A stretch of 27,949 bases of DNA from a virus: positions 1 through 27,949 of IMG/VR virus record IMGVR_UViG_3300005843_000029; one strand, written 5' to 3'. The position numbers were made by a program, and so were the translations under genes. The notes under the pieces were generated by a model that was not told the origin of the DNA, did not search any database, and saw nothing but the letters and a program-made list of their open reading frames with translations. Positions 1 to 27,949 of this stretch are shown piece by piece. Each line of letters starts with the position of its first letter. Position 1 is the stretch's first letter.

Positions 1-219
1 TGGGTGGTTAGCATGGGTGGCCTTGTAGATCTTCACACCGTGCCACAGGCACACCTCGGCGCCCGAAGTGTCAAACGCGGTGTGGACATTGTCACCATCA
101 AGAACATGCACCATCGTTGACATGATCTGCGCTGTCTCAAGTACCATCTTGGTGACATGCTTGTCGCAGTGGTATGACGCAGCGATGGCCGGATCGTAGT
201 CGAGAAGGAAGATGTTCAT
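1..219 (-). CDS. conserved phage protein, cut by the left window edge
   Basis: The first 73 codons of a leftward gene are present and the rest lies outside the window. The protein opens MNIFLLDYDPAIAASYHCDK and continues with HVTKMVLETAQIMSTMVH and, later, YKATHANHP. I recognise this as a small conserved protein common in phage accessory regions (aspartate-rich start, HCDKHVxKMxLETAQ motif, then KxTHxNHP); its biochemical role is not known to me and some databases give it no function. The start ATG at 217-219 overlaps the stop of the upstream gene in an ATGA arrangement, so it is translationally coupled to the operon arriving from the right. Confidence 0.8.
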   Translation of the reverse strand, partial: MNIFLLDYDPAIAASYHCDKHVTKMVLETAQIMSTMVHVLDGDNVHTAFDTSGAEVCLWHGVKIYKATHANHP

Positions 220-554
220 CGCCGTTCCATGAGGTAAGCCTTGACGACCCAAGTAGGGAAGCTGAGGTTGGTGTTGAACTGAAGGGAGATCATATCCTTG
301 CATGCGCGCATGAACTCATCATGGCAAGCATGTGCAGCAGGGATGTACCCCGTGGTCGGGAGCATGGTGTAGTAGATGTCCCCGCTCTCTGCCACGTAGG
401 CCACCACAAAGCCGAGGGTGCGGTGCTTGAACCGGGCGAGCAGACCAGTCGCATAGTCTTCCAAGCCGAAGGTGGCAACCGGGAAACGGAGCTCGTCGGT
501 GTCAACCGCGTCCAGAAAGTCACACTCAGCCGCGGTCTTGTAGAGTGTGAGCAT
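216..554 (-). CDS. hypothetical protein, 112 aa
   Basis: This leftward gene starts MLTLYKTAAECDFLDAV and ends KAYLMERR. It begins at ATG 552-554, overlapping the TGA of the gene to its right by four bases; a GTG at 557 would add one residue but would break that overlap. The stop in turn overlaps the next ATG. I do not recognise the family. The protein has no evident signal peptide or membrane segment and no clear catalytic motif. Its place in a chain of ATGA-coupled small genes makes it a convincing real gene of unknown role. Confidence 0.75.
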   Translation of the reverse strand: MLTLYKTAAECDFLDAVDTDELRFPVATFGLEDYATGLLARFKHRTLGFVVAYVAESGDIYYTMLPTTGYIPAAHACHDEFMRACKDMISLQFNTNLSFPTWVVKAYLMERR

Positions 555-739
555 CACAGCACCTCATAGAGATTGATAGTATTGTCAACCCGCTTCAGCT
601 TGCCTTCCGCGCACAGGGTACGGAGCGCAACCTGCATCTTCGCGCCCGGGAGGATACCATTGGCGTGAGCACACAGGGTGCCACTGCGGAGTTGCTTGCC
701 CTTGGGCTGGCTGGCGATGAAGGCGATGAGGGTTTCCAC
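554..739 (-). CDS. small hypothetical protein, 61 aa, winged-helix-like
   Basis: The start is GTG at 737-739. It lies five bases after AAGGAG and directly downstream of a GGGC/GCCC hairpin, the same cassette seen before several other genes of this phage; an earlier in-frame GTG at 790 would place promoter, hairpin and RBS inside the coding sequence and is rejected. The protein (ETLIAFIASQPKGKQLRSG, then LCAHANGILPGAKMQVAL and LKRVDNTINLYEVL) has the helix-helix-strand spacing of a small winged-helix DNA-binding fold with an end that resembles the wing (KLKRV..NLYEV). That fold is an inference from the pattern only. It is followed by two ATGA-coupled genes. Confidence 0.7.
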   Translation of the reverse strand: METLIAFIASQPKGKQLRSGTLCAHANGILPGAKMQVALRTLCAEGKLKRVDNTINLYEVL

Positions 740-745
740 GGTGAG

Positions 746-764
746 CTCCTTGGGCGCTTGGCCC
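746..764 (-). promoter_or_regulatory. 5' leader hairpin plus RBS of the 739 gene
   Basis: On the minus strand GGGC (764-761), loop CAAGC and GCCC (755-752) form a small hairpin that runs straight into AAGGAG (751-746). The same arrangement precedes the genes starting at 1002, 5842, 17579, 18243 and 20311. Confidence 0.7.
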
Positions 765-778
765 GGCTGTATGGCTGA

Positions 779-805
779 AAGATATGCCACACGTAAGGAA
801 GTAAA
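779..805 (-). promoter_or_regulatory. predicted promoter of the 739 gene
   Basis: On the minus strand AAGAAAG is followed by a -35 of TTTACT (805-800), a 15-base spacer and a -10 of TATCTT (784-779). It resembles the rightward promoters at 17190-17217 and 17859-17886, which share the AAGAAAG lead or the TATCTTTCAG -10 region. It lies inside a long palindrome. Confidence 0.55.
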
Positions 806-824
806 GTACTTTCTTACGTGTGGC
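786..824. repeat. 39-base near-perfect palindrome over a promoter
   Basis: The arms GCCACACGTAAG (786-797) and CTTACGTGTGGC (813-824) are perfect complements, and the inner bases continue the pairing (AAGTA/TACTT) with one G-T mismatch, leaving a three-base loop at 804-806. It sits between the stop of the HTH gene at 835 and the start at 739 and covers the -35 of the predicted promoter. There is no T-tract after it on the minus strand, so an operator or RNA-stabilising hairpin is more likely than a simple terminator. Confidence 0.85.
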
Positions 825-834
825 GTATACAGGG

Positions 835-1002
835 CTAGACGCCCTTGTGGGTGTCCCGGCGGAGGATGTAGCCCACGTTGGACACGTCAGTGTCGAACGC
901 ACGAGCCAGCTTGTCGCGTGACCAGCCGGCAGCAGCGAGGCGGCGGATGCGCTTCACTTGGTCTGAGGTGAGATGGCTATTGTGACCGTAGCGGCGATCC
1001 AT
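835..1002 (-). CDS. small helix-turn-helix protein, 55 aa
   Basis: This gene encodes a short basic protein: MDRRYGHNSHLTSDQVKRI, then RRLAAAGWSRDKLARAF and DTDVSNVGYILRRDTHKGV. The central segment, residues 12-48, has the spacing of a helix-turn-helix (recognition helix about DVSNVGYILRR), like the DNA-binding end of resolvases or sigma region 4. The start ATG at 1000-1002 follows CAAGGAGCTTGAC and a GGGCACAGCCC hairpin. The core resembles the HTH of the next upstream gene (VRRLSEIGWSAERIAGEM), suggesting they are paralogues. It could bind the nearby palindrome at 786-824; that is inference. Confidence 0.8.
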   Translation of the reverse strand: MDRRYGHNSHLTSDQVKRIRRLAAAGWSRDKLARAFDTDVSNVGYILRRDTHKGV

Positions 1003-1009
1003 GTCAAGC

Positions 1010-1025
1010 TCCTTGGGCTGTGCCC
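1010..1025 (-). promoter_or_regulatory. leader hairpin plus RBS of the 1002 gene
   Basis: The minus strand reads GGGC-ACA-GCCC (1025-1015) followed at once by AAGGAG. This is a variant of the phage's recurrent hairpin-RBS cassette with a three-base loop. Confidence 0.7.
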
Positions 1026-1038
1026 AGCTTGGTGATGC

Positions 1039-1521
1039 CTACTTGATACGGAGCCTTTTCACAAGCGCAAGCGTAATCTTTGAGACTTGTGAAACTGGCT
1101 CAAGGTCACAGGTTCTCGCAATCACACCGTCGTATGGGGGCCGCTTCTCATACACCAGTGGCACAGAGTCTGGAGTGTGATCACACCAGTTAGCCACCCG
1201 AAAGATGCGCCCATCCGGTTTGAACCGGACGAGCCTGCCCACTGGGAACCTAGAGTGGATGAAGTTGTACCGCGGCGGCGGCCCTGGCTTCTGCGTGAGT
1301 ACGTCTCGCACGATGGCCACGCTGCACTTCATCTCCCCTGCTATGCGCTCGGCGCTCCAACCAATTTCGCTCAGCCTGCGTACGTGCTGAACCCCGTCGC
1401 TAAAGGGGATGAAGTTGTGCCGCGGTGGGGGGAGGGAGCTCTTCGTCGCCGAAGACGGGGTGGCCATCTGTGTCTGAAGCAGGCGCCCGACTTTCAAACG
1501 CTGCCTGAGCGATAGGCGCAT
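1039..1521 (-). CDS. HTH-containing hypothetical protein, 160 aa
   Basis: The middle of this protein, about residues 43-76 (VQHVRRLSEIGWSAERIAGE and onward), is a helix-turn-helix similar to that of the neighbouring 55 aa protein. A ten-residue segment occurs twice, PPPRHNFIPF and PPPRYNFIHS, and the DNA shows the same repeat at about 1258 and 1409. The ATG at 1521 has a good AAGGAAGAG six bases upstream but lies inside the DUF3310 gene; ATG 1467 (142 aa, weak RBS) is an alternative start. The C-terminal half (VGRLVRFKPDGRIFRVANW) looks like a small beta-rich domain. Function unknown, possibly a regulator. Confidence 0.65.
   Translation of the reverse strand: MRLSLRQRLKVGRLLQTQMATPSSATKSSLPPPRHNFIPFSDGVQHVRRLSEIGWSAERIAGEMKCSVAIVRDVLTQKPGPPPRYNFIHSRFPVGRLVRFKPDGRIFRVANWCDHTPDSVPLVYEKRPPYDGVIARTCDLEPVSQVSKITLALVKRLRIK
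1043..1070 (-). promoter_or_regulatory. predicted promoter of the 1002 gene
   Basis: TTGCGC (1070-1065), a 16-base spacer and TATCAA (1048-1043) on the minus strand match the repeated phage promoter. The predicted transcript starts about ten bases before the GGGCACAGCCC hairpin. The promoter overlaps the 3' end of the 1039-1521 gene. Confidence 0.65.
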
Positions 1522-1963
1522 AGGTCTCTTCCTTCTTGGCCAGTGCTGCCTTCTCTTTCGCGATCAATGTTAAAACCACTTCGTGAGCAACCCCGATTGT
1601 GTCTTTGATCTCAGGTTCGCTGCCGCCAGTGGACCACAGCATGTACGCCACGAACAACGCTTTGCAGGCAATCAACTCATCCATGCCTACATATCCGGGT
1701 ACGCTCAAGTTATCATGGCGCATGCGCTCGATGGTATGTGGTCGGGCCGGTTTACGCAGTACCTCCATCAGCTTTTCGATGTAGTGGAGCGACTTCTCGA
1801 GATCCTGAATGCCATTCTTGTCACGCCAGCGGAAGAGATACTTGGTGGCACAGCCAACCAAGTAGGACGGCCCGAAGGCATCGCTGATGAGGTCCCAGTG
1901 CTGGACAGCACCGTCGGCTTTCTTGTAGTGGCTGCCTGCCACCTGACGGTCATTTGCGGACAT
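1400..1963 (-). CDS. DUF3310 family protein
   Basis: Residues about 15-75 carry the DUF3310 signature: QHWDLI, YLVGCATKYLFRW, KNGIQDLEKSLHYIEKL. This family is widespread in phages and is often labelled a nucleotide kinase-like protein, though that activity is not well established. The ATG at 1963 (MSANDRQVAGSHYKKA) is chosen because it overlaps the end of the HD gene by 14 bases and begins just before the conserved domain; the open frame reaches further upstream only through the HD gene. The C-terminal 80 residues are variable and overlap the HTH gene. Position beside TS-fold and HD genes agrees with a role in nucleotide metabolism. Confidence 0.9.
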   Translation of the reverse strand: MSANDRQVAGSHYKKADGAVQHWDLISDAFGPSYLVGCATKYLFRWRDKNGIQDLEKSLHYIEKLMEVLRKPARPHTIERMRHDNLSVPGYVGMDELIACKALFVAYMLWSTGGSEPEIKDTIGVAHEVVLTLIAKEKAALAKKEETYAPIAQAAFESRAPASDTDGHPVFGDEELPPPTAAQLHPL

Positions 1964-2543
1964 GGTTGTATTCCTTGATGATGTGTTGGAGCATGCGGTG
2001 GGCGTTCTGATACATCGCGGCCCATTCGTCAGGCCGAACGAACTGAGCGTCTTCTGTGGACACACCGTTGGCGTACGGGGTGGCCGAGCTGATCGGGAGG
2101 AGCCTGCGCGTGTACACGAGTGCTCGGTCGAAGACATCGTCCATGGTGGTGTTGCCGAGCCGTCGCTCTTCGATGCAGAACCACAGGAGCTCCATGATGT
2201 CTGCGGCCCGCAGCATGAGTGTCTCGTACTCGTTCAGGTCGTGAACGATGCCGAGCTCAAGCTCAATGTCCTGCTCCATGGCGTTGAGCGCGTCAGTCAG
2301 TGGCTTGCTCCGCCACTTGGCGTTCGCGGGGGTATCACCCGTGTCGTACTCTGGGACGTCATGGTCCAGCCCTGCCATCAGCAGGTTCACCGTCAGCTTG
2401 TCCGACGCCACGATCTCGCGGAGCAGCATAGCCACGCCCCAGCTATGAGCGGCGACGGTCTGCTGACTGTGGACCGGCTGCGTGTGCCAGCGACGGACCG
2501 CACCACCCTTGCGGATACGGTCGTGTGCCGCCACGAAGCTCAC
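1950..2543 (-). CDS. HD-domain phosphohydrolase, YfbR-like 5'-nucleotidase
   Basis: The HD metal site is plain: RRWH (17-20), AHS (32-34), LDHDVPEYDTGD (59-70), and a later acidic helix (RAADIMELL). The RWH, AHS and HDxxEYxTGD spacing matches YfbR-type 5'-deoxynucleotidases, which remove phosphate from dNMPs; phage relatives of the HD superfamily also destroy selected dNTPs. GTG at 2541-2543 is chosen since it overlaps the TS stop as GTGA and has GGAG six bases upstream; the GTG at 2564 would lie before that RBS. Next to the TS-fold gene it may clear a canonical nucleotide so that a modified one is used. Substrate is not readable from sequence. Confidence 0.85.
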   Translation of the reverse strand: MSFVAAHDRIRKGGAVRRWHTQPVHSQQTVAAHSWGVAMLLREIVASDKLTVNLLMAGLDHDVPEYDTGDTPANAKWRSKPLTDALNAMEQDIELELGIVHDLNEYETLMLRAADIMELLWFCIEERRLGNTTMDDVFDRALVYTRRLLPISSATPYANGVSTEDAQFVRPDEWAAMYQNAHRMLQHIIKEYNHVRK

Positions 2544-3559
2544 TTGAGTCTCCGGAGCAGCCACCGCTTGCAGGCCATGGCCCAGTCAGTGGCGTGGCAC
2601 TTGTCAGCGTACTCGATGGCCCGCTGGACATCATTACGTTTCCAGGCGCACCACGCGAGCAGCAGTGGGAACGCCGCATGGTCGAAATACGGAATCCCAG
2701 TCTCGCCGTAGTCGATGGACTGCCCATCTGCTGCTCTGAGGACCTGACGCATGATGGAGTCAAGCGCTCCATCGAAAGCGATCATGCGGTAGTCCGAGAT
2801 ACCATCATCGGGCAGACCGGTGAACATGCTGAACGGCGTGGCGACGTTGAGACTGTAGAGATCGAACGGCATCTTGTAGCCCGGGGGAGCGTTCTTCTCG
2901 AATACTGCGGTGTACGCATGGAAGTCGCACGAGATCTGGTAGTACTTGCCGACAGGCACGCCAACACACCCGGCGATGTATTCCTGCAGAGTGCTGAACT
3001 GGACTACGTTCGCACCGTAGGCGCCCCAGATCATGTCATTGCTGCGGCAGAACACCATCAGGTCCAGCTTGCCATCCACGATGCGGAGCTTGATCATGTC
3101 GTTGCACGGGATGTCTTTCTTCGACGCGCCGAGGTCTTTGTTCTGATCCCAGATCTGGAGCATGACCTGCCGGTTCAGCGGGTTCTGCTGGAGCAGGCCG
3201 ACAGCGAGTTTGATCTGATCATTGATACCAGTTTCACGCAAGCGGTAGCCATACGGTGCATGGAACGTGACCCCGTCGTCGCTGTAGTCTGCCATCCGCT
3301 TGTTGAAGAATGCCAGAGTGGCAACATCGCACTGGCCATTGAGGATCCAGAGCGCTTCGAAGAAGTGGAAGAACGGGTTGGCATCCCGGTTCTCGTCCCA
3401 CAGCACGCGCTCGCACGGGTTGTCGTACACCGTGGTCACGGGGAACGGGACAACATAGGCGTCGCCAGCCCGGGTCGTGGTCAGCAACCCATGGTCACGG
3501 ATGAGCTGAGCTCCGGTCTCGTACGCGTAGTTGACGTTGCGCTTGTGGATGACGTGCAT
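2540..3559 (-). CDS. thymidylate synthase-fold enzyme (TS or pyrimidine hydroxymethylase)
   Basis: The protein has the ThyA-family core: catalytic Cys152 in DIPCND, the phosphate/nucleotide motif CRSND (Arg172, Asp175), Asn184 in GAYGANVVQFS, and His214/Tyr216 in CDFHAY. In bacterial ThyA the catalytic motif is PCH; here it is PCN, as in many divergent phage members. The family includes thymidylate synthases and dUMP or dCMP hydroxymethylases; the retained Asn184 argues for a uracil substrate, not cytosine. At 339 aa it is longer than E. coli ThyA (264). ATG 3559 follows GAAGAAAG; a TTG at 3577 overlapping the previous stop is a possible alternative. The next gene toward the promoter is a thymine hypermodification protein, which favours 5-hydroxymethyl-dUMP synthesis. 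Confidence 0.88.
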   Translation of the reverse strand: MHVIHKRNVNYAYETGAQLIRDHGLLTTTRAGDAYVVPFPVTTVYDNPCERVLWDENRDANPFFHFFEALWILNGQCDVATLAFFNKRMADYSDDGVTFHAPYGYRLRETGINDQIKLAVGLLQQNPLNRQVMLQIWDQNKDLGASKKDIPCNDMIKLRIVDGKLDLMVFCRSNDMIWGAYGANVVQFSTLQEYIAGCVGVPVGKYYQISCDFHAYTAVFEKNAPPGYKMPFDLYSLNVATPFSMFTGLPDDGISDYRMIAFDGALDSIMRQVLRAADGQSIDYGETGIPYFDHAAFPLLLAWCAWKRNDVQRAIEYADKCHATDWAMACKRWLLRRLK

Positions 3560-3573
3560 TGTGCGGGCTTTCT

Positions 3574-4458
3574 TCAAAGGGCTGCGGGGGTGTACCGCGC
3601 CCGGGGTTGACCTTCGTTGAGTCTGACGCGTTCGTACTTGTCAAACTCGCAAAGGCAGTTGGTGAGGTTGTTCATATCGCGGAATACTGTTCCGTAATAC
3701 TCGATGTCATCTTTATACTCCGCGATGCCATCGAGCACAAGGTCGCGCAAGCGAAGGAGGTGTTCTTGAACGTCGCCCTTCTTGTGGCGAGTATGGATGG
3801 GCTGTTCCATCACACGGTTCAAGCCACGCAGAGTGCCGGGACCAGCAAGGACAAAGGTCCCCCAGTCTTTAGCTTTCCGCAACTGGGACGAATACTTGAA
3901 GTCTGTCGCCACTTGGTTAGCCATGAAGTCGCTGAAACCGTTGTGCTCTTTGAGCATGGTAGCGAAAGACTCCACGCTGTCAAACCGCCATCGGCCCGCG
4001 CCTTGTCTCGCATGTTTCCAAAGCGGCTCCAGGACCTTGGTGGCGAAGTATTCAGCCTTGTCCATGCTGTGCCCATTGGTGGACACAATATAAGCACCAG
4101 TCCACACCTTCAGGCCAGCATCCCGGCGCTCGTGCAGCACGCGAATGAACTTCTTCGGATTGAAGACTTCGATGTACCCCAAGGCTTTCAGGGTGCCGTG
4201 CCAGTTGACCACACGGGCGACGCACAGATTGAACCACAGGTAAGGGCACTTATCGTGCGGCCGAAGAATGTTCTTGTGGACCCACTTCGTTTCCGTGTCG
4301 TCGTTGCGGTTGATATTGCAGAAACGCCACTCTTTGAGAATGGGGTCGTCCGTCCAGTCGCGCCGCGGTATGCCACCAGCTTTGAACAGACGGATGCTAT
4401 CGCGCTCTTTGATGAAGTACAGAAAGCGATTGAGCGGCAGACTGGTGGAGCGGGTCAT
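3574..4458 (-). CDS. stand-alone 5-hmdU DNA kinase helical-domain protein (thymine hypermodification)
   Basis: The N-terminal half matches the family named '5-hmdU DNA kinase helical domain' or alpha-glutamyl/putrescinyl thymine pyrophosphorylase: FLYFIKERDSIR (12-23), DWTDDPILKEWRFCNINR (34-51), DDTETKW, and later WTGAYIVSTNG. In phages that hypermodify thymine this helical, glycosylase-like domain accompanies enzymes that phosphorylate and then substitute 5-hydroxymethyluracil in DNA. No P-loop (GxxxxGKS/T) is visible anywhere in the 294 residues, so the kinase part of fused homologues is absent. ATG 4456-4458 overlaps the upstream stop as ATGA. It sits between the TS-fold gene and a glycosyltransferase gene. 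The family call is firm; the exact reaction is not. Confidence 0.85.
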   Translation of the reverse strand: MTRSTSLPLNRFLYFIKERDSIRLFKAGGIPRRDWTDDPILKEWRFCNINRNDDTETKWVHKNILRPHDKCPYLWFNLCVARVVNWHGTLKALGYIEVFNPKKFIRVLHERRDAGLKVWTGAYIVSTNGHSMDKAEYFATKVLEPLWKHARQGAGRWRFDSVESFATMLKEHNGFSDFMANQVATDFKYSSQLRKAKDWGTFVLAGPGTLRGLNRVMEQPIHTRHKKGDVQEHLLRLRDLVLDGIAEYKDDIEYYGTVFRDMNNLTNCLCEFDKYERVRLNEGQPRARYTPAAL

Positions 4459-4652
4459 TGTTTCTTCCCTGTGATGGTCACGCTGAACCTAGCACCAGCG
4501 ACAAACTCTCGCCACGGCGCTACCCCAGTCGGTATAATCTCATTGTAGACGTGGACCTTCATCTCGGTCCCTTCTATTGCGCCAATTGGCTTGCCGTCAA
4601 TAATGATGACTCCGTCCCCGGTTTTATCATCAATCTTGATGTTGATGTTCAT
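4455..4652 (-). CDS. small hypothetical protein, 65 aa, beta-rich
   Basis: A short gene joined by ATGA overlaps on both sides to the glycosyltransferase and the hmdU helical-domain genes. The sequence MNINIKIDDKTGDGVIIIDG is followed by KPIGAIEGTEMKVHVYN and ends FSVTITGKKQ. Alternating hydrophobic residues and DG turns suggest a small beta-sheet protein. I recognise no family. Its position inside a coupled modification operon makes an accessory role plausible, but nothing in the residues shows one. Confidence 0.75.
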   Translation of the reverse strand: MNINIKIDDKTGDGVIIIDGKPIGAIEGTEMKVHVYNEIIPTGVAPWREFVAGARFSVTITGKKQ

Positions 4653-5443
4653 AGCAGTGAACTTTCGTATGCCTTCTTCCAGCTTGCCACGATGTCGAGG
4701 CGCTCGTACCCCCAAGTCCCCTTCTTGCCCTTGGGCACGACGCGGACAAACTCGGGGAACATACGCATCAGGTCCCGTGCCGCTTGGGCTTGGACCTCTG
4801 GCGTGCGGACAGTGCTGCACCCCCCGGCGGTATTGCTCCCCGGCTGAGAGTGGGCGTAGTCGGTCAGTACGACATTCTGATGGCCATTCGTGAGGAGCCT
4901 CAGCGTTACCGCGAAGTCCTCCATAAGCTTGGGCTTGCTGAAGTCAGCATCGATTGCCCGCAAGGCATCGGTACGGAACCCCATTGCGCGCATGACGCGG
5001 GTGTTCTTGACAAGGTTCTCAGGCAGTCGGTTCCACCCCTCACGGGGGGCGATGCCTACTTGGGCGATCTCGTTGATGAGGAGCTCATACTTGGCTTTGA
5101 GGAACATGGTGTCCATGTTCTTCGGGGTGGCCAAGTACAGGCTGAAAGGGGATGCAGATTCTGCTTTGCGCTTGGGGCCGCGGACGAAGAAGGTCAGGTC
5201 ATCGTCCAGCATCATGAACTGTTTGATGCCGATCTTCTCGCAGTGCTTCCAGATGAAGTTGCGCTTGTGACCAATGCCGGGCCACTTCTGGTCGCTGACC
5301 AGCACATTGCGGCCGAGGTCCTTATGCGCCTTTGCCTCGGACGGGTACACCACCAGATACGTCTCAGGGAGCCACCTCGTAGGTATCATGCTCAACGTGA
5401 TCTGTGATTGGACCCGTCCGAGGGTCGGGATGAAGATTCTCAT
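4649..5443 (-). CDS. TET-associated-type glycosyltransferase (TAGT), GT-A fold
   Basis: The protein opens MRIFIPTLGRVQSQIT and has GIGHKRNFIW near residue 57 and QFMMLDDDLTFFVRG near 75, with the metal-binding DDD at 80-82. These are the hallmarks of the TAGT family, GT-A glycosyltransferases found in phages beside TET/JBP oxygenases or other base-modifying enzymes and linked to sugar transfer onto hydroxymethylated bases in DNA. A conserved acidic segment (LMEDFAVTLRLL) follows near 195, like the catalytic acidic region of GT-A enzymes. No TET gene is in the window; the neighbours point to hydroxymethyluracil instead. ATG at 5443 follows AAGGGCACAC. Acceptor and sugar are unknown. Confidence 0.82.
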   Translation of the reverse strand: MRIFIPTLGRVQSQITLSMIPTRWLPETYLVVYPSEAKAHKDLGRNVLVSDQKWPGIGHKRNFIWKHCEKIGIKQFMMLDDDLTFFVRGPKRKAESASPFSLYLATPKNMDTMFLKAKYELLINEIAQVGIAPREGWNRLPENLVKNTRVMRAMGFRTDALRAIDADFSKPKLMEDFAVTLRLLTNGHQNVVLTDYAHSQPGSNTAGGCSTVRTPEVQAQAARDLMRMFPEFVRVVPKGKKGTWGYERLDIVASWKKAYESSLL

Positions 5444-5476
5444 GTGTGCCCTTGTGCGGTGAAGCGAAGGTGCCGA

Positions 5477-5842
5477 TCAGGCGGTGGCGAGAACGCCAGC
5501 AGCGAGAGCGCCGCGGATGTAGCCACGGATGAAGGTGTCGGGGTTGCTCTTGGCCGAGGTGCCGCGGGGTTGCTTCAGTGTCTTGCGCAGACGGCCCATG
5601 CCGGTCTCGAGGGTGGCACCAGCACCGCCGAACGCGGCGCGGACGATGGCGAACATGCTGCCTTCACGCGGCTCGGTCTTGCCACCCTTCAGCTTGGCGT
5701 CGTCAGCGAGCTTGGGCTTGCGGCCGGTCTTCGCGGTGGCCTTGTTCTTGCCCTTGGGCGCCGGCAGGGCTGCCTTGACCTTCTTGGCGGTCTTCTTGGT
5801 GGGGGTGCCGATCAGGTCGTCGACGTCGTTCTTCTTACCCAT
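5477..5842 (-). CDS. small basic Lys/Ala-rich protein, 121 aa
   Basis: The first 60 residues are a low-complexity basic stretch (KKTAKKVKAALPAPKGKNKA and similar), like histone H1-type or nucleoid-associated tails. The second half (FAIVRAAFGGAGATLETGMG, then TFIRGYIRGALAAGVLATA) looks like a small folded helical domain that is common at the ends of phage basic proteins. It probably binds DNA or nucleic acid, by composition only. It is the first gene after the strong promoter at 5886-5913 and has the hairpin leader and AAGGAG, so it should be well expressed and heads the operon carrying the base-modification genes. Confidence 0.75.
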   Translation of the reverse strand: MGKKNDVDDLIGTPTKKTAKKVKAALPAPKGKNKATAKTGRKPKLADDAKLKGGKTEPREGSMFAIVRAAFGGAGATLETGMGRLRKTLKQPRGTSAKSNPDTFIRGYIRGALAAGVLATA

Positions 5843-5849
5843 GATGGGT

Positions 5850-5873
5850 CTCCTTGTAGTGAGCGCTTGGCTC
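5850..5873 (-). promoter_or_regulatory. leader hairpin plus RBS of the 5842 gene
   Basis: The minus strand reads GAGC-CAAGC-GCTC (5873-5861) and, five bases later, AAGGAG (5855-5850). The stem bases differ from the GGGC/GCCC versions elsewhere while the pairing and the CAAGC loop are kept, which is compensatory change supporting a real RNA hairpin. Confidence 0.7.
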
Positions 5874-5885
5874 GGTTGTACTGAT

Positions 5886-5913
5886 GTGATAACCCCGGGG
5901 TTTCAGGCTGCAA
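5886..5913 (-). promoter_or_regulatory. predicted promoter of the base-modification operon
   Basis: On the minus strand TTGCAG (5913-5908), exactly 16 bases, and TATCAC (5891-5886). Both hexamers and the spacer equal those of the rightward promoter at 18176-18203. It overlaps the 3' end of the SNF2 helicase gene and should drive the genes from 5842 leftward. Confidence 0.7.
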
Positions 5914-7282
5914 GGACTTTCTTTTTATACGAGGCGAGAGCCTCCATCATCCCTGCCTGAGTTCTGCCCTTACGACGTTGAGCCGCCAGCACCACGAGGT
6001 CCACTGTGTGCCGGCAGACAAGGTAGTGGATCGTCACGAGATTAGGCTGGCCCTGGCGTTGCAGTCTGGCGATGGTCTGGTCGTGCCGCTCACCGCTCCA
6101 TGTGGTCGTATACCAGAGCAGATGGTGCCCACCATACTGCAGATTGATGCCGTGGCCCACTGACTGCGGCTGCACGAACATCACGGGCACCTTGCCGGCG
6201 TTCCATGCCTTGAAGGCGGCGCTCGTCTCCTTGGGCTTGGACCCACCGCCGATGATGGGTGCATTGGGCCACAGCTTGCGGAACCGTTCAGCCTCATGGC
6301 GGAACTCATATGCCACGAGCAGCGACTGGCCATTCATCTGTTCGATAACTTCCTTCAGCGCATTGATCTTGACATCGTGCAGCCGCTTCCAGGACGCTTT
6401 GTTGTATATAGCACCACTGGTGAACTGCCGGCATTTGTTACTGAGCACCGCGGCGTTCACAGCTTCTATCTCAGCTTCCTCTTCTTCCATCTCGATGAAC
6501 ATCTCGCGCTCGAACTTCTTGTACTTGTCCAAGAGGCGATCGCCGAGGTCCAGCTTGATAATGTTGACAACTGGCTCTTTCATGTCAAGGTGATCTTTGG
6601 CGCGCAGGCTCAACGTGATGTCACGGACCTTGCTGTAGATCAACTCGTCATGCCCCTTCAGGAGCTGAAGGTTGTACCCCATGCGGTCGAGCTGGCGGTA
6701 GTGCTCAGCCTTGAAGTGTGTGACATACTTGCCGAGCCGAGTGCCCTGGTCGAGGAGGTAGTACTGTGCCCATAGATTTACGAGGCTCTCAGACGCTGGG
6801 GTGCCAGTCAGGATCATCCGCCGCCGCATGAAGGGCATGAACGGCTTCACGCGCTTGAACCGCTTGGATGATGATGACTTCATCATGGATGATTCGTCAA
6901 ACACCATGCCATCAAACGGTGGTTGATTCTCAAGCATCCAATCACAAAGCCACAGGAGGTTGCTGTAGCTCACTAGGTAAACATCGAAACCTCCTCGCCG
7001 CAAGATTCCGTCGCGCTTCGCAGCCGGCCCTCGGACCTTGACGACTTTAAGATGTTTAGTATGGTCCCATTTTTGAGCTTCAGCTTCCCAGACTTCATCA
7101 ACGACTTTGGGCGGTGCGATGACGCAGATACCGGGTGTAAGACATTTATCCACTTCTTCTGCGACGATAGTAAGGACACAAACTGTCTTACCCAAGCCCA
7201 TGTCCAGGAGGAGAGCGCAAACCTCTTTGTCGCAACCGAAACGGACTGCGTGTGATTGATATTTGCGAGGAATCCAACGCAC
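5903..7282 (-). CDS. SNF2-type superfamily 2 DNA helicase/translocase
   Basis: The 459 aa protein has the SF2 motif series: PRKYQSHAV (Q-like, 5-13), LLLDMGLGKT (Walker A, 24-33), VFDESSMMK (motif II, DES at 129-131), ILTGTPAS (motif III, 157-164), and a C-terminal RecA-like domain with SVGHGINLQY and TIARLQRQGQ (motifs V and VI). It resembles phage SNF2-family ATPases that lie beside VRR-NUC nucleases and polymerases, and probably moves along duplex DNA in replication or recombination. Start GTG 7282 has AAGGGG seven bases upstream, and an in-frame TGA just before that RBS excludes earlier starts. Codon use between about 6990 and 7270 is more AT-rich than in the rest of the gene. Confidence 0.92.
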   Translation of the reverse strand: MRWIPRKYQSHAVRFGCDKEVCALLLDMGLGKTVCVLTIVAEEVDKCLTPGICVIAPPKVVDEVWEAEAQKWDHTKHLKVVKVRGPAAKRDGILRRGGFDVYLVSYSNLLWLCDWMLENQPPFDGMVFDESSMMKSSSSKRFKRVKPFMPFMRRRMILTGTPASESLVNLWAQYYLLDQGTRLGKYVTHFKAEHYRQLDRMGYNLQLLKGHDELIYSKVRDITLSLRAKDHLDMKEPVVNIIKLDLGDRLLDKYKKFEREMFIEMEEEEAEIEAVNAAVLSNKCRQFTSGAIYNKASWKRLHDVKINALKEVIEQMNGQSLLVAYEFRHEAERFRKLWPNAPIIGGGSKPKETSAAFKAWNAGKVPVMFVQPQSVGHGINLQYGGHHLLWYTTTWSGERHDQTIARLQRQGQPNLVTIHYLVCRHTVDLVVLAAQRRKGRTQAGMMEALASYKKKVLAA

Positions 7283-7557
7283 TGGTCCACCCCTTCATGG
7301 CTGTCAACAACGAAGCACAGGTGTCCCAGTGCCAGATAAGAATCCATCTCACGCATCTGCCGGATGGTTGGCTCTTCACCCGGCTTCTTCAGCTCCACGA
7401 ACGCGTGCTTCCCATCAGGGAACAGCAGGAGCCTGTCTGGCACGCCGGTTCTTCCCGGGCTTGTGAACTTTAGGCACAGGCAGTTCAGCTTCACCACTTC
7501 CTTGATCAGGTACTTTTCTATATCCTTCTCGGAATAGAGGCGAGGTGTATAGCTCAT
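6973..7557 (-). CDS. VRR-NUC nuclease with a long out-of-frame tail
   Basis: Residues 1-90 form a VRR-NUC domain of the PD-(D/E)XK class: EKDIEKYLIKEVVK, then PGRTGVPDRLLLFPDG and HAFVELKKPGE, with the catalytic D...ExK and later RQMREMDSYL. Such single-domain nucleases in phages accompany SNF2 helicases and act on branched or nicked DNA. The domain is complete near residue 93, yet the frame stays open for another 100 residues that overlap the SNF2 gene (starting at 7282) in a different frame. The tail (SSWTWAWVRQFVSLLSSQ...) looks like an out-of-frame read. ATG 7557 has AGAGAG upstream. The 3' boundary is the uncertain part. Confidence 0.8.
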   Translation of the reverse strand: MSYTPRLYSEKDIEKYLIKEVVKLNCLCLKFTSPGRTGVPDRLLLFPDGKHAFVELKKPGEEPTIRQMREMDSYLALGHLCFVVDSHEGVDQCVGFLANINHTQSVSVATKRFALSSWTWAWVRQFVSLLSSQKKWINVLHPVSASSHRPKSLMKSGKLKLKNGTILNILKSSRSEGRLRSATESCGEEVSMFT

Positions 7558-7786
7558 GCATTTCTCTCTGATGGCGGAGGACGTTGAACTTGTGCTTGAA
7601 CCGTTCGATCATGAGCGGACGATGGCGGCCGACCACTTCCAAGGCCAAGAGCTTGAGCGCGTCTTCCTCAGTGGTGATGGTGTCCTTGGCCTTGCTCCAG
7701 GCGCCATAGTTCCCCATCATCTTTTCCAGGCGTTCGCGGTCCTGATCGGTGATGTCCGCGGCAGGGATGAGCCAAGCGAGTTTCAT
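7415..7786 (-). CDS. hypothetical protein, 123 aa
   Basis: Starts MKLAWLIPAADITDQDRERL at ATG 7786, after AGGAAGGACTGACT. Residues 14-75 are charged and helical (RLEKMMGNYGAWSKAKDTI, ALKLLALEVVGRHRPLMIER), without a family I recognise. The last 45 residues overlap the VRR-NUC gene by 143 bases in another frame and are proline- and basic-rich, so the real protein could be shorter if a frameshift exists. It lies between DNA polymerase and nuclease genes, so a replication role is possible but not shown. Confidence 0.65.
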   Translation of the reverse strand: MKLAWLIPAADITDQDRERLEKMMGNYGAWSKAKDTITTEEDALKLLALEVVGRHRPLMIERFKHKFNVLRHQREMHELYTSPLFREGYRKVPDQGSGEAELPVPKVHKPGKNRRARQAPAVP

Positions 7787-7788
7787 AG

Positions 7789-7911
7789 TCAGTCCTTCCT
7801 AAATACACCGGAAGCATACACACAGGCAGCGGCCCATGCCACAACTATTGCGAAAGCCACCCATCCGAAGATCGGGTCGAGCGACCAGATTAACAGCGCG
7901 AGGGAACCCAT
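7789..7911 (-). CDS. small single-pass membrane protein, 40 aa
   Basis: A gene too short for usual calling thresholds fits exactly between the polymerase stop and the next start. ATG 7909-7911 follows GGAAGGATTGAGCC, which contains the last codons of the polymerase gene. The protein begins MGSLALLIWSLDPIFGW and has one hydrophobic stretch, WVAFAIVVAWAAACVYA (residues 17-33), followed by a basic end (FRKD). It is likely an inner-membrane peptide. Its function is unknown; the size would suit a regulator of another membrane or replication protein, but nothing shows that. Confidence 0.6.
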   Translation of the reverse strand: MGSLALLIWSLDPIFGWVAFAIVVAWAAACVYASGVFRKD

Positions 7912-7914
7912 GGC

Positions 7915-9873
7915 TCAATCCTTCCTGTAGTATTGTGTTTCAAAGCCCTTGGCGCCGAGTGGCAACCCGGGTGCCCATGGCGCACAGGACGTCAGGCACG
8001 ACACGACTTCCTCGACCTTGCGGACCTTCGGCACAGACGTGATCACTTCGTCATGGACGTGGAACACGATAGGCAGCTTCTGGGCTTCCATCTTGTGCAT
8101 GCCGAACACCAGCACGTCACGGGCGATGGCCTGCACCGCGTTCTCTGTGAGCCGACCACCATACGTGGTCTTCGTTACCCACAGCCGGTTCTTGATGAGA
8201 GTCTTGTACGCGACGACCGTCTTGAGCTCGCCCCAGGATGTCTTCTGCTGAACCAGCTTGGCTTCAGGGTACCACAACCGCCGCCCACTGGGCAGAATCA
8301 TGGTGAGGTACCCCTTGACCATCTCGAACGCGACTACTCCGGCTCTCGTAACAGTGCCTGCCGATGCCACCGCACTGATAGCAGCGGTTTCAATGAGGGA
8401 CCAGTACTTAACGATCCGTCGATAAGTTTTCCGATACGCTTTGACAGCTCGCTCAAGTAGACTTCTCTTGATATCTGGTTTTGACTTGACGCACTGTCTG
8501 TAAAAAGTATCGACTCCCATTGAGTAGCCGAGCGCGAGGACCGCCTGCTTTCCAACCCAACGTTGGTCATCGTCGACATCATCATATCCAATTCCAAAGA
8601 TCTCTGCAGCAGTGACTTTATAAAGATCCAGTCCCTCTCGGAAGGCTTTGAGGTATTTCGGATCTTGAGCCAGCCAGCCCAGGACACGCGCCTCAATACT
8701 AGCGAGGTCACATACGATGAGCTTCTCGGCTTGAATCGCTCGAACAATATGTCGTACTGCGTCTCGAAGAACCCCCATGGGTTCTCCATATAACGCTTCG
8801 ATTGCTTCGTAGTCTCCGCGACGAATGAGATCATTGTCGAAGTCATCCAGCTTACGGGATGGCCGAGCAAGATTCTGCGTCTGTAGGAGCTTCGCAGTCC
8901 ATCTGCCAGTGTGCGCTCCATGGTAGCGGTGAATGGACCGTACTCGTCCGTCACGACAAACTGCGTACATTGCCGCATGGTACTTCTTCACCGCCGCTTG
9001 AGCGGTTCTTTGACGAATGCGAAGGACCTTCTTCAGCAATGGCGGAAGGTCTTTATCCTTCAGACATACTGTGATGGTCTCCTTCTTGGTGTCGTGCAGG
9101 GATTCGTACCCAAGCTCTTTGGACAGGGCCACGATGCGGGCTGTCTGCCCCGGCGTGGTGACCTTGATCTTGCATCGCTTGGTAAGCTCTGTGAGCTGAT
9201 GCCGCGCCTCTATCTGAGCACGCTGCTCAATCTTGATGGCGCCCCGCAGCAGGCTCATATCCATTGGGATGCCGCGGCGGTTGATATTGCTGTCCATCGT
9301 CCACACGCGCTGCTCTTCAACGCCGAGGGAGTGGATTGGCATAGCAAGATCAGCAGCCTCTTCGGTGCGCACGTCTTGCATGCAGTACCGAACAAGGTTC
9401 GTGAAGTCCGCGGGGTCATCCTCAGGTTCTGTGAACTCGCCTTTGCGGTTCGGCTTGCAGAACTTGTTGATGAGCCGTTTGCCTTCCTTGTCCTTCTCTT
9501 GCTCCAGCCCGAGCACAGTAGCCAACTGCTCCAGGGACGGTGGCAGGCTGCACATCAGGGCGACCGCTTGCGTGTCTACCCACTGCGATGCCTTCGGTAT
9601 TGGCATGCCGAGCTTGGCCATGCAGCACTCAGTGATGGCCCGTTCGAAGTTGGCGTTGAACGCCTTGACAGGCACCCCCCTGTTAATGGCGTCGATCAGT
9701 TCCTGGGGGATGGGCTGGCCTATGCGCCAGGGCTTGACACTGCTGAACCCGGGGAGCTTGTAACCGAAACACAGGACCCGTGTGGACGGGTCCTGTGCGT
9801 AGCGCCACACGCCTACCTTCTTGAGATCCACAAGACTCCGGGTCTCGTAGTCAATGCGGATGCAATCCTTCAT
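7915..9873 (-). CDS. family A DNA polymerase with 3'-5' exonuclease domain
   Basis: This 652 aa protein is the phage replicative polymerase. The exonuclease domain shows IDYETRS (7-13), NANFERAI (73-80) and YCMQDVRTE (163-171). The polymerase domain shows HTGRWTAKLLQTQNLARP (321-338), motif A CDLASIEARVLGWLA (388-402), motif B RWVGKQAVLALGYSMG (438-453) and motif C HVHDEV (605-610). No 5'-3' nuclease domain is present, as in many phage Pol I-like enzymes. It starts at ATG 9873, one base after the SSB stop. Codon use changes sharply from about 8380 to 8900, where AGA, CGA, TCA and ATT codons are common, while the encoded motifs stay intact; a mosaic origin is possible. Confidence 0.97.
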   Translation of the reverse strand: MKDCIRIDYETRSLVDLKKVGVWRYAQDPSTRVLCFGYKLPGFSSVKPWRIGQPIPQELIDAINRGVPVKAFNANFERAITECCMAKLGMPIPKASQWVDTQAVALMCSLPPSLEQLATVLGLEQEKDKEGKRLINKFCKPNRKGEFTEPEDDPADFTNLVRYCMQDVRTEEAADLAMPIHSLGVEEQRVWTMDSNINRRGIPMDMSLLRGAIKIEQRAQIEARHQLTELTKRCKIKVTTPGQTARIVALSKELGYESLHDTKKETITVCLKDKDLPPLLKKVLRIRQRTAQAAVKKYHAAMYAVCRDGRVRSIHRYHGAHTGRWTAKLLQTQNLARPSRKLDDFDNDLIRRGDYEAIEALYGEPMGVLRDAVRHIVRAIQAEKLIVCDLASIEARVLGWLAQDPKYLKAFREGLDLYKVTAAEIFGIGYDDVDDDQRWVGKQAVLALGYSMGVDTFYRQCVKSKPDIKRSLLERAVKAYRKTYRRIVKYWSLIETAAISAVASAGTVTRAGVVAFEMVKGYLTMILPSGRRLWYPEAKLVQQKTSWGELKTVVAYKTLIKNRLWVTKTTYGGRLTENAVQAIARDVLVFGMHKMEAQKLPIVFHVHDEVITSVPKVRKVEEVVSCLTSCAPWAPGLPLGAKGFETQYYRKD

Positions 9874-9874
9874 G

Positions 9875-10459
9875 TCACATCAAGTCGTCTTCGTCGTCTT
9901 CCGCCTCGCTGGCGTCATCGTCGAGCTCGTCGGCGAAGTCATCTTCAGCCTTGCTCACGCCACCGCCGAGACGGTCGTCGTCCTTGGTCTTGAGGACATT
10001 GTGCAGCTCGATGCTGATGCCCTTCCCGCCTTCGGGATTGTCCCACGCCCACGGCCGGATCGTGGCACGGTACCACGCACCTGAGTAGACCTCTTCCTCA
10101 TCGATGAGCTTGCGGTTCTTCTTGTCGATGACATTGGGCTTGCGGCGAGTGGACACGCTGATGCACCAGCAACCGGCGTGATTCTCGTCAACCTCGCCGT
10201 CCTCGTTCTCTTCGTCGCCGTCGCGGATAGGCCAGTGCTTCAGCTTGTTCTTGGGGATGGGCTTGCCGAACTTCTCCTGGCCCGCCGCCAGCATGTTCTT
10301 CTCCAAGGAAGCAATCCACTTGGGGTACTTCTTCTTGGGGATGACAATCAGGATGCTGTACTTCGGCTCGTCACCGGGCTTCGGGTTCTTCCGATGCTTG
10401 GCCTTGATGAGATTGCAGTAACTGCCCCTGAACTCCGGGGTCATGAGTTTTTCAGCCAT
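9875..10459 (-). CDS. single-stranded DNA-binding protein, DUF2815/Enc34 type
   Basis: The protein begins MAEKLMTPEFRGSYCNLIKA and contains YSILIVIPKKKYP, GCWCISVSTRRKPNVID and VYSGAWYRATIRPWAWDN, the pattern of DUF2815, whose Enc34 phage member is a structurally known OB-fold single-strand DNA-binding protein. The C-terminus is a long acidic tail (DDFADELDDDASEAEDDEDD), the usual protein-interaction tail of SSBs. The ATG at 10459 has a strong GGAGGATAACC. A possible promoter, TTCAAG-15-TAATCA, lies just upstream on the same strand but is weak. It stands directly before the polymerase gene, which fits a replisome pair. Confidence 0.92.
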   Translation of the reverse strand: MAEKLMTPEFRGSYCNLIKAKHRKNPKPGDEPKYSILIVIPKKKYPKWIASLEKNMLAAGQEKFGKPIPKNKLKHWPIRDGDEENEDGEVDENHAGCWCISVSTRRKPNVIDKKNRKLIDEEEVYSGAWYRATIRPWAWDNPEGGKGISIELHNVLKTKDDDRLGGGVSKAEDDFADELDDDASEAEDDEDDLM

Positions 10460-10484
10460 GGTTATCCTCCTTGGATAAGTGTGA

Positions 10485-10697
10485 TTACTTGCCGTGACAC
10501 TTCTTGAACTTGAGGTTGCTGCCGCAGGGGCACGGCTCGTTCCGGCCGATGTTGCGCGTGGACTTCTTGTTTGTCCGCACCGCGCTGAACCCTTGAGCCG
10601 GCGGCAGTGGGCGCTCGCGGTGCGGGCCATTGTAGATGACTGCCGCGCCTTCGATCATCAGCCTCGCGAGTGCTTGCTTGAGGAGTGGGGTGGTCAT
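10485..10697 (-). CDS. SEC-C zinc-motif protein, 70 aa
   Basis: The last 22 residues carry a SEC-C metal-binding motif, GRNEPCPCGSNLKFKKCHG (CxC...CH), as found at the end of SecA and in many small proteins. The preceding part (LLKQALARLMIEGAAVIYNG) is a short helical region. SEC-C motifs bind zinc and mediate protein contacts; the partner here is unknown. ATG 10697 overlaps the stop of the membrane-protein gene to its right as ATGA. The open frame continues upstream but only through the neighbouring gene. Confidence 0.8.
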   Translation of the reverse strand: MTTPLLKQALARLMIEGAAVIYNGPHRERPLPPAQGFSAVRTNKKSTRNIGRNEPCPCGSNLKFKKCHGK

Positions 10698-10927
10698 GGC
10701 GTGCCACCTTTGAACGGCAGCTTGCTGACGTCGATGAACTTGGTGTCTTCTTTCCACCAGAGGGTCCAGCTTGCGACAGCACAAAGAGCCAGGATGGTGA
10801 AGCAGACGCCCCACACCCATCCGGGGCTTTGCAGCCGGTCCAGCAGAAGCCACATGAACAGGAAATGGAACAGACCCATTGGACGGGTCGGAAGGTTCTT
10901 GTAGCTGATCTTGGGTGGCTGGCTCAT
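10694..10927 (-). CDS. small membrane protein, 77 aa, two transmembrane segments
   Basis: Two hydrophobic segments are visible: GLFHFLFMWLLLDRL (18-32) and WVWGVCFTILALCAVASWTL (37-56), separated by a short QSPG turn, so the protein is a likely two-pass membrane hairpin with a charged C-terminus (KEDTKFIDVSKLPFKGG). ATG 10927 overlaps the DUF2800 stop as ATGA, and its own stop overlaps the next start. No family is recognised. Two-pass phage membrane proteins include holins, but this one lies in a replication operon, so a lysis role is not assumed. Confidence 0.75.
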   Translation of the reverse strand: MSQPPKISYKNLPTRPMGLFHFLFMWLLLDRLQSPGWVWGVCFTILALCAVASWTLWWKEDTKFIDVSKLPFKGGTP

Positions 10928-12135
10928 AGGAGGTCCTCAAAGTCTTTCTCGGCGGAGTTGATCTTGTGCTCGGGGAGCAGGGTAGGCTTCCCCGTCTTGA
11001 TGACTGTGTGCTTGGCCATGAAGGCGGCACGCTTGGTCTTCGGTAGGAGCTTCTCCGCGGCAGTCATGGCGATGTAGGTGCGGGGCAAGAGCTCATCGAT
11101 GTCAATGCCCATCTTGCGCATGGCAGCGAAGGCGAGATCTTCATTCTTCCATTGGCGTTGTGCCCGACCCGGCCCCATGCCCCAGCCCTTTACCTTCTTG
11201 CCGGCTTCGATGCGCCGCTGCACCTCAGCAGGGACAGCCTCGCAGAACGCTTTCAGGTAGCCAAGGTTGTTCATGATATGCGCCAGCTCGCGGTCATTGA
11301 TGACGCGCATAGTCGGCTTGCCCTTGGGGGGCTTGTCCATGAACTGGTCGAACTCCGCTTGGGCCACGCTGAGCGCCTTCTTCGCGAACTCGGGGCAGGT
11401 GGCTGAGGCGCAATATCTGCACTCGTCAGACACCACGTACTTCGGTGCCGCGCTCTTCGCTTCAGCCACCTGACGCTTGACCAGTTGACCGAACTCCTGC
11501 AGCATGGCAAGCGTCAGGTCCCACGTATCGAATGGGGACTCACGTCGCTCACAGCGGGGCTGCATGATGTGGAGGGTGATGCCGAGGACTCCGTCTATGT
11601 AATTGCTTTCGTTCCGGACCTCAGCCAATAGTCCAAGGGCGTACATCATCATCTGAGTATTGCGCTTGGCGCCAACCAAGATCCCAGCACCGTGCTTGTA
11701 GTCGAAGACATGGAGCCATTGTGTCTTCTTATCGTAGATACCAAGATCTACATGCCCTTTATCCTTGGTCGCGGATATGTAGACTTCGTGTTCCACATAG
11801 ACCTTGCAGTCTTTGTCAATGAACTGGCGCGCATAGTCTACAGCCACTTGGACAGCCTCTGCCATCTCATTAGTGACTGTGATCTTGCTGCCTTGCTGAG
11901 TCACGCCAGCGTTCATGCCGGCGAGCTCGAGGTGCTTTACGCTGGCCGTACATGACAGCCATCGCTTGCTTGAGGAGGGGGCGAACGGTGCGTGGGTGCG
12001 CTCGCACGAGGTGTCTATCACCTTGCCGACAAACTTGTCGGATGCGAGCTTGGCGTTCCGCATGCACCGTTCAAAGATGCGATGAGCAGCGGTCCCTTCG
12101 TCTGCGTAGAAGTTGGAACCGCTGCTCTTTGTCAT
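10924..12135 (-). CDS. DUF2800 RecB/Cas4-like nuclease with permuted N-terminus
   Basis: The PD-(D/E)XK core of DUF2800 is present: VEHEVYISATKDKGHVDLGI, VFDYKHGAG (D...xK), NTQMMMYALGLL, and a cysteine cluster CRYCASATCPEF like the iron-sulfur region of Cas4/AddB-type exonucleases. The usual order in the family, as I know it, is a PSSxxRWLxC segment first and then SxYADEGTAAH. Here YADEGTAAHRIFERC is at residues 10-24 and APSSSKRWLSCTAS follows at about 52-65, so the two N-terminal blocks are exchanged. ATG 12135 is preceded by a stop in frame nine codons upstream and only a weak RBS. The protein probably trims DNA ends during replication or recombination. Confidence 0.85.
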   Translation of the reverse strand: MTKSSGSNFYADEGTAAHRIFERCMRNAKLASDKFVGKVIDTSCERTHAPFAPSSSKRWLSCTASVKHLELAGMNAGVTQQGSKITVTNEMAEAVQVAVDYARQFIDKDCKVYVEHEVYISATKDKGHVDLGIYDKKTQWLHVFDYKHGAGILVGAKRNTQMMMYALGLLAEVRNESNYIDGVLGITLHIMQPRCERRESPFDTWDLTLAMLQEFGQLVKRQVAEAKSAAPKYVVSDECRYCASATCPEFAKKALSVAQAEFDQFMDKPPKGKPTMRVINDRELAHIMNNLGYLKAFCEAVPAEVQRRIEAGKKVKGWGMGPGRAQRQWKNEDLAFAAMRKMGIDIDELLPRTYIAMTAAEKLLPKTKRAAFMAKHTVIKTGKPTLLPEHKINSAEKDFEDLL

Positions 12136-12162
12136 TGTGTTCTCAGGTCGCCGAGGGGGTTG

Positions 12163-12579
12163 TTACTTGACAGCCTTGAACAGCTTGATCGCCAGGGCGT
12201 GCTTGGCCTCGGGGATCTCGCTGACCTTCTTGATCTTGAACTTCTTGAGCACGGCGACGGCCGCGTCACGGTCCTTCTTGATGGCGTTCTTGGCAGCGGC
12301 AGCCACCTGCTCGGTGAGGTCGTCGGCGTCATCGCCTTCACCCTCGTCAGCGTCGCCTTCGTCGTCCGCCGAGTCGTCGCCTTCGTCGTCCGCCGAGTCG
12401 TCGCCTTCGTCGTCCGCCGAGTCGTCCTCGGCCGGCTTCTTGGCCTTGCCCTTGGTGGGCGTCTTGCCCTTCTTGACCTTGGTCTCCACCTCTTCGTCAC
12501 CGGCGAGCGCAGCCGTCAGAGCGGCGGTGTTGGCCTCGAGGGCTTCCGTGAGAGCAGTGAGTGCAGCTTCGATACCCAT
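12163..12579 (-). CDS. acidic repeat protein with helical C-terminus, 138 aa
   Basis: Start ATG 12579 follows GAAGGAATCCCAATC. The N-terminus is an Ala/Leu helix (EAALTALTEALEANTAALTA), then a basic linker (KKGKTPTKGKAKKP), three copies of DDSADDEG, and a C-terminal helical domain (NAIKKDRDAAVAVLKKF, EAKHALAIKLFKAVK). The arrangement of a coiled helix, a flexible acidic middle and a small C-terminal DNA- or protein-binding domain recurs in phage replication operons beside SSB and recombinase genes, but I cannot name the family. The three repeats are identical at the DNA level, so length variation by slippage is expected. Confidence 0.8.
   Translation of the reverse strand: MGIEAALTALTEALEANTAALTAALAGDEEVETKVKKGKTPTKGKAKKPAEDDSADDEGDDSADDEGDDSADDEGDADEGEGDDADDLTEQVAAAAKNAIKKDRDAAVAVLKKFKIKKVSEIPEAKHALAIKLFKAVK
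12352..12423. repeat. three perfect 24-base tandem repeats
   Basis: The unit GTCGCCTTCGTCGTCCGC plus CGAGTC occurs at 12352-12375, 12376-12399 and 12400-12423 without a mismatch. It encodes the acidic DDSADDEG repeats of the overlapping leftward gene. Confidence 0.95.
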
Positions 12580-12594
12580 GATTGGGATTCCTTC

Positions 12595-12605
12595 GGCCTG
12601 TGGCC
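12595..12605 (-). promoter_or_regulatory. short leader hairpin before the 12579 gene
   Basis: GGCC-ACA-GGCC on the minus strand runs straight into GAAGGAA, the RBS. It is a weaker relative of the recurrent hairpin-RBS cassette; no matching promoter lies at the usual distance. Confidence 0.45.
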
Positions 12606-13079
12606 TGTTGGTGTTGTGCAATGCCTAACCCCGCGAGCCACCATAGAGCGCGGGGTTAAGTCATGCCGACTGTGTCGGCCCTTGAACGTGCGGTCTAGCC
12701 TGCTCGCCGGCATTTAGCCGGACTTGGGCTCTAGGTGCTTTGGAGTTGTGTTCTCCTCCACTCACGGGGATCTCCCGCTTTACCCTTATTCAGTGAACCA
12801 CATTACACCGGAGCAGACCACAGCAACGCCATGGCCAACGAGTACGGCTTATCTGTGTAGAACGCTGAACATCTCTTCAACCGCCGAAAGAGCTTGCTGT
12901 GACCGTCACCGCATTTGCTTGGGATGTTATCCCCAAGGAACCCACGGCTTCGGTTTCGGGGACAGACCCCTCATCAGACAGCATCTTATTGCGCCTGCCC
13001 ACGTCTAGGGCACACCCCATTCCCTCTCCAGCCCGGGACCCGGGAGCCTGATGCAACGTGCGACACCAGAGGGAGAGAC
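12606..13079. other. gene-free stretch rich in stem-loops, possible structured RNA
   Basis: No convincing reading frame fills these 474 bases between two leftward genes. Several strong inverted repeats occur: TAACCCCGCG/CGCGGGGTTA (12626-12658, perfect ten-base arms), GCCGAC/GTCGGC (12665-12679), CCGGC/GCCGG near 12707-12720, CTTGGG/CCCAAG at 12918-12937, and TCCCTCT/AGAGGGA enclosing a CCCGGGACCCGGG core near 13021-13073. No T-loop consensus for a tRNA was found. Transcription would be leftward with the flanking genes. A structured noncoding RNA is possible; this rests only on pairing seen by eye. Confidence 0.4.
12626..12658. repeat. perfect 10-base inverted repeat (GC-rich hairpin)
   Basis: Arms at 12626-12635 and 12649-12658 with a 13-base loop. 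There is no T-tract on either side, so it is not a classic Rho-independent terminator. It could close the 3' side of a leftward structured RNA. Confidence 0.75.
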
Positions 13080-13358
13080 TTACTTCTTGTGCTTCTTTTT
13101 GGCCTGCTTGACGGCGCTGTCCTCGAGCCGCTCAGCATCGCACTTCTCGCAGGACAGGGTATCGAAGCAGTCGACGTCCTTGTCCAGAACACAGCGCGCC
13201 TCGTTGAAGAAGTGTGTCTCAGGTTTGACGTTGCCTGTGTCGTGCTGGGCAGTCAGCCCAAGCGCAACACTCTTATCGAGGTATTCCGTCCGTGACACAC
13301 AGACCCCGCGGAAGCCGCTGATGCAGTCCGTGAAGGTGTGGCCGATTGCTGCGTGCAT
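13080..13358 (-). CDS. small SH3-like phage protein, 92 aa
   Basis: The protein reads MHAAIGHTFTDCISGFRGVC, SRTEYLDKSVALGLTAQ, then HFFNEARCVLDKDVDCFDTL and a Cys/Lys-rich end (SCEKCDAER ... KQAKKKHKK). The pattern of D.ISGF.GV...RTEYL...V.L......HFF.E is that of a small phage family with a predicted SH3-like barrel found in many genomes; its role is unknown. The CEKC pair may bind metal. ATG 13358 follows AAGGACACATC. A weak promoter-like pair, TTGTGC-16-GATACG, lies about 50-80 bases upstream. Confidence 0.75.
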   Translation of the reverse strand: MHAAIGHTFTDCISGFRGVCVSRTEYLDKSVALGLTAQHDTGNVKPETHFFNEARCVLDKDVDCFDTLSCEKCDAERLEDSAVKQAKKKHKK

Positions 13359-13789
13359 GATGTGTCCTTGGTCAGGGTGAGAAGAAGTGCCACCGATCAC
13401 CGGGTGGGCTTTACTCGTATCATTGGGCCACGAGCTGGCACAAGTGCGACCTAGGCTACCTCAAACCGCAAGCGGAGATCGGTCGTGTAGGTTGTGGATG
13501 GGAGCGACCCCATGCACCTTCCCGTCACGTGTAGCTGACACCACCTAGTGTCAGTGTTTTGCTATGAGCGTTTCCCATCCCGGCACACAGGAGCAACCTA
13601 TCACCCGGGGCGAGTACTAGACATCACAGCATCGGAAGCCTGCATGCGTCCCTTAACTCTCGATCGGTTTGCTGCCGGGTGTCTAATCCGGCCCGTCGAG
13701 GCATCTGTACCGTCTGCAGGACTTGGGCCACTCTGCATGCAGAGTGAAAGAGCTTGGTGCCGATCACTCGTCGGCGGAGGTGTCTCGTC
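13359..13789. other. gene-free stretch rich in palindromes, possible structured RNA
   Basis: No supported gene lies in these 431 bases. Visible structures include CTGACAC/GTGTCAG at 13535-13554 (followed by TGTTTT on the plus strand), ATGGG/CCCAT around 13498-13514, and the perfect palindrome ACTCTGCATGCAGAGT at 13730-13745. Short words such as GGACTTGGGC are shared with the stretch at 12606-13079 (near 12720 and 13718), hinting that the two may be related structured elements. The short open frames here lack RBSs and family signals. Confidence 0.35.
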
Positions 13790-14011
13790 TCATTGTCTAT
13801 AGGCCAGATCTATAGGAGACTTATCAGGGCTGTGATTGGGTGGCGCATCGGGAACCGCGGTCGGCTTCGGCGGGTCGTGACTGCCGTGCCTCTTCTCCCG
13901 GACGGACCTCTGAGGGCTGAACGTCCCTCTCACATACTCACACGCAAGCACCATGAGGACCACCAGGAGAGCGCAGGCGCAGAGGGCGGTCAGGGTGCTT
14001 GGTGGCAGCAT
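13790..14011 (-). CDS. small signal-anchor membrane protein, 73 aa, probably leaderless
   Basis: A hydrophobic segment near the start (TALCACALLVVLMVLACEYV, residues 7-26) is followed by a basic and proline-rich tail (RGTFSPQRSVREKRHGSHDP, then PKPTAVPDAPPNHSPDK), so this is probably an N-terminally anchored membrane protein. No RBS precedes ATG 14011, but a promoter (TTGTAC, 16 bases, TATAGA) ends seven bases upstream, the same geometry as other leaderless genes of this phage. The open frame runs further upstream to 14143; that extension has no RBS and would cover the promoter. It is the first leftward gene from the divergent region. Confidence 0.5.
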   Translation of the reverse strand: MLPPSTLTALCACALLVVLMVLACEYVRGTFSPQRSVREKRHGSHDPPKPTAVPDAPPNHSPDKSPIDLAYRQ

Positions 14012-14018
14012 GGACACA

Positions 14019-14046
14019 TCTATACGCAGCGCGTTTAGGAGTACAA
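14019..14046 (-). promoter_or_regulatory. predicted leftward promoter of the divergent region
   Basis: TTGTAC (14046-14041), 16 bases and TATAGA (14024-14019) on the minus strand. Transcription would begin at or next to the ATG at 14011. Confidence 0.5.
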
Positions 14047-14068
14047 GTGTTATTTTGCAGGGCACCCC

Positions 14069-14097
14069 TTGGGCCGGGGGTGGCATACCACTACATA
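14069..14097 (+). promoter_or_regulatory. candidate rightward promoter toward the primase gene
   Basis: TTGGGC (14069-14074), 17 bases and TACATA (14092-14097). The match is only fair and the spacer is one base longer than in the repeated promoters. Nearby TTGCATATTGCAA (14123-14135) is a palindrome that could serve as an operator. Confidence 0.3.
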
Positions 14098-14150
14098 TAG
14101 CAGTGGCAGGCTTGGGCCGGCTTTGCATATTGCAAGGTACCACCCACTAA

Positions 14151-14192
14151 ACAACACGGCCCAGAGCTACTTAAAGCCCTGGGCCGTGTTGT
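14151..14192. repeat. perfect 14-base inverted repeat before the primase gene
   Basis: ACAACACGGCCCAG (14151-14164) and CTGGGCCGTGTTGT (14179-14192) pair fully around a 14-base loop. It ends 26 bases before the primase ATG and has no T-tract, so it would form a stable hairpin in the primase leader. It may be an attenuator, an mRNA-stabilising element or a barrier between the two arms. Confidence 0.85.
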
Positions 14193-14218
14193 CACCGCAC
14201 CCCGCACAAAGGGCACGA

Positions 14219-16828
14219 ATGAAAAATATCCTTGACATTAACGATGTAAAGCAGATTGTTATATCCGAATACAGCCGAGCCAGTGACACAACGGGCAGTC
14301 GCACTACGGTCGGCGAGGCACTGGAGCGCATACAAGAGGATGACGCGCTGGCCCGAACGATCGGCCGGATCCGCACCGCAACTGAAAGCGACCAGGAGCG
14401 GCTCAAGAAGAACCTCCCATCAGTAACATGGTCCGGTGAGTTCGAGCGCCGCGAGGCGAACGGCATCGTCGCGCACAGTGGGCTGGTCGTGCTCGACTAT
14501 GACGAGATGACCACTGCTGATGCCCGTGCCCTGAAGAAGCAAGTCGCTGAGTCGCCGCATGTGGTCGCTGCGTTCATCAGCCCCCGGGCGTCTGGCCTGA
14601 AGGTGCTGATGGCAGTGAGCATGCCCAAGGGCACGAACCACAAGGACGCCTATCGCACCTGCAAGGCTTATGCCCATACGCAGGGTTGGCCTGAACTGGA
14701 CACCAGTGGCAGCGACTGCTCTCGTCTGTGCTATCTGTCCACTGACCCGAAGATGTACGTGGCTGACGAGGTGACTGCTCTGATGGCCAAGCCGGGGCCG
14801 AAGCGTGAGAAGGCAGCCAAGGGCGAGACTGAGGAGGACCGCAGCGCCGAAGAGCTACTCGGTGATCTGGACAAGGTGGTGAACGGTGTCGAGCTGGAGG
14901 ACTGTGAGGCGATGCTCACGGTGCTTGACCCGAGCTGTTCGTACGAGGATTGGATGAACATCGGCATGGCCCTGCATGCTCAGTGGGGTGGCTCGGCGCT
15001 GGAGCCTGATGCGCTACAGTTGTTCCAGAGCTGGTCCTGTGGCCTGCTGTGGCATGGTGACCCGCCCGATAACTGGCAGAGCGACGATGACTGCGAGGCG
15101 AAGTGGGACTCGTTCGGCAAGCGCGGTGCTGGGGAGGACGTCACGTTGCGCTCGCTCATCAAGCGCGCTAAGGACGCCGGGTTCCAGACTGGTGCGCTCC
15201 TGCGTGAGCAAGGCACCAGTGAAGGGCTGAGCGAAGCCAAGCGCAAGGAGATCGCCAGGGCTGATGCCCGCATGCTGAAGGACGCGCTCGCTGCCATCGC
15301 TGAGGCATCGTCGGTCACCGAGCTGACAGGCGACACCGCACGCAAGATCACCGAGTTCGAGCTCTACGACAGCAGCCGCGAGACGATGATCGAGGCGTTC
15401 CAGGCCAAGTACAAGGAGCTGAGCAACGGCCAGAAGATGACCAAGAAGGCTGTCGATGAGCTGACGGCCTACAACTACTCCAGAGAGGTGACCAAGAACG
15501 GATGCCCCGAGTGGGCCGCACCGTATGTGTTCTGCCGCGAGAAAGAGGGTGCGTTCGTCTGTGTGGACACGATGTCGGTGACGGGCACCAAGGCATTCAA
15601 TATGTGCTACTCGTCGCACCTGATCACCGACGTCATGAAGGCTCAGGGCAAGCTGCACCCGTACGTCCTGCCGAGCGATCTCTTGGTCAATGCTGACCTT
15701 GTGGAGAAGGTCCATAGCACTCGCTACACACCCGGTGAAGAGCCGATCTTCGACGGGCAGGACGGCCAGCGCATGCTTAACCGTTGGAAGCCTGCCAAGG
15801 CTGAGACCGTGGACGAGCTGGTGCATGACGCTGATGAGTCGGCTGCGTGTGAGCTGTGGGCCAACCATCTGCAATGGTTGCTTGGCGAGGAGCACGGTGG
15901 CATGCTTCTGAAGTTCTTGGCTTATATCGTGCAGAACCCCGGCGAGCGTGTGCGGTGGGCGTTCCTCATGAAGGGGCCGGAAGGATGTGGCAAGACGACG
16001 ATCGTCAACGACCTGATGAGCGGCGTGCTGGGCAAGAGCAACGTGGACGTCCTCGACAACTCCACACTGATGTACACACAGTTCAACGAGTGGGCTGACT
16101 CCCGGCAGCTCTGCATCGTAGAAGAGGTGTACGTAGAGGGCCGGGCCAAGTGGGACGTCATGAACATCCTGAAGCCTGCCATCACGAACGAAGTGCTGTC
16201 CATTCACCCCAAGGGAAGGCCGAAATACAATGCTGACAACGTCACCTCATACATCATGTCCACGAACCACGCCGACGCTCTCCCACTTGCTGCTGGAGAT
16301 CGCCGTTATTATGTCTGCGAAACCCGATGGACTGGTGAGGAGTTCATCACTGATCTCGGAGGCGGTCGAAAAGCTGCCAAGTATTTCACCGCCCTTCGAG
16401 CTGCCGCCCGGGACTATGCGGGCGCGCTTCGTGGGTGGCTACTCGGGGTGGACCTTGCAGGGTTCGATCCCAATCGTGCCCCCAAGTCGGCCGGGAAGAA
16501 CCGCATGATGCAGATGTCCAAGAGCGACCTGCAGGTGGCAGTGGAGGAGATCATCGCCGACGAGGTGTGCGCCACGGTCTGCAACTCTGCCATCGAGATC
16601 GAGACACTCAAGGGGCTGCTCGTGGACAAGGGCGAGCAGGCATCGGGGCAGTACCTCGGTCGGCTGCTCAGGTCCATGGGGTATGAGCCTGCAGGACGGT
16701 ACGAGATTGGGCCAGTCAAGGGGCGCCCGGGGACAGTCAAGAGCTACTGGTGCGTGCGTCGGGAGCACCTCGATGCCATGGCTAAAACCAAGCACAAAGC
16801 GGAGTATTTGAGGGGTGTAGTTGCGTGA
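14219..16828 (+). CDS. primase-helicase: VirE-N/AEP-like, PriCT-2 and SF3 helicase
   Basis: The 869 aa protein has three parts. Residues about 40-190 resemble the VirE N-terminal/BT4734-type primase-associated domain (GLVVLDYDEM, SPRASGLKVLMAV). Residues about 219-325 match PriCT-2 (AMLTVLDPSCSYEDWMNIGM, ALHAQWGG, AKWDSFG). Residues about 560-720 are an SF3 helicase of the DUF5906 kind: GPEGCGKTT (Walker A, 586-594), LCIVEEVY (Walker B, about 631), and IMSTNHADALPL (sensor, about 678). It should prime and unwind DNA at the fork with the polymerase and SSB of the left arm. ATG 14219 has AAAGGG seven bases upstream. Near 16260-16440 codon use becomes more AT-rich. Confidence 0.93.
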   Translation: MKNILDINDVKQIVISEYSRASDTTGSRTTVGEALERIQEDDALARTIGRIRTATESDQERLKKNLPSVTWSGEFERREANGIVAHSGLVVLDYDEMTTADARALKKQVAESPHVVAAFISPRASGLKVLMAVSMPKGTNHKDAYRTCKAYAHTQGWPELDTSGSDCSRLCYLSTDPKMYVADEVTALMAKPGPKREKAAKGETEEDRSAEELLGDLDKVVNGVELEDCEAMLTVLDPSCSYEDWMNIGMALHAQWGGSALEPDALQLFQSWSCGLLWHGDPPDNWQSDDDCEAKWDSFGKRGAGEDVTLRSLIKRAKDAGFQTGALLREQGTSEGLSEAKRKEIARADARMLKDALAAIAEASSVTELTGDTARKITEFELYDSSRETMIEAFQAKYKELSNGQKMTKKAVDELTAYNYSREVTKNGCPEWAAPYVFCREKEGAFVCVDTMSVTGTKAFNMCYSSHLITDVMKAQGKLHPYVLPSDLLVNADLVEKVHSTRYTPGEEPIFDGQDGQRMLNRWKPAKAETVDELVHDADESAACELWANHLQWLLGEEHGGMLLKFLAYIVQNPGERVRWAFLMKGPEGCGKTTIVNDLMSGVLGKSNVDVLDNSTLMYTQFNEWADSRQLCIVEEVYVEGRAKWDVMNILKPAITNEVLSIHPKGRPKYNADNVTSYIMSTNHADALPLAAGDRRYYVCETRWTGEEFITDLGGGRKAAKYFTALRAAARDYAGALRGWLLGVDLAGFDPNRAPKSAGKNRMMQMSKSDLQVAVEEIIADEVCATVCNSAIEIETLKGLLVDKGEQASGQYLGRLLRSMGYEPAGRYEIGPVKGRPGTVKSYWCVRREHLDAMAKTKHKAEYLRGVVA

Positions 16829-16835
16829 CAAATGT

Positions 16836-16867
16836 GCCCCCTCTTGCCGGGTGGGCAAAGAGGGGGC
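16836..16867 (+). terminator. hairpin terminator after the primase gene
   Basis: GCCCCCTCTTGCC and GGCAAAGAGGGGGC pair with one bulged A around a short loop, starting eight bases after the primase stop. The following T-run is weak and distant (CAGTTTTG near 16880), so termination may be partial. The stem also contains two of the six GAGGGGG words of this region. Confidence 0.6.
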
Positions 16868-17189
16868 CGAGGCAAAGTGGCAGTTTTGATGTGAAAGTGA
16901 AAGGGTCAAGTCACTAAAAGTTGCAGTTTGGAAGGACAGCGGGGGTATATGAGGGGGTATTGAGAGGGGGCAGAAGAGTGGGTGGGTTTTTACCGTGATT
17001 TCTTTATAAATATAGTACTTACCCCCTCTTTAAGACTCTTAGTTTAACAATAAAAGTTGTAGAAGCTGTTACAGATAAAATTCTATATAGGCAGTAGCCC
17101 AGGTTTTTAAGAGGGGGTGTGGGTGGGTTCGGCCAGCGCCCGCCCGGCATGGGGGTAAACCTGAGAGGCAGTTAGCTGAAAGAAAGGTG
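16868..17189. other. AT-rich, GAGGGGG-repeat region; candidate replication origin
   Basis: No gene is seen between the primase terminator and the first small-gene promoter. With the terminator stem included, GAGGGGG occurs six times on the two strands: 16837-16843 (reverse), 16860-16866, 16951-16957, 16964-16970, 17022-17028 (reverse) and 17111-17117. The last two lie in a ten-base inverted repeat ACCCCCTCTT/AAGAGGGGGT (17021-17030, 17109-17118) that encloses an 78-base AT-rich core. Repeated words beside an AT-rich core, next to the primase-helicase gene, is the usual plan of a phage origin. It could instead be a control region for the small genes. Confidence 0.45.
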
Positions 17190-17217
17190 TTGCGTTCTGT
17201 GAGATGGCGCCTATCAC
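17190..17217 (+). promoter_or_regulatory. repeated phage promoter, copy 1 (leaderless)
   Basis: AAGAAAGGTG, TTGCGT (17190-17195), 16 bases, TATCAC (17212-17217). The ATG of the next gene begins six bases after the -10, so transcription should start at the start codon. Confidence 0.7.
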
Positions 17218-17223
17218 TTGGGC

Positions 17224-17499
17224 ATGAACGCCAACGAAATTGCCGCTCGTCTTCTCAACTCCTTGTGTGGCGACAACGGTGCCACTCTCACCCCGGACGA
17301 CCGGTTGTGGCACGCCATGCGCATCGCTGCTGTGATTGCCCCCGCAGTGCGGTCCGGGTGGGCGCCCGACGAGCAGGAGATTGAGACCCTGTGTTGTGGC
17401 GAAATGGGTGAGATGGAGCGGGCCACCACAGCAATCCCAGCGAACTGTGGTGACAACCTGCACAACGAACTTGAAATGGCGTTTGAAAGCCTTCAGTGA
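17224..17499 (+). CDS. hypothetical protein, 91 aa, probably leaderless
   Basis: Begins MNANEIAARLLNSLCGDNG and continues with LWHAMRIAAVIAPAVRSGW and EIETLCCGEMGEMERATTA. The protein is mostly helical by residue pattern, with three cysteines, and I do not recognise it. There is no Shine-Dalgarno sequence; instead ATG 17224 lies six bases after a TATCAC -10, so the mRNA probably starts at the AUG. A TTG six bases earlier is inside the expected promoter gap and is rejected. The next promoter overlaps its stop codon region. Confidence 0.7.
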   Translation: MNANEIAARLLNSLCGDNGATLTPDDRLWHAMRIAAVIAPAVRSGWAPDEQEIETLCCGEMGEMERATTAIPANCGDNLHNELEMAFESLQ

Positions 17500-17509
17500 A
17501 AGAAAGGTG

Positions 17510-17537
17510 TTGCGTTCCGTGAGACGGCGCTTATCAC
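17510..17537 (+). promoter_or_regulatory. repeated phage promoter, copy 2
   Basis: AAGAAAGGTG, TTGCGT (17510-17515), 16 bases, TATCAC (17532-17537). About 40 bases around it are nearly identical to copy 1, differing mainly in the spacer (CCGTGAGACGG in place of CTGTGAGATGG). Confidence 0.7.
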
Positions 17538-17554
17538 TTGGGTATCACACAGCC

Positions 17555-17573
17555 GGGCCAAGTGCCCAAGGAG
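17555..17573 (+). promoter_or_regulatory. leader hairpin plus RBS of the 17579 gene
   Basis: GGGC (17555-17558), loop CAAGT, GCCC (17564-17567), then AAGGAG (17568-17573) directly after the stem. The predicted transcript starts near 17544, so the hairpin is close to the mRNA 5' end. Confidence 0.7.
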
Positions 17574-17578
17574 CGAGC

Positions 17579-17830
17579 ATGAAGAAGGTCACCCCTGAGC
17601 ATGCCGACAAAAAGCATGGCCTGATCACCTATGACCAAACGTGGGTCCACGAGAAGAACGACACCGTCCTGATCGTCGCGCAGAATTGCCCGGACGGTGA
17701 GGCTGGCAAGCAGGAGTGGCACGTTGAGGTTCTGGAAGAAGGGAAGCCCAAGGTTCACATAGTGGTGCCCAATGAAGAAGCCGCGCTCGTGGCGATGGCG
17801 GTCTTCATCTCCGCAACCTTTATCCTCTAG
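17579..17830 (+). CDS. hypothetical protein, 83 aa
   Basis: Starts MKKVTPEHADKKHGLITYDQ after AAGGAGCGAGC and the hairpin leader, and has its own promoter. The middle is a strand-rich segment (TVLIVAQNCPDGEAGKQEW, HVEVLEEGKPKVHIVVPN), and the end is hydrophobic (ALVAMAVFISATFIL), which may be a C-terminal membrane anchor or a buried helix. No family recognised. It belongs to the set of small early-type genes between primase and terminase. Confidence 0.7.
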   Translation: MKKVTPEHADKKHGLITYDQTWVHEKNDTVLIVAQNCPDGEAGKQEWHVEVLEEGKPKVHIVVPNEEAALVAMAVFISATFIL

Positions 17831-17842
17831 TGACTTAGGCTC

Positions 17843-17874
17843 GTCTCACAGAATGTTGTTGCGTTCTGTGAGAC
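17843..17874. repeat. perfect 11-base inverted repeat over promoter copy 3
   Basis: GTCTCACAGAA (17843-17853) and TTCTGTGAGAC (17864-17874) with a ten-base gap that holds most of the -35 hexamer. No T-tract follows. The placement suits an operator for a dimeric repressor, and the right arm GTGAGAC is also present in the spacers of promoter copies 1 and 2 (GTGAGAT, GTGAGAC). Confidence 0.8.
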
Positions 17875-17886
17875 GGGTACTATCTT
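17859..17886 (+). promoter_or_regulatory. repeated phage promoter, copy 3 (leaderless, with operator)
   Basis: TTGCGT (17859-17864), 16 bases, TATCTT (17881-17886), then six bases to ATG 17893. The spacing to the start codon is identical to copy 1. Confidence 0.7.
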
Positions 17887-17892
17887 TCAGGC

Positions 17893-18165
17893 ATGAACAC
17901 CAATGGCACGAACGCAGCGAAGTGGGGAGAGGAAGCCAAGCAGGAGGAAGCTGAACTCGCTAAGTGGGACGCCATTCGTAAGGTGGCGCTTAACATGATG
18001 CGCGCCCACATCTCAACTGGAAAAGACCAGGGCTACAGCGCTGAGTCCGTGGAAGAGAACCTCATGGACACCTTAGTAGATGAAGGGTATGGCAAGAACC
18101 CCGACCAGCTTGACTACATGGTGCGTGTCATTCAGCACCACTTCACGACCGCATGGAACGCCTGA
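17893..18165 (+). CDS. hypothetical protein, 90 aa, probably leaderless
   Basis: Begins MNTNGTNAAKWGEEAKQEEA, then ELAKWDAIRKVALNMMRAHI and a mixed C-terminal part (DTLVDEGYGKNPDQLDYMVR, VIQHHFTTAWNA). It is charged and helical, with no recognised domain. As at 17224 there is no Shine-Dalgarno sequence and the ATG lies six bases after the -10, so a leaderless mRNA is expected. The upstream inverted repeat suggests controlled expression. Confidence 0.7.
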   Translation: MNTNGTNAAKWGEEAKQEEAELAKWDAIRKVALNMMRAHISTGKDQGYSAESVEENLMDTLVDEGYGKNPDQLDYMVRVIQHHFTTAWNA

Positions 18166-18175
18166 AAGAAAGGTA

Positions 18176-18203
18176 TTGCAGGCTCTCACGGGTCTGTTAT
18201 CAC
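18176..18203 (+). promoter_or_regulatory. repeated phage promoter, copy 4
   Basis: AAGAAAGGTA, TTGCAG (18176-18181), 16 bases, TATCAC (18198-18203). Both hexamers equal those of the leftward promoter at 5886-5913. Confidence 0.7.
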
Positions 18204-18217
18204 TCAGCCATACAGCC

Positions 18218-18236
18218 GGGCTAAGTGCCCAAGGAG
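18218..18236 (+). promoter_or_regulatory. leader hairpin plus RBS of the 18243 gene
   Basis: GGGC (18218-18221), loop TAAGT, GCCC (18227-18230), AAGGAG (18231-18236). The loop differs by one base from the copy at 17555. Confidence 0.7.
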
Positions 18237-18242
18237 CTCATC

Positions 18243-18512
18243 ATGGCATATCGCCACATCCCCGGAAACGGCCTTCTCGATATCCCTAAGCTGCATGCAC
18301 CCGGGCACAACGCCATCGAAGAGATGGTGGCCCACATCAATTTCGTCATGGTTGCGCGCCGCACCAATCTGAGTGTCCGCATGGGCAAAATGGGTGTGAA
18401 CTACAATCACAGTCAGTATATCATGCTCCGCTTGCTGAATCGTCACAACCGCCTCGACGACCAGGGCAAGCAGATTCTGGCCCGTCTCACGGCCCATGCG
18501 AAGGGCGTATGA
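18243..18512 (+). CDS. hypothetical protein, 89 aa
   Basis: ATG 18243 follows AAGGAGCTCATC. The protein (MAYRHIPGNGLLDIPKLHAP, then NAIEEMVAHINFVMVARR and ILARLTAHAKGV) is compact and helical with several histidines. It is not recognised. An in-frame earlier ATG at 18225 lies inside the hairpin and is not used. Its stop overlaps a possible next start at 18509 (ATGA). Confidence 0.7.
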   Translation: MAYRHIPGNGLLDIPKLHAPGHNAIEEMVAHINFVMVARRTNLSVRMGKMGVNYNHSQYIMLRLLNRHNRLDDQGKQILARLTAHAKGV

Positions 18513-18784
18513 ACCGCCTTCTCCCTCCCAACTCCTGCGGCGGCACAATCTTCGACGATGTGGTCGAGTGGGTGTACTCGTGGGTCTGCAGAACCTTCAA
18601 GAAAGACAGTCATGGACCCCGTGTACTTCCCCGAAGCCAACGCCATTCTCCGGGCACCCGCTGGCGCAACCAACATCGAAGACTTGCCCGTGGCCCACGT
18701 CCGGTTCGGCGACGGCGCGTCGGGCTGTGTGTCATGCTGGCAACTTACCGACCAGGAGCTCGAGGACATCATCAAGACTCGTAG
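18509..18784 (+). CDS. possible small protein overlapping the next gene
   Basis: ATG 18509 forms an ATGA overlap with the previous stop. The first 33 residues (MNRLLPPNSCGGTIFDDVVE, then WVYSWVCRTFKK) look like a real small protein with an amphipathic or membrane-associated helix. After 18612 the frame overlaps the better-supported 18612-18857 gene for 173 bases and reads as an arginine-rich shadow. Either a true overlapping gene or a short gene whose end is blurred by a frameshift; no RBS beyond the coupling is seen. Confidence 0.35.
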   Translation: MNRLLPPNSCGGTIFDDVVEWVYSWVCRTFKKDSHGPRVLPRSQRHSPGTRWRNQHRRLARGPRPVRRRRVGLCVMLATYRPGARGHHQDS

Positions 18785-18857
18785 GGTCTACCTCACTGTG
18801 TTGGCTCGTCTGCAACCACCTGTCTCCGTGTCAGTCAACAACCCATTGAAAGGGTGA
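18612..18857 (+). CDS. hypothetical protein, 81 aa
   Basis: ATG 18612 follows AAGAAAGACAGTC. The protein reads MDPVYFPEANAILRAPAGAT, then NIEDLPVAHVRFGDGASGCV and CWQLTDQELEDIIKTRRVYL, ending LARLQPPVSVSVNNPLKG. The central CWQLTDQELEDIIKTRRVYL resembles a widespread small phage/prophage family with a conserved W.LTdeEl..I..tg.vwl pattern of unknown role. Spacing of four bases to the next ATG places it in a run of small co-transcribed genes. Confidence 0.7.
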   Translation: MDPVYFPEANAILRAPAGATNIEDLPVAHVRFGDGASGCVSCWQLTDQELEDIIKTRRVYLTVLARLQPPVSVSVNNPLKG

Positions 18858-18860
18858 ACT

Positions 18861-19076
18861 ATGGATACCCCAGCAATTGGTTCTCGGTGGGTGCGTAAGG
18901 TGCCTCAGACACTCGGGGACTCGCACCATGGATACGAAGTGACTGCCATCACCAATATTGCCCATTCACATCCGGGCCACCCGCCCCAGGTCGTGTATCG
19001 TGGCGACAATGGCCATTGGTGGAGCCTCCCGCTGGCGGAATGGCCCGGGAGCCTAAAGCCAGAAGTTAAGAGTTGA
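18861..19076 (+). CDS. small phage protein, 71 aa, GxxW...VVYRGDNGHWWSLPLxxW type
   Basis: ATG 18861 follows AAAGGGTGAACT. The sequence MDTPAIGSRWVRK, YEVTAITNIAHS and PQVVYRGDNGHWWSLPLAEW fits a small beta-barrel family seen in many phages, in which a GxxW start is followed by Y.V..I.N and a V.Y.G.NG..WS.PL..W end. Function unknown. It is probably translated from the same transcript as its neighbours. Confidence 0.75.
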   Translation: MDTPAIGSRWVRKVPQTLGDSHHGYEVTAITNIAHSHPGHPPQVVYRGDNGHWWSLPLAEWPGSLKPEVKS

Positions 19077-19078
19077 CC

Positions 19079-19303
19079 GTGAAGAAACACGACCCTTGGC
19101 TGTACTACGTCTGTTACGTGCCGGCGACCTCGCTGATGCCCGCGACGTCCTTCAAGCTGTACAAGCCTGCAGGCATCAGCATTCAGCGGACGGCCCTGCA
19201 GAAGTACAACGCCAAGCGAGTCGCAACGAACCTCCCCGTTCTCACTTGCCTGCCCCTTCACACCACCTTCCGGAAAACCACTTGGTTTCCTTCAAACGCT
19301 TGA
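19079..19303 (+). CDS. hypothetical protein, 74 aa
   Basis: A GTG start at 19079 is chosen three bases after the previous stop, with TAAGAG seven bases upstream; TTG 19073 is another possibility. The protein (MKKHDPWLYYVCYVPATSLM, SFKLYKPAGISIQRTALQKY) is basic and not recognised. A different frame across this stretch is also open but lacks a start signal before 19318. Confidence 0.5.
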   Translation: MKKHDPWLYYVCYVPATSLMPATSFKLYKPAGISIQRTALQKYNAKRVATNLPVLTCLPLHTTFRKTTWFPSNA

Positions 19304-19317
19304 TAAGGTCAGCCACC

Positions 19318-19611
19318 ATGAACACCGACATCCACCCTTCTCAACCCACCGTCGTTTGTTGTGGTGCCCTCAGTGATGGGGACGCCTTCATCACTGAGGA
19401 GGATTACAACAAGACTATCAGTCACCGCGAAGAGTACGACGGCCTTGATAACGAACCCCGCATCATGGTGGTGTTGAAGAAAGGCAGAGAGCTCCACCCG
19501 CCGAAAGGCACTACTCACTGTGCGGTGTTGAACGACGGTATGGTGCTGGCAGTCCCCAATGATACCCGTGTCCTGCTGATGGCCAGCCGCGGTTTCGAAG
19601 TGAAGAAGTAG
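19318..19611 (+). CDS. hypothetical protein, 97 aa
   Basis: ATG 19318 follows ATAAGGTCAGCCACC. The protein (MNTDIHPSQPTVVCCGALSD, RIMVVLKKGRELHPPKG, CAVLNDGMVLAVPNDTRVLL) shows alternating strands and turns, suggesting a small beta-rich fold. The family is not recognised. The open frame upstream of 19318 is a shadow of the previous gene. Confidence 0.65.
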   Translation: MNTDIHPSQPTVVCCGALSDGDAFITEEDYNKTISHREEYDGLDNEPRIMVVLKKGRELHPPKGTTHCAVLNDGMVLAVPNDTRVLLMASRGFEVKK

Positions 19612-19615
19612 TACC

Positions 19616-19834
19616 ATGGCCACCTTCAAGCAAGCTGCCGCCTATGTCATGCCGATCGGCAAGTACCGTGGGCAGGCTCTGGACAAGATCGCTTGGACTG
19701 ACTCGGGGCTGGCCTACCTGCGCTGGCTCCGTGACGAGCGGAACAAAGGCAGGAGCCTGAAGAGTGCCAACGACCGTGAGCTTGACGACATGCTTGCGGC
19801 GTATCTGGACGACCCCACCATTGCGAAGGAGTGA
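19616..19834 (+). CDS. DUF3820/QSregVF-like small protein, 72 aa
   Basis: The motif MPIGKYRGQALDKIAW followed by LAYLRWLRDE is the core of the DUF3820 ('putative quorum-sensing-regulated virulence factor') family, normally MPFGKYKG..L.eIP..YL.WL. This short domain also occurs near nuclease and helicase genes in phages and may bind nucleic acid; its real function is not settled. The ATG lies two bases after the preceding stop, with GAAGAAG a short distance upstream. Confidence 0.8.
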   Translation: MATFKQAAAYVMPIGKYRGQALDKIAWTDSGLAYLRWLRDERNKGRSLKSANDRELDDMLAAYLDDPTIAKE

Positions 19835-19838
19835 TGCT

Positions 19839-20024
19839 ATGAGGAAGTTCTTCAGACGCCTTTTCTGTCACCATCTGTTGGCGTGGTACCGCAACATATA
19901 TGGGGACGAGATAAACCACACGGGGTGTCGCACTGTGTTCATCTGTGAGAAATGCCACAAGCATGTCTACATTCGGGACTACATCACGGAAGACATGGCC
20001 ATCGTAGTGTGGAAAGAACCATGA
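19839..20024 (+). CDS. small zinc-binding-type protein, 61 aa
   Basis: ATG 19839 follows AAGGAGTGATGCT. The N-terminus MRKFFRRLFCHHLLAWY, then GCRTVFICEKCHKHVYIRDY, carries CHH and CxxCHKH clusters like a small zinc ribbon of the DUF1660 kind found in prophages. Zinc binding is inferred from these residues. The stop overlaps the next ATG (ATGA). Confidence 0.7.
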   Translation: MRKFFRRLFCHHLLAWYRNIYGDEINHTGCRTVFICEKCHKHVYIRDYITEDMAIVVWKEP

Positions 20025-20272
20025 GCTGGCGCAAGCGCAAGGTCACTCGTCGGGCCAAACAGTTCCGCAGCACTATCCCATGGCGCCTCGTGCGCAAGGG
20101 CGCCCCGCGGTATACCCGAGTCAAGTTCACTTTCCAGGGCACCGCACCCGGTCAGGTGCGCCTGCAGGCGAGCTACGATCAGCATGTGTGGTTCACGGTA
20201 CCTGAGGCGCTCCGGGTCAAGTTCGGCTTCCCCGAAGGAATCCCTTGCACTGCGATCACCGGCGAGTATTGA
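20021..20272 (+). CDS. basic hypothetical protein, 83 aa
   Basis: ATG 20021 overlaps the previous stop and has GGAAAGAACC upstream. The first 45 residues are very basic (MSWRKRKVTRRAKQFRSTIP, WRLVRKGAPRYTRV) and the rest forms strands (VRLQASYDQHVWFTVPEALR). It could bind nucleic acid through its charge. The family is not recognised. The last codons contain a predicted promoter for the next gene. Confidence 0.65.
   Translation: MSWRKRKVTRRAKQFRSTIPWRLVRKGAPRYTRVKFTFQGTAPGQVRLQASYDQHVWFTVPEALRVKFGFPEGIPCTAITGEY
20245..20272 (+). promoter_or_regulatory. repeated phage promoter, copy 5 (weaker)
   Basis: TTGCAC (20245-20250), 16 bases, TATTGA (20267-20272). The hexamers fit less well than copies 1-4, but the spacing and the hairpin-RBS that follows are the same. 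Confidence 0.5.
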
Positions 20273-20286
20273 TACAGCACACAGCC

Positions 20287-20305
20287 GGGCCGAGCGCCCA
20301 AGGAG
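20287..20305 (+). promoter_or_regulatory. leader hairpin plus RBS of the 20311 gene
   Basis: GGGC (20287-20290), loop CGAGC, GCCC (20296-20299), AAGGAG (20300-20305). Confidence 0.7.
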
Positions 20306-20310
20306 CTAGC

Positions 20311-20454
20311 ATGCCTATCACTGCCTACAGTATCGCAATGGCCATCGACGCGGAGTTCTCCCGTCGGTTGTTCTTGCCAGACGAAGCCTACTTGGTGTTC
20401 CACCACAGAATTCACGTTGTGCCAGCTCAGGCAATGAAGAATGAGGTGAGGTGA
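20311..20454 (+). CDS. hypothetical protein, 47 aa
   Basis: A very short gene with the full promoter, hairpin and AAGGAGCTAGC leader: MPITAYSIAMAIDAEFSRRL, FLPDEAYLVFHHRIHVVPAQ. No family recognised. Its stop overlaps a GTG start for the next gene (GTGA), so it heads a small three-gene coupled run to 20932. Confidence 0.6.
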   Translation: MPITAYSIAMAIDAEFSRRLFLPDEAYLVFHHRIHVVPAQAMKNEVR

Positions 20455-20744
20455 AGTGGGAATGGGCTGTTGAGGTCCACCACTTCGCCTATAACAGTGC
20501 GCCCGCAGACAAGTGGGACCGTATCATCGTGGCTGCCACTGTGCGGACCATGAACAACCACGACTTCCTCGTAGGGGTCCACAGCCACATTGGGCACACT
20601 GCCCTCTTGCCTGCCGACGTGCATCAGAACCATGCCATCTATGTCGACGAGAACACCATGACCCCGGTGGAGCAACTTGTCAAGGACATTGCCAAACAGA
20701 TGGTCATGGTCTACCTCGGGTTCCTTGTCAGGAGTCAGCCGTGA
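20451..20744 (+). CDS. hypothetical protein, 97 aa
   Basis: GTG 20451 overlaps the previous stop and has GAGGTGAG upstream. The protein reads MKWEWAVEVHHFAYNSAPAD, RIIVAATVRTMNNHDFLVGV and QLVKDIAKQMVMVYLGFLV, an alternation of strands and a final helix. The family is not recognised. The GTGA overlap at its end couples it to the next gene. Confidence 0.65.
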   Translation: MKWEWAVEVHHFAYNSAPADKWDRIIVAATVRTMNNHDFLVGVHSHIGHTALLPADVHQNHAIYVDENTMTPVEQLVKDIAKQMVMVYLGFLVRSQP

Positions 20745-20932
20745 AGTGTCTCGTGTGCCAGTATGGCGATGTTGTTGAAGTACGATCAGGTCAGTACTTC
20801 GGCGGGCGTCCCATTCGCAAAGCAGTGTGCTCATTCTGCAAGGCGCCGCATGTTCAGATGCCTGACGGGTCATTCATCTCGGTTCACACAGTGTCAACGA
20901 ACGCGGTGCGATACTTGAAGTCTACCTTCTGA
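20741..20932 (+). CDS. small zinc-ribbon-like protein, 63 aa
   Basis: GTG 20741 follows AGGAGTCAGCC and overlaps the previous stop. The protein MKCLVCQYGDVVEVRS, then RKAVCSFCKAPHVQMPDG has two CxxC pairs 25 residues apart, the plan of a zinc ribbon. It could be a nucleic-acid or protein binding module; role unknown. It is the last gene before the gene-free stretch that precedes the packaging module. Confidence 0.65.
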   Translation: MKCLVCQYGDVVEVRSGQYFGGRPIRKAVCSFCKAPHVQMPDGSFISVHTVSTNAVRYLKSTF

Positions 20933-20954
20933 ACCCCGGCTGAAAGGCTGGGGT
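20933..20954 (+). repeat. hairpin like the later terminator but without T-tract
   Basis: ACCCCGGC (20933-20940) and GGCTGGGGT pair with one G-T around TGAAAG right after the 20932 stop. The stem is almost the same as that of the terminator at 21177-21210. Confidence 0.7.
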
Positions 20955-21176
20955 AAGGCAGTGAGAGGAACTGGGTTGTTGGGTGAAACGTGCAGGCGAC
21001 GACTCTGGCCTACAGTTGGTGAATCCAATGCGCCGAGTACCCCCACTGGACCCTGTCTTTCCATATGACCAGACACAGGGACCGTAACCGGGCCGCAGTC
21101 TGAGACGTCAGTCATTGTGCTGACAAACCGCCTCCTCTGTGAAAGAGGACGTAGCAAGCGGTCTGTGACTTAACCG
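20955..21176 (+). other. gene-free structured stretch between two similar hairpins, candidate small RNA
   Basis: These 222 bases have no supported gene. Pairings include CCCTGTCT/AGACACAGGG at about 21051-21080, GTCAG/CTGAC at about 21107-21124, and CCTCT/AGAGG inside a larger ACCGC/GCGGT stem at about 21127-21162. A strong terminator closes the 3' side. This is the pattern of a stable noncoding RNA or a long structured 3' untranslated region. No promoter was found immediately before it. Confidence 0.4.
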
Positions 21177-21210
21177 AACCCCGGCCCGCAATGGCTGGGG
21201 TTCTTTTATT
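21177..21210 (+). terminator. Rho-independent terminator before the packaging module
   Basis: AACCCCGGCC (21177-21186) and GGCTGGGGTT (21193-21202) form a ten-pair stem with one G-T pair and a six-base loop, followed by CTTTTATT. It is the best terminator in the window and separates the small-gene block from the terminase genes. Confidence 0.85.
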
Positions 21211-21378
21211 GGTCTAGTTATCAAATTGCCTTACGCAGTGCGTTTGCCCGTACAACCGTGCAGACAGCAACGCCGGCAACGCCACCACACTACGTAGCCC
21301 TTAAAACAGGGGTAGGCGGTTCGTTCTAGGCATCATGCCCCCTGCCCCCTGCAGTGGCCCCCCGCTACACTGGCCCCT
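21211..21378. other. gene-free stretch before terS, candidate packaging/control site
   Basis: No gene seen. It holds a short palindrome ACGCAGTGCGT near 21234, CTACGTAG near 21291, and repeated TGCCCCC words at about 21337-21350. A TACACT -10-like hexamer at 21366-21371 stands seven bases before the terS GTG, but no good -35 is seen. Packaging sites are often next to terS; that is the only reason to suggest one here. Confidence 0.3.
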
Positions 21379-21897
21379 GTGCGTAGGCAGCCCCCAGCCC
21401 CCAAGCGGTACACCCGCCCCAAGCCCAAGCCGGCAGCCGCCAAGGTGCCAGCCGGGTTGTCCCCCGCGGTCCGCCGCACCATCGTCGCCGGGGTGAAGGC
21501 AGGGGTGCCCTGGACCGTTGTGGCCAGCCGTGCCGGTGTGTCCAGCCACCTCATCAAACGCTGGCGCGCCCGCGGGCAGGAGCTGGCCACTCACTTCGCA
21601 GAACATGGGTCACTGCCGAAGGACGTAACACCGGACGACATGGACTGCATGCGGTTCTTCGATGAGCTTGAGGTAGCCCTCAGCACCGCGACTGAAACGT
21701 TCGTGAAGACTATCGGCAAGGCAGGAAAGAAGAATTGGGTTGCGGCTGCATGGTGGCTCGAGCGCATGGCTCCTCAGTTCTTCAGACTGAAGAAGCCCGA
21801 CGAGCCTGAGAAGAAAAAGGCAACATCACTCAACGACGCGCCGCGTGTGGTCGTCCATCTGCCCGACAATGGGAGGCTCCATGTCAAAATTAGCTAA
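21379..21897 (+). CDS. terS: terminase small subunit, probable
   Basis: A 172 aa basic protein upstream of the large terminase. Residues 1-25 are Pro/Lys/Arg-rich, followed by a helix-turn-helix (AVRRTIVAGVKAGVPWTVVA, SRAGVSSHLIKRWRARG) and a helical middle (FFDELEVALSTATETFVKTI), the usual plan of a small terminase that recognises the packaging site. Its end is charged (KPDEPEKKKA). GTG 21379 has no Shine-Dalgarno but sits seven bases after TACACT, so it may be leaderless. The overall identity rests on the HTH and the position; sequence alone is not a clear family match. Confidence 0.75.
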   Translation: MRRQPPAPKRYTRPKPKPAAAKVPAGLSPAVRRTIVAGVKAGVPWTVVASRAGVSSHLIKRWRARGQELATHFAEHGSLPKDVTPDDMDCMRFFDELEVALSTATETFVKTIGKAGKKNWVAAAWWLERMAPQFFRLKKPDEPEKKKATSLNDAPRVVVHLPDNGRLHVKIS

Positions 21898-22153
21898 CGT
21901 TGAGCACCGCCCCGGGATGGTGACATGGTTCTGCCCCGGCTGTCTATGCGGACATTCCGCATGGGTGTCGGGGTCATATACCCCCAAGTGGTCCTTCAAC
22001 GGGGACTATGACAAGCCGACGCTCTCACCGTCCGTTCTCTACAACCGCGGCGGCAAGGTATGCCACTGCTATATCCACGACGGCAAGATTCAGTTCCTAT
22101 CTGACAGCACTCACATGCTCGCGGGCAAGACAGTTCCGATGGAAGACGCATGA
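21881..22153 (+). CDS. DUF6527 family protein, 90 aa
   Basis: ATG 21881 follows GGGAGGCTCC and overlaps the terS end by 17 bases. The sequence TWFCPGCLCGHSAWV, PKWSFNGDYDKPTLSPSVLY and KVCHCYIHDGKIQFLSDSTH has the DUF6527 signature, in which CPGC and CHxxIxDGxIxFLxDSTHxLAG are conserved and probably bind a metal. The family occurs often next to phage terminases, but its function is unknown. The stop overlaps the terL ATG (ATGA). Confidence 0.85.
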   Translation: MSKLANVEHRPGMVTWFCPGCLCGHSAWVSGSYTPKWSFNGDYDKPTLSPSVLYNRGGKVCHCYIHDGKIQFLSDSTHMLAGKTVPMEDA

Positions 22154-23577
22154 ACGCACCAGTGGACATCGCGCCGGTCGAAGAGATCCGCCCGCTTCCT
22201 GGTCCTCAGACCATGTTGCTGAGCTGCAGCGCCGATGTCTGCATCTATGGTGGCGGGGCCGGAGGTGGCAAGACTCGCGGTCTCCTGATGGACCCACTGC
22301 ACTATGTCCACATCCCCGGCTTTCGTGGTGTCATCTTCCGTCGGACCTGTCCCGACATTACGGCCCCGGGTTCCCTCCGTGACGATGCGCTGAACCTTTA
22401 CCCTGAGACTGGTGCTGAGCCGAACGACGATGGCATGCGCTGGACTTGGCCGAGTGGCGCATGGCTGAAGTTCTCCCACATGCAGCTCGTGAAGGATGTC
22501 CTGCGTTGGAAGGGTTCGCAGTTGGCGTTCATCGGATGGGACGAGCTCACCGACTTTGACCGGCAACAGTTCTTCTATATGTTGTCGCGCTTGCGCTCGA
22601 TGTGTGGCGTCAACCCTTATGTGCGCGCCACATGCAACCCTGATCCAGACTCTTGGGTCCATGATCTCGTGCGCTGGTGGCTTGATGAAGAAGGCTATCC
22701 GGACCCTGATAAAGCAGGTGTCATCCGCTGGTTCGCCATGGACGGCGACACGATGGTATGGAGCGACAGCAAGGAAGAGCTTGAGGCATTCGGCCATGAC
22801 CCGCTCAGCTTCACCTTTATCCCTGCGCTCCTCGCCGACAATCCTATCCTCACGAAGACTGACCCGAGCTACCTGAAGAAGCTGAAGGCGCTCCCGCACT
22901 ACGAGCGTGCCACGCTGCTCGGCGGGTGCTGGAATGTTCGGCTCACTGCGGGGATGGTGTTCAACGAGGATTGGTTTGAAGTCCTCAACCCGAAAGACAT
23001 CCCTCCCTACCATTGGGCCAACCCGGATAACGAAGAGGTTTACTTCGATCGTGTGATCCGCTACTGGGACCGAGCCGCGAGCGAGCCGACCCCGGCGTAC
23101 CCCAATCCCGACTGGACAGTTGGAGTAAAGGTCGGACGAACGACAGACCGACAGTACATTGTTCTCGATGTCAAACGTGAGCGGCATCGCCCGAGGGGCG
23201 TCCGTAATCTGATAAAGAAGACGGCCGAGGAAGATGGAGAGGAAGTTGAACAATGGCTTGAAGAAGACCCCGGTCAAGCGGGCAAGCAAGACATTGATGC
23301 TTTAACTTCGCTGCTCGCGGGGTATGTTGTTCGTGTCAATAGGGTCACTCTTGCAAAGGCAGTGCGCGCAAGAACGGCTTCGGCTCAGGCAGAGAATGGT
23401 CATGTGAAAGTTGTCAAGGCTGTGTGGAATAAACCTTTCCTGTCCGAGCTCAATGGGTTCGTAGATGAGAAGAAGGTGAAGCCGCCACCCGGATACAAGG
23501 ATGACCAAGTGGACGGCCTGACGGGCGCGATGAATGAACTGTACGAGAACAACGAAATCAGCATGGAAGAACTATGA
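22150..23577 (+). CDS. terL: terminase large subunit
   Basis: The 475 aa packaging motor has an N-terminal ATPase, IYGGGAGGGKT (Walker A, 34-42) and LAFIGWDELT (Walker B, 125-134), with the coupling motif RATCNPDP near 162-169. The C-terminal nuclease shows RYWDRAAS (about 305) and DDQVDGLTGA near the end, the acidic RNase H-like residues. It cuts and threads DNA into the prohead. ATG 22150 overlaps the DUF6527 stop, and its own stop overlaps the portal ATG. Codon use between about 23100 and 23470 is more AT-rich (GTT, GGA, CGA, ACA, ATA) than in the rest of the gene. Confidence 0.97.
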   Translation: MNAPVDIAPVEEIRPLPGPQTMLLSCSADVCIYGGGAGGGKTRGLLMDPLHYVHIPGFRGVIFRRTCPDITAPGSLRDDALNLYPETGAEPNDDGMRWTWPSGAWLKFSHMQLVKDVLRWKGSQLAFIGWDELTDFDRQQFFYMLSRLRSMCGVNPYVRATCNPDPDSWVHDLVRWWLDEEGYPDPDKAGVIRWFAMDGDTMVWSDSKEELEAFGHDPLSFTFIPALLADNPILTKTDPSYLKKLKALPHYERATLLGGCWNVRLTAGMVFNEDWFEVLNPKDIPPYHWANPDNEEVYFDRVIRYWDRAASEPTPAYPNPDWTVGVKVGRTTDRQYIVLDVKRERHRPRGVRNLIKKTAEEDGEEVEQWLEEDPGQAGKQDIDALTSLLAGYVVRVNRVTLAKAVRARTASAQAENGHVKVVKAVWNKPFLSELNGFVDEKKVKPPPGYKDDQVDGLTGAMNELYENNEISMEEL

Positions 23578-25310
23578 AGATCTTATCTGTTATGGAGTCC
23601 ATGCTGAAAGCGGTGGGTATCGTTCGCGCCAGTACTGGCGGCGGATACGAAGAGAAGTTCGACCCCACGTACGCCCCGAACAATCGCTTTACCATCGGTC
23701 AGCCGAAGTGGCGTCTGATCAATTACAAGAAGTGGACGGAAGACGGTTACAAGAAGAACGTGATCGCCCGTCGTGTGATCGACTCGGTCGCACGCCACTG
23801 CTCGTCCATCAAGATCTGTGCGTTTGACGGGGAAAAGGAGTTGCCAGAGACCCACCCGTTGAACGTACTTTTGGCCAAGCCGAACCCTTCCATGTCTGGA
23901 AAGGACTTCATTCGCAACTGCGTCGCCTACTATCTGCTCGCTGGCAACTCGTACTTCTGCGCTGAGGGTTCTGGCGATACTGAAGAGGGGATGCCTGAGA
24001 TCGTGTCTGAGCTGTGGCCCATGCGCCCGGACCTTACTGCCCCGATCCCTGGTGTGTATGGGGTGCAGGCATATATCTTCAAGAACAATGGCACCGAGAA
24101 GATCTGGAATATCGACCCGATCACTGGCATGGGTGCCATCCGCCATTGGAAGAGCTTCAACCCACTTGACAATGACCTCGGCATGTCTGTTCTGGAGTCC
24201 GCTGCTTGGTCTGTGGACCAGCACAACGCAGCATCCGAATGGAACATGAACACCCTCCAGAACATGGGCGTTCCCCCCGGCGCGTTCCGGGCAGGCACGG
24301 TTGACAAGCCGATCTCGCTCACGCCCAAGCAGAAGGAAGAACTTCGCGCTGACATTGACAAGCACTTCAGCGGCCCGAAGAATGCCCGTCGCCCCCTGCT
24401 CCTGAGCAGTGGTCTGAACTGGGAGAACATGGGTGTCACCCCGGTTGAGGCAGACTTCCTGGAAGGGAAGAACCTCTCAGCCCGCGAGATCTGCCAAGCG
24501 TTCGGCACCCCGGGTCAGATGGTTGGCATCCCGGGCGATAGCACATTCAACAACTACAGTGAAGCGCGTCTCGCCTTCTACGAGGACACGGTGCTCCCCC
24601 TACTCGGGGACTTCGTTGATCAGTTGAATTCTTGGTTGTGCCCCAAGTACGGTGACAGGATCAAGCTCAAGATCGACGAGGATTCCATTCCCGCGCTCGC
24701 GGCCCGCCGCAAAGAGAAGTGGGATGCAGTCGACAAGGCGACCTTTGTCACACCGAATGAGAAGCGCAAGGCCACCGGGTTTGAGCCGATGCCCACCCCG
24801 GAAGCTGACATGCTGTGGGTCCCGAGTGGTCTTATCCCCATGGAAGCAGGTGGTGAAGATGACACTGGCACGCCGCCCGATGGTACTGACCCGGAAAATC
24901 CTGATGCAGAAGTTGACCCCGAGAACCCGGATGATGTCGCTACGGACGAAGCCGGCGACCTGGGCAAGAAGCCGCCCACGGACACGACGCTCGTGAATAC
25001 CGCGCCTGCTACTGATGTCCAGGCTGCGGCGCTCAATGGTGCTCAGATCGCTGGTCTGCAGGCGATCATCGACGCAGTGGCGAGCAAGGATATCCCGCCT
25101 GAGACCGGGTTCGCAATGATCCAAGCGTCGTTTCCGAGCATCTCGGCGGAAGCGATCTCTGCCATGCTGGACCCCTTGAAGAACTTCGAGAAGCCGAAAC
25201 CGCCGCCCACTCTGATTCCACCCGGTGGCACTCCGCCGCCCACCAACGGGAAACCCCCTGCTGCCGTTCCCCCTAAGCCCGCTGTCGTTCCGCCCCCGAA
25301 AGCACCGTGA
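23574..25310 (+). CDS. HK97-type portal protein with extended C-terminus
   Basis: The first 420 residues match the HK97 family portal: YKKNVIARRVIDSVARHCSS, THPLNVLLAKPNPSMSGKDF, AYYLLAGNSYFCAEG, PGQMVGIPGDSTFNNYSEAR and LPLLGDFVDQLNSWLCPKYG. The portal forms the dodecamer ring for DNA entry. A further 150 residues follow: an acidic Pro-rich linker with repeated DPENPD, a small helical module (ALNGAQIAGLQAIIDAVASK, FAMIQASFPSISAEAISAML) seen at the end of other phage portals, and a Pro-rich tail. Its ATG overlaps the terL stop. Confidence 0.95.
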   Translation: MKILSVMESMLKAVGIVRASTGGGYEEKFDPTYAPNNRFTIGQPKWRLINYKKWTEDGYKKNVIARRVIDSVARHCSSIKICAFDGEKELPETHPLNVLLAKPNPSMSGKDFIRNCVAYYLLAGNSYFCAEGSGDTEEGMPEIVSELWPMRPDLTAPIPGVYGVQAYIFKNNGTEKIWNIDPITGMGAIRHWKSFNPLDNDLGMSVLESAAWSVDQHNAASEWNMNTLQNMGVPPGAFRAGTVDKPISLTPKQKEELRADIDKHFSGPKNARRPLLLSSGLNWENMGVTPVEADFLEGKNLSAREICQAFGTPGQMVGIPGDSTFNNYSEARLAFYEDTVLPLLGDFVDQLNSWLCPKYGDRIKLKIDEDSIPALAARRKEKWDAVDKATFVTPNEKRKATGFEPMPTPEADMLWVPSGLIPMEAGGEDDTGTPPDGTDPENPDAEVDPENPDDVATDEAGDLGKKPPTDTTLVNTAPATDVQAAALNGAQIAGLQAIIDAVASKDIPPETGFAMIQASFPSISAEAISAMLDPLKNFEKPKPPPTLIPPGGTPPPTNGKPPAAVPPKPAVVPPPKAP

Positions 25311-26053
25311 TCAACCTCAAGAGTAAGTTGGCAAAGCGCGAGTGGGCTGCGCGAGCCGACCGAATGATGAGGACCGTTGAAGGGCCGATGGCCCGGAGGT
25401 TGGCTGCTGAGTTTGATCGCGTTGCGCGTGAGTCGGGGGGAGCAGGCGTGGTGGACATCCACCACCATGCGAACAACCTGAGGCTGATCCTGCTCAACGC
25501 ATATGAGACGACGATCAGCATGTTCCTGGATGTCTATTTTAGTACGAAGAAAACCTGCTGCATTGTATTGGAGTACAAGTTAGACACTGAGGATGAGATC
25601 CGGCGACGGGCCGTGAAGCTCGCTCGCGCACGAGCGCAACAGATTGCGGATGACATTGCAAAGACCACGAAGGATAAGATCAGACGTGCCATCACGACAG
25701 GACTGGGCAGTGGCAAGACGACAGCTCAGATCGCGAAGGACATCCTGCTCCGTGTAGGTGGCTCCATTGCAAAACGTCGGGCCATGACGATCGCACGAAC
25801 TGAGGTGCATGGCGCTGCGAATGGGGCTTTGCTTGAAGGCGCGCATGCAGATGCGGATGTGTTGGAAAACAAGGAATGGGTCGCCACTGAAGACGACCGC
25901 ACACGCGTGGACCACGACCATGCGAATGGGCAGATTGTTGGTATAAAAGAGATGTTCACAGTAGGCGGAGAGAAGCTTCGGTTCCCAGGCGACCCCAGTG
26001 GAAGCCCGGAAAACATCATCAATTGCAGGTGCCAGATTGTGTTCGGCTCGTAG
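25307..26053 (+). CDS. MuF-like head morphogenesis protein
   Basis: The C-terminal third has the Mu gpF/SPP1 gp7 signature: MTIARTEVHGAANGAL, EWVATEDDRTRVDHDHANGQ, GEKLRFPGDPSGSPENIINC and RCQIV. Such proteins are minor head proteins bound to the portal and sometimes ejected with DNA. The upstream part is helical and basic (IRRRAVKLARARAQQIADDI). GTG 25307 overlaps the portal stop as GTGA. The stretch 25520-25620, encoding MFLDVYFSTKKTCCIVLEYK, is AT-rich compared with its neighbours. Confidence 0.9.
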   Translation: MINLKSKLAKREWAARADRMMRTVEGPMARRLAAEFDRVARESGGAGVVDIHHHANNLRLILLNAYETTISMFLDVYFSTKKTCCIVLEYKLDTEDEIRRRAVKLARARAQQIADDIAKTTKDKIRRAITTGLGSGKTTAQIAKDILLRVGGSIAKRRAMTIARTEVHGAANGALLEGAHADADVLENKEWVATEDDRTRVDHDHANGQIVGIKEMFTVGGEKLRFPGDPSGSPENIINCRCQIVFGS

Positions 26054-26095
26054 ATTCGAAGTGGCAAAGCAACTTCTACACAGGTATAAACAGCC

Positions 26096-26746
26096 ATGCT
26101 GAAACTTGTCGTACCCATGATCGAGTTCAAGCTCGACGACACCGAGCCAGGAATGTTCTCCTGCTACGGTGCAGCGTTCAACAACGTTGACGGCGGCGGT
26201 GATGTGATCGAACCCGGCGCGTTCGACGACGACGTGAAAGCATTCGCCAAGGGTCAGCCCCCTGGCATGTTCTGGCAGCACAACCCGGAGGACCCTGTCG
26301 GCCACTGGCTGGACATGGGTCAGGACTCCAAGGGTCTGCGGATGAAGGGCAAGCTTTGGGTCGATAGCGGTATCCCCCATGCAGAACAAGCCTACAAGAT
26401 GTTGCAGAACCCTGGCCCCAAGGGATTCTCCATCGGCTACAAGGCTGTCAAGTATGTCATCGACAACGCCAAAGGTATTCGCCGGTTGCAGAAGCTGAAG
26501 ACCCGCGAAGTAAGTGTTGTCACTTTCCCAATGAATGAAAAGGCTTGTCTGCTCGGCGTGAAGAGCATGACCAAGCGCCAGTTGGAAGAGGTCCTCCGGG
26601 ATGGAGCTGGCCTCTCAGCCAACGATGCGAAAACCCTCTTGGCGGGTGGGTATGCCGCACTGGTTGGAGCGAAACGGGACGTTTCCTCTGAACTGGAAAA
26701 GATCGCCAAAGCCATCCACAAAAACACACAAATCCTGAAAGGGTAA
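26096..26746 (+). CDS. HK97-type prohead protease, S78 family
   Basis: The protein shows CYGAAFNNVDGGGDVIEPGA (22-41), the catalytic His in MFWQHNPEDPVGHW (about 59-72), and the catalytic Ser in PKGFSIGYKAV (about 109-119), then the conserved RREVS-like segment KTREVSVVTFPMNEKACL. S78 proteases cleave the scaffold part of the capsid protein during head maturation, and the adjacent capsid gene carries such a part. ATG 26096 is preceded by ACAGGTATAAACAGCC; the internal ATG at 26117 has no RBS. Residues 160-216 are a charged helical tail. Confidence 0.94.
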   Translation: MLKLVVPMIEFKLDDTEPGMFSCYGAAFNNVDGGGDVIEPGAFDDDVKAFAKGQPPGMFWQHNPEDPVGHWLDMGQDSKGLRMKGKLWVDSGIPHAEQAYKMLQNPGPKGFSIGYKAVKYVIDNAKGIRRLQKLKTREVSVVTFPMNEKACLLGVKSMTKRQLEEVLRDGAGLSANDAKTLLAGGYAALVGAKRDVSSELEKIAKAIHKNTQILKG

Positions 26747-26749
26747 ATC

Positions 26750-27949
26750 ATGGGTATCAGTCTCAATGCGCTCAAGCGCTCCGCCGCTCGCGGTGGTTTC
26801 CAAACCAAGAATCGCAAGGAAGAGGAAGAGGAAGAGGAAGAGCCGGACGGCGGCAGCATCGCCCTCGTGACCAAGGCTCTCGATGAACAGAGCGTCGCGT
26901 TCGAGGAGCTGAAGAAGCGCGCCAACGAACTCGAGAAGAAGTACGACGGCCTCGCGAACGCCGAGATGAAGAAGATCAACGAAGCCATTTCGAAGATCGC
27001 CGAAGAGAACAAGACCGAGCTGTCCAAGATCCACGCGGCGATGAAGCGTGGCAATCAGGGCACTCGCCACAGCAACCCCGAAGGCTTCAAGAAGGCCGGC
27101 GCTGCGCTGCACAGCAAGGCTCTCGACGCCTACGTCCGCGACGGCCGCAAGAGCCTGACTGACGCCGAAGTCAAGGCGGTCTGCGAAGACTACGGTGTCA
27201 GCGAGAACGAAGTGAAGGCCATGGTGTCCGACGACGGCCCCCGCGGTGGCTTCCTGGTGCCGACCGATACCTCGGGCCGCATCATCGAGAAGATCTTCGA
27301 GAGCTCGGTCATTGGCCAGTTGGCCAGTCAGCAGACCATCACCACGCAGGTCCTCGAAGGTCTGCGCGACGAGGACGAAGCTGAAGCCTTGATGGTCGGC
27401 GAGCGCGCCGCTCGTACCGAGACGGACACCCCGGACATCGGCAAGTGGAGCATCCCGGTCCACGAGTGCTACACCAAGCCGAAGATCTCCCAGACCGAGA
27501 TCGACGACTCGGCGCTGGACCTCGAGGCGTGGCTGCAGAAGAAGGTCACGGCCAAGCTGGCCCGCAAGCGCGAGCAGCAGTTCGTGAACGGCAATGGTAC
27601 CACTGGCCCCCGCGGTATCATCACCTACACGCAGAACATCGTGACCACGTCGAAGGCAGCGCATGTCAATCAGCAGTTCAACGTCTACAAGAGCGGCTCG
27701 GCCGGCGACCTGACCAATGCGGACAAGCTGGTCACGCTGATCTTCTCGCTGAAGAAGCAGTACCGCAACAATGCGACTTGGCTCATCAGCCGTGAAGGCA
27801 TGGAGAAGTTCCGTCTCCTGAAGCAGGATGGCAAGTTCATCTGGGCGCCTTCGGTCCTGAACTTGGACGGTCAGGCGCGCATCGGCTCGATGGATGGTAC
27901 TGTGCTCGGCTACCCCGTGGCCGAGACCAATGACCTCCCCGACTGGGCC
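26750..27949 (+). CDS. HK97-type major capsid protein, cut by the right window edge
   Basis: The first 400 codons are present. Residues 1-110 are a scaffold (delta) domain: an acidic run of eight Glu (24-31) and a long coiled coil (ALDEQSVAFEELKKRANELE, EMKKINEAISKIAEENKTEL). The mature fold follows, beginning near GGFLVPTDTSGRIIEKIFES (166-185) and containing PVHECYTKPKISQTEIDDSA, VNGNGTTGPRGIITY and LISREGMEKFRLLKQ, all typical of HK97 gp5-like capsid proteins. The protease encoded just upstream should remove the delta domain. ATG 26750 follows AAAGGGTAAATC. Confidence 0.96.
   Translation, partial: MGISLNALKRSAARGGFQTKNRKEEEEEEEEPDGGSIALVTKALDEQSVAFEELKKRANELEKKYDGLANAEMKKINEAISKIAEENKTELSKIHAAMKRGNQGTRHSNPEGFKKAGAALHSKALDAYVRDGRKSLTDAEVKAVCEDYGVSENEVKAMVSDDGPRGGFLVPTDTSGRIIEKIFESSVIGQLASQQTITTQVLEGLRDEDEAEALMVGERAARTETDTPDIGKWSIPVHECYTKPKISQTEIDDSALDLEAWLQKKVTAKLARKREQQFVNGNGTTGPRGIITYTQNIVTTSKAAHVNQQFNVYKSGSAGDLTNADKLVTLIFSLKKQYRNNATWLISREGMEKFRLLKQDGKFIWAPSVLNLDGQARIGSMDGTVLGYPVAETNDLPDWA

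Follow-up and report, generated by a model that had tools for sequence, protein, structure and literature searches.

The window, the 27,949-nt stretch of phage DNA analysed here, contains on its minus strand an operon of six overlapping genes (1400-5443), with the following products:

4649..5443, minus strand: TAGT-family (GT-A type) DNA glycosyltransferase with an LDDDL motif (PF20691, phrog_842)
4455..4652, minus strand: 65-aa protein with no assigned family, ATGA-coupled on both sides
3574..4458, minus strand: stand-alone HMUDK_hel protein (aGPT-Pplase1), hereafter hel (PF18723, AF2 model)
2540..3577, minus strand: TS-fold enzyme, a predicted dUMP hydroxymethylase (PF00303, PCN, Asn)
1950..2564, minus strand: predicted YfbR-like HD (deoxy)nucleotide hydrolase (PF12917)
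1400..1963 (start about 1400), minus strand: DUF3310 protein, the sixth operon gene (PF11753)

The first five had been described in a first-pass annotation as consecutive genes mostly coupled through ATGA or GTGA, and both their coordinates and the overlapping junctions were confirmed. The TAGT/65-aa and 65-aa/hel junctions are ATGA overlaps, the hel/TS junction is a TTGA with TTG as the TS start (an alternative ATG start lies at 3559), the TS/HD junction has a possible GTGA start, and HD and DUF3310 overlap by 14 bases. A family A polymerase is encoded at 7915-9873.

Pfam and PHROGs searches assigned families to all of these proteins except the 65-aa one, which had no match in either collection and no convincing homologue among the survey loci compared. 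The TAGT matches PF20691 (E=6.3e-22, 79 bits against a cut-off of 27.5) and phrog_842, a beta-glucosyl-HMC-alpha-glucosyltransferase family (2.6e-49). Within the MMLDDDL metal motif named in its first identification, the acidic LDDDL (D80-D81-D82) is invariant among four TAGTs, including those of the window, ctUhy936 and LuckyBarnes, and T-even-type relatives are ~25% identical to it. The TAGT of phages T2 and T6 is also a PF20691 protein, with a GT-A fold and with already glucosylated hydroxymethylcytosine as its substrate; solitary TAGT homologues, without a known role, occur in 288 of 753 phage genomes (PMC13216743). Unlike the window enzyme, the T2/T6 TAGT works beside an alpha-GT and a dCMP hydroxymethylase.

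The TS-fold enzyme matches Thymidylat_synt (PF00303, 1.6e-15) and a TS family in PHROGs (phrog_5131, 2e-96); the PHROG matches of the operon also include phrog_2396 (9e-51). It is 41% identical to gp58 of phage M6 and, as the first reading of a TS fold with a PCN catalytic site implied, has the PCN cysteine, together with the dUMP-type Asn at the position of E. coli TS N177. The T4 dCMP hydroxymethylase has an Asp where dUMP-type TS enzymes have this Asn; that Asp is not present in the operon enzyme, and the Asn occupies the position in 145 of 146 alignable sequences. The closest solved TS structures are nonetheless CMP hydroxymethylases, and the TS of Quartz, another phage with TAGT and hel, lacks the Asn. 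The HD protein is YfbR-like, as proposed earlier (PF12917, 2e-13), with a weak match to the DatZ structure 6zpa and 48% identity to the HD protein of ctUhy936. The DUF3310 protein matches PF11753 (8.5e-7); DUF3310 is annotated shortly downstream of TS in Rhizobium RHph_I72, and inspection by eye of ctUhy936 and many related loci showed DUF3310-like ORFs that follow either HD or TS.

The hel protein matches PF18723 (E=5.6e-36, 124.8 bits against a cut-off of 25) over residues 10-282, covering positions 5-278 of the 281 in the model; neither it nor the TAGT falls into an unrelated family. A single-sequence hel query found no relatives in IMG/VR, where an alignment-based query was required, and comparison with PDB sequences gave no match. 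Across 74 of 74 aligned sequences, the window included, R51, D54, Y123, D198, the GxG at 206-208, C270-E271 and K274 are invariant, and 27 positions are both at least 90% conserved and identical in the kinase-partner and glycosyltransferase-partner classes. The AF2 model (pLDDT 93.9) suggests a DNA-glycosylase-like fold, its best structural neighbours being the 5-PmdU glycinyltransferase (Z 10.9, 221 residues) and HhH DNA glycosylases. The VIA-align rows comprise PUGT, DUF2419 and HhH DNA glycosylases, at a Z of ~10 that can reflect a common helical arrangement, and Foldseek against PDB returned nothing significant (best E 0.4). The 637-aa "5-hmdU DNA kinase" of SP10 contains the hel fold and is likely a kinase-hel fusion.

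The first-pass annotation had recognized in this protein the helical domain of 5-hmdU DNA kinases without a P-loop, and both observations hold. Its argument from the missing P-loop to a missing kinase step fails, because in the usual arrangement hel and the kinase are two proteins encoded side by side. In M6, the kinase gp54 and hel gp55 are separate, adjoining genes, as is the arrangement across M6-type loci; a hel without a P-loop is therefore unremarkable, and we rejected it as an oddity. The suggestion that the kinase is missing or supplied elsewhere is better served by direct searches. The 5-hmdU kinase PF18748 had no matches in the window, a 27.9 kb genome fragment, or in an overlapping, 99.99% identical 28.8 kb contig reaching 5.9 kb beyond it (33.8 kb together), and the amino acid:DNA transferase (ADDT) PF18724 had none in the window. 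The complete genome of Brevibacterium phage LuckyBarnes likewise has neither, whereas both were detected in the comparison genomes M6 and Pam3. A whole-record Pfam search found the kinase in none of 50 records with a glycosyltransferase and hel (the window and 49 others) versus 23 of 26 control records.

The gp51-gp61 region of the Pseudomonas phage M6 (M6/YuA-type) has, like the window, a dUMP-type TS, a stand-alone HMUDK_hel (34-37% identical to the window protein) and an HD enzyme, and also adjoins a family A polymerase. It differs in possessing the P-loop kinase gp54 (PF18748), the amino acid:DNA transferase gp51 (PF18724) and PLP and radical SAM-type genes, in place of which the window has the TAGT. 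In LuckyBarnes, gp38-gp41 encode TS, TAGT, TAGT and HMUDK_hel consecutively, with two TAGTs against one in the window, a C-terminal extension on the TS and no HD gene found beside the locus. The annotation of this phage lists glucosyltransferases and a hypothetical protein; to our knowledge, its DNA modification has never been measured. Among annotated genomes, the closest to the window phage is that of the myovirus ctUhy936 (MW202897); it shares the TAGT-TS-HD-DUF3310-like order and the neighbouring replication genes, but at 40 kb and complete it has no HMUDK_hel gene. In another phage group, the HTVC023P-type pelagiphages, the accessible part of the published account places a TS, aG/PT-PPlase1 (hel), a 5'-deoxynucleotidase and a TAGT-family beta-glucosyl-HMC-alpha-glucosyltransferase in one region, a set said to "potentially broaden[s] the functionality"; that part does not discuss kinase absence or partner switching (PMC9599517). 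Of the earlier claim that the combination departs from kinase-based routes, the replacement of the kinase by a glycosyltransferase stands, while the gene set itself was already on record.

We surveyed ~200 related loci, a sample seeded on relatives in which many contigs are incomplete. In the hel-seeded IMG/VR set plus the window, 2 loci have both kinase and glycosyltransferase, 20 the kinase only, 52 the glycosyltransferase only and 7 neither; a glycosyltransferase accompanies hel in 52 of 59 kinase-less loci versus 2 of 22 kinase loci (Fisher p=3e-11). Pooled clusters gave 2/34/61/39 for TAGT versus kinase (p=2e-9). Seeding on TAGT instead recovered hel in 60 of the 62 TAGT loci having TS and the kinase in 0 of 79 loci. 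TAGT and hel are always on the same strand and lie within 1 kb in 89 of 98 cases, with no fusion of hel to TAGT or another glycosyltransferase in the survey loci. On the hel tree the partner label switches at least 14 times, by which we rejected hel as one TAGT-specific clade, and phylogenetically independent pairs are opposite in 7 of 7 (p=0.016, treating QND as a glycosyltransferase family). The relation of QND to GT-B families was settled by structure only, profile comparison giving no match. Strict exclusion of kinase and glycosyltransferase was also rejected: each of two loci (L201, L225) has all four of kinase, TAGT, QND and hel, and of the 36 clusters that contain the kinase, 15 also contain QND. 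Hel has been swapped repeatedly between kinases and sugar-adding enzymes across these loci. A physical TAGT-hel complex does not follow from gene neighbourhood, and TAGT need not require hel, because ctUhy936 and two loci (L123, L161, in the sequence available for them) have TAGT and TS without it.

The families, the gene content and the survey together support the proposal of a DNA base hypermodification operon. We consider it reasonably probable that it yields DNA containing glycosylated 5-hydroxymethyluracil, and that the enzyme to which hel presents the base is here a glycosyltransferase and not a kinase. Judging from its family, its Asn and its orthology to the M6 enzyme, the TS-fold enzyme would make 5-hydroxymethyl-dUMP; the HD enzyme would probably clear away a nucleotide that competes with it, for instance dTMP; and the family A polymerase would incorporate 5-hmdU. 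After replication, the TAGT would put a sugar on the hydroxymethyl group, without a phosphorylated intermediate given that the kinase and amino acid:DNA transferase are absent from the window. As the glycosyltransferase stands in the kinase's place, direct addition of sugar to 5-hydroxymethyluracil, as first suggested, appears the most likely outcome; 5-hmU can be glucosylated by the T4 beta-GT (PMC4111573). Hel may find 5-hmdU or present it to the TAGT, as in M6-type phages it would do for their P-loop kinase, a role suggested by adjacency, partner exchange, fold and the SP10 fusion.

An unlikely alternative is that the TAGT alone glycosylates 5-hmdU. Hel would then be no partner of the TAGT but an independent member of the superfamily to which amino acid:DNA transferase belongs, or a glycosylase-like quality-control protein, and its targets would be different 5-hmdU residues or those left unmodified. 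The predicted fold common to the 5-PmdU glycinyltransferase and DNA glycosylases, the many invariant polar residues (e.g., R51, D54, D198, E271, K274) and the hel-less TAGT of ctUhy936 are consistent with it; the tight and repeated re-association of hel with kinase or glycosyltransferase, its like conservation with both partners and the likely SP10 fusion argue against it. It is improbable that an M6-like route operates, with a 5-hmdU kinase encoded in genome sequence still missing and the TAGT acting on a different base or on an intermediate further along the pathway: the window, as a fragment, leaves room for such a gene, and L201 and L225 do combine kinase, TAGT and hel, but the kinase that adjoins hel in M6-type loci is absent at this locus and in the 5.9 kb extension, from complete LuckyBarnes and from every glycosyltransferase-hel record searched, and the window has no ADDT. 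Very improbable is a T-even-like reading, with a dCMP hydroxymethylase and glycosylated hmC, to which the T2/T6 substrate (PMC13216743), the closest TS structures and the Quartz enzyme lend some colour, set against the near-universal Asn and the orthology and synteny with gp58 of M6, a phage reported to carry 5-hmdU-derived bases (PMC6449724).

Extending the glycosylated 5-hydroxymethyluracil reading, there is perhaps an even chance that HMUDK_hel is a general 5-hydroxymethyluracil-presenting subunit, not a kinase domain, that is plugged into P-loop kinases, TAGT (GT-A), GT1-like GT-B, T4-beta-glucosyltransferase-like GT-B and perhaps sulfotransferases, the window being one instance of a large phage class with directly glycosylated, base-J-like hydroxymethyluracil DNA. 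We found no description of the switch between kinase and glycosyltransferase in the accessible literature; with the gene set noted before in pelagiphages (PMC9599517), the switch is the new part as far as this literature extends. It can be tested directly in cultured phages of soil bacteria. If true, partner exchange would explain both the solitary TAGT homologues and hel's kinase-derived name, give hel a role independent of phosphorylation, predict a large phage group with base-J-like DNA and provide enzyme pairs with which sugars could be attached to hydroxymethyluracil within DNA. The repeated swapping of hel suggests that phages with a glycosyltransferase and hel armour their DNA with sugared thymine and not with thymine built up from phosphate and amino acids, which bears on their escape from restriction enzymes and their visibility to modification-dependent defences.

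Profile searches showed that replication and nucleotide genes make up the left half of the window, forming a minus-strand block that runs into the operon at 1400-5443:

Left half, minus strand, in gene order: DUF2800/PDDEXK nuclease-like protein, ssDNA-binding protein, family A DNA polymerase, SNF2 helicase, then the operon
Operon: TAGT glycosyltransferase (PF20691), profile match 6.3e-22
Operon: 65-aa orphan
Operon, 3574-4458: HMUDK_hel protein (PF18723; hel), profile match 5.6e-36
Operon: thymidylate-synthase-fold enzyme (TS), profile match 1.6e-15
Operon: YfbR-like HD enzyme (HD), profile match 2e-13
Right half: primase/helicase, terminase, portal, Mu F-like and prohead protease genes

The five genes recognized by the first-pass annotation were thus borne out. 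The operon genes are linked by start/stop overlaps, and a DUF3310 gene (1400-1963) comes after the five with a 14-base overlap; many hel loci have DUF3310 or a similar ORF after HD or TS, probably as part of the nucleotide step. A small protein before the TAGT (5477-5842) has a counterpart at the equal place in phage ctUhy936 (record 2762-3247), with a common stretch around QPRG, and a protein at 12163-12621 bears acidic direct repeats (DDSADDEG).

That annotation took the lack of a P-loop in hel to mean that the kinase step is missing. This argument fails because, in the kinase-based system of Pseudomonas phage M6, hel (gp55) likewise lacks a P-loop and the 5-hmdU DNA kinase is a separate adjoining gene (gp54; PF18748 match, 7.7e-18), accompanied by an amino acid:DNA transferase (gp51; PF18724); all three families recur in Pam3 and Rhizobium phage RHph_I72. 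The unusual feature is instead the absence of the kinase gene, which holds: neither PF18748 nor PF18724 has a match within the window, a 27,949-base fragment from an IMG/VR record, and PF18748 has none in an overlapping, 99.99% identical contig that adds 5.9 kb of structural-type genes, bringing coverage of this virus to ~33.8 kb, versus 40.4 kb for a related complete genome. The nearest annotated genome, ctUhy936, shares the order TAGT-TS-HD plus a DUF3310-like gene with the window but lacks hel. The complete genome of Brevibacterium phage LuckyBarnes has consecutive TS-TAGT-TAGT-hel genes, and neither the kinase nor the amino acid:DNA transferase was found in it.

To survey such loci, we classified 80 hel-seeded IMG/VR loci plus the window with HMMs built for this analysis, the glycosyltransferase (GT) class comprising TAGT, TAGT-like, a GT1-like GT-B family (PF00534 match in L036, below the curated cut-off; a second GT-B group matches it with 97% probability) and a family that we name QND. 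The kinase alone occurs in 20, a GT alone in 52, both in 2 and neither in 7 (Fisher p=3e-11). Pooling all seeds, 136 hel clusters divide into 34 with only the kinase, 61 with only TAGT, 2 with both and 39 with neither (p=2e-9). On whole records, the Pfam kinase model matched 23/26 of the kinase class versus 0/50 of the GT class (the latter including the window and its overlapping contig). In the TAGT-seeded survey, hel is present in 62/79 loci, and in 60 of the 62 with TS, and the kinase in 0/79. TAGT and hel share a strand in 98/98 loci, lying <1 kb apart in 89, and the two proteins may interact. Two loci (L201 and L225) combine kinase, TAGT, QND, TS, HD and hel, possibly reflecting two modification layers or mixed bases.

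The kinase/GT label must change at least 14 times across a tree built from 102 representative hel sequences, in which some well-supported neighbors have unlike partners, including L048 (kinase) and L080 (TAGT), L061 (kinase) and L096 (TAGT), and L044 (kinase) and L036 (GT-B). Among independent pairs differing in the kinase, the GT differs oppositely in 7/7 differing cases (p=0.016 counting QND as a GT; ~0.06 with TAGT alone). Hel itself appears to do one job whichever enzyme adjoins it, because an alignment of 74 sequences has 27 positions conserved to at least 90% and occupied by one residue regardless of partner class, and just three that are class-specific. The window hel is modeled, with high confidence, as all-helical (pLDDT 93.9). 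Foldseek gave no significant match in the PDB; VIA-align ranked 5-phosphomethyl-dU glycinyltransferase best (Z 10.9, 221 residues), other top-ranked structures being a queuine salvage enzyme and numerous HhH DNA glycosylases (Z 6-10). The closest viral models are other hel proteins, amino acid:DNA transferases and the 637-aa SP10 5-hmdU DNA kinase, likely a fusion containing hel. Such a base-flipping fold would fit a base-presenting role.

In the window TS, both the catalytic Cys and the dUMP-associated Asn at the N177 position (E. coli TS numbering) are present, as they are in 145/146 alignable relatives from both partner classes. The exception, Microbacterium phage Quartz (L016), has hel and TAGT, and its TS (5208-6023) lacks the Asn, with an adjacent Asp (RADYSMW); its substrate may be dCMP, in which case its modified base may be a different one. 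M6 DNA contains 5-hmdU-derived bases (PMC6449724), and the window base would likewise be of this kind. Direct sugar transfer to it would be chemically reasonable, since T4 beta-glucosyltransferase is able to glucosylate 5-hmU (PMC4111573).

QND, which has no Pfam match, lies beside hel in L025 (104-1054), L040 (389-1342), L184, L052 and ~70 further loci. The structure most similar to its AF2 model (pLDDT 94.1) is that of T4 phage DNA beta-glucosyltransferase (E 1.5e-9 by Foldseek), and QND probably constitutes a new DNA glucosyltransferase family. Other neighbors include proteins resembling sulfotransferases, next to or not far from hel/GT genes (L023:10834-11607, weak PF13469; L033:7986-8705), which could mean that a sugar or base is sulfated, and radical SAM ORFs (L042:9045-9971, SPASM, and ~26 more, all in hel/GT loci), which in kinase-less loci frequently lie close to GT, hel and TS. 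An inosine-uridine nucleoside hydrolase family protein directly precedes hel in L034 (9081-9977), with no kinase or GT nearby. Putative NAD-dependent sugar epimerase-like ORFs (GxxGxxG start, by eye) adjoin hel/GT genes in L036 (12330-13331) and L086 (12824-14011) and, if correctly recognized, would provide a special sugar nucleotide.

TAGT was recently characterized as a GT-A enzyme, with solitary TAGTs lacking a known role in 288/753 phage genomes (PMC13216743), and pelagiphages reportedly combine a TAGT-type enzyme with TS, aG/PT-PPlase1 and a 5'-deoxynucleotidase (PMC9599517). We found no account of kinase/GT exchange in the accessible literature, a scope outside which the central work of Lee and co-workers and Iyer and co-workers falls. 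Replacement of the kinase by a GT, as first proposed, thus stands on gene content and partner exchange rather than on the P-loop: the operon would specify a variant form of thymidine hypermodification, with a GT occupying the position of the M6-type 5-hmdU kinase.
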